From: Geomonas silvestris
GTDB taxonomy: Bacteria > Desulfobacterota > Desulfuromonadia > Geobacterales > Geobacteraceae
Direction: 5' to 3'
DNA: 64,000 nt
NCBI RefSeq assembly: GCF_014193515.1
Contig: NZ_BLXX01000002.1
Span: forward strand, 248,001 to 312,000
Shown: piece after piece, positions 1 through 64,000 of the stretch
Layout: every line of letters begins with the position of its first letter
Numbering within the stretch: position 1 is the first letter of the stretch
The notes under the pieces: generated by a model
Database searches by the model: none
Seen by the model: the letters and a program-made list of their open reading frames with translations, nothing else
Told to the model about the DNA's origin: nothing
Made by a program: the position numbers and the translations under genes

Positions 1-53
1 CGCGGCTGTCCGTTGGCAAGAGGCGGGCACTGACACCGAAAGGGGGTAGTTTT

Positions 54-1874
54 ATGAGGGTTGGAAGAATTTTCTGGGCAGCAGGTACAGTAGCAGCACT
101 GACACTGAGCGGTTGCGGCGGCGGGACCGCCAAGGTCACTCAGAACAGCGTGACCGGCGTGGTGGCCGACGGCTACCTTGAGCACGCCAAGGTGTTCCTC
201 GATCTCAACGACGACAAGCTCTACACCCCGGGCGAGCCGACCGCCTGGACCGACGCGGATGGCGGCTACACCCTGACCGGCGTCAGTGCGGCCGACCTCA
301 GGAACCACGCCATCGTGGTACTGGCCGAGAAGAACACCACCATCAACCACGAGGGGAGCACCAGCACCCCGGTAAGCGACGCCTACGTGCTCTCCACGCC
401 GCCGGACGCGCCGAAGACGGCCGAAGGGAAGGTGGTGATCACGCCGCTTACCACCCTGATCCACAACCAGATCGAGACCAACCCGGCCCTCTCCGTGACC
501 GCCGCCGAGGCTGCCGTGAAATCGAACCTGGGCGTCGCCCCGGCAACGAGCCTCTTCGACGACTTCGTGCAGAAAAAAGGGGTAAGCGACGACTACGACA
601 AGCTGAGCAAGGTCTCCCAGGTCGTGGCGACCGCCATCGGCAACAACATGACCGCCATCCAGCAGGCAGCGCCGACCGCGAACCTGAACGACGTGATCAA
701 GGTCATCGTTGCCGAGGTGATCTCGCAGCTCGCCACCATCTCCACCCAGGTGGACACCGCCGGGACCTTCAGTGCGACAGACATCGCTACCTCAACGGTC
801 AACATCGACACCAGCAGCCAGGCGGCAGTGGATGCGCTGAAGGACAACCTCACCCAGGCCGGCACCACCACCGTCGTGAGCTCCTTCCAGACCGCGCTCG
901 GGACCGACGGATTCTTCTCGATCGACCGCGAGAATTTCTCACAAAGCCAGTACGCCTATTATTATGGCGTGGTGAAACTCGGCGCATCCGGCACCAACGG
1001 CTATGCCCTGACCGAGGACAATTTCACCTACACCTACTTTAACCCGACCTGGACCGCCACCACCAACTCCAACAACGATTACGCGCTCACCTCGAGCGGC
1101 TGGGGCAGCTACGACGACAGCGCATCGGCAGGCACCCTGGTCTTCAATAGCGACGGGACCGCAACCTGGACCTTGAAAGCCAGCGGCGTGAAACAGGTGA
1201 TCAGCGTGAGCAAGATCGACGTGGCCGGCAAGCCGATCAAGATGTTCGTGAAGGACGTCTCGGTCACCACCGATGCGACCTTCCCCGTGGGCTCCGAAGC
1301 CTACAAGATGACCTTCATCCCCCAGAGCGACACCTACAAGGTCTGGATGAGCGGCACCAACTACGATCTGACCGGGGTCGCCTCGGTGGCGGACATGGTA
1401 TCGCACTTCGCGGTGGGGAGCGACATCATGCTCCACCTGGGCTCCAGCATGAACAACACCAGTTTCGGGGTGAAGTTCGCCGGCAGCGGAACCAGCGGGA
1501 CCGCCCAGTTCTACGTCCAGAACTACATGACCGGCGGCCAGGTCGAGCAGCTCGCCATGGCAGGAACCTGGAAGATCGTGGAACCGGTGACCAGCTACCC
1601 GGTCCTCGTCCTCGACGTACCGTTTGCCTACAAATCCCAGTACATGTCCGACAACCCGGCCCGCGGGATCATCTTCGCCTTGGTGGAGGGAGCGATCCGG
1701 CAGGGTGGCGTCGAGTACGCCATGGTGCCGAGGGACGACAAAGGGGTGAACTTCAACAAGACCGCGTTCACCGCCATCAAGGACAACTTCGCCCCGGTCT
1801 GGTTCACCGGGTCCCCGAAGCTTGCCAAAACGGCAAAGGCGGCCAAGGCCGCCAAGAAGTTCCGCATGCTCTAG
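54..1874 (+). CDS. Secreted lipoprotein with carboxypeptidase-regulatory-like N-terminal domain
   Basis: The 606-residue product starts with a lipoprotein signal (hydrophobic stretch, lipobox LSGC with Cys21, then a Gly-rich linker), so it should be lipid-anchored on the periplasmic or outer-membrane side. Residues ~35-75 look like a small beta domain of the carboxypeptidase-regulatory or Cna-B kind with a calcium-loop-like DLNDDKLYTPGE motif. The rest is rich in Thr, Ser and aromatic residues and was not recognised. The C-terminal ~15 residues are a Lys/Ala run (KLAKTAKAAKAAKK). The start is chosen for the AAAGGGGG ribosome site about 8 bases upstream. The specific function is unknown; geobacters carry many such extracellular lipoproteins. 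Confidence 0.8.
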   Translation: MRVGRIFWAAGTVAALTLSGCGGGTAKVTQNSVTGVVADGYLEHAKVFLDLNDDKLYTPGEPTAWTDADGGYTLTGVSAADLRNHAIVVLAEKNTTINHEGSTSTPVSDAYVLSTPPDAPKTAEGKVVITPLTTLIHNQIETNPALSVTAAEAAVKSNLGVAPATSLFDDFVQKKGVSDDYDKLSKVSQVVATAIGNNMTAIQQAAPTANLNDVIKVIVAEVISQLATISTQVDTAGTFSATDIATSTVNIDTSSQAAVDALKDNLTQAGTTTVVSSFQTALGTDGFFSIDRENFSQSQYAYYYGVVKLGASGTNGYALTEDNFTYTYFNPTWTATTNSNNDYALTSSGWGSYDDSASAGTLVFNSDGTATWTLKASGVKQVISVSKIDVAGKPIKMFVKDVSVTTDATFPVGSEAYKMTFIPQSDTYKVWMSGTNYDLTGVASVADMVSHFAVGSDIMLHLGSSMNNTSFGVKFAGSGTSGTAQFYVQNYMTGGQVEQLAMAGTWKIVEPVTSYPVLVLDVPFAYKSQYMSDNPARGIIFALVEGAIRQGGVEYAMVPRDDKGVNFNKTAFTAIKDNFAPVWFTGSPKLAKTAKAAKAAKKFRML

Positions 1875-1893
1875 CCGTTCAGGACTGCGCAGC

Positions 1894-1943
1894 GCACAAA
1901 AAAGGGGGGGGGATGCCACAGCATCCCCCCCCCTTTTTTGTGC
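1894..1943. terminator. Bidirectional rho-independent terminator
   Basis: A perfect 23-bp inverted repeat (1894-1916 and 1921-1943) with a 4-base loop, an A6-G9 left arm and a C9-T6 right arm. It sits between the convergent lipoprotein and carbonic anhydrase genes and can end transcription from both sides. Confidence 0.9.
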
Positions 1944-1950
1944 CGTCCGG

Positions 1951-2538
1951 CTAGCTCGCGCGGCCGCCGCCTTTTTCCGTGTACCCTTGCGCCCGGTAGC
2001 CGTCCACCATCACCTCCAGGTGCCCGTCGTTGGGGCAGAAGATCAGGCCGTGGACCGGCACGTCGGTGGGGATCAGCGGGTTCGCGCGGATCTTGTTCAC
2101 CACCTCGGTGACGTTCTCGGCCGGGCAGGCGAATGCCCCCAGCCACTGGGCCAGGTCCGGCACCAGGGACTCGATCGCCTCCTGCGACACGCCGCGGGCG
2201 ATCATGTCGCGCTTCAACTGGGCCGGGTCGACGCCGGCCATGCCGCAGTCCTCGTGGCCGATCACGAAGATCTCCTCAACCCCCAGCATGAAGATCGCGG
2301 CGACCAGGCTGCGGATCACCCCGCCGTGCAGCGGGTCGATCAGGATGTTGCCGGCGTTCTTGATCACCTTGGCGTCGCCGCGCTTGATCCCCATGGAGCG
2401 TTCCAGGAAGTCGACCAGGCGGGTGTCCATGCAGGTGAAGATGGCGAGCTGTTTTTTCGGGTTCTTGGGGAGCGGCGGAAAGGCGCCGGGGTGGACGAAG
2501 GCGCGGTTTGCGGTCAAAACGGATTCGAGCAGGCTCAT
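1951..2538 (-). CDS. Beta-class carbonic anhydrase
   Basis: This 195-residue cytoplasmic enzyme should interconvert CO2 and bicarbonate. The beta-class zinc site is visible: Cys36 in CMDTR, with the catalytic Asp38/Arg40 dyad, then His95 and Cys98 in GHEDCGM. The length fits the small beta-class proteins of the YvdA kind rather than the longer plant-type enzymes. It is transcribed away from the LysE-like gene group and ends on the shared bidirectional terminator. A supply of bicarbonate for carboxylases is the usual role; that role is inferred here, while the family assignment is firm. Confidence 0.9.
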   Translation of the reverse strand: MSLLESVLTANRAFVHPGAFPPLPKNPKKQLAIFTCMDTRLVDFLERSMGIKRGDAKVIKNAGNILIDPLHGGVIRSLVAAIFMLGVEEIFVIGHEDCGMAGVDPAQLKRDMIARGVSQEAIESLVPDLAQWLGAFACPAENVTEVVNKIRANPLIPTDVPVHGLIFCPNDGHLEVMVDGYRAQGYTEKGGGRAS

Positions 2539-2590
2539 GTACGATCCTCTGTTTAGGTAATTGGCGGCGGCCGGACGGGCGGCCGGAGCA

Positions 2591-3217
2591 TCAGGCGTGG
2601 TGCTTGGCCCACAGGGCCCACACCCCGGCAGCCGAGAGCAGCGAGCCCCCGGTCAGGTGGAAAAAGCGCTGCGAGCGCGACGAGGCGAGCAGGCGGCGCG
2701 CGGAGACGGCAAAGACGGTGTAGCAGGTGGCGTTCACCACGGCCAGCGCGACGAAGGTGAGCGCCAGGATAAAGAGCTGCTCACCGGCCGCCGCCCCGGG
2801 ATCGACGAACTGCGGCAGGAAGGCCACGAAGAACACGATCCCCTTGGGGTTGAGCGCGGTGACCAGGTAGGTGTTGAGGAACATGCGCCCGCGGGACTCC
2901 GCCGAGCGGGCAGCGCCCAGCTCCGAGGTGGCACAGCCGGCGCGCAAGAGCTTCACCCCCAGGTAGATGAGGTAGAGCCCCCCGGCGGTCTTCAGCACCG
3001 TGAACCAGAAGGCGGAGGCGGAGAGCAGCGCCCCCAGCCCCAGGATCGAGACGCACAGCGAGGTGGTGTCGCCCAGCGCGACCGCCGCGGTGAGCGGCAG
3101 CCGGGCGCTGCGCCCGTGCGCCAGCGCGTAGCTCACCAGGGTGAGCACCGTAGGGCCCGGGATCACCAGCAAAAAGGCGCTGGTAGCGACAAAGGCGAGC
3201 CAGAGCTGGAAGGTCAT
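2591..3217 (-). CDS. LysE/RhtB family amino-acid exporter
   Basis: The 208-residue protein has five to six hydrophobic segments and the LysE-family N-terminus (FLLVIPGPTVLTLVSYAL, with the conserved GP after the first helix). It probably exports an amino acid or amino-acid-like metabolite through the inner membrane; the substrate cannot be read from sequence. The frame stays open far upstream, but family alignment from memory places the start at MTFQLW; the ribosome site there is weak (AAGGGG is about 25 bases away). A second, different LysE-type gene lies at 52286-52888. Confidence 0.85.
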   Translation of the reverse strand: MTFQLWLAFVATSAFLLVIPGPTVLTLVSYALAHGRSARLPLTAAVALGDTTSLCVSILGLGALLSASAFWFTVLKTAGGLYLIYLGVKLLRAGCATSELGAARSAESRGRMFLNTYLVTALNPKGIVFFVAFLPQFVDPGAAAGEQLFILALTFVALAVVNATCYTVFAVSARRLLASSRSQRFFHLTGGSLLSAAGVWALWAKHHA

Positions 3218-3399
3218 GGGCGGCGTCCAGGCGGAGGAGTAACCCCTTGGAGGAAACCGGAGGGGGAGGAAACCGGGCGGTTCCTCTGATAGCACAGAAT
3301 GCACCTGTTGTGAACCGTTTTGGGGTAGCGCGGGAGGAAGGGGGGCGGGTTGCCGCAGGTGCTTTGGCCGCGCGGCAACGGGACTGGCGGGTGCCGGGG

Positions 3400-3957
3400 C
3401 TACTCCGGAAGGACGTTTTTTTCTTCCACTTCGCTCATCCGGTCCAAAACCTTCTCGGGCTTCACGTCCTTGACGAGCTCCTGAAGCTCCGGGTTGCGGG
3501 ACTGCTCCAGGTCCATCCGGTCGGCGATGGCGGTCACCAGCTCGATCAGGCGGGTCACCTCGTGTTCGGCCAAAAGGCTCACGTGCAGCCCCAGCTCCGC
3601 GCGCCTGTCCGCGATCGCCTGCATCCGGTTCTGGCTGATCAGGATGAAGGTGGAGAGGAAGATCGCCTCCACCGAGGCCGCCATGGCCAGCACCACGAAG
3701 CTCGGGTCGAAACGCGGCACCTCGGGGAGCCACCCGAGGTTGGTCGCGATCCAGAGGCCGAACAGGACGGCGTGCAGGTAGACGAAGGTCATGCTGCCGG
3801 TGAAGCCGGTGATGGTATCGGCGACGCGCTCCTGCCACCCCTTGGCCTTTTCCTCCGCCTTCTTGCGGGCAAGCAGTGCCGCGATGTTGCGGTCCACCAC
3901 GCTCGCCATCTCGCTTTCCCCCGCGGTCTGCGCTCTCCGGCTCTCCTCAGCGTCCAT
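3400..3957 (-). CDS. DUF1003 family membrane protein
   Basis: The 185-residue product matches the DUF1003 layout: a charged N-terminus with an RN(I)AAL-type motif, two membrane helices (~53-75 and ~87-108, the second ending in the ILISQNRMQ motif typical of the family), then a helical, acidic cytoplasmic tail. A good ribosome site (AAGGA) lies before the ATG. Biochemical function is not known for the family. It lies between the LysE exporter and the Tc-toxin-like gene, all on the minus strand, with gaps of ~180 and 24 bases, so co-transcription with the upstream gene is likely. Confidence 0.8.
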   Translation of the reverse strand: MDAEESRRAQTAGESEMASVVDRNIAALLARKKAEEKAKGWQERVADTITGFTGSMTFVYLHAVLFGLWIATNLGWLPEVPRFDPSFVVLAMAASVEAIFLSTFILISQNRMQAIADRRAELGLHVSLLAEHEVTRLIELVTAIADRMDLEQSRNPELQELVKDVKPEKVLDRMSEVEEKNVLPE

Positions 3958-3981
3958 GGCCTGTTCCTTCAGGGGATCCCC

Positions 3982-5151
3982 TCAATGCGGGATTCCCGCG
4001 GTGTGGATCTCCAGCACCAGGTCCTCGATGTGGCTGAAGGTCTCGGAGGTCGCCCCCATCGGCTTGAAGATCTCCAGCGACCAAAGCCCCCCCTGGGTGG
4101 AGCGCCCGATGGGGCTCGCACCGAAAAGAAGCGCGCCGCCGCAGAGGTCCGGGGTCCGCCCGGTGCGCCGGTTTTCCAGCCTTCCCACCAGGCAGGCGCG
4201 GCGAGCCGACTGGTCCACCTCGATGCTGTGGCCGCCGCGCTCGTAGACCGCCTCCTCGGGGACCCGGACCGTGAGCGACCAGGGGACGGTGCCGGCCTCG
4301 CCGACCAGGTAGGCCGAGATGCCGCTGATCCGGCAGTTGTCGTGTTCCCGGAACAGGTCGACCGGCACCTGCAGCTTGATTGCGTAGCTGTCCCGGGCGT
4401 GGCGCAGGAGCGCCCAGGCGTTGCGGTTCAAAAGCGAGCGCACCGAGACTGCCCGGGTGAAGCTCTCCTCGCGCAGCCGGCAGGTCGCCAGAAACTGGCG
4501 GGCCTCGCGTATCCAGAGCGCTAGGCCGGTCATCGAGGTCCCAAGAGTCTCAGCCTCGCTCGGCAGGGGGCGGGACGCGGGCTCGTGGCCGTAGATGAGC
4601 TTGAGCCCCTGCTCGGCCACCACGCAGCGGTCCACCGCGGCCTCGTAGTCGTGGCAAAGGCGCCTGAGCGCCAGGTCCCGCTGCTCGTTGAGGGCAAACG
4701 GCCCACCCGGCTCCGCCAGCTTCTTCTTGCGCTGCACCGCCTCCACCCGCACGTCCAGGGAGCTGAGCGGCCCCGGCTCGCCGGGCGACTCCTCGAAGTG
4801 CGCCGCCACTTCGCCTCCGGCGGCGGGGGGCTCGGAGTGTGCCTCTTCCTCGGCAGCCGGCTCCTCTGCGCCCTCCGCCTCGGCGCGCGGCTCAATCGGC
4901 TCGCGCTCGAACACCTGCTCCGCCGCGCTGCGCTGGTACATGCCGAGCTTTTTCTCCTGAGACTCCAGGTCGCTCTCCAGTTCGTGCCAGGCGTAGTCCA
5001 GCGCCGAGAAACGGGCCAAGTCGGCGAGTGCGCGCTCGATCAGCTGGTCCGCCTGCTCGAGCAGCGCCTCAACCTGCCAATGGGGAAAGGTCCGGGCGAG
5101 CTTCTCCGCGTCGGGCCGGTAAAGAACGATGTTGCAAGCCAGATCACTCAC
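3982..5151 (-). CDS. Coiled-coil protein with a C-terminal domain resembling the TcB-binding end of Tc toxin TcA
   Basis: The 389-residue protein starts at a GTG behind a strong AGGAGGTGG site. Residues ~1-75 and ~150-215 are helical, joined by an acidic Glu/Ala/Pro linker. From ~235 the pattern changes to beta strands: IKLQVPVDLFREHDNCRISG, then VPWSLTVRVPEE, GALLFGASPIG, GGLWSLEIFKP and FSHIEDLVLEIH. This order and wording recall the C-terminal TcB-binding domain of insecticidal toxin complex TcA proteins (the region ending in an ISDVVLHIRYTA-like strand). No pore-forming or TcB/TcC partner is nearby and there is no signal peptide, so a toxin role is not implied. The assignment is from memory of the family and needs a profile search. 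Confidence 0.5.
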   Translation of the reverse strand: MSDLACNIVLYRPDAEKLARTFPHWQVEALLEQADQLIERALADLARFSALDYAWHELESDLESQEKKLGMYQRSAAEQVFEREPIEPRAEAEGAEEPAAEEEAHSEPPAAGGEVAAHFEESPGEPGPLSSLDVRVEAVQRKKKLAEPGGPFALNEQRDLALRRLCHDYEAAVDRCVVAEQGLKLIYGHEPASRPLPSEAETLGTSMTGLALWIREARQFLATCRLREESFTRAVSVRSLLNRNAWALLRHARDSYAIKLQVPVDLFREHDNCRISGISAYLVGEAGTVPWSLTVRVPEEAVYERGGHSIEVDQSARRACLVGRLENRRTGRTPDLCGGALLFGASPIGRSTQGGLWSLEIFKPMGATSETFSHIEDLVLEIHTAGIPH

Positions 5152-5387
5152 GGTGCCACCTCCTGTCAGCTAGGGCTGCCTGAGTCACTCTTTCAGTAAG
5201 ACGGCAGCCTCTTCTCTGCGGCCCTGTTTCGAGCCACAGATAAGGGTAGCAAGCTTAGCGCAATCAACAAGAAACGGTGGCCAATTTAGCTTGTGGTTCA
5301 TAGCGGCATACGTCAAAACCTGGGAACGCGGATTGAGCGGAGTTGATGGATAAACCACCCCCAGTCCCTTGCCCGTTGCCTTTTCCT

Positions 5388-5415
5388 TTGACAATCGCGG
5401 CTGTCATGTTAGAAG
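5388..5415 (+). promoter_or_regulatory. Candidate sigma-70 promoter for the DUF3187 gene
   Basis: A perfect -35 (TTGACA, 5388-5393) is followed after 16 bases by TAGAAG (5410-5415). It lies ~55 bases upstream of the ATG at 5469. The rest of the 5152-5468 gap between the divergent genes holds no convincing gene; a 69-codon minus-strand frame there has no family features. Confidence 0.45.
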
Positions 5416-5468
5416 AGGAAAGCCTGATCGTCCTGTGTTAATCACAGTTTTAGGGGGACCTGAGACAC

Positions 5469-6491
5469 ATGCACCGACTGAGCACTTTCTTGATCCTCAC
5501 GCTTCTCTACCTGGCGAGCTCAGGCGCGCCCTCCTGCCTTGCGGCGAGCCCCGCAGCCACACCCTTTTACACCTTCAACCAGAGCCCGCTGGTGCAGATA
5601 TTCGGCCTTCCTGCCGCCGAGAGCGCCACCATACAGAAACCGGGCCGCTTCTGGGGACTTCTGAGCAGCGACGTCGCCAACAACTACACCTTCGGCGACA
5701 ACAGCCGGGAAAAGATCCTCCTCGACGGCGAGAGCTACCGCACCACCTTCGCCGTGCGCTACGGCGTCGCCGACCGGTTCGAGGTGGGCGCCGACCTCCC
5801 CCTGGTGGGGTACAGCGGCGGCGCCCTGGACGGCCTCATCGAGGGGTGGCACGACATCTTCGGGCTGCCGCAGGGGGGGAGGAAACAGGCGCCGCACGAC
5901 CGTCTCGACTTCGACTACCAGCGCGACGGGCGGGACCGTCTGCACCTGGCCAGCAGCAACTTCGGCCTGGGGGACCTGCGGCTGAACGGCGCCTGGCAGC
6001 TCTACCAGGATGCCGGCGCCGCCTCCACGCGCGCAGTCGCTTTGAGGGCGAGCCTGAAGCTCCCCACCGGCAGCAGCGAGCGGCTGCGCGGCAGCGGCAG
6101 CACGGACTTGGCCCTCTGGCTCACCGGCTGTGACGACTACCTGGTCTCCCAGGGGCGCATGCACCTCGCCCTCTTCGGGGCCGCGGGCCTGCTGGCCCTC
6201 AGCGACGCGGACGTCCTCCCCGACCGGCAGAACCACCTGGTCGGCTTCGGCTCGTTCGGCGCCGGCTGGTCCCCGCGCGACTGGATCGCCTTCAAGGCCC
6301 AGCTCTCCAGCCACTCCCCCTTCTACCGCAGCGACCTGCCCGAGATGGGGTGGACCGCCCTGCAGCTCCTCTTCGGCGGGACGCTCTCCTTCACCCCCCA
6401 GACCGCGCTGGACATCGGCTTCTCCGAAGACGTCCGGGTGAGCACCTCGCCGGACCTCGGGCTCCACCTGGGGCTGAGCCACCAGTTCTAG
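5469..6491 (+). CDS. DUF3187 family outer-membrane beta-barrel protein
   Basis: The 340-residue protein has a classical signal peptide (~1-26, cleavage near CLAAS). The mature part alternates short hydrophobic strands and turns and ends in LSHQF, the C-terminal aromatic typical of outer-membrane barrels. Recognisable DUF3187 features are the N-terminal FYTFNQSPLVQIFG block, the RYGVADRFEVGADLPL strand and the LGDLRLNGAW strand. It probably forms a small barrel in the outer membrane; the cargo or ligand is unknown. It lies upstream of the hemerythrin gene, which has its own promoter. Confidence 0.8.
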   Translation: MHRLSTFLILTLLYLASSGAPSCLAASPAATPFYTFNQSPLVQIFGLPAAESATIQKPGRFWGLLSSDVANNYTFGDNSREKILLDGESYRTTFAVRYGVADRFEVGADLPLVGYSGGALDGLIEGWHDIFGLPQGGRKQAPHDRLDFDYQRDGRDRLHLASSNFGLGDLRLNGAWQLYQDAGAASTRAVALRASLKLPTGSSERLRGSGSTDLALWLTGCDDYLVSQGRMHLALFGAAGLLALSDADVLPDRQNHLVGFGSFGAGWSPRDWIAFKAQLSSHSPFYRSDLPEMGWTALQLLFGGTLSFTPQTALDIGFSEDVRVSTSPDLGLHLGLSHQF

Positions 6492-6567
6492 CGCGGCGAC
6501 GGCCGCCGCCCCCACGCCCGGATCTCCCCCTGTGAGGGGTCTTAGACGTGGCTGCGCCAAATCCACC

Positions 6568-6594
6568 TCAAGATTTCGCCGGCTGGGCCGATGA
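6568..6594 (+). promoter_or_regulatory. Candidate sigma-28 (FliA) promoter of the bacteriohemerythrin gene
   Basis: TCAAGATT (6568-6575), 11 bases, then GCCGATGA (6587-6594): a close match to the flagellar sigma-28 consensus TAAAGTTT-N11-GCCGATAA. It is ~100 bases upstream of the hemerythrin ATG and in the coding direction. A 7-bp hairpin (6650-6669) lies in the predicted leader. Confidence 0.6.
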
Positions 6595-6694
6595 GATCCA
6601 GCGGAGCGCCGCTCCACGTACCGCTCGCAGGGCAGCTAACGCTAAAAGCCGGAACCTTTTCGGGTTCCGAGACAGTCGAGGTGAAGGTAGGACT

Positions 6695-7099
6695 ATGGCT
6701 ATACTTCTTTGGGAGAAGCGGTTTGAACAGGGTGTTCCCGAGTTCGACGGGCACCACCGGCACCTGGTGGATCTACTGAACGAGGTATATCGCAGCGCGG
6801 TCAATGAGGATGGCTCGGAGACCGTGGCACGGGTCACCCGGGAGCTCCTGGAGTACACCCGGTACCATTTCCAGGCCGAGGAGCGGGCCATGGTGGCGAG
6901 CGGCTACCCCGGGCTCGAGGAGCACCGCGCGGAGCACCGCAAGTTCGGCGAGATGATCATGGCCTTCTGGCACGAGCTCGCGGCAGGCGGCGACATCTCG
7001 GTGGACCTCCTCTCCTTCCTGGGGAACTGGCTCTTCGACCACATCCTGCTGGTCGATGCCGAGTTCTGCAAGACGCTTCCCGAGGCGCAGCGCATTTAG
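6695..7099 (+). CDS. Bacteriohemerythrin
   Basis: The 134-residue protein is a single hemerythrin domain, expected to bind O2 at a carboxylate-bridged di-iron centre. All signature ligands are present in order: the His in EFDGHHRHL, HFQAEE (H-x3-E), the EEHRAEHRKF histidines and WLFDHILLVDAEF supplying the last His and Asp. The start MAILLW is chosen because domain length then matches the family (~135) and a GAAGGTAGGA site precedes it; the open frame runs 49 codons further upstream but that part reads as leader. It faces the MCP at 7178-9076, and both have sigma-28-type promoters, which suggests a role in oxygen handling in motile cells. Confidence 0.88.
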   Translation: MAILLWEKRFEQGVPEFDGHHRHLVDLLNEVYRSAVNEDGSETVARVTRELLEYTRYHFQAEERAMVASGYPGLEEHRAEHRKFGEMIMAFWHELAAGGDISVDLLSFLGNWLFDHILLVDAEFCKTLPEAQRI

Positions 7100-7122
7100 C
7101 GGCCGTTAGCTGCAGTGGAACA

Positions 7123-7155
7123 AAAAAGGGGCTCCCGGTCTGGGAGCCCCTTTTT
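7123..7155. terminator. Bidirectional rho-independent terminator
   Basis: A 14-bp perfect stem (7123-7136 and 7142-7155) with a 5-base loop, flanked by A and T runs, lies between the convergent hemerythrin and MCP genes. Confidence 0.9.
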
Positions 7156-7177
7156 GCGTCTGCACTGCCGGCCTTCG

Positions 7178-9076
<1,899 letters not shown>

Positions 9077-9146
9077 ACGGCTCCTCGGCTGTCAGAATTT
9101 CACGCGGATCCTCAAAACGATCCGCGTCACGTGTCTCTGAATCGCT

Positions 9147-9173
9147 ATTTCGGCAGTGTTTTGTGAAACTTGA
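9147..9173 (-). promoter_or_regulatory. Candidate sigma-28 (FliA) promoter of the dCache MCP gene
   Basis: On the minus strand TCAAGTTT (9173-9166), 11 bases, GCCGAAAT (9154-9147). This matches TAAAGTTT-N11-GCCGATAA at 13 of 16 positions, with the exact spacer, ~70 bases upstream of the ATG. Confidence 0.6.
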
Positions 9174-9326
9174 GGCATTGCGTAGAGGGTTCGACAGCGA
9201 GGGACTTTTTTCTGCCAGTTCCTTATTGTTTCTTGCCGGGATTGACACAGAAAAGAGAATGGTTAATGTTAACTTATACTCGCATAGCTTGTGCGAGAAT
9301 CAATCCGCGGTAAAAGGAGGCCTACC

Positions 9327-10640
9327 ATGAAGGGGAACTCGGGGCTTGCGGCAGCGTTCGCGCTACTCGGGATGCTCGCGTTGTCATCCTGTGGAGGTAG
9401 CGGCGGCGGTGGCGCCACCGTGACTCCGGCAGTCAACGGTGCGCAGTACGTGGTCTTTGCCTGGAACGACCTGGGCATGCACTGCCTCAACCCGAGCTAC
9501 GACACGGCGGTGATCCTCCCCCCCTACAACACGGTCTGGGCCCAGGTGGTCAAGCGGGGAGCGCCGCCGCAGGTCGTCACCGGCGGGGTGAGCGTCGAGT
9601 ACCGCATGCTGAACAACACCACCTCCGTCACCAAGGGGAACTTCGGGCAGTTCTGGACCTACGTGCTGCAGCTTTTCAAGGTGACCCTCGCGCCCGACAC
9701 CGGGCTCAACCTCGACACCCCGACCCTGCACAACGGCCTCTCTGGCACCATGGTGGCCAAGGGGGACCACTTCCAGGTCAACGGCATACCGGTCACCCCG
9801 CTCGACGACGCCAAGGTCTGGAACCCCTACCAGGTGGTCGAGGTGACCGTGAAGGATCAAAGCGGCACGGTGCTGGCCCAGACCCGGGCCACAGTGCCGA
9901 CCTCCGACGAGATCAACTGCGCGAAGTGCCACGACGGCAACCCGAACCCCTTCGTGGACATCCTGCAAAAGCATGACGCCAACCTCAGCACCGCGCTCAT
10001 GAGCCGGCGCCCGGTGCTCTGCGCCGAGTGCCACGGCAGCCCTGCCCTGGGGCAGACCGGGCGCGGCTCCTCCGGCAAGTACCTCTCCGAGGCGATCCAC
10101 GGCTTCCACGCCAGCGTCGGTGCCGCCTGCTACGACTGCCATCCCGGCACGAGCACCCGCTGCAACCGCAGCCTGGCCCACACAGCCGCCGACGGCAACT
10201 GCAGCAACGTAAGCTGCCACGGCCCCCTGGCCGCCATGGCCACTGCGATCGCCAACGGCAGCAAGGTTCCTTGGGTCACCGAGCCCAAGTGCGCCACCTG
10301 CCACGCAGGCGTGGCCGAAGTGGATACCGGGACCACCCTCTACCGCAACGCGGCCGGGCACGGCGGGATCTACTGCGCCGGCTGCCACGGCAGCCCCCAC
10401 GCCATGGTGCCGTCGCGGGAGGCCTCGGACAACTACCAAGCGCTGCAGTACCAAAGCGTCGCCAAGTCCCTGGGGAGCTGCGGGGTCTGCCACTCCGGCT
10501 CCAGGGGGGCGGGGACCGGCGAGTTTCTGAGTGAACACGGCTCCGGGCGCCGCAGCACCGCCTGCAACATCTGCCACACCGCGGTCACCTCCGTGGACAC
10601 CACGCGCTGGCCGCACCAGTACCAGTGGAAAAACCGCTGA
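9327..10640 (+). CDS. Multihaem c-type cytochrome lipoprotein (seven CXXCH plus one CX4CH)
   Basis: The 437-residue protein has a lipoprotein signal (lipobox LSSC, Cys22) and a Gly-rich linker. Residues ~40-190 form a haem-free beta-rich domain opening with VFAWNDLGMHCL. From ~198 come the haem sites in order: CAKCH, CAECH, CYDCH, then CSNVSCH (CX4CH), CATCH, CAGCH, CGVCH and CNICH, with scattered extra His for distal ligation. It is likely lipid-anchored and periplasmic or outer-membrane, carrying electrons in respiratory metal or other extracellular reduction. The start at 9327 has a perfect AAAGGAGG site 6 bases away. It is divergent from the MCP; the intervening region holds a palindrome GTTAATGTTAAC (9262-9273). 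Confidence 0.9.
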   Translation: MKGNSGLAAAFALLGMLALSSCGGSGGGGATVTPAVNGAQYVVFAWNDLGMHCLNPSYDTAVILPPYNTVWAQVVKRGAPPQVVTGGVSVEYRMLNNTTSVTKGNFGQFWTYVLQLFKVTLAPDTGLNLDTPTLHNGLSGTMVAKGDHFQVNGIPVTPLDDAKVWNPYQVVEVTVKDQSGTVLAQTRATVPTSDEINCAKCHDGNPNPFVDILQKHDANLSTALMSRRPVLCAECHGSPALGQTGRGSSGKYLSEAIHGFHASVGAACYDCHPGTSTRCNRSLAHTAADGNCSNVSCHGPLAAMATAIANGSKVPWVTEPKCATCHAGVAEVDTGTTLYRNAAGHGGIYCAGCHGSPHAMVPSREASDNYQALQYQSVAKSLGSCGVCHSGSRGAGTGEFLSEHGSGRRSTACNICHTAVTSVDTTRWPHQYQWKNR

Positions 10641-10658
10641 CCATCCCGCCCGATAACG

Positions 10659-10696
10659 AAAAAAGGCCCCTGGGGGAAACCCGGGGGCCTTTTTTT
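10659..10696 (+). terminator. Rho-independent terminator
   Basis: A 10-bp GC stem (10665-10674 and 10680-10689, one G-T pair) is flanked by A6 and T8, directly after the cytochrome gene and before the convergent SH3 gene; it can act in both directions. Confidence 0.85.
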
Positions 10697-10761
10697 CTGC
10701 GCTAACGACCGCGCGTGCCGGGCGAGCCCTAAGGCCTGCCGGTCTGCCGCAGTTGGTCAGG

Positions 10762-11337
10762 CTAGCGCTTGGCCATGAGCTTGCGCGCCTTCTTGGAGTG
10801 GGCGACCTTCTTGCTGCCGCCGTTTTTACGCAGCGAGGTCTTGATCTTCTGGATGTCCTTGTTCATCTTGTCCATGTCGCGCTCGATCCCCAGGACGTTC
10901 AGGCGCAACTCGGTGATCTGGACGGCGAGTTTCTCGTTGCTCGGCACGTCCATCACGACCGGTGCCGGTTTTGCCGCCTCGGGCTTCACGGGAGCCGGAG
11001 CGGCAACCGGTGCCGGATCCGGAGCGGCCGCAACGGCTACCGGAGCCGCGGCCCCGGCCACCTTGGGTGCCTCGGCGCTCAGCGCCCACCCCCCCACGTA
11101 GCCCGCCAAGTGGCCGTCGGCGGAAGAGACCTTGACCCAGCCGCCGCCGCAGGTTTCCGCGTTGACCCGGGCATCCTTCTTGAGCACCGCAACGATGCGG
11201 GCCTTCTTGCTCGGGCTTTTCCGCAGTCGAAGCTCCGGCGCCTTGACGACGCACACGGAGCTGTCTGCCAGAACGGGTGCGGCAAGCGCTATCAGGGAAA
11301 CTGCGGCCAGAATTGTTGCGATGCTCCTTTTGCTCAT
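10762..11337 (-). CDS. Secreted SH3-domain protein with coiled coil and basic tail
   Basis: The 191-residue product has a signal peptide (~1-24), then a bacterial SH3 (SH3_3-like) domain at ~27-90 with LRLRKSPS and GWVKVSSADGHLAGYVGGW. An Ala/Pro/Val-rich linker (~91-128) follows, then a coiled coil (~130-165) and a very basic tail ending in KKARKLMAKR. SH3 domains of this type commonly bind cell-wall peptides, so a periplasmic wall-associated role is inferred. The basic tail is unusual and could contact nucleic acid or acidic surface polymers. It is followed downstream by the terminator at 10659-10696. Confidence 0.75.
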   Translation of the reverse strand: MSKRSIATILAAVSLIALAAPVLADSSVCVVKAPELRLRKSPSKKARIVAVLKKDARVNAETCGGGWVKVSSADGHLAGYVGGWALSAEAPKVAGAAAPVAVAAAPDPAPVAAPAPVKPEAAKPAPVVMDVPSNEKLAVQITELRLNVLGIERDMDKMNKDIQKIKTSLRKNGGSKKVAHSKKARKLMAKR

Positions 11338-11454
11338 GACATCTCCTTGTGCTCGAAGGTAAGAGACCGCTGGGGTCCCAGTTGAAATAGCATGCCTCCC
11401 CCGGTGCCAGGGGCGGTTTTCCGTGTCGTCTCTTTGAGGGCGGAGTGCCGCCCG

Positions 11455-11784
11455 CTACTGCGCACGCCGGTAGGCCGCGGCAGACATGCGCGCCGCCACC
11501 TTCAGCACCCGTTGCTGCTGTCCGAGTTCCCGCCGGCTGCGCTCGGTTTCGAAACGCTGCATGATCTTGTTGTACTCCGCGAGGGTGAGCCGTTCGTGCT
11601 TCAGGTCGTCAGACATCCCCTCGGCGACCTCAGAATAGAGGCTGGCGACCGTGTGCAGCTTGGCGTACTCGTCTCCGGAGATCTCGCGACTCTCGCCCGC
11701 ATCCCCGTGCCTGGTACCCAGGTTGAAGACGATCAGGGTGATTGCGGCGATCAGCATGGCAAATAAGCATGATTTCCTGTCCAT
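11455..11784 (-). CDS. Small membrane-anchored coiled-coil protein, unknown function
   Basis: From the ATG at 11784 the product is 109 residues: a short basic N-terminus, one membrane helix (~6-23), then a charged helical region with heptad character (KLHTVASLYSEVAEG..., ERLTLAEYNKIMQRFETE). An alternative in-frame ATG lies 36 bases upstream and neither has an ideal ribosome site, so the start is uncertain. It is not recognised as a named family. The 346 bases between this gene and 12131 hold no supported gene; they contain four scattered GACAGT words (11933-12058) of unknown meaning. Confidence 0.55.
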   Translation of the reverse strand: MDRKSCLFAMLIAAITLIVFNLGTRHGDAGESREISGDEYAKLHTVASLYSEVAEGMSDDLKHERLTLAEYNKIMQRFETERSRRELGQQQRVLKVAARMSAAAYRRAQ

Positions 11785-12130
11785 CCGAAAGTCCCGTTGC
11801 TCCTCAGTGTGCGGATCCACCTGCCGCGGCCCTTGTACGAGTCAAGCTTTTGACCACATCAGTCAAAAAATTCTTGCATTTCCTGCTATTACTCATTCTC
11901 GTCAGGTGGCCCTGCGGTACTGCCAGTTGCCGACAGTCAGCGGAACACCTACTAAATGTCAACCGTTTACCCGAAGAGCGTCTATGCCAGGGGCCATTTT
12001 GGACTTCAGACAGTAAGAGCTGGAACTCTTTGGCCCTTTGACAGTAAATCCGGACAGTATGAGACTAAGGCAATTTGCGTGCCATTAATGAATGTGTGAC
12101 ACGGGCAGTGGCACGATTGGCAGGTCGAGC

Positions 12131-12790
12131 CTATTTCGCCTCCTTGTCCGGCGTCTCGTTGAGCCACTTGCGCATCACGCTCTCCGGGGTGGCGGTCTTG
12201 CCGCGGAACTCGTTACGGGTGTGCTCCATGATCACCCCCACCCGGTCCTCGAAGCGGGCCCAGTGCTGGCGGATCTCCTCGATGTCCTGCTTGCGCTCCT
12301 CGGCATCCCGGCCGCCGGTTTTCCAACGCGCCCCGAAAAACTTGATCAGGCTCTCCTGCTCGGCGACGAAGCCGTCCATGAGCGCCTTGTACTCGTCGGA
12401 GAAGTGCAGGGAGTGCTTGCGCATCTGCTCCCCGAAGGAGCGCGAGGCCTCCTCGAAGGTGCGCATGGTCTTCTCGGCGCGCAGGGGCTCTCCTTTGCCG
12501 GCGCTCTTCACGAACTCCTTGCCGTCGCGCGTCAGGTCGATCAGCATTGCGTAGAGCTTCGCCAGGGTATCGGACTTGCGCTCCTGCACCGCCATCTGCT
12601 CGCAGATGCTCGCCCGGAAGCCGGCCAGCGCCTTGGCGGTCTCCTGCGCCAGCCGCTCCTGAAACCGCACCAGGGACCGCTCGGTGAGCTGCTTTATGAT
12701 GGTGTTGACCGAGTAGTTGACCACCACCGCCAGAAACAGCACGATGACGCAGCCGGTGATACCGTAGTAGATGAGATCTGATCCGTTCAT
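12131..12790 (-). CDS. Membrane-anchored coiled-coil protein, unknown function
   Basis: The 219-residue protein has a single N-terminal membrane helix (~8-26) and a long, almost wholly helical cytoplasmic or periplasmic part rich in Glu, Arg and Lys. A GGAG site lies 8 bases before the ATG. No enzyme motif is visible. The layout (one helix, then a coiled coil of ~180 residues) is typical of scaffold or stalk proteins. It is not recognised as a named family. Confidence 0.6.
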   Translation of the reverse strand: MNGSDLIYYGITGCVIVLFLAVVVNYSVNTIIKQLTERSLVRFQERLAQETAKALAGFRASICEQMAVQERKSDTLAKLYAMLIDLTRDGKEFVKSAGKGEPLRAEKTMRTFEEASRSFGEQMRKHSLHFSDEYKALMDGFVAEQESLIKFFGARWKTGGRDAEERKQDIEEIRQHWARFEDRVGVIMEHTRNEFRGKTATPESVMRKWLNETPDKEAK

Positions 12791-13032
12791 TCCTGAGCTC
12801 CCTGGCCTCTATCAATTCATTAGAAAACTGCCCGCTAGTGTCGTCTATCGGAATCAGGAGCGCTAACTTTAGCTTCCCGGCGAAAAACCTGCGTTTGTGC
12901 GTATTTTCCTGCCAGTGGGATGCACTGGCGGGAGTGTACGGGAAGGGCGGTGCGCGGAAGCGCCGTGAAGGGACGGGGAAGGGGGATTTAGCACTGTAGC
13001 AAATGTGGAGCTGGTAGCAACCTGGGTCCAAT

Positions 13033-13162
13033 CCCCTCACTCCTTCGCAAGGGGAGGACGTAAGGCAAGCTGCGTTGCCTGGGATTTTTTGGGGAGAGTA
13101 CCTGCGTGAGGATGATGGTTCCGATCATCATTCGCCCCGACACCCGAAGCGGGGTGTCGGGG
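13033..13162. repeat. REP-like GC-rich palindromes
   Basis: Inside the 12791-13236 gap: a CCCCTCACTCCTTCGCAAGGGGAGG element (13034-13056), and an 11-bp perfect inverted repeat CCCCGACACCC/GGGTGTCGGGG (13135-13145 and 13152-13162). The first resembles the elements at 60488-60591 and 60969-61007. No gene is seen in this gap. Confidence 0.5.
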
Positions 13163-13194
13163 AGGTTGTGGAGTTGCATCCGGTCGGTCGTAAC

Positions 13195-13224
13195 AAAAAG
13201 GGGGAGGCGAGACTCCCCCTTTTT
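13195..13224 (-). terminator. Rho-independent terminator
   Basis: A 12-bp perfect stem with A/T flanks (13195-13206 and 13213-13224), just downstream of the small secreted protein gene. Confidence 0.85.
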
Positions 13225-13236
13225 GGCGCCTGCAGG

Positions 13237-13497
13237 TCACTGCGCTGCCGGAGCGGGTGAGGTCGAGCTTTTTCCCTGGGCAGGGGCCGCCGGCGCGGCA
13301 GATTGGTGCTTCGGTTTCTTGGACTTCTTGTGCTGTTTGGCCTTCTTGGCGGGAGCCTGGACAGGCTTAGTCTGGTCGTGTCCGGTCTCCATCTCGGAGA
13401 TCGCTGCCGGCATGTCGCCGGCCGGTACGGCACCTGCGCCGGCCGTGAAGCTCAGTCCCACCAAGAGCGTCGCCACACTCAAAAGTATCCGTTTCAT
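13237..13497 (-). CDS. Small secreted Lys/Ala/Pro-rich protein
   Basis: With the ATG at 13497 the product is 86 residues: signal peptide (~1-23, AGAGA cleavage) and a short mature chain with a cluster of basic residues (KKAKQHKKSKKPKHQ) followed by an Ala/Pro/Ser tail. The frame is open 26 codons further upstream, but only this start gives a signal peptide at the N-terminus. It is not recognised. It resembles the basic, low-complexity tail of the SH3 protein at 10762. The 13498-13825 gap upstream contains no convincing gene. Confidence 0.6.
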   Translation of the reverse strand: MKRILLSVATLLVGLSFTAGAGAVPAGDMPAAISEMETGHDQTKPVQAPAKKAKQHKKSKKPKHQSAAPAAPAQGKSSTSPAPAAQ

Positions 13498-13825
13498 GTC
13501 CTCTACCTCTTCGTTTGGCTGGTGCACTCTTCGATCAGCATAGCCCCGCACCGTTTGCCAGGTCCAGAAAATCACGAAGAACGATCCCCCATGAGAGCCG
13601 GCGCTACCGGATCTTTATGGGTGTCTTTTGACCTCTTCTCCTGTGCAGCTTTCGAACAGCAACGCGCTCGCGCTGCACACTCCCGCCGGCACACCGGCCG
13701 CGCCCCGCCAACGATTAAGCAGAGTTGCCTTGGCACGCCGCTCGCACGTCAGCTGGCGCCCATCCGGGCAGCCTGTTCGTGCAACCCTCGGGAGTTCCCG
13801 ACTTTCCCAAACGGAGGAGATCATG

Positions 13826-16081
13826 ATGTTACTGTCCTGCCTGCGTCATCTGGCCGGCGCATTTCTGGTGGCCGCCCTTGCCGTTACTCCCGTCCTGGCC
13901 AGCCAGGAATCGATGCACCGGTTGCACGGCCACGTCCCGGGCGAAGCCGTCGCCAAGGCCAGGTGGCTCTCGAGGATGCCGGCCTCAAGCGAGGTATCCC
14001 TGGTCTTCTCGCTCCTTTTGCGCAACCAGCAGGAGCTGGACCAGCTCCTCAAACACCTCTACGACCCAAGCGACCCGCAGCACGGCAAGTACCTGACTCC
14101 CCAGGAGTTCACCCAGCGTTTCGCCCCCACCCAAGCCGACTACGACGCGGTCGCCGACTACGCCCGCAGCATCGGGCTGCGCGTCACCGGCAGCCATGCC
14201 AACCGGCTCCTTCTGGACGTCGCCGGGCCGGCGGAAAGGGTGGAGACGGGATTCGGGCTGCAGCTGCACCACTACCAGGGCGCCGACGGCCGGAAGTTCT
14301 ACGCCCCGGACCAGGATCCCTCGGTCCCCGAGGGGATCGCCGCGCGGGTTAACGGGATGGTCGGACTGGACAGCGCCACCTCCTGGCACGCCCACAGCAA
14401 CTACCACGCGGCCGGCACGACCGCCATGGCCACACCCTACCAGGTCGGCAGCGGCCCGGGCGGCGGCCTCACCCCGAGCAACATCAAAAGCGCCTACAAC
14501 CTCGCCAATGTAACCGCCACCGGCACCGGGCAGGTCCTGGCCCTCTTCGAGCTGGACGGCTACAACCCAAGCGACGTCGCCTACTACGCCAAGTACTTCG
14601 GCCTCCCCGCGGTCCCGCTGCAAAACGTGCTGGTGGACGGTTTCTCCGGCGCGCCCGGGTCGGGGGCGTCCGAGGTGACCCTCGACATCGAGCTGCAGCT
14701 TGCCCTGGCTCCCGGGGTGAGCAAGATCCTGGTCTACGAGGGGCCCAACTCCAACAAGGGGGTGCTCGACACCTACAACCGGATCGCCACCGACAACCTG
14801 GCAAAGCAGATCAGCACCTCCTGGGGCCTGAGCGAAGGGCAGAGCAGCCAGAGCGTGATCGCCGGCGAAAATGCCATTTTTCAGCAGATGGCCGCCCAGG
14901 GGCAGACCGTTTACGCCGCGGCCGGCGACAGCGGCGCCTACGACAACGGGAGCACCCTGAGCGTCGACGACCCCGCCTCCCAGCCGTACGTGGTGGGGGT
15001 TGGGGGGACACGTCTCGCAGTGGCGAGCGGCCAGAGCTACCTGCGCGAATCGGCCTGGAACACCAACAACACCGTGGCGGGGGGCGCGGGGGGGGGCGGG
15101 GTAAGCGCGGTCTGGAGCATCCCCTCCTGGCAGCAGGGGGTCCGCAACCTGGCCTCCTCGGTGATGCGCAACGTCCCCGATGTCGCCCTCAACGCGGACC
15201 AGGGGACCGGGTACTCCATCTACTTCCAGGGGGGGTGGTACATCTTCGGCGGCACGAGCTGCGCCTCGCCGCTGTGGGCCGCCTTCACGGCGCGGGTAAA
15301 CCAGCTGCGCAACGGCGCGGGGCTTGGGCCCCTGGGATTTGCCAACCCGGCGCTCTACCAGCTGGCCACCGGCTCGGGGTACCAGGGGAGCTTCCACGAC
15401 GTGACGGACAGCACCACCAACCTCTACTACCCCGCCATCACCGGCTACGACAACGCGACCGGCTGGGGCTCCTTCAACGGGGCAAATCTTTTGGCGGCAC
15501 TCGCCCCGACGACGACCACCCCGACCCCGCCGGCCGCACCGACCGGGTTGAGCGCCGTCGCCGGCAACGCGGCGGTAACCCTCGCATGGAGCGCGGTTTC
15601 CGGTGCCACCAGCTACAGCGTCTACCGCGGCAGCGCCTCCGGCGCCGAGGGGGCCACTCCCATCGCGACCGGCCTGGGTGCCCCCGGCTTCAGCGATACC
15701 AAGGTGAGCAACGGAACCAGGTACTACTACAAGGTCTCCGCCAGCAACAGCGGCGGGACCTCCCCGCTCTCCGCCGAGGCTTCCGCCACACCGAGCGCCC
15801 CAGTAGTTCCGGCCCTGTCCATCACCTCGGGACCGACGGCGACCACCGGCCTGTACACCGTGCTGATCCAGTGGAACACCAACCTCGCCTCCAACGCGGT
15901 GCTGCGCATCGGCACCTCGGCGACCACCCTGAGCAACACCTTCACGGCGAGCACCCTAAGCACGGCCCACGCCTTCAAGCTCTCCGGGGTCGCCCGGCGC
16001 ACCACCTACTACTACCAGGTCTCCTCCTCGGCCGGTGGCGCCACGGTGAGCTCGCCGGTGAAGTCGTTCGTCGGGCAGTAA
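13826..16081 (+). CDS. Secreted S53 (sedolisin/kumamolisin) peptidase with two C-terminal FN3-like domains
   Basis: From the second of two adjacent ATGs (7 bases after GGAGG; the other is 13823) the product is 751 residues. It has a signal peptide (~1-23), a pro-domain (~30-170, with the HLYDPSDPQHGKYLTPQEF pattern of pro-kumamolisins), a catalytic domain (~200-560), and two fibronectin-like modules (~568-655 and ~660-750). Catalytic residues are seen: Glu283 and Asp287 in SEVTLDIE, Asp in AAGDSGAYD and Ser478 in GGTSCAS. The calcium site is suggested by FHDVTDS and GYDNATGWGSFNG. These enzymes are acid-active endopeptidases that self-process. It probably leaves the cell and may bind polymers through the FN3 modules. 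Confidence 0.92.
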   Translation: MLLSCLRHLAGAFLVAALAVTPVLASQESMHRLHGHVPGEAVAKARWLSRMPASSEVSLVFSLLLRNQQELDQLLKHLYDPSDPQHGKYLTPQEFTQRFAPTQADYDAVADYARSIGLRVTGSHANRLLLDVAGPAERVETGFGLQLHHYQGADGRKFYAPDQDPSVPEGIAARVNGMVGLDSATSWHAHSNYHAAGTTAMATPYQVGSGPGGGLTPSNIKSAYNLANVTATGTGQVLALFELDGYNPSDVAYYAKYFGLPAVPLQNVLVDGFSGAPGSGASEVTLDIELQLALAPGVSKILVYEGPNSNKGVLDTYNRIATDNLAKQISTSWGLSEGQSSQSVIAGENAIFQQMAAQGQTVYAAAGDSGAYDNGSTLSVDDPASQPYVVGVGGTRLAVASGQSYLRESAWNTNNTVAGGAGGGGVSAVWSIPSWQQGVRNLASSVMRNVPDVALNADQGTGYSIYFQGGWYIFGGTSCASPLWAAFTARVNQLRNGAGLGPLGFANPALYQLATGSGYQGSFHDVTDSTTNLYYPAITGYDNATGWGSFNGANLLAALAPTTTTPTPPAAPTGLSAVAGNAAVTLAWSAVSGATSYSVYRGSASGAEGATPIATGLGAPGFSDTKVSNGTRYYYKVSASNSGGTSPLSAEASATPSAPVVPALSITSGPTATTGLYTVLIQWNTNLASNAVLRIGTSATTLSNTFTASTLSTAHAFKLSGVARRTTYYYQVSSSAGGATVSSPVKSFVGQ

Positions 16082-16292
16082 AGAGCGCGACCGGTGGGCG
16101 GCAGGCTTTAGAACGTCCGGTTCGAGCACACCGGGAATATCGGCGCAGAAAAAATGGTTCTTTCAGGATCGGGGATGCTGAAGCGGGGAAGATAACCATC
16201 CGAGGAATGGGTTTACCAAGCGCCAGCCGGCGCGCCGGGCGCATGATCATGCGCCCCTGCACAGCCATCACCGCGAAGCGATGAACCCAAAG

Positions 16293-16326
16293 AAAGGGGG
16301 GAGACTGGTCTCAGTCTCCCCCCTTT
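16293..16326. terminator. Bidirectional rho-independent terminator
   Basis: A 14-bp perfect stem (16293-16306 and 16313-16326) with A3 and T5 flanks between the convergent peptidase and prpD genes. The rest of the 16082-16374 gap holds nothing recognised. Confidence 0.85.
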
Positions 16327-16374
16327 TTGCATCGGCATCGCGAACCGGCTCGCCTCCCGAAGCGGCGGCAGGCG

Positions 16375-17817
16375 TCACGGGACCAGCAGGTCCATGAACT
16401 CCGAGACTCCGGTCCCCTCCAGCCGCTCTCCGTCCAGGCAGAGCTCGACCAGTTCACACACCCGCTTTTCGGGGAAGCGCCGCGCGAGGTTGGCGCGCGC
16501 CTTGTCGAGGAGCAGCGGCACCCCCTCGGCGCGGCGCCGCCGGTGCCCCAGGGGATACTCCACCTCGACCTCCTCGCTTTTGCTGCCGTCCTTGAAGACT
16601 ACCTGGACGGCGTTCGCGATGGAGCGCTTCTCCGGGTCGAGGTAGTCGCGGCTGTAGCGCGGCTCCTCCCGCACCTCCATCTTCCCGCGCAGCTCGTCGA
16701 TGCGCGGGTCGCCTGCCACGCGGTCCGTGTAGTGGCCGGCGTTCAGCTCCCCGTAGATGAGCCCGATGGCGACCATGTACTGCAGGCAGTGGTCCCGGTC
16801 CGCCGGGTTGTAGAGCGGCCCGGTCTTGCTGATGATGCGGACCGCGGACTCCTGGGTGGCCACCAGCACCCGGTCGATCTCCTCGAGCCGGCCCGCGAGC
16901 GTCGGGTGCAGGGCGACGGCGGCCTCCACCGCGGTCTGGGCGTGGAATTCGGCGGGGTAGGCGACCTTGAAGAGGATGTTCTCCATCACGTAGCTTTGCA
17001 GGGGGCGCGGCAGTCTCAGGCGCTCCCCCTTGAAGGAGACGGCGCTGAAGCCCCAGGTCGGGGCGCTGATGGCGCTTGGATACCCCTCCTCCCCCGCCAG
17101 GGTCAAGAGCGCGAGCCGCACCCCGCGGCTCGCCGCGTCCCCCGCCGCCCAGGACTTGCGACTCCCCGTGTTGGGGGCGTGCCGGTAGGTGCGCAGGCTC
17201 TGGCCGTCCACGAAGACCTGGGAGACCGCCGCGATCACCTGCTCCCGGCTCCCCCCCAAAAGCCTGGCCGCCACCCCCGCGCTCGCCAGTTTCACCAACA
17301 GCACGTGGTCCAGCCCCACCCGGTTGAAGCCGTTCTCCAGCGCCAGCACCCCCTGGATCTCGTAGGCCTGCACCAGCCTCGCCAGGAGCTCTCCCATGAG
17401 GATGGGGAGGCGCCCCGACGCCAGGCGGCTTCGGGAGAGGTAGTCCCCCACGGCAAGGAGCGCCGCCAGGTTGTCCGAGGGGTGCCCCCACTCCGCGGCG
17501 AGCCAGGTGTCGTTGAAGTCGAGCCAGCGGATGAGCGCGCCGGTGCTGAAGGCCGCCTGCACGGGATCGAGCTCGTAGCGCGTGCCGGGGACCCGGGCGC
17601 CGCCGTGAAGCGTCGCCCCCGGGACCAGGGGACCGACGAGCCGTGCGCACTCGGGGAAGTCGAGCGCGAGCGCGGCGCACCCCAGGCTGTCCAAGAGGGC
17701 GTAGCGGGCGGTCGTGAGCGCCTCCGGGCTGGGCCGCCAGGGGGCGCAGAGGTAATCGGCGATGGCGGCAAGCTCGGGGTCGGGCTCGGGGCGCAGGTTC
17801 TGGTCGGCCGTGGTCAT
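16375..17817 (-). CDS. prpD: 2-methylcitrate dehydratase (MmgE/PrpD family)
   Basis: The 480-residue protein matches the MmgE/PrpD family in length and motifs: LDSLGCAALALDFPECARLVG, WLDFNDTWLAAEWGHPSDN, and GFSAVSFKGE. PrpD dehydrates 2-methylcitrate in the propionate-degrading methylcitrate cycle and acts in the cytoplasm. The start at 17817 overlaps the prpC stop by four bases (ATGA) and has GGAGG at suitable distance; the frame is open further upstream but only inside prpC. It is the third gene of the prpB-prpC-prpD unit. No aconitase or prpF is nearby, so the next hydration step must be supplied elsewhere. Confidence 0.92.
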   Translation of the reverse strand: MTTADQNLRPEPDPELAAIADYLCAPWRPSPEALTTARYALLDSLGCAALALDFPECARLVGPLVPGATLHGGARVPGTRYELDPVQAAFSTGALIRWLDFNDTWLAAEWGHPSDNLAALLAVGDYLSRSRLASGRLPILMGELLARLVQAYEIQGVLALENGFNRVGLDHVLLVKLASAGVAARLLGGSREQVIAAVSQVFVDGQSLRTYRHAPNTGSRKSWAAGDAASRGVRLALLTLAGEEGYPSAISAPTWGFSAVSFKGERLRLPRPLQSYVMENILFKVAYPAEFHAQTAVEAAVALHPTLAGRLEEIDRVLVATQESAVRIISKTGPLYNPADRDHCLQYMVAIGLIYGELNAGHYTDRVAGDPRIDELRGKMEVREEPRYSRDYLDPEKRSIANAVQVVFKDGSKSEEVEVEYPLGHRRRRAEGVPLLLDKARANLARRFPEKRVCELVELCLDGERLEGTGVSEFMDLLVP

Positions 17818-18944
17818 GGTTCCTGCCTCCGCTGCTCGAGCGGCGGGTACTTGAGGGGATCCGGCCCCAGGTACTCGGCGACCGGCCGGAAGATCCGGTT
17901 CGCCTGGCGCTGCTCCATGATGTGCGCGGACCACCCCGTGATGCGGGCGAAAACGAAAAACGGCGTGAACATCGCGGTCGGGATGTCGCAGAGGTGGTAG
18001 GCGCAGGCGCTGTAGAAGTCGAGGTTCGGGTAGAGTCCCTTTTCCTCGAGGACGACCTGCTCGATCCGCTCGAAGATGGCGAAGAGCGGCCGGTGGCCGC
18101 TGGCGTCGGCCAGCTCGCGCGACCAGTTGCGGATGATGGGCGAGCGCGGGTCCATATCCTTGTAGACCCGGTGCCCGAAACCCATGATCTTCTCCTTGCG
18201 CGCGAGCATCTCCTTAAGTCCCGCCTCCGCCTGCTCCGGCGAATCGAAGCGGCTTACCAGGCGCATCACCTCTTCGTTGGCGCCGCCGTGCAGCGGGCCG
18301 CGCAGGGTCCCGATGGCCGAGGTGACCGCCGAGTAGAAGTCGGAGAGGGTCGAGGCGGTGACCCGGGCGGCAAAGGTGGAGGCGTTGAACTCGTGCTCGG
18401 CGTAGAGGGTGAGCGAGGCGTCCACGGTGCGCCGTTTCAGCTCGTCGGGCCGTTTGCCGTGCAAGAGCGTCATCAGGTAGCCGGCGAAGTTCTCCTCCTC
18501 CAGTTCCAGGTCGATCCGGCGGTGCCGGGTGGCGAAGTGGTGCCAGTACATGAGCATCCCCGGAAAACTCGCCAAGAGGCGCTCCGCGGTGCGCTCACCG
18601 TCGAGGCTGCTTCCCTCGGGCTCCAGGGCCCCCAAAACCGAACAGCCGGTGCGCAGCACGTCCATGGGGTGCGCGTCGGCCGGCAGCTGTTCGAGGACCT
18701 TCTTCAGTGCCGGCGGCAGGCCGCGCCGGGCCACCAGCCGGTTGCGGAACTGTGCCAGGCCGTCACGGTCCGGGAGATAGCCGTGCAAAAGGAGGTGGGC
18801 CACCTCCTCGAAGCTGGCCCGGCCCGCCAGGTCGTTGATGGAATAACCGCGGTAGCTCAGACCGCGCCCTTTTTTCCCCACGGTGCTGATCGCCGTGGTT
18901 CCGGCCACGACCCCTTCCAGCCCCGGGCTGTACGTCGCGTTCAT
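17814..18944 (-). CDS. prpC: 2-methylcitrate synthase / citrate synthase family
   Basis: The 376-residue enzyme belongs to the type II citrate synthase family. Active-site residues are His219 (GPLHGGANE), His258 (MGFGHRVYK) and Asp309 (NLDFYSA). The short length and the placement between prpB and prpD point to 2-methylcitrate synthase, joining propionyl-CoA and oxaloacetate; sequence alone does not exclude citrate synthase side activity. The N-terminal [13 protein letters not shown] block is typical of PrpC. It overlaps prpB and prpD by four bases on each side, so translation is coupled. Confidence 0.93.
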
Positions 18945-19828
18945 GGTGTCTCCTTTTTCTGGAACAGCTCATCCAGTTTCCGTTCGTACTCGTGGTAGCC
19001 GAGGATCTCGTAGAGCTCGGCTCGGCTCTGCATCAGGCCGATCACCCCTTTTTGCGTCCCCTCCTCGCGGATGGCCCGGTACACCGTCAGCGCCGCCTGG
19101 CTCATGGCCCGAAACGCGGAGAGCGGGTACAGGGCGAGGCTCACCCCCGCCTCGCGCAACTGGTCGAGGGTAAAGCAGGGGGTCCGGCCGAACTCGGTCA
19201 GGTTCGCCAGGACCGGAAGCCCGGTCGCCTCCTTAAAGCGCCGGTACTCCTCCAGCGCGCCGACCGCCTCGGGGAAGATGAGGTCCGCGCCCGCCTCCCG
19301 ATAGCGGCAGGCCCGTTCCAGGGCCGGCTCCACCCCCTCCACGGCGATGGCGTCGGTGCGCGCCATGACGAGGAACTCGGGATCCCGGCGCGCGTCGACG
19401 GCAGCCTTGATCCGGTCCACCATCTCCTCCGGGCTCACCAGCGCCTTCCCCGGCCGGTGACCGCAGCGTTTGGCCGCGACCTGGTCCTCCAGGTGCACGC
19501 AGGCCGCTCCGGCGCGCTCCATCTCGCGGATAGTGCGGGCGATCGTGAAGGCGTGCCCCCAGCCGGTGTCGATGTCCACCAGGACCGGGAGTTCGCTGGC
19601 CGAGACGATGCGGCGCAGGTCTTCCAGGACGTCGTTCAAGGTAGTGAGGCCCAGGTCGGGGAGCCCCAGGGAGGCGTTGGCGACGCCGGCCCCGGAGAGG
19701 TAGAGGGCGCGGAACCCGGCCTTTTGGGCGAGGAGCGCGGCGTAGGCGTTGATGGTGCCGGCGACCTGGAGCGGCTGTTCCTGGCTGAGCGCGGCGCGCA
19801 GGGTGGGGCGGGTGGCTGGAGCGGTCAT
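18941..19828 (-). CDS. prpB: 2-methylisocitrate lyase
   Basis: The 295-residue enzyme of the isocitrate lyase/PEP mutase superfamily should cleave 2-methylisocitrate to pyruvate and succinate. Metal-binding Asp86 and Asp88 (VDIDTGWG) and the catalytic Cys122 in [11 protein letters not shown] are present; the KRCGH form is that of methylisocitrate lyases. The start at 19828 has GGGAGGATCC before it; the open frame continues upstream without a ribosome site. It is the first gene of the prp operon. No PrpR-type regulator adjoins it, and the 317 bases to the divergent gene at 20146 contain no clear operator. Confidence 0.93.
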
Positions 19829-20145
19829 GGATCCTCCCTCGTGGGTCGCCAGGAAAGTACGGAAGACGCGGAGTAACTTCCCGGGAAGGCGCCGGGTCCA
19901 GCGAACCGCTGGGAAGAGGGGTCCCCCCACTCTCCGTCCGGTTACGCCGCGTCGCCTGGTTTTCCTGGCTCATGAACTCGCAACTGTCGCTATTTTACCA
20001 CGTCGCGCATCAGAATGAGAACGGCAGCGAAGCCCTCTTCATTGGCGCGCGGGGTGAAACCGAGAGCGCTTTACAAAGGGAGCCGCTTCGGCCCACCATG
20101 GAGAAAAAACCAGCACTCATCCGGTCATCAGACGGGGGAAAGGAG

Positions 20146-21246
20146 ATGGCAACAAGACTTTTTATCGCCGCCATAGAGAAGAACTCGGGCAAGACCACCA
20201 CGAGCATCGGGCTCATGCACCTTGCCCTGAAAAAATACCGGCGCGTCGGCTACCTGAAGCCGTTCGGCGGGCAGACCGTCGAGTTCCGCGGCCGGACCAT
20301 CGACAAGGACGTGGCGCTCATGGCCCAGGAGTTCGACCTGGGCTTCGACCTGAACACCATGTCGCCGGTGGTGCTCAGCCACGAGATCACCCACCAGGTG
20401 GTGGACGGGGCGGTCGACCCCGGGGAACTCATGGAGCGGATCGTCAAGGCCTTGGCCCAGTTGGAGGAGCGCTGCGAGCTGGTGTTCATCGAGGGGTCCG
20501 GGCATCCGGGGGTGGGTTCGATCCTGCAGATCTCCAACGCGCGCATCGCGCGCCAGCTCGAGGCACCCGTGCTCCTGGTAACCGGGGGCGGGCTCGGCGA
20601 CGTGGTGGACCGCCTCGCCCTGATCCAGGCCTTCTTCGCCCAGCAAGCGGTCGACCTGAAGGCGATCCTGGTCAACAAGCTCTTCCCCGACAAGCGCGAG
20701 CGGACCCTCGACTACCTGCGCCGCGCCCTTAAGAAGGAGAGCTTCCAGGTGCTCGGGGGGTTCGACTACCAGCGGGTCCTCGCCAACCCGACCCTGCGCC
20801 GCATCTCGACCCTGCTCGGCCTGCCGGTGCAGGGGAGCACCAACGAGCTGGACCGGATCATCTTCCGGGTGCTGGTGGGTGCCGCCTCGACCCAGCGTTT
20901 CATGGAGCTTCTCACCGAACCGTCGCTCATCATCGTCAACAGCAGCCGCAACGAGCTTCTGGTCACCCTGGCGCACCTGTACCAGATCCCCGAGTACCAC
21001 CGGCTCATCGTGGGGCTGGTGATCTCCGGCAGCGCGGACGTGAACAGCATCAGCCGGCAGATCCTGGAGAAGAGCGGCATCCCGTTCCTGCGCGCCCAGG
21101 GGGGTGTCTCGGCCGACCTGTACCAGGCCATCAACAAGGATGTCAGCAAGACCGTCGCCGAGGACCGGGAAAAACTCGACCTGATCCGCTCCCTCGCCGA
21201 TAAGACCCTGGATTTTGCTGCCATCGAGCGGCTCTTTTCGGTATAA
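20146..21246 (+). CDS. P-loop (BioD-like) protein with DRTGG domain, phosphotransacetylase-associated family
   Basis: The 366-residue protein begins with a dethiobiotin-synthetase-like P-loop fold (FIAAIEKNSGKTTTSIGL; the GKTT loop) and a second motif VFIEGSGHPGVG. Residues ~215-320 form a DRTGG domain, the small regulatory module also found in front of phosphate acetyltransferases. Many genomes annotate it as a phosphotransacetylase family protein, but the catalytic PTA domain is absent. A nucleotide-binding regulatory role linked to acyl-CoA or acetyl-phosphate metabolism is inferred. The start is uncertain: GGGGGAAAGGAG abuts the ATG at 20146, and an ATG 48 bases upstream is possible. Confidence 0.75.
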   Translation: MATRLFIAAIEKNSGKTTTSIGLMHLALKKYRRVGYLKPFGGQTVEFRGRTIDKDVALMAQEFDLGFDLNTMSPVVLSHEITHQVVDGAVDPGELMERIVKALAQLEERCELVFIEGSGHPGVGSILQISNARIARQLEAPVLLVTGGGLGDVVDRLALIQAFFAQQAVDLKAILVNKLFPDKRERTLDYLRRALKKESFQVLGGFDYQRVLANPTLRRISTLLGLPVQGSTNELDRIIFRVLVGAASTQRFMELLTEPSLIIVNSSRNELLVTLAHLYQIPEYHRLIVGLVISGSADVNSISRQILEKSGIPFLRAQGGVSADLYQAINKDVSKTVAEDREKLDLIRSLADKTLDFAAIERLFSV

Positions 21247-21280
21247 TGCCGGCGCCGAAACCTCGGCAGAAAGGAACCAC

Positions 21281-21745
21281 ATGTCAGACCACAGTCCGCG
21301 CCACACCGTGGTAGTAGGGTGCCTGGTGCGCAACGCGGCGAACCAGGTGTTGTTGATACGGCACGCTAAAAGGGGCTGGGAGATCCCGCAGGGGCGCGTG
21401 GAGGAAGGCGAAAACCTCATCGAGGCCCTGCGCCGCGAGGTGCTGGAGGAGGCGGGGGTCGAGATCGAGCCCGGGCCGCTGGCAGCAGTCTGGTCCATGC
21501 TCTCGCCCCCCGCCGCGCTTATCTTCACCTTTTTGGGGCGCTACCTCACAGGGGAGCTGTGCTCGAGCGACGACAGCGTCGAGGCGGGGTGGTTCTCGGA
21601 GGAGCAGGCGCTCGAGCAGGTAACCGGTCAGGTGATGCACGAGCGTCTCAAGGCGCTCCTCAACTACCGCGACGGCACCCTCTACCGCGCCTACACCACC
21701 CGTCCCTACCAGGTCCGGCTGGAAACCTCCCTGGGCCCCCGCTGA
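21281..21745 (+). CDS. Nudix hydrolase
   Basis: The 154-residue protein contains a full Nudix box (G-x5-E-x7-REVLEEAGV, residues ~43-65), so it should hydrolyse a nucleoside diphosphate linked to another group with divalent metal help. The substrate cannot be predicted. The start at 21281 follows AAAGGAA; 34 bases separate it from the upstream DRTGG gene, so the two probably form one transcript. Confidence 0.9.
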   Translation: MSDHSPRHTVVVGCLVRNAANQVLLIRHAKRGWEIPQGRVEEGENLIEALRREVLEEAGVEIEPGPLAAVWSMLSPPAALIFTFLGRYLTGELCSSDDSVEAGWFSEEQALEQVTGQVMHERLKALLNYRDGTLYRAYTTRPYQVRLETSLGPR

Positions 21746-21836
21746 TCACGGCGCGCACCCCGGCGCGCGACCTCTTCACCTGCCCGAAGGGGATGCTTTG
21801 AGCCAGGGGTCGCTTCTGGCAACGGTGCCGGGTGCG

Positions 21837-21864
21837 TTGACTTGCCCCGATCAGCATCTATAGT
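21837..21864 (+). promoter_or_regulatory. Candidate sigma-70 promoter of sodC
   Basis: TTGACT (21837-21842), 16 bases, TATAGT (21859-21864), ~75 bases before the sodC start. Confidence 0.6.
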
Positions 21865-21940
21865 TTGAGACCGAGCAGCGCAGGCTGTGTGATCCTTCAG
21901 CGCCGGCCTGACCTGCCAGATCAAGCAAGCGGAGGTCGCA

Positions 21941-22474
21941 ATGACAACGAAAAGCTTCCTGATAGGATGTTCGCTGGTGGCTCTGAGTGCTGCCGGCGCC
22001 TGGGCCGAAGGGTCCAGCCAGCGGGGGTGGGCCGAGATAAAGGACGCCTCGGGAAAGACCGTCGGCGCGGCGGTTTTGACCGAGCAAAAAGACGGGGTGC
22101 TGGTCAACCTGAAGGTCTCCGGGCTCAAACCCGGCCTGCACGCCTTCCACGTTCACGAGACCGGCGACTGCACCGGGCCCGACTTCAAGTCGGCGGGGGG
22201 ACACTTCAACCCCTTCCACAAGCACCACGGCATGAAGAACCCGGAAGGAAAACACGCAGGCGACATGCCGAACCTCGAGGTGCAGCCCGACGGCAGCGCC
22301 CGGGCCTCGGTGCTCGCCGAGGGGACCACGCTCGGACCGGGACCCGGCTCGCTGCTCAAGCCCGGGGGGACCGCGCTGGTGATCCACGCCAGCCCCGACG
22401 ACAACCTGAGCGACCCGGCCGGCAATGCCGGCGCCCGGGTGGCCTGCGGCGTCATACGGGCCAAGGCCGAATAG
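21941..22474 (+). CDS. sodC: Periplasmic Cu/Zn superoxide dismutase
   Basis: The 177-residue protein has a signal peptide (~1-22, AWA cleavage) and the complete SodC signature. Copper ligands are His70, His72 (FHVHETGDC), bridging His88 (GGHFNP) and His149 (VIHASPDD). Zinc ligands include His105 and Asp108 (GKHAGDMPN). Cys77 and Cys169 form the conserved disulfide. It converts superoxide to peroxide and O2 in the periplasm. Its presence, with the hemerythrins, indicates regular contact with oxygen in a mostly anaerobic lineage. GGAGG precedes the ATG, and it has its own promoter and terminator. Confidence 0.95.
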   Translation: MTTKSFLIGCSLVALSAAGAWAEGSSQRGWAEIKDASGKTVGAAVLTEQKDGVLVNLKVSGLKPGLHAFHVHETGDCTGPDFKSAGGHFNPFHKHHGMKNPEGKHAGDMPNLEVQPDGSARASVLAEGTTLGPGPGSLLKPGGTALVIHASPDDNLSDPAGNAGARVACGVIRAKAE

Positions 22475-22501
22475 GCCTACCCCGCATCCCTGCCTCAAAA
22501 G

Positions 22502-22530
22502 AAAAGGGCCCGGAAGTTCCGGGCCCTTTT
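22502..22530. terminator. Bidirectional rho-independent terminator
   Basis: A 12-bp perfect stem (22502-22513 and 22519-22530), loop AAGTT, between convergent sodC and the DUF3135 gene. Confidence 0.88.
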
Positions 22531-22552
22531 CTCGTCTGTCATAACTCTCGGT

Positions 22553-22957
22553 CTACCGCTTGACCAGGTGCAAAACCGGTCGTTTGGACACTACCGGCTC
22601 GCTGCGCGGCGCCGGCTCACTCTGAGAGGGGCCGTCCGTGCCAGTGGCTACCCGCACCAGTTCGGTGCACTCCTGCATCAGGTGGGCGAGTTCTCCGTTT
22701 TCACCGAACACCCGCGTGTAGAAAATATTCTCCATGACATGCATCCTGCCCAGCGGTGTCTTGGCCCTGCGCAGTTGAGCATCGATATTCCACTGCATCT
22801 GCTGGAACTTGAGTGTCTGCTCCGGAGTTCTGCCGACACAGGCATCTTTGAGAGCTTGCTCTGCCAGTTCCTCAAACCGCTGCGGATCTTTCTTGTACAG
22901 TTCACTCATCTCTTCGGGTGTATATGAACTCAATCCCGACGTGGAATCTGTTTTCAC
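22553..22957 (-). CDS. DUF3135-like small protein
   Basis: The 134-residue helical protein carries the pattern EEMSELYKKDPQRFEELAE...KFQQMQWNIDAQLRRAKTPLGRM, which matches the DUF3135 family. No catalytic motif is known. The start is set at the GTG at 22957: a GGGAGG site lies 6 bases upstream, and the 9 in-frame codons before it have no ribosome site. The last ~30 residues are Pro/Ser-rich with a basic end (VLHLVKR). Confidence 0.65.
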   Translation of the reverse strand: MKTDSTSGLSSYTPEEMSELYKKDPQRFEELAEQALKDACVGRTPEQTLKFQQMQWNIDAQLRRAKTPLGRMHVMENIFYTRVFGENGELAHLMQECTELVRVATGTDGPSQSEPAPRSEPVVSKRPVLHLVKR

Positions 22958-23297
22958 GGCGCACCTCCCGACCTTGGTTCTCACCTATCAGGGCGAATCC
23001 GTACTGCATGTTATGAGGGGAGTATAACATTCGGGCCTTTTAAATAACAACCATTGTTTTGTCGCTGGGGTTCTGGTGAGCTTTTGTAAGTTGACTCACT
23101 CAGAAAAATCCTTCCCGTCCGAGATCCCATGAGAGAAAGCCGTTTTGGCGCCGGTGCTTCATGCAGTGAGCCGCTCGAACAGTCTGCCGCTCCAGATGCT
23201 GCCTGGGTGCGCAGGTTTTCCCGGGGTGGGGGAGCGCAGACCGCGGAGGCAGGGCGGTCCCGGAGGTGGCAGTGGCGCAGCGCTCCTTTTTTTGGGC

Positions 23298-23665
23298 AAA
23301 AAAATGCCGTGCCCTCTGAGCCATCGGGCACGGCGAAGTTTGCTGCTGGTTCTGCGTCTGTTCAGGAGGAGACTGTCACGAGCCACCGTGCACTCTACAC
23401 AGCAAAAAGGGAAGAAATGTGTACGCAATGTGCAGCAATTTGGAAAATCCGGGCGAGATCCTGCGCTCCTGCCAGGTAATTTGGAACCGACTATCATGAG
23501 CCGGTGAGGTTTTTCAGGTCAACGTGATAAGTTCTCATCTTGCGCCGCCACTGCGCGCGGGGCGAGGTTCTCTCCCTCACCGTCTGGGACTGCCGCGGAG
23601 GCGAGGCACTCTGGGTGCCTGCCGCACTCTATTTCAGGAGCGGACTGTCGATTCTCGATGAGCGA
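23298..23665 (-). ncRNA. Candidate minus-strand small RNA with its own promoter and terminator
   Basis: The gene-free stretch 22958-23827 contains a canonical terminator in the minus direction: a 9-bp perfect stem (23326-23334 pairing with 23306-23314 as read on minus) followed by T7 (23304-23298). No minus-strand gene lies upstream that it could serve; the gene at 23828 is plus-strand. A perfect -10 (TATAAT, 23677-23672) with a weak -35 (TTATTA, 16-base spacer) lies ~370 bases upstream. A 14-codon frame beginning MRTYHVDLK occurs inside but has a poor ribosome site. It has no match in memory to tmRNA, RNase P or 6S RNA. Confidence 0.35.
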
Positions 23666-23755
23666 GGTGACATTATAGACGGAGACGTTACTGTAATAAT
23701 GAGCGAAACTCGATGGTAGCAGCGGTGTTGATGGAAACCATTACTTTGGATTGCC

Positions 23756-23784
23756 TTGCTTGTTTTTCAGCAAACTCATATACT
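23756..23784 (+). promoter_or_regulatory. Sigma-70 promoter of the Gly/Ser-rich secreted protein gene
   Basis: TTGCTT (23756-23761), 17 bases, TATACT (23779-23784), 44 bases upstream of the ATG at 23828. Confidence 0.6.
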
Positions 23785-23827
23785 AAACGGGTAGCCAAGC
23801 AGGTACGGCGATCAGGAGGTGTTACGT

Positions 23828-24208
23828 ATGAGGAACATCAAGAGAATGCTGCTGAAAACTCTTGCAATAGCCGTTTTTTCCGGTCTGACCCTGGGTGGCG
23901 GCAACGCGCTGGCAACCATGGATACCGGCTCCGGCGGCCACGGTCACCTCGGAGTGACCGACGAATCCAGCGGCTCCGGTGGCGGGGGGATGAACCCCGG
24001 GTCCGACAGCAACAACGACAACCAGAGCTATCCGAGCTCTGACTACTACCAGGGGAGCACCGACCAGTCCGGCTCCGGCTCGGCAACCGGCGGTTCCACC
24101 GAGGACCAGGTGATAACCCACGACCGTGGCACCACGGTGAACGGGACCTTCTGGCCCGACTACTCCCACGAGGTTGGCCCGGGCGGTGTCGACTACTGGG
24201 CGAAATAA
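23828..24208 (+). CDS. Small secreted Gly/Ser/Asp-rich protein
   Basis: The 126-residue product has a signal peptide (~1-29, NALA cleavage) and a low-complexity mature region rich in Gly, Ser and Asp/Asn, ending in an ordered-looking stretch (TFWPDYSHEVGPGGVDYW). AGGAGG lies 9 bases before the chosen ATG. It has no recognised family. The monocistronic layout with a strong promoter and terminator suggests an abundant extracytoplasmic protein. Confidence 0.65.
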   Translation: MRNIKRMLLKTLAIAVFSGLTLGGGNALATMDTGSGGHGHLGVTDESSGSGGGGMNPGSDSNNDNQSYPSSDYYQGSTDQSGSGSATGGSTEDQVITHDRGTTVNGTFWPDYSHEVGPGGVDYWAK

Positions 24209-24236
24209 CCGAGCAGAACGTGGTCCGAAACACGTG

Positions 24237-24255
24237 GGGCGCCCGATGGGCGCCC
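24237..24255 (+). terminator. Rho-independent terminator
   Basis: GGGCGCCC-GAT-GGGCGCCC followed by TTTCTTTT, 28 bases after the secreted-protein stop codon. Confidence 0.8.
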
Positions 24256-24305
24256 TTTCTTTTGCTGCAGCGCGGCGCGGGCTGCCGATCCCTTTTTTCC
24301 CTTCC

Positions 24306-25313
24306 CTAGAAGAACCAGGTATCGGGCACGGCCGGTACCGAGTAATACCTCCCCGGCTCCGGAGCCTCCCGGTCGAGCCCGTTCAGCACCAGGAGGAAGG
24401 CGTCGCGCGCCGAGCGGCTCGCCAGGTGCCGGTCCAGGTCAATGGCGATGGCGGCGAGCTGCTCCGGGTCAAGCGGTGCGGGGTAGCGCAGGCACTCTCG
24501 GCCGTACCCCCACACCAGGTCGTCGAACTGGTCCACCGGCACCCCCGAGAGCTGTGCCACCAGGTCGTACCCTGCCAGGGCCGAGCAGCGCAACTCGCGC
24601 AGGGCGGCCTCGGACAACACGCGGCCGGAGAGGAGCGCCCCTGCGGTCCCGGCAGCGGCCCTGACAAGCCCGCTGCGTAGCGCCATGGTGTAGAGCACGT
24701 GATCCACCGGCACCTTCAGCTGCTCCGGGTCGCGCACGGTTAAAAGCCCCCTTCTCCTCAGCAGTTTCACCAACAGAAAGCTCTTCTTTTCCAGGGGATC
24801 GGCGTAGGCCTTCATCTCCGCGAGCCGCGCCAGGATCCCCCCTCCTGCACTGCACCTGAGATAGCCGTGCGCCTGGCGGAAAAGCTCAGCCAGGTCTCCC
24901 CGGTAGCGGCCGATCAGCAGGCGTGCGGCGTCGCGCACCAGCTCCGCGCGCCGCGCCATGCCGACCGGGAGTTTTCCGTCCGGGGTCCCAAAGAGCGCCG
25001 CAAGCTCCTCCTCCGAGATCTGCTCCATGCGCTTTGGCGTGAAGAGGTCCGGATCGAGCTCGGCCGCCCCCCTGGCCAGGGCGTACATCAGGTCGGAGCC
25101 GTGCAGGAAGGTCCCCTCCAGCTCTGCCTGGTACCTCTCGGCGCCGTGGGTGTTGTGGTCGATGGCGGCTAAAAAGAAGATGAAGTGCCGCTCGCGAAAG
25201 GGGTGCTCCGGGAACGGGAAGAGCCCCGCGAAGCTGTCCGGGCGGTAGTCGAGCCGCACCAGGGCCTCGGCGACCAGCCGCGCGCGAGGCTCATGTACCG
25301 TGAACTGATCCAT
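24306..25313 (-). CDS. Conserved hypothetical helical protein, weakly HhH-glycosylase-like
   Basis: The start at 25313 follows AAAGGAG; the product is 335 residues, mostly alpha helical and soluble. An N-terminal HFIFFLAAIDHNTHG block and a later stretch KKSFLLVKLLRRRG...LKVPVDHVLYTMALRSG recall the second half of HhH-GPD base-excision glycosylases, where a PVD motif carries the catalytic Asp. The HhH glycine loop itself is not clear. A glycosylase-like or salvage role is speculative; the family was not recognised. It is divergent from the L,D-transpeptidase group. Confidence 0.6.
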   Translation of the reverse strand: MDQFTVHEPRARLVAEALVRLDYRPDSFAGLFPFPEHPFRERHFIFFLAAIDHNTHGAERYQAELEGTFLHGSDLMYALARGAAELDPDLFTPKRMEQISEEELAALFGTPDGKLPVGMARRAELVRDAARLLIGRYRGDLAELFRQAHGYLRCSAGGGILARLAEMKAYADPLEKKSFLLVKLLRRRGLLTVRDPEQLKVPVDHVLYTMALRSGLVRAAAGTAGALLSGRVLSEAALRELRCSALAGYDLVAQLSGVPVDQFDDLVWGYGRECLRYPAPLDPEQLAAIAIDLDRHLASRSARDAFLLVLNGLDREAPEPGRYYSVPAVPDTWFF

Positions 25314-25601
25314 GGAGGCTCCTTTACAGGTCCTGCTCCGGTTCGTTCGGGGATCACCCCCTTTGCCGCAAAGCTTGCCACAGCGCTTGCGCTTGGCAAC
25401 AGTCTGTGCGGCGGCGGGCTCTGTTTCAGAAGCGGCCGGCACCTGGCAATTGAGTCCCCTGCCCTTGTGCGTCTCGTGCTATGATTGTCTCAGCGGAGGG
25501 CTCTCCAGTCATTGTCCCAGCGGTTCTAACATCTGGCGACTGGTGTCGAAGCTATCCGTCACCGAACACCGTCCGAGTCGATACAGAAACGAGGGGCAGC
25601 C

Positions 25602-26288
25602 ATGCAGACCGGAAGACCCCGGCACAGCCACAGTCAGCACAGCGTTGCTGCCCAGTGGCAGGAACTCCACTGGCACTACCCCCGCAGCGCCACCCTTCTC
25701 ACTGCAGCCATCGTCCTTGCCCTCTTCGCCGACCTGCTCATCATCTTCCAACAGTACCGTCTCACCCGCGAAGAGGCCCGGCTCAACACGGCCGTTACCC
25801 GGAGCGAAGAGCAGCGCGGCGCCCTCGAGCAGCAGACCGCGGCCGACCTGGCGCAGGCCCGGGCCCTGCTCCCCCGCCGGGACGCCCTGGTGGCCAAGGA
25901 GCTGCACCTGAGCGTCGACCGCCGGCAGGGTGTCATGTACCTGCTGCGGGACCGCGCCATCTTGCGCGAGATGCCGGTGTACCTCGGTCCTGAGTTGGCC
26001 GCGCGCCCCGAAGACCCTGCGCCGCCGCTGAAAACCCGGCGGGTGCAAGGTCTGGTCGATCCTGCGGGGACGGTCCCCACTGCGCCGCTGTCGGGGGGGG
26101 CCGCCCGGCCGGAGCCGCCGGGGGGCGAGCCCTTGGCCTTCCAACTGAGCGGCGGACTTCTGCTCTACAGCCTGCCGGACACGGTGCTTCCCGGGGAGGG
26201 ACCCCCACGGGGGGTGCGCCTCCAGACCGACGACCTGGCAGCTTTGAAGGAGGCGTTACGCCCGGGTTTGCGGGTGTACTTCTACTGA
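25602..26288 (+). CDS. Membrane-anchored coiled-coil protein of the L,D-transpeptidase module
   Basis: The 228-residue product has one membrane helix (~30-50), a coiled coil (~55-95), then a beta-rich region with a Pro/Gly-rich linker ending in LRPGLRVYFY. Its plan (one helix, coiled coil, extracytoplasmic domain) and its closing VYFY resemble the next gene, which ends VYLY, so it may be a degenerate partner lacking the catalytic part: no HGT or SHGC motif is present. The stop is one base from the next start, so translation is coupled. The 25314-25601 region upstream shows no clear promoter. Confidence 0.65.
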   Translation: MQTGRPRHSHSQHSVAAQWQELHWHYPRSATLLTAAIVLALFADLLIIFQQYRLTREEARLNTAVTRSEEQRGALEQQTAADLAQARALLPRRDALVAKELHLSVDRRQGVMYLLRDRAILREMPVYLGPELAARPEDPAPPLKTRRVQGLVDPAGTVPTAPLSGGAARPEPPGGEPLAFQLSGGLLLYSLPDTVLPGEGPPRGVRLQTDDLAALKEALRPGLRVYFY

Positions 26289-26289
26289 C

Positions 26290-27165
26290 ATGGAAGGGTA
26301 TGCGCTTCGACAACAGCAGCTGGTTTACTCCCGCCCCGCGGGCTTTTGGCGCCTGGGGGGCAGCTGGTACCTCGCGCTCTTTTTGATCCTCGCCTGTTTC
26401 GGGGCAGCCCTTTTCCTCGACACCGTTACCCTAGAGGCCCGGCGCGACCTGGCCCGGCTCGCTTTGGGCGAGAGGCTTGCCGAACTGGATGGGGCCCGCT
26501 CCGAGGCGGCGGTCGCGCGGCAGCTGGTACGGGACGCGAGCGTGGTCCCCTACCAGGGTCCCTACCTGGTGGTCAGCATCGCGGAGCGGCGGATCTGGTA
26601 CAAGGAGCGCGGGAGTGTCGTTTTCAGCACCGGCATCGCAACCGGGTCCGGCAAGACCCTGGTGAAGGAAGGGGGAAGCAGCTTCTGGAAGTTCGACACG
26701 CCGCGCGGCCGTCTCAGCGTCACCAGCAAGGAGTCCGATCCCCGGTGGGTTCCGCCGGACTGGTTCTACCTGGAACACGCCCGCACCAAGCACCTGGCGC
26801 TCTTGCACCTGGCGCGCAGGGAGACCCTGGTGTTGCGCGACGGCTCGCTTTTGAGGGTGGAGGGGGCGGACGTGGTCCGCAGGTATCCGGACGGAGAGCG
26901 GGTGGTGCTCGAGGCCTCGGAAGAGAAGGACATCATCGTGAACGGCAAGCTTTTGGTCCCGCCCCTGGGCACCAACCAGCGGCGCTTCGACAAGGTCCTG
27001 GGGAGCCATCGGCTGAACCTCGAGAGCGGCTACGCCCTGCACGGCACCAACCGCCCGGAAACGATCGGGCAGGCGGTGAGCCACGGCTGCGTGCGGCTCG
27101 TTAACGAAGACATTGCCAAACTGTACCAGATGGTCCCGGTCGGCACGCCGGTGTACCTCTACTAG
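26290..27165 (+). CDS. Membrane-anchored L,D-transpeptidase (YkuD family)
   Basis: The 291-residue protein has one membrane helix (~25-44), a short coiled coil, a first beta motif (PYLVVSIAERRIWYKERG, VFSTGIATG) and the YkuD catalytic signature: His251 (LHGTN), His265 and Cys267 (SHGCVRL). It should cross-link peptidoglycan stems (3-3 type) or attach a protein to them, in the periplasm. An ~80-residue insertion lies between the strand region and the signature. It follows the coiled-coil gene by one base and precedes a Tat-exported DUF882 protein, which makes a three-gene wall-remodelling unit. Confidence 0.9.
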   Translation: MEGYALRQQQLVYSRPAGFWRLGGSWYLALFLILACFGAALFLDTVTLEARRDLARLALGERLAELDGARSEAAVARQLVRDASVVPYQGPYLVVSIAERRIWYKERGSVVFSTGIATGSGKTLVKEGGSSFWKFDTPRGRLSVTSKESDPRWVPPDWFYLEHARTKHLALLHLARRETLVLRDGSLLRVEGADVVRRYPDGERVVLEASEEKDIIVNGKLLVPPLGTNQRRFDKVLGSHRLNLESGYALHGTNRPETIGQAVSHGCVRLVNEDIAKLYQMVPVGTPVYLY

Positions 27166-27195
27166 TAAGCCGACCCGGCCAGGGAGGAACCAGTC

Positions 27196-27756
27196 ATGTT
27201 CCGACTGACCTGCCGCAGGGGTTTTTTGAAATCGTCGTTGTACTTCGCCTCGAGCCTCTTCTGCGCAAGGCCGGCGCTCGCCAGGGTCTTCGACGGGCGC
27301 CCCAAGGCTCCCGAGGGGAAACTGTCACTGCACAACCTGCACAGCGACGAGCGCGTGACCGTCACCTTCCGCAACGAGCTGGGGGTCTACGACTCCGAGG
27401 CGCTCAAGGCCCTGAACTGGGCGCTGCGCTGTCCGATCAGCAACGAGACCACCGAGATGGACCTCAGGGTCATCGAGTACCTGCACCGGCTCGACCTGGC
27501 ACTGGGGGGCGGGCGCGAGATCCAGGTCATCTCCGGGTACCGCTCCCCAAGCTACAACCGCCAGCTGCGCAGCGCCTCGCACGGGGTGGCCCGCCACAGC
27601 CTCCACATGAAGGGGAAGGCGATCGACTTCGCCGTAGCCGGCATCGGACTGGACACCCTCAGGCAGACCGCCCGTGCGCATGCGCCGGGGGGGGTCGGCT
27701 ACTACCCCAAGGGGGGGTTCGTGCACCTCGACTCGGGTCCCTTCCGCAGCTGGTGA
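27196..27756 (+). CDS. Tat-exported DUF882 (YcbK/M15-like) cell-wall peptidase homologue
   Basis: The 186-residue product starts with a twin-arginine signal (RRGFLKSS, residues 7-14, cleavage near ALA). The mature part has the M15-like zinc motif set of the DUF882 family: SGYRSPSYN, RHSLHMKGKAIDF and a final FVHLD. Members are thought to act on peptidoglycan peptides, though activity is proven for few. AGGAGG-type site (GGGAGGAAC) precedes the ATG. The gene is 30 bases after the L,D-transpeptidase, a pairing also seen in other proteobacteria (YcbB/YcbK). Confidence 0.85.
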   Translation: MFRLTCRRGFLKSSLYFASSLFCARPALARVFDGRPKAPEGKLSLHNLHSDERVTVTFRNELGVYDSEALKALNWALRCPISNETTEMDLRVIEYLHRLDLALGGGREIQVISGYRSPSYNRQLRSASHGVARHSLHMKGKAIDFAVAGIGLDTLRQTARAHAPGGVGYYPKGGFVHLDSGPFRSW

Positions 27757-27841
27757 ACGCCGACCGCCGCGACCCGCTGCTGCAGCGCGTCGGAACCGGA
27801 AGTGGAGAGCCCGTGCCGGCAGCCTCGCCAAAGGCGGGGAC

Positions 27842-28174
27842 CTACCCCTTCTCCGGCAGGCTTTGGGCAAACGACTTGCCGATCTCCAGCCACTCCCCCA
27901 GGTTCGTCTCGGCCTCCAGCGCCTCGCGCCCCACCATCACCCACCCCTTCATCTGCCTCCCGGTCACCTCGAACGGCCGCACGTTCTCCTCGCCGAGTCT
28001 GCGGTCGGCCAGTTCCGGTCCGGTGCGCACGATCAGGTACTCCTGCCAGATCCCGAAGCACATGTTGCCGCGGGTGAGGTAACAAAGCGCCCCGAACATC
28101 TCCTTCTTCTCTATGTCAGGCCAGGACTGGATCAGCCCGTCGATGCTGGTCTCCACCTCTTTGCTGTAGGTCAT
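27842..28174 (-). CDS. TfoX N-terminal domain protein
   Basis: The 110-residue protein consists of the TfoX_N domain alone (KEMFGALCYLTRGNMCFGIWQEYLIVRTGPE). Full TfoX/Sxy regulates competence, but stand-alone N-domains are widespread and their role is not established. The ATG at 28174 is chosen because AAAGGAGG lies 6 bases upstream; a TTG two codons earlier abuts that site. It is convergent with the DUF882 gene. Confidence 0.8.
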   Translation of the reverse strand: MTYSKEVETSIDGLIQSWPDIEKKEMFGALCYLTRGNMCFGIWQEYLIVRTGPELADRRLGEENVRPFEVTGRQMKGWVMVGREALEAETNLGEWLEIGKSFAQSLPEKG

Positions 28175-28210
28175 CGCCAACCTCCTTTGCCGCTTTTGAC
28201 GGCAGGAACG

Positions 28211-28244
28211 AAAAAAGGCCGCCCATCAGCCAACGATGGGCGGC
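28211..28244 (-). terminator. Rho-independent terminator
   Basis: A 10-bp perfect stem (28218-28227 and 28235-28244) followed on the minus strand by a T6 run, downstream of the FMN reductase gene. Confidence 0.85.
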
Positions 28245-28272
28245 CCGGGAAGGTCTGCCGGGTCTGGCGGGC

Positions 28273-28827
28273 TTACCCCGCAATCTTCTTGACCCAGGCT
28301 GCGTAACGGTCCATCCAGTCCTGGAGGAACTTCCGGGTCCCTTCGCTCGCGATCTCCCCCGCGGCGTCGAAGAACCCTTCCTTCACGAACAGGTACACCT
28401 CCGGCTGCCCCAGGGTGGGGACGTCGAGGTAGGCCAGGATGCCGCGCAGGTGCGACTGGGCCAAGGCGGTGCCGATGGTGCCGATCGAGCCGCCAATGAC
28501 CCCGGCGGGTTTGCCGGCCCAGGCGTTCTGTCCGTAGGGGCGCGAGGCGTTGTCCAGGGCGTTTTTGAGCACCCCGGGGACCGAGCGGTTGTACTCCGGC
28601 GTCACGAAGAGCAGGGCCTGCGCGGCCGAGATCTCCGCCTTGAACCTGGTTACCGGTGCCGGCGGGTTCGCGTCGTTGTCCTGGTTGTACAGGGGGAGGT
28701 CGCCGATCTCCAGGTACTTGAAGGTGAACTCCCGGGGGGCGAGCTTTTCGAGGGCACGGGCCAGCTTGCGGTTGATCGAGTCCTGGCGCAAGCTCCCTAC
28801 TACTACGGCGATGGTGTACTGAGTCAT
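28273..28827 (-). CDS. NADPH-dependent FMN reductase (ChrR/YieF-like)
   Basis: The 184-residue flavodoxin-like enzyme has the FMN phosphate loop GSLRQDSINRKLA (~10-22) and the TPEYNRSVPGVLKNALD block of the NADPH-dependent FMN reductase family. It should move electrons from NAD(P)H to FMN and onward to quinones, chromate or azo compounds; the natural acceptor is unknown. AAAGGAA precedes the ATG at 28827. It is monocistronic with its own terminator. Confidence 0.88.
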   Translation of the reverse strand: MTQYTIAVVVGSLRQDSINRKLARALEKLAPREFTFKYLEIGDLPLYNQDNDANPPAPVTRFKAEISAAQALLFVTPEYNRSVPGVLKNALDNASRPYGQNAWAGKPAGVIGGSIGTIGTALAQSHLRGILAYLDVPTLGQPEVYLFVKEGFFDAAGEIASEGTRKFLQDWMDRYAAWVKKIAG

Positions 28828-28960
28828 GGCAGGTTCCTTTCTGGCAGTGTTGTCGTACATAGATGGTCAAGCTGTACAACTCTACCGTCCCCGCCCAGTC
28901 CGGTCAAATGTCCACAGGGAAGTTTCCTTAGCAGAGATGGATCCACCTTATCGCGCCGGA

Positions 28961-29830
28961 TCACTTTCTCAGTGCCGCCCGCCAGTGGAAGAGTTTGCCC
29001 CGCAGCTCCGCCGCCAGATCCACCCAGTGGCAGGGCAACAGCTCGGCAAGCCGCTTGTGCATCCGCAGACGCACGGCGATCTTCCCCCTCAGGTTCAGTG
29101 GCACGTAGTAGCGCGGCAGGGCTACCGGGACAAAGGCGTGGTTTTTCTTGAAGTCCCCCAGCCCCCGGCGCCCCCAGGTACTGTAGGTCAGGTAGGGGAC
29201 CTGCCGTTCCGAGCAGAGTTCCACCACCTTGGCCAAGAGGGCGTTGGAGGGAGCCTTCTCCTTGTGCCCCAGCCGGGCGATCAGCTTGACGATGTGCGAC
29301 ACCTCCTGGTCGTGCACCACCTTGGCAAAGCCGATCAGCTCGTCGCGGTGGAAGGCGCCGATGAAGTCGCTGCGCTCCAGGAAACGGGCGTGGTCCTGCC
29401 AGAGCTGGTCCACCCCCTGCCCGTGATACGCGAGCGGCTGCCCCTGGCGCAGGGGGGATTCGTCGTAGAGCTCCTTGATCTTCCCCATCAGCTGCAGATC
29501 GAAGGGGACCAGGCGCAGCTCGACCTCGCACTTCTGGGCCTTGCGGATCCGGTTGCGCTCCTGGGTCTTGATCCGGTTCTCCCACCAGTCCCGGTAGCTC
29601 GTGAGCCGCAGCAGCGCAAGCGCCTCCGGCTCGTAGGGGAAGTCGAACCTCGGGGCGGTGTCGGCCACCCCCTTCTGGACGAAGCTGAAGAGGTCCGCCG
29701 CCTCCCCTTTGAGCCTGAACTCCTCGATGAGCGGATAGGGGTCCTCCACCCACTCGGGGAATTCCAGCCGGGCGATCCGGGGGAAGTGCCCCGTGACCCA
29801 AAGATGCCGATCCTTTAGGTGTGCGCTCAT
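28961..29830 (-). CDS. Putative GNAT/FemAB-like acyltransferase
   Basis: The 289-residue soluble protein contains a stretch with acyltransferase character: FIGAFHRDELIGFAKVVHD, then a helix (ALLAKVVELCSERQ) and LTYSTWGRRGLGDFKKNHAF, the usual beta4-alpha3-beta5 run of GNAT-fold proteins that ends with a misfit-family GF-type motif. The N-terminal ~110 residues are an added domain with a basic helix (RNRIRKAQK). The substrate is unknown. It lies between the FMN reductase and glutaredoxin genes, same strand, with gaps above 70 bases. Confidence 0.6.
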   Translation of the reverse strand: MSAHLKDRHLWVTGHFPRIARLEFPEWVEDPYPLIEEFRLKGEAADLFSFVQKGVADTAPRFDFPYEPEALALLRLTSYRDWWENRIKTQERNRIRKAQKCEVELRLVPFDLQLMGKIKELYDESPLRQGQPLAYHGQGVDQLWQDHARFLERSDFIGAFHRDELIGFAKVVHDQEVSHIVKLIARLGHKEKAPSNALLAKVVELCSERQVPYLTYSTWGRRGLGDFKKNHAFVPVALPRYYVPLNLRGKIAVRLRMHKRLAELLPCHWVDLAAELRGKLFHWRAALRK

Positions 29831-29903
29831 CGGTACTCCTTTGGGCGACCGACCCCTGCCTGCCGAAATCCCCGGATCACGACAGGATCCTGGGCCCCGC
29901 CGG

Positions 29904-30275
29904 TCACTTGACGCGGTACCCCTCTTCCTTGAGCAAAGCTGCCAGCCGCTCCTCGTCGTAGCCGTCCATCCGCTTGTCGCCGACGATGAAGATCGGCACC
30001 CCGACCCCCTTGAGCGCCTGGAAATCCCGTTTTCCCTTCTCGGTCCTGAAGATGTCGTACTCCTCGAAGGGGACCTGGTGCGTCGTCAGGTACTTCTTGG
30101 CCAGGGCACAGTAGGGGCAGCCGGCCCTGGTATAGACGACGACTCTGCCGCCCCCTTGGTCGCGCTTGACCTGCGGCCCCCCCGAACAGGCAGAGATGAG
30201 CAGCGCTGCCAACAGCACCGCAAAAAGCCAGACACAGCCACGGTCGTACCACCTCTTAGGGTTGCGATCTGCCAT
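29904..30275 (-). CDS. Glutaredoxin-domain lipoprotein
   Basis: The 123-residue product has a lipoprotein signal (lipobox LISAC, Cys30) and a C-terminal glutaredoxin/thioredoxin-like domain with the dithiol motif CPYC (53-56), a cis-Pro loop (GVPIFIVG) and the end motif GYDEERLAALL. It should act in the periplasm as a thiol-disulfide exchange protein, perhaps serving cytochrome maturation. Start at 30275 is behind GAGGGGG. The frame is open upstream but lacks any signal sequence there. Confidence 0.82.
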   Translation of the reverse strand: MADRNPKRWYDRGCVWLFAVLLAALLISACSGGPQVKRDQGGGRVVVYTRAGCPYCALAKKYLTTHQVPFEEYDIFRTEKGKRDFQALKGVGVPIFIVGDKRMDGYDEERLAALLKEEGYRVK

Positions 30276-30509
30276 GAGCCCCCTCACATTGTCCGTGCCT
30301 AAGCTGTCTGAAGTAGGCCGCTTGTGCAGCCACTGCCATTCGTCGCCGGCGGTTGAGCAAACACCCTCTTTTATGAGCCAGGCATAATGTTGCCACAGCA
30401 ATCGAAGATGGCAAACAGATAACGGCGCCGCGCCGCAGCTGATCGGACCCCGCGGCATTCGGGTTCCCTTTTGCGGGCAAACGTGCTACTAAGGGGGCCG
30501 ATAGACACC

Positions 30510-30839
30510 ATGACGATTCTTTGCCCCCTTCACTTTCTCCCGCGGACCCTGGTGACCTTCCTGGTCGCCCTGGGCTTTCTGTGCTCCGGGATGCGCGTCC
30601 CGGACCTGTCGCAACCGTTGCGCCCGCACCGCCCCAAGGCGGCCCACCGCCTGGTGTGGGAGAGCCCGCAGAAGACGCTCGCGAAATACCTCAAGCCGTG
30701 CGAAGAGCAGGTCGCCGCGTTGCCGGAGCGGCCGGCCTGGGCACGTGCGCCTTGGTTAAGCGCCCTCTCGCAGCTCGCCCTGCCGGGCTACGCCTTTCTT
30801 CCGCCTCCCCCGACCCACGGACGTTCCCCACCCGCATAG
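30510..30839 (+). CDS. Small hypothetical protein with N-terminal membrane segment
   Basis: The 109-residue frame begins with a hydrophobic segment (residues ~8-28) and continues with a basic, Pro-rich chain. AAGGGGG lies 12 bases before the ATG, which is further than ideal. No family is recognised and the codon pattern is only moderately convincing. A sigma-28-like box (GCCGATAG, 30497-30504) lies too close to the ATG to serve it. The next 297 bases (30840-31136) hold no gene. Confidence 0.4.
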   Translation: MTILCPLHFLPRTLVTFLVALGFLCSGMRVPDLSQPLRPHRPKAAHRLVWESPQKTLAKYLKPCEEQVAALPERPAWARAPWLSALSQLALPGYAFLPPPPTHGRSPPA

Positions 30840-31136
30840 CGTTACCTGAAACACCCCCGTGCTGTACAAGACCGGCCGCGCAGGCCTCCTGTGACGGGGC
30901 CGCGCCGCCGTGCGCTTTCCTGTTGGCCAGGCACCGCCGCGTGGCGTCGACGCGCGCCCGGCCCTGCCGAAACGGAAGCCGCCCGCCGCTCACGCGCTGC
31001 TGTGGCCCAACTGCGCCAAGACGGTCCGCTGCCGGGGGAAATCACCGGGTGTCGCTCTACCGACTCCTTTTGTTTTTATCGTGTTCTGGCGTTGGGCGTC
31101 GAGGTGCGGCCTCGACGCGTCGTGGAGGGCTATTAC

Positions 31137-31721
31137 GTGCTACGCATTGCCGTCTTGGCATGGGGGATATTCATCGCTACCGCGGGTGCACGCTGCCATG
31201 CGGCGAGCTGCAGCTGCGAGGATTGGATGGACAAAGGCGGGTACTGTGTCGATTACATCAAGACGAAGATACCGAGCTTTCCGATCCCGACCAAGGAAGA
31301 CATGGTCGACCTGAGAAACACCACGGTGGATGAGGTGACCGAGGGGGACGTCGCCGTCTTCACCGTGAAGAACTACTGGCACGTCGCCTACGTCGAGAGG
31401 GTGCACCGGGATCCCCAGGGGGAGCCGGTTGCCCTCGACCTGAGCGAGATGAACTACGGAGCCGAACTGACCTTCCCGGAGTTCAAGGCGCGCTGGAAGT
31501 CGAGCAGCGAAGCCGAGTGGAGCAGGGCCGCCTGCTGCGGGGTGACAGACCGGTTCGACGAGATAAGCTACCGGTGGAACGTGGACATCGCCACGGTGAA
31601 GCAGGTCTGGTCTCCGGACGACGTCCGGCGGGAGTGGGCCCGCCGCCGGGTCAAGGCGATGATCGGCAAGGTGAAAGAGGTGATCAACCGGTTCATCGAC
31701 TTCGAGAAAAGCGAACTGTAG
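31137..31721 (+). CDS. Secreted CHAP-like amidase/peptidase domain protein
   Basis: The start is set at GTG 31137 because GGAGGG lies 7 bases upstream and a signal peptide (~1-22, CHA cleavage) follows directly. The 194-residue product has a Cys-rich N-terminus, a GGYCVDYIK segment carrying the candidate catalytic Cys37, the CHAP-type EGDVAVF strand and then His82 in WHVAYVERV. The spacing Cys...GDVAVF...HVA is that of CHAP/NlpC-like amidases. A role in peptidoglycan or peptide hydrolysis in the periplasm is inferred. Further Cys residues (CSCED, AACCG) may form disulfides. Confidence 0.65.
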   Translation: MLRIAVLAWGIFIATAGARCHAASCSCEDWMDKGGYCVDYIKTKIPSFPIPTKEDMVDLRNTTVDEVTEGDVAVFTVKNYWHVAYVERVHRDPQGEPVALDLSEMNYGAELTFPEFKARWKSSSEAEWSRAACCGVTDRFDEISYRWNVDIATVKQVWSPDDVRREWARRRVKAMIGKVKEVINRFIDFEKSEL

Positions 31722-31771
31722 AGCGGGGGGATACGGGGAGCGCAGCCAAGCGGAGGGGTGTCGCGAGAGAC

Positions 31772-31800
31772 GGAGAGGCTGCCTGCGCGGCAGCCTCTCC
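31772..31800. other. 12-bp hairpin between convergent genes
   Basis: A perfect 12-bp inverted repeat (31772-31783 and 31789-31800) without a T run on either side. It may act as a weak terminator between the CHAP-like gene and the MCP. Confidence 0.5.
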
Positions 31801-31814
31801 GGTATCGGCTCTTC

Positions 31815-33437
31815 TTAGAGGCGGAAGGAACCCACCAGTTCCTGCAGCTCGCTCGATTGCCGGGAGAGCTGCCCCGCCGCGAGTGAGGTCTCCTGGGCGC
31901 CCCGCGCGGTTCCCTGCACCACGTCGGAAACCTGCTGGACGTTGGCGGTTATCTCACCGGTAGTCGCGGTCTGCTCCTCGGCCGCGGTGGCGATCTGGTT
32001 GATCTGCTCGGTCACGTCGTTTATCTGGGCCAGGATCTTCTCAAGGGCCTCACCAGAGCGCAGCGAGGTCTCGGCGCCGTGCTCGGCCTCCCGCACCCCT
32101 TCCTCCATGGCGCTCACCGCGTCCTTGGTCTCGCGCTGGATCGCCTGGATCATCTCCCCGATCTCTTTGGTGGCCCGGGTGGTCCGCTCGGCGAGCGCCC
32201 GTACCTCGTCCGCCACCACGGCGAACCCCCGTCCCTGCTCGCCGGCGCGGGCGGCCTCGATCGCGGCGTTGAGCGCGAGCAGGTTGGTCTGGTCGGCGAT
32301 GTCCTCGATGGTGCCGATGATGGCGCCGATCTGGTCGGAGCGGCTCCCCAAGGTGCCGACGACCCCGGCGGTGTGCTTGACCCGTTCGGAGATCAGGGTC
32401 ATCCCGGTCGCCGTCTGCTGTACGACCTCGACCCCCTCGCTCGCCATGGTGCTCGCGGTCCGGGAAGCCTCCGCAGCCCTCACGCAGTTGCGGGCGATGT
32501 CTTCGCTCGTGGCAGCCATCTCTTCGCTGGCGGTGGCCACGTTCCCGGTCTGGGCAGCCACTTGGACGGCGGCCGTGGCGATCTGGTCGGCGGTGGCGTT
32601 CAGCTGGACCGAGGCGGAGGCGATGCCGGTGGAGATGTTGACCGTCCCATGCACCAGGTGGCGCAGGTTCTCGATCATGTTCTTCATCGCCCCCAGCAAC
32701 TGGCCGGTCTCGTCGCTCCCGGTCACGGTGATCTCTTCGGTGAGGTCTCCGGTGGCCAGGCGGTCGGCGATCCCCACGCAGCGTGCCAGCGGACGGGTGA
32801 CACCGCGGGAGATGGCGAGGCTCAAGAGCGTGGCAACCGCGAGTAGGGTGAAGGTCACCAGGTACATGATGAGGTCCGCGGTACGCAGGGTCGCGGCTGC
32901 GTCGGCTTCAGACTTTTTGCAGTAGGCGTCCACCAGCTTGACCAGCCGGTCTACCTGTTGGCGGTGCACCTGGTAGCTCTCTTTCAGGGTAGAGCCCAAA
33001 AGCTTCCCGGCCTTCTCCTTGTCCCCCGCCATGAGCGCCGGGAAGTACTGGTTGAGCGCGATGTCGTAGAACGTGGCCGCCGGTTCGAAGACGTCCTTGA
33101 GCAGGACCCTCTTGATCTCCCCTTCGGGAAGGTCCTTCTTCCAGTGCTCGTGCGAGTCGTCGAAATCTTTCTTGAGCTTCTTGAAATCGTCGAGGTACTT
33201 CTGGCGTTCAGCCTGGTCGGTACTGTCGAAAACAAGGTGCAGGGTAAGGTAGGACTCGAGGATATACGCTGGCGGCGGCAGGATGTCGGCGGCGACATCC
33301 TTTCCTTTGACGATGTCCTGGTAGAGGGCCCCGTTCACCTTCACCTTGTCGATGGTGGCCATGGACAAAGCGAAGAGAACGAGCAACCCGGCGATGGTGA
33401 CCGCCAGGCTGAGCAGCATCTTGGTGGTGATTCTCAT
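31815..33437 (-). CDS. Methyl-accepting chemotaxis protein with helical (4HB-like) sensor
   Basis: The 540-residue receptor starts at 33437 behind AGGAGG. It has TM1 (~8-26), a helical periplasmic sensor (~30-190) rich in Lys/Asp/Glu, TM2 (~197-217), HAMP and a signalling domain. The tip ([23 protein letters not shown]) is standard. The signalling domain is very close in wording to those at 7178 and 35529, so the three probably join the same arrays. No CheR tether is present. Ligand is unknown. A GCCGATAC box upstream suggests sigma-28 control. Confidence 0.88.
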
Positions 33438-33482
33438 AAAAAGACCTCCTGGTTGTCCCACGTGGCGTGAGGTGCTTTTTAG

Positions 33483-33509
33483 GTATCGGCCGAAACTGTC
33501 TGTGACTGA
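33483..33509 (-). promoter_or_regulatory. Candidate sigma-28 promoter of the 4HB MCP gene
   Basis: On the minus strand TCAGTCAC (33509-33502), 11 bases, GCCGATAC (33490-33483). The -10 matches 7 of 8 bases; the -35 is weaker. It lies ~45 bases before the start codon. The remainder of 33510-34027 holds no gene that can be supported. Confidence 0.4.
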
Positions 33510-34027
33510 AGAAGAAATCCTGCCGACAGAGCCGGAGTTACCGGAGATTGATCCTCCGGCTCCTGCCGCAGCTCGCTTACCCGAGGCTGGGCCAAGGGCT
33601 CCCGTTGCAGCTTGCCTCTGCCGGCGAGGCCGCAAGCTGTTCACCGGCACCGCGGGGCGCCGCACATTTCCTCCGGATCAGCCAAATCGCTTAGTACCCA
33701 GGCTTTGGTGAGCGCCACAACGAAGTGGGGTGCGCCGGAGAAAAACCGACCCCATGGAAGATGGATTCCGACATTTGCGGCGGCGCATGTAAAGGAAACC
33801 GACACTTGCGGAATAGCGATAGGTACGACCGCACGGTTAGCCGCGGCCAATTATCCCATCCGTAACGTAGCTAACTTACCTCAGATTTTTAAACCCGGCC
33901 TCCTTCACCCCTGCCCGGAACTCCGCCAATTAACTGGGAAACAGTTCGAGCCCGGTCGGGGGCCGCTCGCTGTCGCGGGCGCCTTCCGAATCCCCCGAAG
34001 CGCCTTTTCGGGCAGGCCTTGGGTGTC

Positions 34028-34045
34028 GGTATTGTTTACAATACC
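34028..34045. promoter_or_regulatory. Inverted repeat, possible activator site
   Basis: GGTATTG-TTTA-CAATACC, a 7-bp perfect inverted repeat ending 57 bases upstream of the sigma-54-type promoter at 34103. The position suits an enhancer-binding regulator. Confidence 0.45.
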
Positions 34046-34102
34046 AGGCAACTCCGGGAACGGGCTGGCTTTAACTAACCGGAAACACTCGATTTCGCCA
34101 AA

Positions 34103-34118
34103 TGGCATGGTTGGTGCT
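34103..34118 (+). promoter_or_regulatory. Candidate sigma-54 promoter of the PEP-CTERM gene
   Basis: TGGCATGGTTGGTGCT has the invariant GG (34104-34105) and GC (34116-34117) twelve bases apart, as in TGGCACG-N4-TTGC. It is 35 bases before the start codon. Exosortase systems are often tied to the PrsK/PrsR pair, of which PrsR is a sigma-54 activator. Confidence 0.6.
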
Positions 34119-34152
34119 CAACAACGGGTAGAAACCACCCATGGAGGATCGT

Positions 34153-34908
34153 ATGAATACTGTCATGAAACATCTTCGTAGCCTTTTCGCCGGCATTGCC
34201 GCGGTTGCCGTTATGACGGGCACCGCCTTTGCCACGACGTTTACCGCTACAGACACCTTCGGTCGCAGCGCGGAAGCCATCTTCAGCGTATCAGGGACCA
34301 ACCTGCAGGTGACCCTGGCCAACACCTCGAACGCCGATGTAATGGACCCGACCTTCGTGCTGACCGCCCTGTTCTTCAGCGGTGCCAACGGGCTCACCCC
34401 GATTTCCGCGCTGCTGCCGACGGGAACGGTGGTCTTCAACGGCCCCAGTAACGGCGGCAACGTCGGCGGCGAGTGGGCCTACGGTTCTGGGTTCACCACG
34501 GCTCCCCACGGGGCGACCGCAGGGATCAGCAGTTCGGGACTCAGCCCGAGCGGTCTCTTCGGCCAACCGAACTTCAACGGTCCGAACCTCGGTGGACCGA
34601 AGTCCCTGGACGGCCTGCAGTACGGCATCACCAGCGCGGGCGATGTCTTCAGCACACCTGGAGTCGGCGATCTTGCCAACAACGCGCTCATCAAGAACAG
34701 CGTGGTCTTCACCCTGGGCGGTCTGGCGGCCAACTTCGACATCAACAGCATCTCGAACGTAAGCTTCCAGTACGGCACCGACATCGCAAACGCGAACATC
34801 ACGCCTCCCCAGGGGCCGACTCCGGTACCCGAGCCGGGGACCCTGCTGCTGCTGGGCATCGGCGGCTTCGGGCTGGCGATATGGGGCAAGCGTCGCAAGT
34901 CTGCCTAA
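34153..34908 (+). CDS. PEP-CTERM sorted surface protein
   Basis: The 251-residue protein has a signal peptide (~1-27, AFA cleavage) and a C-terminal PEP-CTERM sorting tail: VPEPGTLLLLG, a membrane helix, then KRRKSA. Exosortase should cleave at the PEP motif and pass the protein to the surface or the extracellular polymer. The body is Thr/Ser/Asn/Gly-rich beta sequence. GGAGG lies 5 bases before the ATG. It is alone between a terminator and its own sigma-54-type promoter; no exosortase gene lies in the window. Confidence 0.9.
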   Translation: MNTVMKHLRSLFAGIAAVAVMTGTAFATTFTATDTFGRSAEAIFSVSGTNLQVTLANTSNADVMDPTFVLTALFFSGANGLTPISALLPTGTVVFNGPSNGGNVGGEWAYGSGFTTAPHGATAGISSSGLSPSGLFGQPNFNGPNLGGPKSLDGLQYGITSAGDVFSTPGVGDLANNALIKNSVVFTLGGLAANFDINSISNVSFQYGTDIANANITPPQGPTPVPEPGTLLLLGIGGFGLAIWGKRRKSA

Positions 34909-34931
34909 CCGGCAGCTTCACCGCACGATAA

Positions 34932-34965
34932 AAAAGGGGTGGCTCCTCACGGGGCCACCCCTTTT
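34932..34965 (+). terminator. Rho-independent terminator
   Basis: A 12-bp stem (34932-34943 and 34954-34965) with A and T runs, just after the PEP-CTERM gene. Confidence 0.85.
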
Positions 34966-35022
34966 GCTATCCGGCCTCCGCCACACGCAAGGGGGGCAAG
35001 GCCGGTTTCTTTCTGGTTTTGA

Positions 35023-35213
35023 TCACTCCTCGAAGTCTGCCCCCTCGGCCGGATCCCGGTCGTAGGTGTCCTGCTCCCAGCGCTCGTGGCTGGGAGCCTC
35101 GATCTCCGGTCCTTCAGCCGGCGCCCGCCCCGGGGTCAAAGCCGCCCCCGTACGGGACGCCCTTTCTCACCCGGGATGGGGTTCAGCTGCTTTTCACGGT
35201 GCTGGTTACTCAT
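35023..35213 (-). pseudogene. Small acidic protein gene with an apparent one-base frameshift
   Basis: A strong site (AAAGGAGG, 7-base spacing) precedes the ATG at 35213, but the frame stops after 25 codons (TGA at 35138-35136). If one G is added to the G5 run at 35145-35149, the frame continues to TGA at 35025-35023 and gives a 63-residue protein with a coherent acidic end ([20 protein letters not shown]...ADFEE). The two halves match in style, so this is either a recent frameshift, a sequencing error in a homopolymer, or slippage. Family unknown. No other gene is seen from 34970 to 35528. Confidence 0.5.
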
Positions 35214-35528
35214 CTCTTGCCTCCTTTCCCCCTCATGCCGCGGCGTCATATTGCCGGGCGATCACTTCATGTATTTTACTCCCATTGCCCGGAGCGCGGC
35301 AAAGATGAGCCAAGGCTCACAATAGAGACGGCACGGGTGAGGCAGGAGACCCGGCGCCCGGGACGGGATCTGTACCAGCCCCGGCCTCCAATGCCCCGGC
35401 ACTGCTACAGAAAAAACCTTGCCACGCCAGGAGATGGCAGTTTGTCTTACCTGATGGTTAAGTTATCGGAGAGGCTGCCGATGAGAGAGACAGCAGCACG
35501 ATTGTATACAATCTTCGGGGGGCACGGC

Positions 35529-37577
35529 ATGCGGTTCTTTCATTCTCTCTCCATCAGCAACAAGCTTCTGATCATCATCCTGCCTATCCTGGTGTTCAGT
35601 TTCCTGCTCCTGGGACAGATCACCAACCAGAAAGTCCGGGCAAACGTGAAAGAAGAGACCATCCGCCAGCTCAACACGACGGTGACCTCGCTTTCCGAGA
35701 TGGTGACCATCGCCAACAAGTCCATCGTGCGCGATGCCGACGCCAAGATGAACAACCTTTTGCAGCACTACCGGGGAAGCTTCGCCCTGGACCCGGGGCG
35801 CAGCGTGCAGGTCGGCAGCCTCGAGGCCCCGCTTTTGAGCTTCAACGGCGTCCAGGTCAACCTGGATAACGTCCGTGTGGACCAGTTCAGCGAGCAGAAC
35901 GAGAACTCGGTGGCGACCGTCTTCGTGCGCCAGGGCGACGACTTCATCAGGATCGCCACCTCGCTCAAGAAGGAGGATGGCAGCCGCGCCATGGGGACCC
36001 CGCTTGGGAAGGCGCACCCGGCCTACGCCAAGCTCATGGCCGGCGAGGTCTTCACCGGAAAGGCCAAACTCTTCGGGCGCTACTACATGACCAAGTACCA
36101 GCCGATCCGCGACCAGGGTGGGAGCGTGGTCGGGGTGCTCTTCATCGGGACCAACATCGACGACATCATCGAGAGGCTGCGCACCACGGTATCCTCGATC
36201 AAGGTCGGTGCCTCCGGCTACGCCTACGTCCTCGACGTCGGCAACCAGAAGAGCCACGGCGAGTTCGTGATGCATCCCGACAAGGGGAACGTCGGCAAGA
36301 ACGTGATCGACTACAAGGACTCGCGGGGGCGCGAGTTCTTCAAGGAGATGGCCAAGACGAAGAACGGCTACATAACCTACTGGTGGAAAAACGGAGCCGA
36401 CAGCAAGGAGCGCGAGAAGTTCGCCATCTACATGACCATCCCGGTATGGGACTGGCTGATCGCCTGCAGCGGCTACAACGACGAACTCTACGCCACGGCC
36501 GACAGCATCCAGCGTTTCATCCTGTGCGCCTCGCTCGTCTTCGCCCTGCTCCTTGGTGTGATCATCGTGACCGCGATCCGCAGGTTTCTCGCGCCGCTGC
36601 GGGAGACCGCGACGATCCTCGAGAGCATCGCCGGCGGGGATCTGACCGTGCAGCCCACGGTGACCAGCGAGGACGAGATCGGGGTGATGCAGCGCGCCTG
36701 CCAGCACATGGTGAACCGGCTCAACGAGACCCTGCGCAGCACGGCCGACAACGCGGGGCAGGTCGCGGCGGCAGCCCGCCAGATGCGGGCCACCGCCGAG
36801 CAGATGGCGACCGGCGCGGAAGAGGCGGCGGCGCAGACCATGACGGTGGCGACGGCCGGCGAGGAGATGGCGGCGACCTCCGGCGACATCGCGCGCAGCT
36901 GCCTGGGCGCGGCCGACGGGGCGCGCCAGACCAACCAGACCGCCCAGGAGGGAGCCCGGGTGGTGCAGAGCACCGTCGAGGTGATGGGGCGCATCGCGGA
37001 GCGGGTGAAGGCCTCCTCGGATACCGTGGCGAGCCTCGGGACCCGCTCCGAGCAGATCGGGACCATCATCAGCACCATCCAGGACATCGCGGACCAGACC
37101 AACCTCCTGGCCCTCAACGCCGCCATCGAGGCGGCCCGGGCCGGCGAGCAGGGGCGCGGCTTCGCGGTGGTCGCCGACGAGGTGCGGGCCCTCGCGGAGC
37201 GTACCACCAAGGCGACCCGCGAGATCGACGCCATGATCAAGGGGATCCAGAGCGACACCCGGCAGGCGGTGGCCGCCATGGAGGAAGGGGTCGCCGAGGT
37301 GGAGACCGGGACCGGCGAGGCAACCCGTTCCGGAGGGGCGCTGGAGAGCATCCTGGACCAGATCAACGCGGTGACGCTGCAGATCAGCCAGATCGCCACC
37401 GCCGCCGAGGAGCAGACCGCCACCACCAACGAGATCAGCGGCAACATGCAGCAGATCACCGAGGTGATCCGCACCACCTCCCGCGGGGCCCAGGAATCGG
37501 CCGCCTCGGCATCCCACCTGGCGGGGCTCTCCGATGAGCTGCAGCGTCTGGTCGGCCAGTTCCGGCTCGCCTGCTAG
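35529..37577 (+). CDS. Methyl-accepting chemotaxis protein with Cache_3-Cache_2 sensor
   Basis: From the ATG at 35529 the receptor is 682 residues: TM1 (~11-30), a periplasmic Cache_3-Cache_2 type sensor (~35-325) with [11 protein letters not shown] and [15 protein letters not shown] motifs, TM2 (~335-352), HAMP, and a signalling domain with the standard tip ([23 protein letters not shown]). An ATG 48 bases upstream (35481) has an alternative ribosome site; the later start gives the usual short cytoplasmic N-terminus. Related sensors bind carboxylates, but the ligand here is unknown. Confidence 0.88.
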
Positions 37578-37608
37578 AAGAAGCTGCGCTTTAAAGCTGC
37601 ACAAAGAA

Positions 37609-37636
37609 ACGGCCACCGGGAAACCGGTGGCCGTTT
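37609..37636. terminator. Bidirectional rho-independent terminator
   Basis: AACGGCCACCGG-GAAA-CCGGTGGCCGTT (37609-37636) followed by T's, with the stable GAAA tetraloop, between the convergent MCP and kinase genes. Confidence 0.9.
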
Positions 37637-37686
37637 TTGCTTTACGCCATTGCCTCTGGAGTCGGCGCCGGGAACGGTGGGGAGCC

Positions 37687-39672
37687 TCACCCCCCGCCCA
37701 GCTCCACGCAGAGGGAGGTGGTGCCCGGCTGGGACTCGATCCGGAAGCTGCCGCCGATCAGCTCGGCACGCTCCCTCATGATGGCGAGCCCCCAGCCGGA
37801 GCCGGCCCCCTCCGGCGGAGCTTTGGGGAGCACGAACCCCTTGCCGTCGTCGGTGATGGTGAGGCGGGCGGTGCTGCCCCAATGCTCCAAAACGACCGCG
37901 ACCCGGGAGGCGTCGGCGTGCTTCAGTACGTTGTGCAGCGCCTCCTGGGCGATCCGGAACAGGGAGATCTCCGGCACGGCCCCCAGCCGCGGGAACTCCG
38001 GGGTGGCCTGGAAGGAGACCGCAATGCCGGTGCGTCTCTGGTACAGCTCGGTGTAGGAGCTGAGCACCGGCACCAAACCGTACTCGTCGAGCTGGACCGG
38101 ACGCAGGTTGACCATCAGGTCGCGCACCGTGCTGTGGATGGTCCGCACCAGCCTTCTCGACTCGTCGACGGTCTTCTGCAGCTCTCCCGCGCCGCTTCCA
38201 GCCAGGTGCTTGCTGATGTGGCCCAGGTTGAGGCTCAACACGGTGAGCTCCTGCCCCACGTCGTCGTGCAGCTCGCCGGCGATCTCCTTGCGCAGCTCCT
38301 CCTCCAGGGTGCTCAGGCGCCGGGCGTAATGTTTGAGCCGGTCCTCGGACTCCTTTTGGGCCGTGCTGTCGAAGGCGACACCGGCTATGTACTGGACCTC
38401 GCCTTTCCCGTCTTTCCTGGGATAGCCCCGGTCGCTGATCCAGCGGACCGAGCCGTCCGGGCGCAGGATCCGGTACTTGATGGTGGCCGCCTCCCCGGCG
38501 CGCAGCCGGTCATGGTAGCGGGTAAGCTGGGGGACGTCGTCGGGGTGGGTTGCGGTCAGGCACAGGAGGGGATCCTGGAAGATCTCGGCGGTGCTGCGCC
38601 TCCAGATGCGCTCGAACGCGGGACTCAGATAGAGGAGCTCGCCCCGGGGGGAGGTGAGCCAGAAGACCTCCTCGACCGTCTCCGCCATCTGCCGGAACTG
38701 CTCCTCGCTTTTTCTCAGGGACTCCTCGGCCTTTTTGCGGTCGCAGACGTCGCGCGCTACCACCTGCACCTCCACCAGGTTCCCTTGGGCGTCGAAGGTC
38801 CCCCGGTTCACCGCCTGCAGCCAGTGCAGCTCGCCGCGCCCGTTCCGCACGCGGTTTTCCACGACGACCGCCGGGTTGTCGGCCGACAGGAGTCTCAGAC
38901 GCTCCTCGATCTCGCGGAGGTCTTCGGGGAGCACTTGGGGCCGCCACTGCGTCCCGACGAGTTCCGCCTCGCTCTTGCCGAAGAAGCGGCAGTACACCTC
39001 GTTGACGAAGGTGATGCGGCCGTCGGGACAGGCACGGGCGATCAGCTCGGTCTGGTCCGTGACGACCGTCCGGTAGCGCTCCTCGCTTAGCTGCAGCGCC
39101 AGCTCGGCGGCCCGGCGCTCCTCCGCCTCCTCCTTGAGCCTCGCCACGTGCTCGGCGAGCTCGGCCGTCCTCTCCCGGACCCGCTGTTCGAGATGCTCGT
39201 TCAGGCGGACCAGCTCCCGCTCGGTGCTGCAGTGCCGGGCCACCTCGTCTTCCAGCTCGGCGTTTTTACGGGTGAGTTCGGCGGTGCGGCTTTCCACCAG
39301 GGAGGCGAGTTCACCCTGCTGCTTCACGAGCCTGGCTTCGAAACGTCGGCGGCTCTCGGCGAGGACGCTGAGGCAGAGCCCGATCACCGAGAAGAGCCCC
39401 AGGGAGAGCACCTCGCGCAGCGAGCTGACCGCAAAGGAGTCGACCGGCAGGTAGATGGAGTAGGCGGTGATCGCCACCGAGAGCCCCGTGGCGAGGAGGC
39501 CGGGACCCAGGCCGAAGAGCACCGCCACCAGGGTCACCATGGGGTAGAAGGTGATGAAGGTGGGAAGCTCACTGTCAGCGAGCCAGCTCAGGTACCGGTA
39601 GGCTGCGTAGCTGAAGGCAACAAGGGCAACGGTTATTGGATAGTGCGAGGCTTTTCTCAGTGTCAGGCTCAT
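37687..39672 (-). CDS. Membrane sensor histidine kinase, DUF4118-like/PAS/PAS/HisKA_3
   Basis: The 661-residue kinase has an N-terminal four-helix membrane part (~12-105, with FGLGPGLLATGLS like the KdpD DUF4118 segment), a coiled coil (~110-195), two PAS domains (~196-310 and ~322-440) and a NarX/DegS-type kinase core. The phospho-acceptor is His469 in EIAGELHDDVGQELT; the N box (AQEALHNVLKHA) and G box (DDGKGF, GSGWGLAIM) follow. Kinases of this class normally pair with NarL/LuxR-type regulators, but none is adjacent, so it is an orphan. The gene is monocistronic; the signal is unknown. Confidence 0.88.
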   Translation of the reverse strand: MSLTLRKASHYPITVALVAFSYAAYRYLSWLADSELPTFITFYPMVTLVAVLFGLGPGLLATGLSVAITAYSIYLPVDSFAVSSLREVLSLGLFSVIGLCLSVLAESRRRFEARLVKQQGELASLVESRTAELTRKNAELEDEVARHCSTERELVRLNEHLEQRVRERTAELAEHVARLKEEAEERRAAELALQLSEERYRTVVTDQTELIARACPDGRITFVNEVYCRFFGKSEAELVGTQWRPQVLPEDLREIEERLRLLSADNPAVVVENRVRNGRGELHWLQAVNRGTFDAQGNLVEVQVVARDVCDRKKAEESLRKSEEQFRQMAETVEEVFWLTSPRGELLYLSPAFERIWRRSTAEIFQDPLLCLTATHPDDVPQLTRYHDRLRAGEAATIKYRILRPDGSVRWISDRGYPRKDGKGEVQYIAGVAFDSTAQKESEDRLKHYARRLSTLEEELRKEIAGELHDDVGQELTVLSLNLGHISKHLAGSGAGELQKTVDESRRLVRTIHSTVRDLMVNLRPVQLDEYGLVPVLSSYTELYQRRTGIAVSFQATPEFPRLGAVPEISLFRIAQEALHNVLKHADASRVAVVLEHWGSTARLTITDDGKGFVLPKAPPEGAGSGWGLAIMRERAELIGGSFRIESQPGTTSLCVELGGG

Positions 39673-39936
39673 GAGGGCTCCTGCGCGACATTGTAGCAGC
39701 TAAATGATCGAAGCAAAACGCGAAAGATAACTCTTACCCGGGAGAGTGCAACCCTCCGACACGGAGCCGCGTTGCCGGCAGCGTTCGGAAAAAAAACTGC
39801 ACAAGCGCCTTCGTCGAGCCGATGAGCTAATGGGGAGTATCGGCGGAAACGGCACTATCGGCAGTAGCTGCAGTTTTTTGCAGCATCGGTTACGGCGCGG
39901 GCGACTGGCGGGACAACCGGCCGGGGGGGAGGAAAC

Positions 39937-40299
39937 ATGCAGCAGGTGGAGTGGAAAGAGGAGTACCTGCTGGCGATGAGCCAGCTTGACAATCAGCACC
40001 GGCGCCTGGTCGAGCTGCTGCAGGAAGCGTATCTCCTGCACGAGGAGGATGCGGCAGCTCCCGAGACGAACCTGAGTCTCTTGGAACTCGTCGACTATGC
40101 CGCGTTTCACCTGGGGTACGAGGCGAGCTGGCTCGAGCGCCACGGCTACCAGGTCCAGGCTCCCCAGCGCGGGGGGGCGGATCGTCTGAAACGGCAGATA
40201 CTGCGCATCCAGAACCACTACTTCAAACACGACGAGGACCATGCCGCGAAGATCCTCTCCTTCATGACCCGCTGGCTGGCCCACCACCTGAAGGGGTAG
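39937..40299 (+). CDS. Hemerythrin-like protein lacking the C-terminal Asp ligand
   Basis: The 120-residue protein is a shortened hemerythrin domain. The first helix (LDNQHRRLVELLQEAY) and the HLGYE (H-x3-E) motif are intact and several His remain (NHYFKHDEDH), but the chain ends at WLAHHLKG, so the Asp of the usual WLxxHIxxxD motif is missing. It may bind iron differently, or not bind O2 at all. GGGAGGAAAC is a good ribosome site. It faces the repeat-bearing MCP across a terminator, mirroring the hemerythrin/MCP pair at 6695-9076. The 39673-39936 leader holds a GCTGCA/TGCAGC hairpin. Confidence 0.75.
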   Translation: MQQVEWKEEYLLAMSQLDNQHRRLVELLQEAYLLHEEDAAAPETNLSLLELVDYAAFHLGYEASWLERHGYQVQAPQRGGADRLKRQILRIQNHYFKHDEDHAAKILSFMTRWLAHHLKG

Positions 40300-40320
40300 C
40301 TGGCCTCACGGCGCACAACA

Positions 40321-40378
40321 AAAGGGCCAGCCCTCGCTTCGGAAGCGTTACCATCCGAAGCGGGGAGCTGGCCCTTTT
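40321..40378. terminator. Long bidirectional terminator hairpin
   Basis: An imperfect stem of ~23 bp (AAAGGGCCAG... and ...CTGGCCCTTT) with a 10-base loop between the convergent hemerythrin-like and MCP genes. Confidence 0.85.
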
Positions 40379-40417
40379 AGCGTGCGGCTCTCTAGAGGCC
40401 AGAGCCGGCCTCACATC

Positions 40418-43162
40418 CTAGAATTTCTCGAACGCCTCGTCGCAATCGTCGAGCTCGAGCCGGGTGCCGCGCTGGCTGCGGGTCAGCTTGGGCGTGGTGC
40501 GCGGCACAGGCTTGGCGGAGCGCGCGCCGGTCAGGGGAGACCCGGAGAGCACCGGGGACGCCGCTGCGCCGCTCAGGCTGAAGAAGCTGATGGTGGCCTG
40601 CAGCTGCTCGGACTGCGAGGCGAGCTCCTCCGCGGTCGCGGACATCTGCTCGGCGGCCGAGGCGTTTTGCTGGATCACCTGGTCGAGCTGTTGGATCGCC
40701 TTGTTGATCTGGTCCGAACCGCAGTCCTGCTCCCTGGTCGCCGCCGAGATCTCCTGCACCAGTTCCGCGGTGCGCTGGATGTCGGGGAGCATGGAGCAGA
40801 GCATCTCCCCCGCCTTCTCGGCCACCTCCACGCTGGAGGAGGAGAGCTGGGAAATCTCCGCGGCCGCCTTCTGGGAGCGCTCGGCGAGCTTTCTCACCTC
40901 GCTCGCCACCACGGCGAACCCCTTGCCGTGCTCGCCGGCGCGGGCCGCCTCGATCGCCGCGTTCAGTGCCAAAAGGTTCGTCTGCCGGGCGATCTCCTCG
41001 ATGATCGAGATCTTGCCGGCGATCTCCTTCATGGCCCCGACCGTCTGGGCCACGGCCTTGCCGCCGGCCTGTGCGTCGGAGGCCGATTTCACCGCGATCT
41101 TCTCGGTCTGCAGCGCGTTGTCCGCGCTCTGCCTGATGTTGGCCGCCATCTCCTCCATCGAGGAGGAGGCCTCTTCCGCCGCCGCCGCCTGCTCGGTGGC
41201 CCCCTGCGACATGGCGCCGGCGCTGGCGGACATCTGCTCGCTCCCCGCCGCCACGTTGTCCGCCGCGAGCTTCACCTGGTTCACCACCTCGCCCAGCCTC
41301 TGCACCATCGCGGAGAGCGACTGCATGAGCCGGTCGCTCGGAGAGCGCGCCTCGAGCTTCACGGTGAGGTTCCCCTCGGCCACCTGGCAGGCAGCGTCGG
41401 CGATGGCGTTGGTGGTCTCGATCAGGAGGTTCAGGTTGTTCTTGATGGCGTTGAAGTCGCCGCGGTACTCCTCGCGGATCGGCTCAGGCAGGTCCCCGCG
41501 GGAGATGCGCGCCACGTACTCCGCGGCCACGTTCAAGGGCCCGATCACCGCGTCCAGGGTCTCGTTCACCCCGCTTACGATCCTGCGGTAGTCCCCCTGG
41601 TGCCGCTGCGCGTCGGCGCGGGCGGAAAGCCGCCCCTCCTGGGCGGCCCGGGCCAAGAGGTTCGCGTCCTCGATGAGGGCGTTTATGTTGTCGATGGCGT
41701 TGTTGAGGTTCAGCTTGATCTCGTTGAAGTCCCCCTGGTAGTTCTCGGTGATCTTGGGCGGGATATCCCCCTTGGCGATGCGGTCCACGTACCCCGCGGC
41801 CACGTTCAAGGGCCCGGTCACCGCGTCCAGGGTCCGGTTCACCCCGGAGATGATCTTGCGGAAGTCGCCCTGGTGCCGCTCCTCCGCCGCACGGGTGGCG
41901 AGCCGCCCGGCAAGCGCCGCCTCGACCAGCAGGTTCGCGTCCTCGATGAGGGCGTTTATGTTGTCGATGGCGTTGTTGAGGTTCAGCTTGATCTCGTTGA
42001 AGTCCCCCTGGTAGCTGTCGGTGATCTTGGGGGGGACGTCCCCCTTGGCGATGCGGTCCACGTACTCGGCGGCGACGTTTAGGGGGCCGATCACCGCGTC
42101 CAGGGTGGCGTTCACGCCGGAGATGATCCTGCGGTAGTCCCCTTGGTGGCGCGCGGTGTCGGCGCGGGTGGCGAGCTTGCCGGCCAGGGCCGCGGCGACC
42201 AGGAGGTCGGCGTCCTCGACCAGGGCGTTTATGTTGTCGATGGCGCTGTTCAGGTTGGTCTTCATCTCGTTGAAGTCCCCCTGGTAGCTGTCGGTGATCT
42301 TCTGCGGGATGTCCCCCTTGGAGATGCGGTCCAGGTATTCGGCCGCCATGTTGAGCGGGCCGATGATGGCGTCGAGGGTGGCGTTCATCCCGACGACGAT
42401 CCCCCGGAACTCGGGGTCGATCTGGTCCGCGGCGCCGCGGGTGGCGAGGCGGCCGGCGACCGCGGCCTCGGTGAGCCGCTCGACCTCCTGGATAAGCGAC
42501 CTCAAGATCCCGGCGATCTTGCGGGAGAGGTAGACGGCGGTGCCGACCGCGATGCACAGGATGAGGGCCACCAGCCCCCCCATGAACCAGGAGGCGCGCG
42601 TGAACTTATGGTCGACCACCCCCTTAACGGCATCGAGCCGGGCGTAGCCGTCGGTCGCGAACTCGGCCGCCTGGGCCTCCATCTTGTGGGTCGCCTCCTT
42701 GTACTGCCCCATCGCCTTGTTGGCGTCGGCGGGGGTGCGCAGCTTGCCGTCCAGGATCGCCTGGTACACCTTGGGGAAACCGCTGCGGTACACCTCGAGC
42801 TCGGCCTTGAGTGCCTTGACCCGGTCCCGGTCCTTGGGGTCCGCCGCGACCTTCTCCAGGGTCTTCAGGCGCTCCTGGATGTGCTGCTCCTCCTTCTGCC
42901 ACTTCTCGAAGTACTCTGCCACCTTGTCCGGCGCCCCGATGTTGAGGATGATGTCCTTCTCGAAACGTCTGAGCCCCAGGATGTTGGCGCGGGCCCGGCC
43001 GGCGTGCTGGGCGATCACCCCGTCGCTGTCCAGGTCTTTGCCGATCTCCTGGTTGATGCTTCTCATCCCTAAGAAACCGGTCGCTGCGACCGCGGCCAAA
43101 AGCACCAGCAGTACGCCGAACGCCAGGCTCACCCGCGTTGCGATCTTCATGTTCCCAAACAT
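40418..43162 (-). CDS. Methyl-accepting chemotaxis protein with four tandem 91-residue HAMP-like repeats
   Basis: The 914-residue protein starts at 43162 behind GGGAGG. It has TM1 (~10-30), a helical periplasmic sensor (~35-190), TM2 (~196-215), a first HAMP, then four ~91-residue repeats (each with [21 protein letters not shown] and [18 protein letters not shown]), then the signalling domain ([30 protein letters not shown]) and a tail ending [10 protein letters not shown]. The tip and flanks differ from the other MCPs here (GEHGKGF), indicating another receptor length class. The repeats are poly-HAMP-like and would extend the cytoplasmic stalk. A Cys replaces the usual Gly/Ala before SDQINKAI. 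Confidence 0.88.
41385..42476 (-). repeat. Four in-gene tandem repeats of 273 bp
   Basis: Units begin near 41385, 41658, 41931 and 42204 (exact 273-bp period). The central units keep long identical DNA runs, e.g. the AGGTTCGCGTCCTCGATGAG start at 41658 and 41931; the unit nearest the 3' end is most diverged. They encode the HAMP-like modules of the MCP. Confidence 0.85.
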
Positions 43163-43282
43163 TGCTTCCTCCCTTTGTTGTGATGGTATCCGCATGACAA
43201 TCCGGGTAGACCAGGCGGTGGGCCCATTGAGATGGCAAGGAGGGCGGCGCCTTTTGTTACAGATGTGTTACAGCCAGCTACC

Positions 43283-43310
43283 TATTCGGTAATTGGCTGG
43301 CGAAACGTTA
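43283..43310 (-). promoter_or_regulatory. Possible sigma-28-like promoter overlapping an inverted repeat
   Basis: Minus strand TAACGTTT (43310-43303), 12 bases, ACCGAATA (43290-43283), ~120 bases before the MCP start. It overlaps an imperfect 12-bp inverted repeat (43271-43282 and 43288-43299). A GTTACAG direct repeat lies beside it (43257-43273). Otherwise the 43163-43487 gap holds nothing recognised. Confidence 0.3.
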
Positions 43311-43487
43311 ATAAAAAAAATAAGAGATGCCGGCTAAGAAATTTCAGGAGGGGGGCCCGAGCCGGGGTAGGCGATTGGGACATCCTCCCCTCCGGGTTTG
43401 GGGGTGTGCCTAAGCGGGAAAAGATGCCGCGCCGGGGCGCAAGCAGGAAGGCTCGAGGGGAGGGGGGGCGGCCGGCGCCCGGGAAGT

Positions 43488-45473
43488 CTAGAAGTAGTGC
43501 TGCCAGGAGAGCTGCAGCAGACCGAACTGGTAGCCGAACTCGCGTTTCCAGGTGAGGTCGAGGCCGAGAAGGTCCTGACGGCCCAGGTCCAGGCGGTTTT
43601 CCAGGGCGAGCCGGTAGTCGTTGCGCGCCTCGTTCACCGGGAAGAAGCGCTCCGCGAAGGAGAGCCCGGCACGCCAGCGCGGGGAGAGCTCCTGCAGCAC
43701 ACCCAGGCGCGGGCCGACCCCCGGGGCGAAAAAGGCCCGGAAGCGCCCGGCGATCTCCAGGGTTCCCTCGGCGAAGCCGTAGAGCGTGGTGCCGGTGGCG
43801 AAGTCGTGGCTCACCCCGATGCCGGAGTTGAAGCTCCCCATGAGCAGGCTCTGACGAAACGCCGTCCGTTTGCGCTCGACCCCGAGGGTCGCCTTCCAGC
43901 AGACCGGGTGCAGGAAGCGGTTCCAGGAGGAGAGCGACTCGATGTCGATAATATCCAGCCGCTCCAGCTCCACCTGGCTCGTCTCCGGGTACCAGCGCAG
44001 CGCTCCCCGGAGCAGGTTCACCCCCGCACCGCGGGTGTAGCCTCCCTCCGGGTCGAGGATGTCGTGGTAGGCGGGGGCGCCGGCAAGCTCGAGGAAGGGC
44101 TGGCGGGCTTCGCTGCCGAAACCGACCCTGACCCGCGCCGGGGGGTGGCCGCTCCCCGGCCAGAGCTCCGGTTGCGTAATGGCGGGGGTCTGGTCGGGCA
44201 CCGCGAGCCTGCTGCGCGCCAGCAGCAGTTCGGCGCTGGAGCCGGCTGCGGGTTCGCTGCCGCCGAAGCGGCGCGACTGCCGGTAGGCGGCGTAGTCGAG
44301 CGCGAGTTCCTCGATCCGGGCCTGCTGCTTGGGGGGGAGTTCTCTCACAGCCGGCGCCTGGGGGGTGAGCTCTCCCAGCGACAGGCGCCGGGCCAGGTCC
44401 TGGCCGGCCGGCTCGAGGGCGCGCAGCCGGGCGGCAAGGAGGGTGCTGCGCGCCGGACGGAAGCGGACCTCCTCGATGAGCCCTTCCCGGGCGAGCAGCC
44501 GCACCGTCTCGGAGGGGATGGTATAGCCGTGGAAGCGGCCGGTGAGCCGCAGCGCGGGGCGGGCCACCTCGATGAGCGAGAGGAGCTCGTAGGAGCAGTT
44601 CTCGTCGAGGAAGTAGTAGTCGAACCAGGCGCGGCGCAGCTCCCAGACGTGCCTGAGCAGTTGGGCGATCTCCTCGGGGGTGAGCGCGAGCCGGTATTCC
44701 CAGATGTCCCGGTTCTCGAGGTCGCCGTAGGTCTTCACCGCGGCGTAGTACGGGGCGCTGGAGAAGCGCCCCCGGTACCCGCCGAAGAGCCCCTTGGCCG
44801 CGTAGGCTATGCCGTGCTGTTCGCGGGTGTCTGCGGCGTAGTTGATGGTGTAGGCCAGAAGCGGCGGCTCCGCGGGGGTGCGCGGCGGGGGGTCGATGCG
44901 CAGCAGCGTGTGCCCGAACATGGAGGCCGGGTTGTTGAGGTAGGCGGCGGGAAAGACCAGGGTGAGCCGGCCGGGGTCGAGTCCGGCGAGCCAGTTCTCA
45001 AGCTGCCGGCAGCTTGCCCGGGGAAGCCGGGCCGGGTCGAAATGAAGCTCCCGGTCCAGCCAGTGGTAGCGCGCGGGGTAGCGGCACTGCGCCTCCTGGT
45101 CCGGGTGCTCCGGATCGGCTTGGAAGAACGCGGAGAGCGTGGCGGCGAGTTCGGCGGAGGGGTCATCCTTGCCGCGGGGAGAGAGGAAGAACTCCGGGGC
45201 GTCCACCTCGCTTTCCAGGCCGCCGGCGAGCCGGCGCGGCTGGTAGTGCACCAGGGCCCGCCACTCGGGCTTCTCGGCCAGCCGGCCTTGTTCCGCCCGA
45301 TCCACCAAGCGATCCAGATAGCCGGCGGCCAGGGCGCGCGGGGGAACAGCAAGGGCAGCGAGAAGAAGCAACGCGGAGAGTGAGCGGGTAAGCTGGCGGG
45401 CCAGCCGGGCTCTCCGCGGAGAGCCCGGGCGGGCGGCCGGAAATTTCCTGAGATTTATGAGGATAGAGGGCAT
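43488..45473 (-). CDS. DUF4105 protein with C-terminal outer-membrane barrel
   Basis: The 661-residue protein has a signal peptide (~27-49) after a basic N-terminus, a DUF4105/Lnb-like periplasmic domain (~120-320, with NNPASMFGHTLLRID, YAAKGLFGGYRGRF and the DENCSYELLSLIE motif) and a C-terminal half of alternating strands ending LSWQHYF, typical of an outer-membrane barrel. The His (FGHTLLR) and Cys (ENCSYELL) form a plausible catalytic pair of the papain-like amidase kind. No ribosome site is evident at the ATG. It lies 70 bases after the DUF3015 gene, and the two are probably co-transcribed. Confidence 0.82.
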   Translation of the reverse strand: MPSILINLRKFPAARPGSPRRARLARQLTRSLSALLLLAALAVPPRALAAGYLDRLVDRAEQGRLAEKPEWRALVHYQPRRLAGGLESEVDAPEFFLSPRGKDDPSAELAATLSAFFQADPEHPDQEAQCRYPARYHWLDRELHFDPARLPRASCRQLENWLAGLDPGRLTLVFPAAYLNNPASMFGHTLLRIDPPPRTPAEPPLLAYTINYAADTREQHGIAYAAKGLFGGYRGRFSSAPYYAAVKTYGDLENRDIWEYRLALTPEEIAQLLRHVWELRRAWFDYYFLDENCSYELLSLIEVARPALRLTGRFHGYTIPSETVRLLAREGLIEEVRFRPARSTLLAARLRALEPAGQDLARRLSLGELTPQAPAVRELPPKQQARIEELALDYAAYRQSRRFGGSEPAAGSSAELLLARSRLAVPDQTPAITQPELWPGSGHPPARVRVGFGSEARQPFLELAGAPAYHDILDPEGGYTRGAGVNLLRGALRWYPETSQVELERLDIIDIESLSSWNRFLHPVCWKATLGVERKRTAFRQSLLMGSFNSGIGVSHDFATGTTLYGFAEGTLEIAGRFRAFFAPGVGPRLGVLQELSPRWRAGLSFAERFFPVNEARNDYRLALENRLDLGRQDLLGLDLTWKREFGYQFGLLQLSWQHYF

Positions 45474-45543
45474 AGTAGGGCATAGTGAGCAACCGGCCGC
45501 CGCTTGGGACCTTCCTTACCGGTTTTTTCGGAACGCGCGTTAC

Positions 45544-45969
45544 CTAGCGCCAGGTCGGGTGGGCATCCACCTCCGCCGAGAGCTGTGCCACCAGGTCATC
45601 CGTGCTCCGCTGCGAAGCGAAGAGCGTGGGGTAGTTCTCGCGGGCGGCCTGGAAGAATTCCGGCTGCCGCTCCTGCTTCACCCCCAGCAGGTAGGCGAAG
45701 GCCGCCAGGTGCTCGCCGCCGCCACGCGCCGCATCCTCCCTGATGCGGTCCCGGTTGACGCTCGCGAACTGTTTCACCTTCTGGTCGTTGCGGCTCGTCT
45801 CGTCGCGCGGGCTCGTGCTCGAGGTGAAATCCGACGAGGCGTCGGTGGTGTTCTGGAGGGTTTCGGAGGTCCCTTCAGTGGACTTCGTGGTTACGGCGCA
45901 GCCGGAGACGATGCCGAGGAAGCTGCCGACGAGTAAGAGTCTGGTTGCCGCGGGTTTTACGTGCAACAT
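45544..45969 (-). CDS. DUF3015 family lipoprotein
   Basis: The 141-residue product has a lipobox (IVSGC, Cys24), a Thr/Ser-rich linker and a DUF3015 domain (QFASVNRDRIREDAARGGGEHLAAFAYLLG...FFQAARENYPTLF). AAGGAGGAAACC precedes the ATG. DUF3015 genes commonly sit next to DUF4105 genes, as here, so the pair may form one outer-membrane assembly; function is not established. The 45970-46324 region upstream has no gene. Confidence 0.85.
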   Translation of the reverse strand: MLHVKPAATRLLLVGSFLGIVSGCAVTTKSTEGTSETLQNTTDASSDFTSSTSPRDETSRNDQKVKQFASVNRDRIREDAARGGGEHLAAFAYLLGVKQERQPEFFQAARENYPTLFASQRSTDDLVAQLSAEVDAHPTWR

Positions 45970-46324
45970 GGTTTCCTCCTTACCGCTCCCGTCAGCCGGA
46001 CCCGAGGAAATGCGGGAGGCGGTTTTACGCTGTGCTTATTATACAGGGTTTGAAAGTTAAAAAACAAAAACAGCCCCAAAAGGGCAGGAAGCGACACCGG
46101 TCAGCCCCGCCCCTTTCCCTCAGCACCTGTTAACTTCGTAAAAATATTGTTGTAATTGACCCGACAAAAGGCAGATACTGTCGCAAGGCCGGGGCCCGAA
46201 GGATCCCGGCCGGACGCGGCGCCCCTCGAAAGCCCGCCGCGCCTGCCTGCTTCCCATCGCGACCACCCCTGCACCGGCACCTGCCAGGGGTCTCATCAGT
46301 AGCTATCCGGAGACAGAAACCCAG

Positions 46325-48052
46325 GTGAGCCAGGACCCGTACCGTGACAGCGTTAGCAGGTTTGTTAACTGGCCCCTCCTGGTGCTCATCGTGGTGGGGC
46401 TCTATGCCACCTCGCAGGTTAACTACCTCCTTTTCCACACCCTCATCGAACTTTTCAGCGTGGTGATCGCCGCCTGCGTGTTCACCCTCACCTGGAATTC
46501 GGCGCGCTACATCAGCAACCCCTACCTCCTGGTGGTCGGCATCTCCTATCTCTTCATCGGGATCCTGGACCTCCTGCACACCATAAGTTACCAGGGGATG
46601 CCGATCTTCACCGATTACGACTACTACGCGAACCAGCTCTGGATAGCCGCCCGCTCGCTTGAGAGCGTCACCCTTCTGGCCGGTTTCACCCTGCTCCTCA
46701 AGGGGCGCCGGGTCGCCACCACGACCCTCTTCCTGGTCAATACCGCAATCACCTCGCTGTTGGTGGCCAGCATCTTCTACTGGAAGGTGTTCCCGGTCTG
46801 CTTCATCGAGGGAACGGGGCTCACCCCCTTCAAGGTCTACAGCGAGTACGCCATCTGTCTGGTGCTCGCGGCGAGCCTCGCCCTGTTGATCAGGAACCGG
46901 CTGCGCTTCACCGCTTCGGTGTACCGGCTCTTGCTCTGGTCCATCGTCTGCACCATCGTCTCCGAACTCGCCTTCACCTTCTACATCGACAACTACGGCA
47001 TCTCGAACCTGGTGGGGCACTTCTTCAAGCTGTTCGCCTTCCTCATGATCTACCGCGCCATCATCTCGGACGGGATCGAGGACCCCTACCTGCTCATCTT
47101 CAAGGAACTGCACCAGGCGAACCGGCAGCTCGAGGAGGAGGTCGAACTCCGCAAGCAGACCGAACTCGCGCTCAAAAAAAACGAGGAGAAGCTGCAGGCC
47201 TCCTACCTGGAACTAAGCGACCAGAGCGAGGAATTGGCGGCGCAAAACGAGGAGCTGGCACGCGCCTGGGAGGCGTCGCGGCGCTCGCAGGAGGCGCTGC
47301 AGAAGCTCAACGCGGAACTGGACCGGAGGGTAACCGAGAGGACCCGGGAACTCAGGGACAAGGACCACCTCCTCATCCAGCAGAACCGGCTCGCCGCGAT
47401 GGGTGAGATGATCAACAACATCGCGCACCAGTGGCGCCAGCCCCTCAACGCCCTGGGGCTCTTGGTCCAGGCGGTCCCGTTCTTCGCCGGAGCCGAGGGG
47501 GAAGCGCCCGCCGAGCTGCAGCACAACAGCGAGAAGTCGATGGCACTCATCCGCCACATGTCGCAGACCATAGAGGACTTCCGCAACTTTTTCAGGCCCA
47601 ACAAGGAGAAGGTCAGCTTCGACCTGCACCGGGAGATCGGCAAGACGCTCGCGCTCATGGAGGGGAGCCTGCAGGGTAAGGCGGTGGCGATCGAGGTGCT
47701 CGACGAAGGTGCCCCGGAGGTGCTCGGCTACCCCAACGAGTTCTGCCAGGCCATGCTCAACATCCTGATGAACGCCCGGGACGCCCTGGCCGAGCGCCAG
47801 GTGGCCGAGCCGCGCATCGTGATTCGCCTCGCCGGGGAGGCGGGGCGGGCGCTGGTCACGGTGACCGACAACGCGGGGGGGATCCCCGAGGCGGTGCTGG
47901 ACAAGGTCTTCACCCCGTACTTCACGACCAAGGGGGAAAGCGGCACCGGGGTCGGTCTCTTCATGTCCAAGACCATCATCGAAAAGAACATGGGGGGGAG
48001 CCTCAGCGTGGCCAACACGGCCGACGGCGCGCAGTTCCGCATCGTTCTGTAA
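46325..48052 (+). CDS. MASE3 membrane sensor histidine kinase
   Basis: The GTG-started 575-residue kinase has a seven-helix MASE3-type membrane sensor (~15-250), a long coiled coil (~262-350), and a kinase core with His368 in NNIAHQWRQPLNALG, N box (LNILMNARDAL), and G boxes (DNAGGIPE, GTGVGLFMSK). The HQWRQPLN H box is shared with the second kinase core of the protein at 54764. A GGAGA site lies ~12 bases upstream. The convergent single-domain response regulator at 48099 is a likely partner. The signal for MASE3 domains is not known. Confidence 0.88.
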   Translation: MSQDPYRDSVSRFVNWPLLVLIVVGLYATSQVNYLLFHTLIELFSVVIAACVFTLTWNSARYISNPYLLVVGISYLFIGILDLLHTISYQGMPIFTDYDYYANQLWIAARSLESVTLLAGFTLLLKGRRVATTTLFLVNTAITSLLVASIFYWKVFPVCFIEGTGLTPFKVYSEYAICLVLAASLALLIRNRLRFTASVYRLLLWSIVCTIVSELAFTFYIDNYGISNLVGHFFKLFAFLMIYRAIISDGIEDPYLLIFKELHQANRQLEEEVELRKQTELALKKNEEKLQASYLELSDQSEELAAQNEELARAWEASRRSQEALQKLNAELDRRVTERTRELRDKDHLLIQQNRLAAMGEMINNIAHQWRQPLNALGLLVQAVPFFAGAEGEAPAELQHNSEKSMALIRHMSQTIEDFRNFFRPNKEKVSFDLHREIGKTLALMEGSLQGKAVAIEVLDEGAPEVLGYPNEFCQAMLNILMNARDALAERQVAEPRIVIRLAGEAGRALVTVTDNAGGIPEAVLDKVFTPYFTTKGESGTGVGLFMSKTIIEKNMGGSLSVANTADGAQFRIVL

Positions 48053-48098
48053 GCGCAGCTCCACGCGTGCCTCGAGCCGCGCGCCGGTGCTAAGCTCA

Positions 48099-48461
48099 TC
48101 AGGAGTCGATCAGGCGCCGAATCTGCGCGGTCAGCTCCTCGGCCTGAAACGGCTTCAGGATCCACCCCGAAACACCCGCCTCGAGCCCCTCCCGTTTCAC
48201 CCTGTCATCGGAGATCGTCGTCTGCACCAGCACCGGGATCATCTGCGAGGTGCGCCTCCTGATTTCCCTGGCCAGTTCCACCCCATTCATCCCCGGCATG
48301 ATCAGGTCGGTCAGCACAAGGTCGACCGGCCAGCTCTCCAGGGAGGTTAAGGCCTCGACGGCGTTGTGCGCCTCGATCACCTGGAACCCCTTGGCCTTGA
48401 GCAGTGAGGAAAGCATCTTGAGGACCAGGTCGGAATCTTCTACAGCGAGGATCGTTTTCAT
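48099..48461 (-). CDS. Single-domain response regulator (CheY-like)
   Basis: The 120-residue receiver has the acidic pair (VEDSD), phospho-acceptor Asp52 (LVLTDLIMPG), a Thr in VQTTI and Lys in LKPF. There is no output domain. AGGAG lies 8 bases before the ATG at 48461; the frame is open upstream without another site. It is convergent with the MASE3 kinase (46 bases apart). It could act by binding a partner such as a kinase or motor component. Confidence 0.88.
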   Translation of the reverse strand: MKTILAVEDSDLVLKMLSSLLKAKGFQVIEAHNAVEALTSLESWPVDLVLTDLIMPGMNGVELAREIRRRTSQMIPVLVQTTISDDRVKREGLEAGVSGWILKPFQAEELTAQIRRLIDS

Positions 48462-48785
48462 CGCTTCACTCCTGCCGCAGCGCCCCTGCCTCTGCAGGTA
48501 CCTGGGCTCCTGGGATGGGCTGCGGTTTTCCGGCTCCACAGCCCAAGCTCCCAGTATCCACTGATTCTATGCCTTGCTCTTTTAATTAACAATCAGCACC
48601 TTGGAGGGGCCGGGCAACCGTCGCAAGGCGTGCGGCAAGAGCCGGTCGCGCGGCGCCGCGGCACGGGAGCCATGCGCAGTGCGGCTGTTTCTGAACCTGA
48701 AGTGGGGCGCATCTTTCATATTTCATTATGTAAACACAATCTATCTTTCTCTTGTTCTTTCAGGAACATTATGGTAATAACCGCT

Positions 48786-48794
48786 TGATATACT
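48786..48794 (+). promoter_or_regulatory. Extended -10 promoter for the downstream MCP
   Basis: TGATATACT: TG at 48786-48787 and TATACT at 48789-48794, in an AT-rich stretch (48710-48800) within the gene-free gap 48462-48914. The start codon is 121 bases downstream. Confidence 0.4.
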
Positions 48795-48914
48795 GTATCT
48801 TTGCGCCATTTTCCGGGACGCATCGCAACGAAGTTTAATGTAGTTCAGAAAAGTGCCGCAACTTCTTGGTAGGATCATCTGCTGTAGTGAATGCAGTCAA
48901 GATAAGGATCAACT

Positions 48915-51032
48915 GTGGGAACGAGCATCGTTAAGAAAATAGCAATCCTCACCGTGAGCGTGGTCGTTGCGGCGGTTTCGGTCACTACCTACATCTGCAT
49001 GGCGAAGATGCGCCAGGAAATGGTCCGGGTGGCGACCCTCTCCCAGGAGAGCCGGATCAACATGTTCCACGAACTGCTGCGCCAGAAAGGGGAGCTGAGG
49101 ATCGTGGACAACCGGCTTTTCGCCGGCGACTACCAGATCAACGGCAACAACGAGCTGCCGGACAAGGTCGCCGAGATCTGCGGCGGCACCGCCACCATCT
49201 TCATGCACGAGGTGCGCGTCGCCACCAACGTCGTCAAGGCCGACGGCAACAGGGCGCTGGGGACCAAGCTGCAGGGCCCCGCCTACGACGCCGTGTTCGG
49301 CAAGGGGACCTCGTACCGCGGTGTCGCACCGATTCTCGACGTTCCCTACTTCACCGCCTACGACCCGATCCGCGACGCCAGCGGCAAGGTGATCGGCGCG
49401 CTCTACGTCGGGGTGAAAACCGAGGAGTTCCTCCGTTCCTTCGAGCGGACCCGCCTGGTGGCGATCGGGCTGGCCATCGCCCTCACCGTTTTTGCCTGTG
49501 CCATCGCCGCCTGGGTGACCCGGCGCCTTTTGGCCCCGATCGGCACCGCGGTCTCGGTGACCGAAGCGGTGGCGCGGGGCGATCTCACGGTGGCGATCCC
49601 CACGGGCGCGGAGAACGAGGCGGGGAAACTGCTCGACTCCCTCCAGGTCATGGTGGACGGCCTGTGCGGCATGGTGAGCCGGGTCACCCGGACCGCCGGC
49701 GAATTGCAGCGGATGTCGCTGCGCCTCTCCGAGGAGGCGGTGCACGTGGTGGGGGCAGCCAAGCACCAGCAGGGGAAGGTGGAGGAAACCTCGGCCTACG
49801 TGGAGCAGATCGCCGCCAAGGCGAAGGAGGTCGGCCTGGAAACGGAGAACCTGGCCCGCTCTGCCTCGGAGTCCTCTTCCGCGCTCCTCGAGATGACCGC
49901 GAGCAGCGAGGAGATCGCCGCCAACGCCGAGAGGCTCACCGCGCTGATCGGCGAGGTGACCGCGTCCATCATGCAGACCGCGGCCGCCGCGCGGGAGATC
50001 GGCGGTCACACCCGGGCCCTGGTGACCACCTCGCTGTCGACCGCCTCGTCGGTCATGGAGATGGAGGCGAGCATCCGCAACGTGAAGGAGAACGCCCTGC
50101 AGACCGCCGAGATCTCCGGCCGGGTCGAGGAGGACGCCCAGAAGGGGGTCGACGCCATGTCCGCCATGCGCCAGGGGATGCACGAGATCAGGGAGTCGTC
50201 CCAGGTAACCAACGAGGTGGTCGGGACCCTGACCGCCCGGACCCGGGAGATCGGTGCGATCTCCTCGGTGATCGACGACATCGCCTCGCGTACCGCGCTC
50301 CTGGCCCTGAACGCGGCCATCATCGCCTCGCAGGCCGGCGTGCACGGCCGCGGCTTCGCGGTGGTCGCCGGAGAGATCAAGACCCTGGCCGCCAAGACGG
50401 CAAGCTCCACCAACGAGATCGCCGAATTGATCAAGAACGTGCAGAAGGAGACCGAGCGGGCGGTGCAGGCGATCCGGGAGGCCGACGGCAAGATCGCGGC
50501 GGGAGAGGAACTGGCCCAGCGCTCCAGCGCCGCACTGGAGAAGATCGTCGCGGGGGTGGTCACGGCGCGCAGTCACGTGCGGGGGATCGCCAGCGCGACC
50601 GAGGAGCAGGCCAAGGGGACCGGACAGATCAGGGTGGCCATGGAGCAGGTCACCGAAATGACCGAGAGGATCGAGGTATCGATCCGCGAGCAGGCCCAAG
50701 CCGAGGAGTCGATCATGGCGGCGGCCCAGCACATGAAGGACCTCGCCTCGCAGTTCCAGTCGGCGACCAGCGAGCAGAGCAAGGTGGGGAACTGTATCTC
50801 CCAGGCGATGACCGACGTGACCGCCATGTCCCAGCGCATCGAGCTGGCCTGCGCGGAGCAGGCGCTGGGGAGCCGCTACATCGCCGCCGCGGTCGTGGAG
50901 ATCAGCAGCGACGCCGAGCGCAGCCTCAAGGCCGCCACCCTCCTGGAGAGCGGCGCCAACGAACTGAGCGGGCAGGTGGACCTCCTGCAGCAGGGGACCG
51001 GCGCCTTCCGCCTGCAGGAGGACCCCGCCTGA
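48915..51032 (+). CDS. MCP-like receptor with single Cache sensor and a divergent signalling tip
   Basis: The GTG-started 705-residue protein has TM1 (~8-28), a single Cache-type sensor (~35-178, with DNRLFAGDYQING and YFTAYDPIRDASGKVIGALYVG), TM2 (~185-205), HAMP, and a long coiled-coil signalling part. The tip reads [18 protein letters not shown] then [14 protein letters not shown]: relative to standard MCPs the conserved Asn, Glu and Arg (Tsr N376, E385, R388) are Ala, Ile and Gln. Such receptors often do not serve the flagellar array and may couple to another output. There is no CheR tether. The next gene, convergent, is a histidine kinase. Confidence 0.85.
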   Translation: MGTSIVKKIAILTVSVVVAAVSVTTYICMAKMRQEMVRVATLSQESRINMFHELLRQKGELRIVDNRLFAGDYQINGNNELPDKVAEICGGTATIFMHEVRVATNVVKADGNRALGTKLQGPAYDAVFGKGTSYRGVAPILDVPYFTAYDPIRDASGKVIGALYVGVKTEEFLRSFERTRLVAIGLAIALTVFACAIAAWVTRRLLAPIGTAVSVTEAVARGDLTVAIPTGAENEAGKLLDSLQVMVDGLCGMVSRVTRTAGELQRMSLRLSEEAVHVVGAAKHQQGKVEETSAYVEQIAAKAKEVGLETENLARSASESSSALLEMTASSEEIAANAERLTALIGEVTASIMQTAAAAREIGGHTRALVTTSLSTASSVMEMEASIRNVKENALQTAEISGRVEEDAQKGVDAMSAMRQGMHEIRESSQVTNEVVGTLTARTREIGAISSVIDDIASRTALLALNAAIIASQAGVHGRGFAVVAGEIKTLAAKTASSTNEIAELIKNVQKETERAVQAIREADGKIAAGEELAQRSSAALEKIVAGVVTARSHVRGIASATEEQAKGTGQIRVAMEQVTEMTERIEVSIREQAQAEESIMAAAQHMKDLASQFQSATSEQSKVGNCISQAMTDVTAMSQRIELACAEQALGSRYIAAAVVEISSDAERSLKAATLLESGANELSGQVDLLQQGTGAFRLQEDPA

Positions 51033-51047
51033 GCGAGTCCGCCCCGC

Positions 51048-52127
51048 TCAACCGGGGAGGGTGAACCAGAAGGTGGCGCCCTGGTCCGGCACCCCCTCCG
51101 CCCAGACCCGGCCGCCGTGGCGGGCCACGATGCGCTGCACGTTCGCGAGCCCCATGCCGGTCCCTTCGAACTCGCTGCCGGGGTGCAGGCGCTGGAACCT
51201 GCCGAACAGCTTGTTGAGGTACCTCATGTCGAACCCCACCCCGTTGTCCCGCACGAAAATCACCTTCTCGCCGGAAAGCTCCCGGTAACCGATCTCGATC
51301 CGCGCCGGCCTGCGCGGCCTGGTGAACTTGAGGGCGTTGTGGACCAGGTTGTACAGCACCTGGTGCAGCATCCGCGGGTCTCCCACCACCACCGGGAGGG
51401 GAGCGATCTGCCACTCGATCTCCCGCTCCCGCGTCGTCTCGGCCAGTTCGCGCAGTACCAGGCGGAGCACGGCGGCCAGGTCGACCTCCTTGCGCACCAG
51501 CTCGCTGCGCCCCAGCTGGGTGAAGGCCAGGAGGTCGTCGACCAGGTTCCCCATGGTCCGGGCCGCCTCGCCGATGACCGCGAGGTAGTGCCGCGACTGC
51601 TGGTCCAGGCATTCCGGAGTACGCGTCTTCAGGAGCTCGACGAAGCCGGCGATGTGGCGCAGCGGCGCCCGCAGGTCGTGGGATATGGTGTAGCTCACCT
51701 CGGAAAGCTCGCGGTTCGCGGCAGTCAGCTGCTCGACCTGTTTTTGGAGCGAACGGTTCAGCTCGTTCACCTGCCGGGCGTTTTGCTCGCGCTGCAGGAG
51801 TAAAAGCTGCCGCAGGCGCCACAACCCGTAGCTGAAGATGAACAGCAGGGAGAACTTGACCAGGGCGTCCCAGAACCAGAAGAGGCGGTGCGCGTAGAGC
51901 TCCTTGATGAAGAAGAATTTGAAGATGATCAGCGCTCCCGCCAGGGCGGCCACCAGGAGGGTCGCGGTCACCCCCCGGTACCAGGCGACGAGCGCCAGGG
52001 GAACCAGGTAGAGCGGGAACAGGTTGAACCCGAAGCCCAAGGTATAGTCGAGGTAGGCGATACCGCAGATCGAACCGGTAACGAAGAAGAGCAGCAGGGT
52101 CTTGAAAGTGCGGTGGTCGGTTGCCAT
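51048..52127 (-). CDS. Membrane histidine kinase
   Basis: The 359-residue kinase has about four membrane helices (~8-105), a short coiled coil (~110-140) and a HisKA/HATPase core: His in SYTISHDLRAPLRHIAGF, N box (YNLVHNALKF), G1 (DNGVGFD) and G2 (EGTGMGLANV). It lacks PAS or GAF domains, so the signal is presumably read by the membrane part. No response regulator adjoins it. It ends 15 bases from the convergent MCP with no terminator between, so antisense overlap of transcripts is likely. Confidence 0.88.
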   Translation of the reverse strand: MATDHRTFKTLLLFFVTGSICGIAYLDYTLGFGFNLFPLYLVPLALVAWYRGVTATLLVAALAGALIIFKFFFIKELYAHRLFWFWDALVKFSLLFIFSYGLWRLRQLLLLQREQNARQVNELNRSLQKQVEQLTAANRELSEVSYTISHDLRAPLRHIAGFVELLKTRTPECLDQQSRHYLAVIGEAARTMGNLVDDLLAFTQLGRSELVRKEVDLAAVLRLVLRELAETTREREIEWQIAPLPVVVGDPRMLHQVLYNLVHNALKFTRPRRPARIEIGYRELSGEKVIFVRDNGVGFDMRYLNKLFGRFQRLHPGSEFEGTGMGLANVQRIVARHGGRVWAEGVPDQGATFWFTLPG

Positions 52128-52285
52128 CGGTGTTGGGCGCCTCGCCCGGAGCTGCCGTGACGCAGGCAGGGGCTGCAGCTTAACCCGCTGCCAGCATTCA
52201 TTATAGCGCGGTAGCGCGGCCAGCCGACAGTAAGAAACGCGGCAGCCCGTTAGGTAAGGCGGCCGGATCTGATAAGGAGAGGAGA

Positions 52286-52888
52286 ATGACGGGATTTCTG
52301 GCGGGACTGCTCTTGGGTTTCAGCTTGATCGCGGCGATCGGGGCGCAGAACGCCTTCATCCTGAAGCAGGGGCTGCGGCGCGAGCACGTCTTCGTCCTCT
52401 GCCTCATCTGCTCGGTCTCCGATGCACTCCTGATCGGTTTCGGGGTGTTCGGCTTTTCACTGGTGGCCGCGGGGCTCCCGGCGCTCGTGCCGGTGGCGCG
52501 CTACGCGGGGGCCGCCTTCCTGTTCTGCTACGGCGCGAAGAGCTTCGCCACCGCTTTGGGGAAGGACGAGGTCCTGGTAGCCGACGCCTCGCAACGTACC
52601 GAACTGCGCAGCGCGCTGGCCAGCTGCCTTGCCTTTACCTGGCTCAACCCGCACGTCTACCTCGACACCCTGGTGCTGCTCGGCTCGGTCTCGACCCAGT
52701 ACCCGCAGCAGCAGGCCTTCTTTGCCCTGGGGGCGGCGTCGGCCTCCTTCTGCTTCTTCTTCGCGCTGGGGTACGGGGCCCGGCTCTTGGCGCCGCTTTT
52801 TAAAAGGCCCCTCTCCTGGAAAGTGCTGGAAGTCGTGATCGGCTGCGTGATGTGGAGCATCGCGGCCGGGCTGGTGTGGCGACGCTAG
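52286..52888 (+). CDS. LysE/ArgO-type amino-acid exporter
   Basis: The 200-residue membrane protein opens with LLGFSLIAAIGAQNAFILKQGL, the LysE/ArgO signature (GAQNAF), and later FTWLNPHVYLDT, matching exporters of basic amino acids. It should pump lysine or arginine out when intracellular levels are high. GAGAGGAG precedes the ATG. It lacks an adjacent LysG/ArgP regulator. It is closer to true LysE than the gene at 2591. Confidence 0.9.
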   Translation: MTGFLAGLLLGFSLIAAIGAQNAFILKQGLRREHVFVLCLICSVSDALLIGFGVFGFSLVAAGLPALVPVARYAGAAFLFCYGAKSFATALGKDEVLVADASQRTELRSALASCLAFTWLNPHVYLDTLVLLGSVSTQYPQQQAFFALGAASASFCFFFALGYGARLLAPLFKRPLSWKVLEVVIGCVMWSIAAGLVWRR

Positions 52889-52906
52889 CCTGGCATACGG
52901 TCCGGG

Positions 52907-53854
52907 TCAGCCGAGCTTAAGGCCGCCGATCATGGTCTCGGGATCGACCTTCTCGAGGGCCTGCTGGGCGAACTCGATGAGCCGGTCCACCGTGAGCTCT
53001 TTTTTGGCCTGGTCCCCGGTGAAGCCGACGATCCCGTAGAGCGCGGTCGTCTTGTAGCTCGCCCCGTTCACCTCCACGGTCAGCTGGTTCATCCGGATCT
53101 TGAGCCTCTTGGCGACGGTGGCGGCGCTGTTCACGTCGGTCTCCGGCAGGAGCACCAAAAACTGGTACTCGTTCCAGCGCGCCACCCAGTCCACCTCCTC
53201 GCGGATCGATTCCCTCAACAGCGCCGCCACCGCCTGCAGCATCTTCTCGGTGACGAAGATCCCGTTCTCCTTTCGGAAGGTCTCGATATCCCTGAAGGCG
53301 ATCAGCATGATGGACAGCGGGCGCTGGTAGCGGTTGGTCCGCTTGACCTCGAGGGGCAACCGCTCCTCCATGAACTTGCGGTTGTGCACGCCGGTCAGGA
53401 CATCGACCAGCGAGGCCTTCTGGACCTGCTCGAAGTGGGACTGGCGGATCGCCTCGAGCTGGATGATGCGCATGGCGGTCCTGATCCGGGCCTGCAGCTC
53501 GGGCTTGTGCACCGGCTTGATCAGGTACTCGTCGGCACCGGCATCGAGCGCGGCGATCGTGTCGTTCTTGCTGTCCTGCGAGGTGAGCATCAGGATATAG
53601 GTGTAGCCTGCGTGGGCGCGGTTGCTGCTGTCGCCGCGGATCGCCTTGCAGAGCTCCAGGCCGGTCATGTTGGGCATGACCCAGTCGGTCACCACGATGT
53701 GGAAGTTGTTGGAGCGGTACAGGTCGAAGGCCTGGCTGCCGTCTTCGGCCTCGTGCACCTCGAACCCCATGCCCCGCAGCATGTCGGTGACGATGTTGCG
53801 GATCAGGACGTTGTCGTCGGCGACCAGCACTGAGTATTTTTGCGTCGTTTCCAA
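52907..53854 (-). CDS. Receiver-GGDEF response regulator with degenerate GGDEF motif
   Basis: The 315-residue protein starts at TTG 53854, 5 bases after GGGAGAG; no better start exists. Receiver (~7-125): Asp pair in VADDN, phospho-acceptor Asp57 (VVTDWVMPN), Lys in IKPVH. GGDEF domain (~145-310): the fold motifs DVLTGVHNRKFMEE and VLLPETD are kept, but the active-site signature reads R-W-N-E-Y-Q-F (226-232) instead of R-Y-G-G-D/E-E-F. Cyclic-di-GMP synthesis is therefore unlikely; it may bind GTP or act as a protein-interaction output. It is convergent with lysE (18 bases). Confidence 0.85.
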   Translation of the reverse strand: METTQKYSVLVADDNVLIRNIVTDMLRGMGFEVHEAEDGSQAFDLYRSNNFHIVVTDWVMPNMTGLELCKAIRGDSSNRAHAGYTYILMLTSQDSKNDTIAALDAGADEYLIKPVHKPELQARIRTAMRIIQLEAIRQSHFEQVQKASLVDVLTGVHNRKFMEERLPLEVKRTNRYQRPLSIMLIAFRDIETFRKENGIFVTEKMLQAVAALLRESIREEVDWVARWNEYQFLVLLPETDVNSAATVAKRLKIRMNQLTVEVNGASYKTTALYGIVGFTGDQAKKELTVDRLIEFAQQALEKVDPETMIGGLKLG

Positions 53855-54040
53855 GAAGGCTCTCCCGGTTGAAGAAGTCGTGGCGGCGGGCCGGCAAGGG
53901 TGTGAGCCGCAGGGAACGGGTTCCCATTGTGCTCTTATCGGCAGATGAGCCGCGCCTTGATAGGAAAATCTCGACCTGACGCTATACGGCCTGGCTCGCA
54001 ACGATTGCCAGCTTGACAACTAGGGGATCTTGAGAACGAA

Positions 54041-54078
54041 AAAGGCCGGCACTGACGCGAAACGTCAGGCCGGCCTTT
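54041..54078. terminator. Rho-independent terminator
   Basis: A 16-17-bp stem (AAAGGCCGGC...GCCGGCCTTT with inner CTGACG/CGTCAG), followed on the minus strand by T5, downstream of the small minus-strand gene 54099-54278. Confidence 0.85.
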
Positions 54079-54098
54079 GAGCAGGGAGAGCCGGGTCT

Positions 54099-54278
54099 TT
54101 AGTTGAGCTTCGGGTCGGAGCCGCCCAGGTAGACCGCCTCGTCGTCCACCAGGTACACCACCGACACCACCGTTTCGGTAGTCAGAGGTGGAACAGCGGG
54201 CTTGTTGCCCCAGAAGTTGAGGGAAACCTGCTCCTCGCCACGTGCCGTTTCGGGATGAAACACCAGACAGTTGATCAT
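54099..54278 (-). CDS. Small hypothetical protein (59 residues)
   Basis: AGGAGG lies 9 bases before the ATG at 54278, and a terminator follows the stop. The product is soluble, begins MINCLVFHPETARGEE and has a beta-type centre (ETVVSVVYLVDDEAVYLGG). No family is recognised, but the complete gene signals make it convincing. Confidence 0.6.
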   Translation of the reverse strand: MINCLVFHPETARGEEQVSLNFWGNKPAVPPLTTETVVSVVYLVDDEAVYLGGSDPKLN

Positions 54279-54410
54279 CGCGGTCACCTCCTATGGTTGG
54301 TTGCCGGCACCTGCCGACGCTCCTGTGGCAGCATAATCGATGCCAATGACCGTGCACTCATTTTTCACCAATGTTTTCAAGGGGCGCGGGTAAATGACCC
54401 GCCACGTGAT

Positions 54411-54425
54411 GGGACATTTTGTCCC
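54411..54425. promoter_or_regulatory. Palindrome GGGACA-TTT-TGTCCC, possible operator
   Basis: A perfect 6-bp inverted repeat with 3-base centre in the 54279-54763 gap, ~340 bases before the hybrid kinase. The gap has no supported gene. A TTGACT box at 54595-54600 lacks a good -10. Confidence 0.4.
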
Positions 54426-54763
54426 GCTACGTTTCCTTATGAAACAGAGGAGCAGTCTCAAAGTGTCGCAATCTCGGGTACCTGCAGCAGCGAGGCCGGC
54501 GGCGCGGGAGAGTCCCGCGGCCTTTCCGGGCCCCCGGCCTCGTGGCCGGCGACCTCTGTCGAAAAATTCTTACAAACACTGCGACACCCAGTACTTGACT
54601 ATGATTCCCTACAGCGGTAACGTGCGTGGGGACCACACTGCGAGTGCAACGCTCGTTTTCGAGACAGCCGCGGCTCTCAGGGCCGAAACCTAGCTGACGA
54701 GTTGCTGGCCCGCCTCCTTTGCGCCGGATGTCGCCGCCCCAACCCGCCACCCCGAGGGAATGT

Positions 54764-57502
54764 ATGGCTTCAGGCGACCGGTTTGCTCCGCCGGATTTCC
54801 GGCTGCTTTTCCAAGGCTCACCGCACCCTTACATGGTGCTCCTTCCCGATTCCCTTTTTACCATCGCCGCTGTCAACGACCGTTATCTCGAGGTGACGGG
54901 TACCCAGCGCGACACGATGGTCGGCCGCGGCCTGTTCCAGGTATTCCCGGACAATCCGGACGACCCCTCGGCCAACGGGGTCAGCGACCTGCGCAGCTCT
55001 CTGGAGCGGGTACTTCGCGACGGCGTGCAGGACACCATGGGGATTCAGAAGTACGACGTCCCCTGCGCCGAGGCTGAAGGGGGCTTCCGGGTGAAATACT
55101 GGAGCCCGGTCAACACCCCGATACCCGGCCCGGATGGGACCGTCGCCTATGTGCTTCACTATGCCGAGGACGTGACGGAGTTTATCCTTTCCCAGCAGCA
55201 AACATCCGACGAGGCGGCCCGACAACTCGGCAATAGCCGGGAAACCGCCCGCATCGAGGCGGAAATTCTCCACCGCGCCAACGAAGTCAAGGAGTCCAAC
55301 CGGCGGCTCAAACTGGCGATGGAGGAACTGGAAAGGAACAAGGCGGAGCTCACCCGTCTCAATCAGAAACTCCACGAACTCGATCGCAGCAAGACCGTCT
55401 TCTTCGGCAACGTGAGCCACGAGCTGCGCACTCCGCTCACCCTTACCCTGGGCCCCCTCGAAGAAATCCTTTCCCGCACCGATTACCCGCTCTCCCCGGC
55501 TGATCGCAACAACCTGTCGATCGCCCACCGCAACGCCCTGCGCCTGCTCAAATTGGTGAACACGCTCCTCGACTTCTCCCGGATCGAGGCCGGGCGCATC
55601 CAGGCGACCTACCGCCCCTGCGACCTCGCCACCCTGACCGCGCAGCTCGCCGGTGTCTTCCGGTCCGCGATCGAGAAGGGGGGACTGGAACTCACCGTCG
55701 ACTGCCCGCCGCTGCCCGAGCCGGTCTTCATCGACCTCTCGATGTGGGAGAAGATCGTCCTCAACCTCCTCTCCAACGCCTTCAAATTCACCCTGAAAGG
55801 GCGCATCAGCGTCTCGCTCCGCTCCACCGGCGCCGGCGCCCGGCTCAGCGTGGCCGACACGGGATGCGGCATTCCAGAGGGAGAACGGGGCAACATCTTC
55901 CAGCGCTTCCACCGCATCGAACAGGCCAAGGGGCGCGCCCACGAGGGGACCGGTATCGGGCTCTCCCTGGTGGACGAGCTGGTGCGGTTGCAGGGAGGCG
56001 AGATCTCGGTTGAGAGCGAGGTCGGTCGGGGCAGCTCCTTCACCGTCACGCTCCCCTACGGCTCGCAGCACCTCCCCCCCGACCAACTAGGAGCGGCGGA
56101 TGCTGGTCCCTCGAGTTCGCCCAATGCCGACCCCTTTTTGGAAGAGGCTCTCCGCTGGCTGCCGGGCGACGAGGGGGGACTTGCCGAGGAGCTGGCAGTG
56201 TCCGCCGACGTTGCCAGACCGCGCCTGCTTCTGGCCGACGACAACGCCGACATGCGGGATTACGTGCAGAGGCTTATGGGTACCTGGTGCGAGATACGCG
56301 CCGTGGCCGACGGCGAGGAGGCTTGGCAGGAGATCTGCCGGCACCGTCCCGATCTTTTGCTGACCGATGTGATGATGCCCCGCCTGGACGGCTTCGGTCT
56401 CCTGGCCCGACTGCGCAACGATCCCCTCACCAGATCTCTGCCGGTCATCATGCTTTCCGCCCGTGCCGGTGAGGAGTCGCGCTCCGAGGGGATCGAGGCC
56501 GGCGCCGACGACTACCTGGTAAAGCCCTTCAGCGCCCGGGAGTTGGTCGCCCGGGTGAAGACCAACCTGGAGATGGCCCGCCTGCGCGAGGAATCGGCAC
56601 GCGCGGCCGAGCACCTCAAAGCCAAGGAAGAGGCGAACGCACACCTGGAGCGGTTGGTCGCCGAACGCACCGACGAATTGGAGGAACACCGGGCCGAACT
56701 GGAGATGCAGAACGAGGAACTGCTGGAGACCTACCGTGACCTGGAAGAGGAGACCGCCCAGAGGGTCCAGGCAGTCGAGCATTTGCGGGAGAAGGAGAAG
56801 CTCCTGCTGCAGCAAAGCCGGATGGCGGCCATGGGAGACATGCTTTTCAACATCGCCCACCAGTGGCGGCAGCCCTTGAACGTCCTGGGTCTCAACGTCC
56901 AGCAGCTCGGACTCCTCTACGAGGTAGGAGAGCTCAACCAGGAAACTCTCGACCAGGCTATCGCGCGCTCGCTGGAGATCATTGGCCATCTCTCCAAAAC
57001 AATCAACGACTTCACCTGCTTCTCGAAGCCGGACAAGGACAAGACGGTTTTCCTGGTGGCAGACGCCGTGTCAAAAACGCTCTCCCTGGTAGCTGCCGGT
57101 TTCGAGGAGCAGCGTATCGCTCTCACCGTCGAGGTGTCCGGGGAACCGGAGATCCGTGGTTACCCCAACGAGTTCTCCCAGGTACTCCTCAATATCCTGA
57201 TGAATGCCATGGATGCCCTGGTGGAGCGCGAGACCCGCGACGGGCGGGTCACGTTGCGCGCCGTGAGCCAAGACGGAAGAGCCGTGGTGATCATTACCGA
57301 CAACGCGGGGGGGATCGATCCCGAGATCCTGCCCAGGGTTTTCGACCCGTTCTTCACCACCAAGGCGCAGGGGAAAGGGACCGGCATCGGCCTGTTCCTC
57401 GCCAAATCCATTGTTGAGAAGAGCATGGGCGGCTGGCTCAAGGCCCGCAATACCGCCGACGGCGCCGAGTTCACTATCGAGGTGAGCAATGGAAACCCTT
57501 AA
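54764..57502 (+). CDS. Hybrid sensor kinase with two kinase cores: PAS-HisKA-HATPase-REC-HisKA-HATPase
   Basis: The 912-residue soluble protein (start at 54764, GAGGG site) has a PAS domain (~15-140), coiled coil (~150-208), first kinase core with His219 (NVSHELRTPLTL), N box (LNLLSNAFKF) and G boxes (DTGCGIPE, GTGIGLSLV), a receiver (~486-600) with Asp535 (LLTDVMMPR) and Lys in VKPFS, a second coiled coil (~605-685), and a second core with His699 (FNIAHQWRQPLNVLG), N box (LNILMNAMDAL) and G boxes (DNAGGIDP, GTGIGLFLAK). Two full kinase cores around a receiver are uncommon. It overlaps the next response-regulator gene by 14 bases. Confidence 0.9.
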   Translation: MASGDRFAPPDFRLLFQGSPHPYMVLLPDSLFTIAAVNDRYLEVTGTQRDTMVGRGLFQVFPDNPDDPSANGVSDLRSSLERVLRDGVQDTMGIQKYDVPCAEAEGGFRVKYWSPVNTPIPGPDGTVAYVLHYAEDVTEFILSQQQTSDEAARQLGNSRETARIEAEILHRANEVKESNRRLKLAMEELERNKAELTRLNQKLHELDRSKTVFFGNVSHELRTPLTLTLGPLEEILSRTDYPLSPADRNNLSIAHRNALRLLKLVNTLLDFSRIEAGRIQATYRPCDLATLTAQLAGVFRSAIEKGGLELTVDCPPLPEPVFIDLSMWEKIVLNLLSNAFKFTLKGRISVSLRSTGAGARLSVADTGCGIPEGERGNIFQRFHRIEQAKGRAHEGTGIGLSLVDELVRLQGGEISVESEVGRGSSFTVTLPYGSQHLPPDQLGAADAGPSSSPNADPFLEEALRWLPGDEGGLAEELAVSADVARPRLLLADDNADMRDYVQRLMGTWCEIRAVADGEEAWQEICRHRPDLLLTDVMMPRLDGFGLLARLRNDPLTRSLPVIMLSARAGEESRSEGIEAGADDYLVKPFSARELVARVKTNLEMARLREESARAAEHLKAKEEANAHLERLVAERTDELEEHRAELEMQNEELLETYRDLEEETAQRVQAVEHLREKEKLLLQQSRMAAMGDMLFNIAHQWRQPLNVLGLNVQQLGLLYEVGELNQETLDQAIARSLEIIGHLSKTINDFTCFSKPDKDKTVFLVADAVSKTLSLVAAGFEEQRIALTVEVSGEPEIRGYPNEFSQVLLNILMNAMDALVERETRDGRVTLRAVSQDGRAVVIITDNAGGIDPEILPRVFDPFFTTKAQGKGTGIGLFLAKSIVEKSMGGWLKARNTADGAEFTIEVSNGNP

Positions 57503-57893
57503 CCCGCGAACTTCTTTTTCACTTCTCTACGTGGAAGACGATCCCGAGGCGCGCACCCTGGTGGCAAAGGCGCTCTCCATGAAGTTCCGGCAGTTGCGGC
57601 TCTTCAGCGCAGAGAACGGCGCCGAAGGGCTGCGGCTTTACCAGGAACATCGCCCGGACATCGTTCTCACCGACATCAAGATGCCGGAGATGGACGGCAT
57701 CACCATGGCAGGCAGGATCCGGGAGATACACGACGGTGCGGTTATCTGCGTTTTATCCGCCTACTGTGACGCCCAGGAATTCCAAAAGCAGGCCGATGAA
57801 CTCAACCTGTCCCACTGCCTGGCAAAGCCCGTCGATTACCGCACCCTCTTTGCCACCATAGATTCTTGTCTTGCCACAGTTGTCGATGGTTGA
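57489..57893 (+). CDS. Single-domain response regulator coupled to the hybrid kinase
   Basis: The 134-residue receiver has acidic residues in VEDDPE, phospho-acceptor Asp62 (IVLTDIKMPEMDG) and Lys in LAKPVD; a Ser occupies the Thr/Ser switch (VLSAY). There is no output domain. Its start lies inside the last codons of the hybrid kinase (14-base overlap) behind GAGGTGAG, so it is translationally coupled and is the most likely target of the second kinase core. Confidence 0.9.
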   Translation: METLNPRTSFSLLYVEDDPEARTLVAKALSMKFRQLRLFSAENGAEGLRLYQEHRPDIVLTDIKMPEMDGITMAGRIREIHDGAVICVLSAYCDAQEFQKQADELNLSHCLAKPVDYRTLFATIDSCLATVVDG

Positions 57894-57900
57894 CTCTAGA

Positions 57901-57950
57901 AAAATCGATCAGTCCTCCCCAATTTTGATCGGACAACCTTTTCGATCAGG
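57901..57950. repeat. Short TCGATCAG repeats
   Basis: TCGATCAG occurs at 57905-57912 and 57942-57949, with the related TTTTGATCGG at 57923-57932 between them, directly after the response-regulator stop codon and before the 41-bp array. Confidence 0.45.
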
Positions 57951-57968
57951 ATCCTGCGGTTGCCGATT

Positions 57969-58410
57969 CATTTCTCGACTGCCAAGTTCCATTTTTCTTC
58001 ACGTGAGTCCAAACTTTCAGAGCGAGAAATGAAAACTCTCGCTGCAAGTTTCACTTGTGCTCCCTGAAGTTTAGATGTTGCCCAGGCAAAACGAAACTTC
58101 CGGGGAAGAGTTTCATTTCAATGCCCCTTAGTTTCGATAGTCGCGGTTAAAGTTTCTTTTTTTGCTCCTCTAAAGGAAACTTCTGGCCAAGAGTTTTGAT
58201 TTCCAGTCTGCTAAATCAAACTTTTCTCGGAAAGTTTGATTTTCTGCTGCATAAATTCAAACTTTTTTGCCTCAGTTTGATTTTTCCGTCATGAGGTTTC
58301 ATTTTCCCGTGACACAATTCAAAGTTCCAAACCGGGAAAGGAAACTTCTGCTCAAAAGTTTTTATTTTGAGGCCATCTAGAGAAACTTTTGCTTCGCACG
58401 ATAAAACCTG
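57969..58410. repeat. Phased array of ~11 degenerate palindromic units, period 41-42 bp
   Basis: Each unit is built on CAAACTT (or GAAACTT), ~7 bases, then AAGTTTGATTT, then a ~17-base spacer. Left arms start at 58010, 58093, 58176, 58217, 58258, 58341 and 58382; the gaps are 41 or 83 (two units), so the register is kept through degenerate units near 57969, 58051, 58134 and 58299, where often only the right arm survives (e.g. 57984, 58067, 58150). The best unit is a 12-bp perfect inverted repeat (58213-58224 and 58231-58242). The stretch is AT-rich and contains no gene. It is not CRISPR: arms are degenerate and the period is too short. Confidence 0.8.
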
Positions 58411-58484
58411 CACTAGATAAGTAAGTGTCGTACGCGGATGGATTTTTTAGGCGGGAATAGGAAAAAAAAGAGAGGTGACATGAG

Positions 58485-58549
58485 AAGGCCGGCGTCGGAA
58501 ACCCGAAGCTCCTTTTATGGGCTCCCGGATTCGGCACCGGCCTTTTTTT
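58485..58549 (+). terminator. Rho-independent terminator after the 41-bp array
   Basis: AAGGCCGG (58485-58492) pairs with CCGGCCTT (58537-58544), with an inner paired region (GAAGCTCC/GGGCTCCC) and a T7 run. Orientation is plus, so a transcript crossing the array would end here. Confidence 0.75.
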
Positions 58550-58574
58550 CTTACCGCCGTGGCAATTGCGTTAT

Positions 58575-59237
58575 CTAAGTTACAATGATTCCCACCACTG
58601 CGCTCCACGGGCTAGTCTCATTGTCGCCGTGACTCCTGACCCTGAAAAAGTACCAACAGGCACGTTCCAGGTTTTTGATGAGAGGTCGAACGGTCTTGAA
58701 ATTTGCGTAATCCCTCCAAGAGTCCTCGCCTGTCGGTTGGCCTTTGCAGAATTGTACTTGGTACCCGCCTGCGCCAAGATCTCGCTGGATCTTCAGCCTT
58801 ACAGCACCGTCATCAGCCCGTTCAACCTCTAGTTTCAGGGGATCCCTTGAAACGGATACATGCTGGTGGGGCCTTTTGGTCTTCTCCTTCACCTCCTTCA
58901 CCTCATACCCCATTCCGTACAACAGGGAGTTGTCCTTTGCAGCCTTCGCGCGCAAGACGAGGTAGGACGTGTTGATGTCGATGGAGTGGAAGGTCGCTGC
59001 CTGCTCCTCATCGCGCTGCTTCATTTTCAAGGTGTCCTTGTTTTCCGCTGCTGTCTCCAAATCGGAGAGGGTAGCTGCATGTTCCCTAAAATGCCGGGCA
59101 CCGTGCACCCAATCCGGGAAAGTGCTGCCATGGAAGGGATGTTTTTCCTGAAGGGCTGCGGTACCGAGGCACCAGGTGATAAGTTCCCGGGGGGTCATTT
59201 TGTGGAAGTTCATGACGAAGATGTCGTTCGCTGACAT
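58575..59237 (-). CDS. Hypothetical protein with C-terminal FN3-like domain
   Basis: The 220-residue protein has no signal peptide. Residues ~1-80 are helical (PRELITWCLGTAALQEKHP). From ~125 the sequence reads as a fibronectin type III domain: SRDPLKLEVERADDGAVRLKIQ, GGYQVQFCKG, then YFFRVRSHGDNETSPWS, the usual closing motif. AGGAGG lies 8 bases before the ATG. The family has no known role in my memory. It is convergent with the terminated plus-strand transcript crossing the array. Confidence 0.65.
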   Translation of the reverse strand: MSANDIFVMNFHKMTPRELITWCLGTAALQEKHPFHGSTFPDWVHGARHFREHAATLSDLETAAENKDTLKMKQRDEEQAATFHSIDINTSYLVLRAKAAKDNSLLYGMGYEVKEVKEKTKRPHQHVSVSRDPLKLEVERADDGAVRLKIQRDLGAGGYQVQFCKGQPTGEDSWRDYANFKTVRPLIKNLERACWYFFRVRSHGDNETSPWSAVVGIIVT

Positions 59238-59504
59238 GTGGCCACCTCCTTGTCTTAAAGCATGCTCATCATTTTAAGATTCCACCGACGGGTGTCAAGC
59301 AACTTTATTGTTTTTTTCTAACCCTTCTTTACTACCTCTTTCGGCCCCGTCGCCCTACCAGTGGACAACGGTCCTCTACAAGACCTGCTCCCGCTTGCAC
59401 AGCGCGTTCTTGCGCCTAAACTTAGTAGCTGCCCATGCCGCCCCCGCCCGGGCCTCACAGCCCCCTCTGCCGACCGCAAGGACCTTACCTACGTGGAGGT
59501 CGCT

Positions 59505-60374
59505 ATGGATCGCGAAGATGAAGAGGTCTGCGTCCTGAAGGAGTTGGAGATCTTCATGGAAGAGCTCATGCAGGCACACATGCGCCACGAGAAAGAAGGG
59601 AACGAAGAACGCTCCCGGATGGCCTTGGCCCAGATTTATCTCTGCAACGAGATATTCCAGCTCTACCAGAAGAACTCGGACTGGGAGGACTTCACCGGAA
59701 GGCTCGAGGACTACGTTTACTCGGAAATGGATCGTTACCAGGAAGCCCGCGGCAACGGCGAAAAGGGAAAGGCGCGGTTGATGCTCGCCAGGGTGCGCTG
59801 TACCCGACGACTGCTGGCACGGCTCAACAACCCTTCGCGGCAAGAAATCCATTCCAAGTTGGGCTTCTTTCCTGCGAGAACTTTTTCCGAGGCTGCGCTG
59901 AACCAACCGGACCTTCCGGAGAAATTCCAGGAAGCTCAACAAAAGACGCTGCTTTACGAAAGCATAGAACGGTTCCAGAGAGGCGAGGATCCCCGCACCA
60001 TCAACCGTGAACAGAAACGGCTGGAATACGAAGCGGCGAGGCTGCAAAAGGAGGTAACAGCCAGGTCCCGCAAAATCCGGCCAGGCAATGAGGCCTACGA
60101 GCGCTTTGTCGAGGCTCAGGGGCACATTTTCCCCGCCATCGAGCAGAACATCGCCGAACCTAAGCTGTGGCACAAATTCCGCGAGTTTCTCTGGGAGCTC
60201 ATCGAGCGGAGCGAACTTAGCTACCGGGTGGCACGGGAGTGCGACGATTACGAGGTGGCCCTGATGGAGCTTGGCCGCATGCGGTGCGCCGGATGGCTTT
60301 TGAGGAGGATTCGGGAGCCGATCCGCCGGAGGGAGATCTGCAGGCAGATCGAACAGGCGCTCGTGATTCATTGA
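59505..60374 (+). CDS. Helical hypothetical protein
   Basis: The ATG at 59505 is chosen for its GGAGGT site; the product is 289 residues, soluble, almost entirely alpha helical and strongly charged (many Glu, Arg). Two halves show loosely similar helix-rich patterns (AQIYLCNEIFQLYQK / LGRMRCAGWLLRRI). No motif identifies an enzyme. The gene is monocistronic with its own terminator. It is not recognised as a named family. Confidence 0.65.
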   Translation: MDREDEEVCVLKELEIFMEELMQAHMRHEKEGNEERSRMALAQIYLCNEIFQLYQKNSDWEDFTGRLEDYVYSEMDRYQEARGNGEKGKARLMLARVRCTRRLLARLNNPSRQEIHSKLGFFPARTFSEAALNQPDLPEKFQEAQQKTLLYESIERFQRGEDPRTINREQKRLEYEAARLQKEVTARSRKIRPGNEAYERFVEAQGHIFPAIEQNIAEPKLWHKFREFLWELIERSELSYRVARECDDYEVALMELGRMRCAGWLLRRIREPIRRREICRQIEQALVIH

Positions 60375-60411
60375 GGACCCAGGGAATCACTCGCTGGCAC
60401 GATTCGAAACA

Positions 60412-60441
60412 AGAAAGGCCCTCAACCGTGAGGGCCTTTCT
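60412..60441 (+). terminator. Rho-independent terminator
   Basis: A 13-bp perfect stem (60412-60424 and 60429-60441), loop ACCG, 37 bases after the stop codon. Confidence 0.85.
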
Positions 60442-60487
60442 GTTGGTTCATCCGGGAATTCCGGGAAAAGTCGTCCAAACAGGCCCA

Positions 60488-60591
60488 CTCTCCCCTTGCG
60501 GGAGAGGGTCAGGGTGAGGGGGAAGGCGCCACGTCAGCGCGGCTGGCAGCTTCACCCACCCCCCGCCCCCCTCCCGTCAAGGGAGGGGGAG
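60488..60591. repeat. Inverted pair of REP-like elements
   Basis: CTCTCCCCTTGCGGGAGAGG with trailing GGGTGAGGG (60488-60522) and its inverted counterpart CACCC...CTCCC-GTCAA-GGGAGGGGGAGA (60553-60591). Such CTCTCCC/GGGTGAGGG palindromes are widespread between genes in proteobacteria. Confidence 0.65.
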
Positions 60592-60640
60592 ATGTGGTTT
60601 CCGGCATTGTCTGATGAACCTTTCCGTTGGTGAATAAGGA

Positions 60641-60910
60641 TTATTTCCCAGCGTAGGGCTTATAGGTTTTTGCCAGGTAATCCACCAGGACCTTCTTCTC
60701 TTCCGGGTTCAGTTTGGCACCGCGCTTCATCATGCTGGTGACGATGGCGTCCCACTGCTCCGGGGAGCGCTTCAGGACTTTTACCTTGGAGGAAGGGTGG
60801 CAAACGGCACACTTTGCCTCCAGGAGGGTGGCGCCGTTGCTGAACATGGCGGCATGGGAGGTGGCGGCGGAGAAGGTGACGGCGAGAATAGCAATAGTGG
60901 TCTTGATCAT
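60641..60910 (-). CDS. Small periplasmic monohaem c-type cytochrome
   Basis: The 89-residue product has a signal peptide (~1-20, SHA cleavage) and one haem site, CAVCH (34-38), followed by a helix with MMKRG, where a Met could be the axial ligand, and a C-terminal helix (EEKKVLVDYLAKTY) as in class I cytochromes. It should carry single electrons in the periplasm. GAGGAAAC precedes the ATG. It lies between two REP-like elements and downstream of none of the nuo genes' promoters. Confidence 0.88.
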   Translation of the reverse strand: MIKTTIAILAVTFSAATSHAAMFSNGATLLEAKCAVCHPSSKVKVLKRSPEQWDAIVTSMMKRGAKLNPEEKKVLVDYLAKTYKPYAGK

Positions 60911-60968
60911 GTACGTTTCCTCGTTTGTTCTTCAGGTTGGGATCAGGTTTCCCTTTATTGAGATAAAT

Positions 60969-61007
60969 CCACCCTGTCCCCCCCTCGCAAAGGGGGGAAC
61001 GCGAGGG
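60969..61007. repeat. REP-like palindrome
   Basis: CCACCCTGTCCCCCCCTCGC then AAAGGGGGGAACGCGAGGG, related to the elements at 13034 and 60488; between the cytochrome gene and nuoN. Confidence 0.55.
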
Positions 61008-61099
61008 TGTCGACGACACTTCGTGGGGGCCCTCCGCCGTTCGCAACGTCCAGAGTTGAGGTATCTCCGTGTGCTCCGTGCCTCCGTGGCAATAACAAA

Positions 61100-61131
61100 A
61101 AAGGCCCCTGAGCTTCACGCCAGGGGCCTTT
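61100..61131 (-). terminator. Rho-independent terminator of the nuo transcript
   Basis: An 11-bp perfect stem (61100-61110 and 61121-61131) followed on the minus strand by a T run, 29 bases after the nuoN stop. Confidence 0.88.
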
Positions 61132-61159
61132 CGTTGTCTCTATGCGCTCTGCGTACGGC

Positions 61160-62614
61160 TTAGAACTGCACGGCCTTCTGTGCCAGCTCGAGGATGGTCC
61201 CCGGAACCACACCCATGACCAGGGTGGCCACGACGGTCACCAGGAGGCAGAGGGCGATCGGTGCGGTGACACCGGCCCACTCGAAATCCTCCTGGGCGTC
61301 TTTCATGTACATGAAGACCATGACGCGCAGATAGTAGTACACGGAGGCGGCCGAGTTCAGGACGCCGATGATGGCAAGCCCGGTGTAGCCGCTCTTGATG
61401 GCCGCGGAGAAGAGGTAGAACTTCCCGATGAAGCCCGCGGTCGGCGGCATGCCGGCCAGGGAGAACAGGAAGACGCTGAAGAGTACTGCGAGTACCGGGC
61501 GCTTGTAGCCCATACCGGCGAAGTCCTGCACGGTGCCGTTCTTCTCGCCCTTCTTGCCGACCAGGACGATCACGGCGAAGGCGCCGATGTTCATGAAGGC
61601 GTAGGAGAGCATGTAGAAGAGGATGCCGGCGACCCCTTCACGGTTAAGAGCGGTGAAACCTACCAGGGCGTAACCCGCATGGGCGATGGAGGAGTACGCC
61701 AGCATGCGCTTGATGTTGTCCTGGGAGAGGGCGATGATGTTGCCGACGGTCATGGTGAGCACCGCCAGGATCCAGAGGAGCTCGGTAATGTTGTGGCCCA
61801 GCATCGGGAAGGCGAAGATCATCACCCTGAGGAAGGCGGCGAAGCCTGCCGCTTTCGGACCGGCCGACATGAAGGCGGTCATCGGGGTCGGGGCGCCCTC
61901 ATAGACGTCCGGGGTCCACATGTGGAAGGGAGCCGCGGCGATCTTGAAGGAGAAACCGACTGCGATGAGGAGCATGCCGACCACGAAGATCGGGTTGGCG
62001 GCGATGGAGGGGTTGGCCATCACGTGGTTCTGGATCCCGGCCAGCTTGGTGGTCCCGGTGGCGCCGTAGGTAAGCGCCATGCCGTAGAGCAGGAAGCCGG
62101 TGGAGAAGGCGCCCAGGAGGAAGTACTTAAGCCCCGCCTCGTTGCTCTTCAGGCTCGCCCGGTTCCAGCCGGCCAGCACGTAGAGGCTCACCGAGAGGAC
62201 CTCGAGACCGAGGAAGATGACCATGAGGTCGGTGCCCGAAGCCATCAGCATCATCCCGACGGTCGAGAAGAGGATCAGGGGGTAGAGCTCACCCTGGTTG
62301 CAGTCCTCCTGGACCATGTAGCGGTCCGAGATCAGGATGGCGAGGCCAGCCGAGATCAGGAAGATCACCTTGAAGAAGATCGCGAAGTTGTCCTGCATCA
62401 CCGCGCCGCCGAAACCCATCTGCGGGGTGCCCCAGCCGCTCACCACGCTGGCGGCGGTCACGGCGAGACCGACGATGCTCAGCCACCCGAGGTAACCCTT
62501 GTCCTTGCCGGGGACAAATACGTTTACCAGCAGGAGCACCATGGCGACCACCGAGAGTATGCACTCGGGCATGATCGACGCTATGTTTACGGCCGGCATT
62601 GCAATTGTTTCCAT
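61160..62614 (-). CDS. nuoN: NADH-quinone oxidoreductase subunit N
   Basis: The 484-residue inner-membrane protein has about 14 helices and the antiporter-like subunit motifs: LILFSTVGMMLMASGTDL, the KYFLLGAFSTG lysine helix, HMWTPDVYEGAPTPMTAF and RMLAYSSIAHAGYALVG. It forms part of the proton-pumping membrane arm of complex I. GGAGG lies 8 bases before the ATG. As in most nuo operons it is the last gene, following nuoM by 44 bases, and a terminator follows. Confidence 0.96.
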   Translation of the reverse strand: METIAMPAVNIASIMPECILSVVAMVLLLVNVFVPGKDKGYLGWLSIVGLAVTAASVVSGWGTPQMGFGGAVMQDNFAIFFKVIFLISAGLAILISDRYMVQEDCNQGELYPLILFSTVGMMLMASGTDLMVIFLGLEVLSVSLYVLAGWNRASLKSNEAGLKYFLLGAFSTGFLLYGMALTYGATGTTKLAGIQNHVMANPSIAANPIFVVGMLLIAVGFSFKIAAAPFHMWTPDVYEGAPTPMTAFMSAGPKAAGFAAFLRVMIFAFPMLGHNITELLWILAVLTMTVGNIIALSQDNIKRMLAYSSIAHAGYALVGFTALNREGVAGILFYMLSYAFMNIGAFAVIVLVGKKGEKNGTVQDFAGMGYKRPVLAVLFSVFLFSLAGMPPTAGFIGKFYLFSAAIKSGYTGLAIIGVLNSAASVYYYLRVMVFMYMKDAQEDFEWAGVTAPIALCLLVTVVATLVMGVVPGTILELAQKAVQF

Positions 62615-62658
62615 CTATAATCCTCCGATCAGGCTAGTTCTAAACGGTTCGCTTTTGG

Positions 62659-64000
62659 CTACTTTGCTTCGGTTGCCGGTGCTTGGGGAATGGCCGGATG
62701 ACCTGCCGGCAGACCCTGTGCCGGTGCGGCTTCGGCCGGTGCTGCCGCCGGTACCGCTGCAGGGGCGGCCTCCGGTAGTGCCGGAGCGACTGCCGGAACT
62801 GCTGCCGGTGCGGCTACGGTGTTCTGGGCCACCATCTTCTTGCCGTTTACCTGGGCGATCATCTTGTCAAGCGAAGGAGCCATGGTGTCTATGAAGGGGC
62901 GCGGGTAGACACCCATGAAGAAGATCAGGAAGACCAGCGGCACCATGATGGCGATCTCGCGGGCGTTCAGGTCTTTCAGGTTCTGGTTCTTCGGGTTGTT
63001 GAGCTCGCCGAACATCACCCTCTGGAACATCCAGAGCATGTAGACCGCGGAGAGGATGACGCCCGAGGTGGCGATGATGGCATAGACTTTAAGCGGGCCG
63101 TTGAAGGCGCCCAGAAGGACCAGGAACTCGCCCACGAAGCCGTTGGTGCCCGGAAGCCCTATGGAGGAGAAGGTCACGATCATGAAGATGGTGGCGAAGA
63201 TCGGCATCTGCTTCGCGAGACCGCCGAAATCGGAGATCTGGCGGGTGTGACGCCGCTCGTAGATGAAGCCAACGATAAGGAACAATGCGCCGGTGGATAC
63301 GCCGTGGTTCAGCATCTGCAGCATCCCGCCGGAGAGCCCCTGCTGGTTCAGGGCGAAGACCCCCAGCATGACGAAGCCTAGGTGGGCAACCGAAGAGTAG
63401 GCGACCAGTTTCTTAACATCCTGCTGCACCATGGCGACCAGCGAGGCGTAGATGATGCCGATCACGGAGAGGGTGGCGATGAGCGGGGTGAACTGGGCGG
63501 TGGCGTCCGGGAAAAGCGGCATGGCGAAGCGGACGAAACCGTAGGTACCCATTTTCAGCAAGACGGCTGCCAGGATGACGGAGCCTGCGGTCGGCGCCTC
63601 GGTGTGGGCATCCGGCAACCAGGTGTGCAGCGGGAACATCGGGACCTTGATGGCGAACGCCAGGGCGAAGGCCAGGAACATCCAGGTCTGGGTGACCGGG
63701 TCGAGGTGCAGATCCCAGAAGCGCAGGATCGAGAAGTCGCCCTGGCCCCCCTTGAAGTAGAGGGCGATGAGCGCGATCAGCATGAGCAGCGAGCCGACCA
63801 TGGTGTAGATGAAGAACTTGACCGCCGCGTAGATGCGGTTCTTGCCGCCGAAGATACCAATCATGAAGTACATCGGGATCAGCATCACTTCCCAGTAGAT
63901 GTAGAAGAGGAAGAGGTCGAGGGCCACGAAGGCGCCGATCATGCCGACCTCGAGGAGGAGCAAGAGGATCATGTACTCCTTCACCTTCTCCTCAACCGCG
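62659..64000 (-). CDS. nuoM: NADH-quinone oxidoreductase subunit M (5' end beyond window)
   Basis: The frame is open to the window edge, so the N-terminal part of this ~500-residue subunit is missing; the codons before 63984 ([10 protein letters not shown]) continue the family sequence. Visible NuoM motifs are [17 protein letters not shown] with the key Glu, the [19 protein letters not shown] lysine helix, and [16 protein letters not shown]. It is a proton-translocating subunit of complex I. The C-terminus carries an unusual ~55-residue Ala/Pro repeat tail (62662-62830), not part of the core subunit. Confidence 0.95.

What the first reader, a model, noticed from the sequence alone, without database searches (positions are those of the whole stretch)
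57969..58410. Strictly phased array of palindromic AAACTT/AAGTTT units in a gene-free AT-rich island
About eleven units keep a 41-42 bp register over ~440 bp (left-arm starts 58010 to 58382 average 41.3 bp, close to four helical turns), although individual units are degenerate. Conserved arms with variable spacers and exact phase suggest selection for a set of sites on one DNA face, as for a cooperatively binding protein, or a transcribed string of AU-rich hairpins. It follows a kinase/response-regulator operon and precedes a strong plus-strand terminator. It does not fit CRISPR, REP or simple satellite repeats, and I know of no described equivalent.
Basis: partly seen in the sequence, partly recalled or inferred. 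Interest (0 to 1): 0.8.

Follow-up and report, generated by a model that had tools for sequence, protein, structure and literature searches.

The report
Gene-linked DNA arrays in helical phase
Downstream of most examined copies of one uncharacterised protein gene family, soil bacteria of the genus Geomonas carry a short array of DNA repeats that is almost always spaced at one or two turns of the double helix although its sequence differs from copy to copy, which points to a previously undescribed protein-and-DNA module.

Summary
The array is real, but its unit is 20.7 bp, not 41: eight AAACTT-like and ten AAGTTT-like sites lie within 1.1 bp of a 20.69-bp lattice (0 of 2000 random sets). The kinase operon before it is incidental: the one close relative found (G008) lacks the array. 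The partner is the gene on the other side (58575-59237, minus), of an uncharacterised family of ~200-230-aa proteins (helical N-terminus, FN3 C-terminus), 6-20 copies in each Geomonas genome searched and in Geomesophilobacter, 0-2 copies elsewhere. Of 81 members picked by protein alone, 56 have a periodic array 3' of the gene (61 of 87 with seeds; 3 of 100 control segments). In 60 of these 61 the period is 10.0-10.6 or 19.9-21.5 bp; one is 42.2. Paralogous arrays in one genome share almost no sequence; orthologous ones can turn over fast and keep the period. Solo arrays also occur. Unit dyads and curvature are not general. Most likely (~0.4) the array is a docking platform on one DNA face for the neighbouring protein, as parC is for ParR; DNA binding is not shown. 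Main rival: a selfish satellite with a hitch-hiking gene.

The parts
57984..58388 (.). helically phased array: AAACTT-like and AAGTTT-like sites on one 20.69-bp lattice (8 + 10 sites between 58011 and 58388; a degenerate site already at 57984)
   Evidence: autocorrelation; spectrum; lattice fit; only such segment in the window; start at 57984 read by eye
58575..59237 (-). partner gene, 220 aa: helical N-terminal domain + C-terminal fibronectin type III domain; member of a multicopy Geomonas family
   Evidence: homology to array-adjacent genes; family searches; models; FN3 fold
59271..59298 (-). sigma-70-like promoter before the partner gene (TTGACA-16-TAAAAT, 11 of 12)
   Evidence: consensus match only
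58481..58549 (+). hairpin between gene and array with a T-run on the plus strand; probably a terminator for plus-strand transcripts
   Evidence: fold -42.9 kcal/mol for 58471-58565; sequence; not reported by the simple terminator scan
54719..57502 (+). hybrid histidine kinase (PAS_4, HisKA, HATPase, receiver); neighbour, judged not part of the module
   Evidence: Pfam; ortholog in G008 without the array
57489..57893 (+). single-domain response regulator; neighbour, judged not part of the module
   Evidence: Pfam

Best explanation
The array is the DNA half of a two-part chromosomal module; the other half is the FN3-family protein encoded beside it. SHOWN: gene-array linkage; a one- or two-turn period in nearly every linked array; almost no shared sequence between paralogous arrays of one genome; fast turnover of array sequence with the period kept at some orthologous sites; a hairpin right after the gene, with the array beyond it, so the array is probably not part of that mRNA. 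INFERRED: the protein, alone or with a partner, binds the array so that 10-20 copies stand side by side on one face of the DNA, with the unit length fixed by the helix and the sequence free to drift or co-evolve. INFERRED: this ordered row serves as an anchoring, clustering or segregation hub at gene ends, as ParR does on parC; solo arrays elsewhere would be extra docking sites.
For: Linkage: of 67 distinct members 49 have a periodic array within 900 bp 3' of the gene, 9 have a signal within 900 bp 5', and 3 of 100 control segments have one; without the six seed loci 44 of 61. A second batch gave 12 of 20 within 1000 bp (one exactly at threshold). Fisher test on 61 of 87 v 3 of 100: p = 1.8e-24, related rows not removed. 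Period: in a scan of 8.5-60 bp all 49 lie at 10.0-10.6 or 19.9-21.5; one search adds 11 of 12 there and one at 42.2. Private sequence: median 0 shared 9-mers between paralogous arrays in each of three genomes. Coupling: Spearman correlation of protein identity with shared 6-mers is 0.33 for arrays and -0.09 for the gene-array spacer; at 60-70% identity (8 pairs) arrays share 0.28, spacers 0.12. Phase outlives sequence: L063/L071 arrays are 69% identical (shuffled mean 61%, maximum 65%) and L072/L179 74% (65%, 71%), with flanks 86-89% identical, and all four keep 10- or 20-bp units. Six of 21 solo arrays share a unit with a linked array of the same genome, 3 of 18 when found independently. Median pI 8.7 (75 proteins).
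Against: No DNA binding is shown and no DNA-binding fold was found; the N-terminal model is a generic helical bundle and that half is slightly acidic (median net charge -3). Of five G001/G012 gene pairs with collinear flanks two have arrays without a shared 9-mer; for one, L148/L135, the proteins are 80% identical and the 6-mer sharing is 0.15. Strict sequence recognition does not predict this. At 80-100% protein identity arrays are hardly more or even less alike than spacers. 17 of 87 members have no signal on either side (11 of 67; 6 of 20); nine more have one only 5' of the gene, not all at helical periods (L114 19.2, L158 30.2). 13 of 21 solo arrays match no linked array held, though the sets are incomplete. 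One linked array has two solo copies that are 89-93% identical blocks of 350-390 bp, so shared units can come from copying.
Confidence: 0.42

Rival explanations
1. Selfish, satellite-like DNA. The arrays multiply in place and disperse as copies; helical spacing reflects the machinery that makes or tolerates them. The FN3 gene is cargo or a neighbour carried along and does not read the array.
For: Solo arrays without the gene; one linked array in G000 (L251) with two solo copies of 350-390 bp, 89-93% identical, with common ends and imperfect terminal inverted repeats; arrays present or absent between close species (0 of 18 congeners have one after transaldolase); fast sequence turnover at some orthologous sites.
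Against: A satellite has no reason to sit next to most examined members of one gene family, nor to keep one- or two-turn spacing in unrelated sequences. At intermediate divergence array sequence tracks protein identity better than linked spacer DNA does. Nine gene pairs of sister species are collinear, so linked arrays do not simply jump with the gene.
Confidence: 0.28
2. Shape platform. Phased AT tracts at gene ends make curved or supercoil-absorbing DNA, or bind a general nucleoid protein of the IHF/HU type; the FN3 protein is not the reader.
For: The period equals one or two helical turns; 18 of 49 linked arrays are more curved than column-permuted versions of themselves at p <= 0.05, where about 2-3 are expected, and 25 of 49 exceed dinucleotide shuffles.
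Against: 31 of 49 are not more curved than the column-permuted control, including the window array (curvature 1.05, p 0.82; wedge parameters recalled, 60 permutations each). Many units hold a single AT tract. It does not explain the link to one gene family.
Confidence: 0.17
3. Transcribed string of hairpins: the array acts as an RNA, for example a sponge, a processed small RNA or a type III antitoxin-like repeat RNA.
For: The window array and its solo relative fold better than shuffles: z = -4.8 (+), -2.7 (-), and -8.6 for L028 (+); a plus-strand hairpin with T-run follows the window array.
Against: Unit dyads are not general (7 of 71); many arrays are direct repeats; a hairpin separates gene from array in 43 of 49; no Rfam family at gathering score in 20 loci except a tRNA and only sub-threshold matches at the window.
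Confidence: 0.08

Closest known systems
ParR-parC centromeres of ParMRC plasmid partition systems
   Same: An array of direct repeats of about one or two helical turns (10 bp in pB171, 11 bp in R1, 20 bp in pSK41; 17 bp in pCW3) read by a protein encoded nearby; families of paralogous adaptors that cannot bind noncognate arrays (PMC9426499, passages read).
   Different: Here the protein is a helical domain plus FN3, with no ribbon-helix-helix in any library searched; no ParM-like NTPase among six neighbours of the window array scanned; 6-20 chromosomal copies per genome; the array is mostly 3' of the gene, not upstream of parM; solo arrays exist; binding not shown.
Intergenic multicopy direct repeats of Geobacter bemidjiensis (2010)
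   Same: Direct repeats of 6-42 nt and palindromic families in intergenic regions of a relative, function unknown; multicopy sequences in 12% of intergenic regions (PMC2996986, passages read).
   Different: No link to a gene family and no helical phasing is mentioned in the passages read; the supplementary tables could not be read here. The triplicated FN3 genes of that paper are described as GEMM-riboswitch controlled and possibly on the outer surface; no GEMM match was found in 20 loci here.
Replication iterons read by Rep proteins (recalled)
   Same: Directly repeated sites of about 17-22 bp in helical register, encoded near the protein that binds them.
   Different: No Rep or winged-helix family was hit in the libraries searched; many copies per chromosome.
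REP/BIME elements of enterobacteria (recalled)
   Same: Multicopy intergenic elements, often at 3' gene ends.
   Different: GC-rich palindromes, not helically phased arrays and not tied to an FN3 gene.

Membership tests
ParMRC-type partition centromere | array of direct repeats in helical register next to a small gene | tested here: met
ParMRC-type partition centromere | adaptor with a ribbon-helix-helix (or winged-helix) DNA-binding domain | tested here: inconclusive
   Pfam, NCBIfam, PHROGs and PADLOC give only FN3-type or chance-level matches; the N-terminal model has no clear match; absence from such lists does not exclude it
ParMRC-type partition centromere | gene for an actin- or tubulin-like NTPase in the operon | tested here: not met
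   for the window locus only: six neighbours scanned are hybrid kinase, response regulator, a 337-aa protein without Pfam match, receiver-GGDEF, LysE, cytochrome-like
ParMRC-type partition centromere | specific binding of adaptor to array | not testable with these tools
   needs EMSA, SPR or ChIP
CRISPR array | near-identical repeats separated by unrelated spacers of constant length | tested here: not met
   window units are degenerate on a 20.7-bp lattice with no repeat/spacer division; many other arrays are uniform direct repeats
Type III toxin-antitoxin (ToxIN-like; definition recalled) | RNA repeat array transcribed upstream of the toxin gene with a terminator between | tested here: not met
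   the array is 3' of the gene beyond a hairpin in most members; a minority have it 5'; transcription itself not testable
Known structured RNA family | covariance-model match at gathering score | tested here: not met
   no match over arrays at the window (only sub-threshold) or in 20 loci
Transposon / MITE | discrete dispersed copies with common ends, terminal inverted repeats and target-site duplication | tested here: inconclusive
   one array family in G000 has three copies with common ends and imperfect inverted termini; duplications were not established; the window array has no full-length copy in its genome, only short matches in L028
Intrinsically curved DNA | predicted curvature above composition- and period-matched controls | tested here: not met
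   for the window array: p 0.82 against column permutation; 18 of 49 linked arrays do exceed it

The most novel reading that the evidence does not exclude
Geomonas chromosomes carry a multicopy set of private protein-satellite pairs: each FN3-family paralog has its own short satellite whose sequence turns over quickly but whose repeat length is held to one or two turns of the double helix, so that the protein assembles in a row on one DNA face. It would be a bacterial counterpart of centromeric satellites, where unit length matters more than sequence.
Probability: 0.38. Interest if true: 0.92.

Novelty: categorically new. Interest (0 to 1): 0.8.

Why it matters
A gene family and a class of repeat, both without known function, turn out to belong together, and the feature they share is geometric: helical phase without common sequence. 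If the protein reads the array, it is a new kind of sequence-plastic DNA-docking system present in 6-20 copies per chromosome of iron-reducing soil bacteria, and orthologous sites in sister species would allow tests of how a protein and its satellite co-evolve. If it does not, the arrays pose the question of what keeps a satellite at two helical turns. It also gives a lead on intergenic direct repeats whose meaning was left open in 2010 for Geobacter bemidjiensis.

Tried and rejected
Link to the kinase operon: rejected; at E <= 1e-150 the kinase was found in 1 of 18 congeners (G008, 83% identity), where the response regulator is followed by no array and the 11.5-kb locus holds no FN3-family ORF.

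In one search five minus-strand transaldolase loci were read on the wrong side; one search repeats the test with strand. The first arrays were found with an AAACTT pattern and are biased to that core; of 22 sources then scanned 16 passed power 4.5 at periods 19-23. The counts are of members selected by protein, except six seeds found through arrays among the 67 (five with a downstream array). Orthologs from close species are not independent. 87 of the 224 matches tallied were examined: the loci returned first plus others taken from the lists, the last 20 from four genomes. Left out before the count: L061 (473 aa, weak match), L079 (partial gene), L122 (no complete ORF matched), identical proteins. 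Controls: 3 of 100 segments passed (periods 15.6, 20.6, 9.0); the 20.6 one (L090) is the solo array L067. In 400 kb of the own genome seven segments passed power 5: two at 21.1 and 21.5, five at 9.5, 33.9, 36.5, 51.7 and 59.9, which by eye look like other repeats. Pfam fn3 passes its curated cut-off in 2 of 12 members scanned and not in the window protein; there FN3 rests on the model and profile.

Literature: no paper holds the terms (0 each; one search asked for five of six terms); one search listed three, of which only the G. bemidjiensis paper was read (passages). So 'not in print' rests on (listing; listing), 61, 80 and 82 in open-access text only. PMC2700814 and PMC9426499: passages read; listing.

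Full report
THE OBSERVATION. The stretch 57969-58410 is periodic far above chance: autocorrelation z = 6.9, 6.5, 7.1 and 6.3 at lags 41, 62, 83 and 124, against at most 4.0 in 500 dinucleotide shuffles. Eight AAACTT-like (7 exact) and ten AAGTTT-like (5 exact, 5 with one mismatch) sites fit one 20.69-bp lattice with residuals up to 1.1 and 0.6 bp, the two motifs offset by 14.1 bp; no random placement of 2000 did as well. Some slots hold both arms and look palindromic, others hold one. Nothing else in the 64 kb reaches the same periodogram power.

A SECOND ARRAY AND MORE. The own genome holds a second array with the same core and the same 20.7-bp period, between a transaldolase and a VTT-domain (DedA-like) gene (C5:315121-315520; Pfam). 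A pattern search in 39 genomes, biased to the AAACTT core, showed further arrays of 20-21-bp units in the genus. Of 22 sources scanned, 16 held segments of period 20.1-21.2 bp above threshold, with mostly different unit sequences.

CONTEXT. The kinase/response-regulator operon is not the partner. Among 18 congeners only G008 has the kinase at E <= 1e-150 (83% identity), and there the operon is followed by neither array nor FN3 gene. Likewise 0 of 18 congeners have an array after transaldolase. On the other side of the window array lies a minus-strand gene, 58575-59237. It is homologous to genes beside five other arrays (BLASTP E 7.5e-13 to 9.5e-10).

THE GENE FAMILY. A profile of those six proteins found members in all 19 genomes of the genus searched and in three others of the family (22 of 58 genomes; G020 has 1 match and G023 has 2). 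A wider profile at E <= 1e-8 found 17 of 146 genomes of the class, 16 in the genus and G024. Copy numbers in the genus and G024 are 6-20. Named records place the genus as Geomonas and G024 as Geomesophilobacter sediminis (contig lengths agree). The proteins have a variable helical N-terminal part and a conserved FN3 C-terminal domain. NCBIfam, PHROGs and PADLOC give only chance-level matches or FN3 stretches of tail proteins. The median pI is 8.7. One member gave no match in phage and plasmid collections, and a profile none in viral contigs.

THE LINK. I then asked, for members chosen by protein, whether an array follows. In the first set 49 of 67 distinct members have a periodic signal within 900 bp 3' of the gene (44 of 61 without the six seeds), 9 of 67 have one 5', and 3 of 100 control segments have one. 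In a second set 12 of 20 do, one exactly at threshold. Over a scan from 8.5 to 60 bp the 49 periods all fall at 10.0-10.6 or 19.9-21.5; of the 12, 11 do and one is 42.2. Seven of 67 have a signal only 5' of the gene (L078, L107, L108, L159, L161 at 10.5-10.6 or 20.8; L114 at 19.2; L158 at 30.2), and two of 20 (L233, L241). No signal at all: 11 of 67 and 6 of 20. The usual order is gene, hairpin just after the stop codon (75 nt with z <= -2 against shuffles in 43 of 49), then the array; the strongest 207-bp stretch starts a median of 170 bp after the stop.

SEQUENCE FREE, PHASE FIXED. Arrays of paralogs in one genome share a median of 0 9-mers (three genomes). Between genomes array similarity rises with protein identity while the spacer between gene and array does not until identity is high. 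At two orthologous sites with flanks 86-89% identical the arrays have drifted almost to chance similarity (69% v shuffled at most 65%; 74% v at most 71%), yet all four keep 10- or 20-bp units; two other orthologous arrays are 92-95% identical. Against a simple lock-and-key view, two of five collinear G001/G012 pairs have arrays that share no 9-mer.

SOLO ARRAYS. Twenty 20-kb stretches of the own genome, 400 kb, held two phased arrays, neither in a stretch with an FN3-family ORF; scaled up this is roughly 25 per genome, very uncertain. Of 21 solo arrays compared, six share at least 20 9-mers with a linked array of the same genome; three of these had been found by searching with it. Two more match the linked array of a sister species, and 13 match none held. 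One linked array (L251) has two solo copies of 350-390 bp, 89-93% identical, with common ends, so arrays can spread by copying.

WHAT WAS EXCLUDED. Dyad symmetry of the unit is not general (7 of 71). Predicted curvature exceeds a period-matched control in 18 of 49 but not in the window array (wedge parameters recalled). The window array and its relative do fold well as RNA; I take this to follow from their inverted arms, which most arrays lack.

MECHANISM. The best reading is a docking array: copies of the linked FN3 protein, or a partner it brings, stand in a row on one face of the DNA, which explains why period is kept and sequence is not. It resembles ParR on parC, where repeats of 10, 11, 17 or 20 bp are used and different families do not cross-react (PMC9426499, passages). 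It is not filed as a ParMRC system, since the window locus has no NTPase gene among the neighbours scanned and no adaptor fold was recognised. DNA binding is inferred. The strongest rival is a selfish satellite with a hitch-hiking gene.

NOVELTY. The 2010 Geobacter bemidjiensis genome paper noted direct repeats of 6-42 nt in intergenic regions and left their meaning open (PMC2996986, passages). I found no report of the gene link or the helical phasing in the searches named.

Noticed in passing
41504-42392: Tandem repeat of 273 bp, 3.3 copies, 84% matches (TRF score 1183).
   Followed up: no
L251:2751-3137, L253:1501-1886, L254:1501-1849 (genome G000): Three copies of one 350-390-bp array block with common ends, imperfect terminal inverted repeats (GTCACCCAAAA / TTTTGGGGTTAC) and a hairpin TGCAATTATCT..AGATAATTGCA at one end; looks mobile.
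   Followed up: partly
L179:1483-1745 and L072:5262-5432: Same place (between genes that look EamA-like and SbcC-like; names recalled, from no call) carries arrays of different unit in two species, each sharing its unit with an FN3-linked array of its own genome.
   Followed up: partly
L062, L067, L069, L074, L075, L077: GC-richer solo arrays of a 21-bp unit like GCAACGTGCGCGTACAAACTT in four genomes, with no linked FN3 array of that type among those held.
   Followed up: no
L065 and L066: A phased array sits between two same-strand genes that look like ruvA and ruvB (names recalled, from no call) in two sister species, 92% identical.
   Followed up: no
59361-60374: 337-aa plus-strand protein next to the FN3 gene has no Pfam match at E <= 0.001, but most of its DNA aligns with G008 at 80%.
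   Followed up: no
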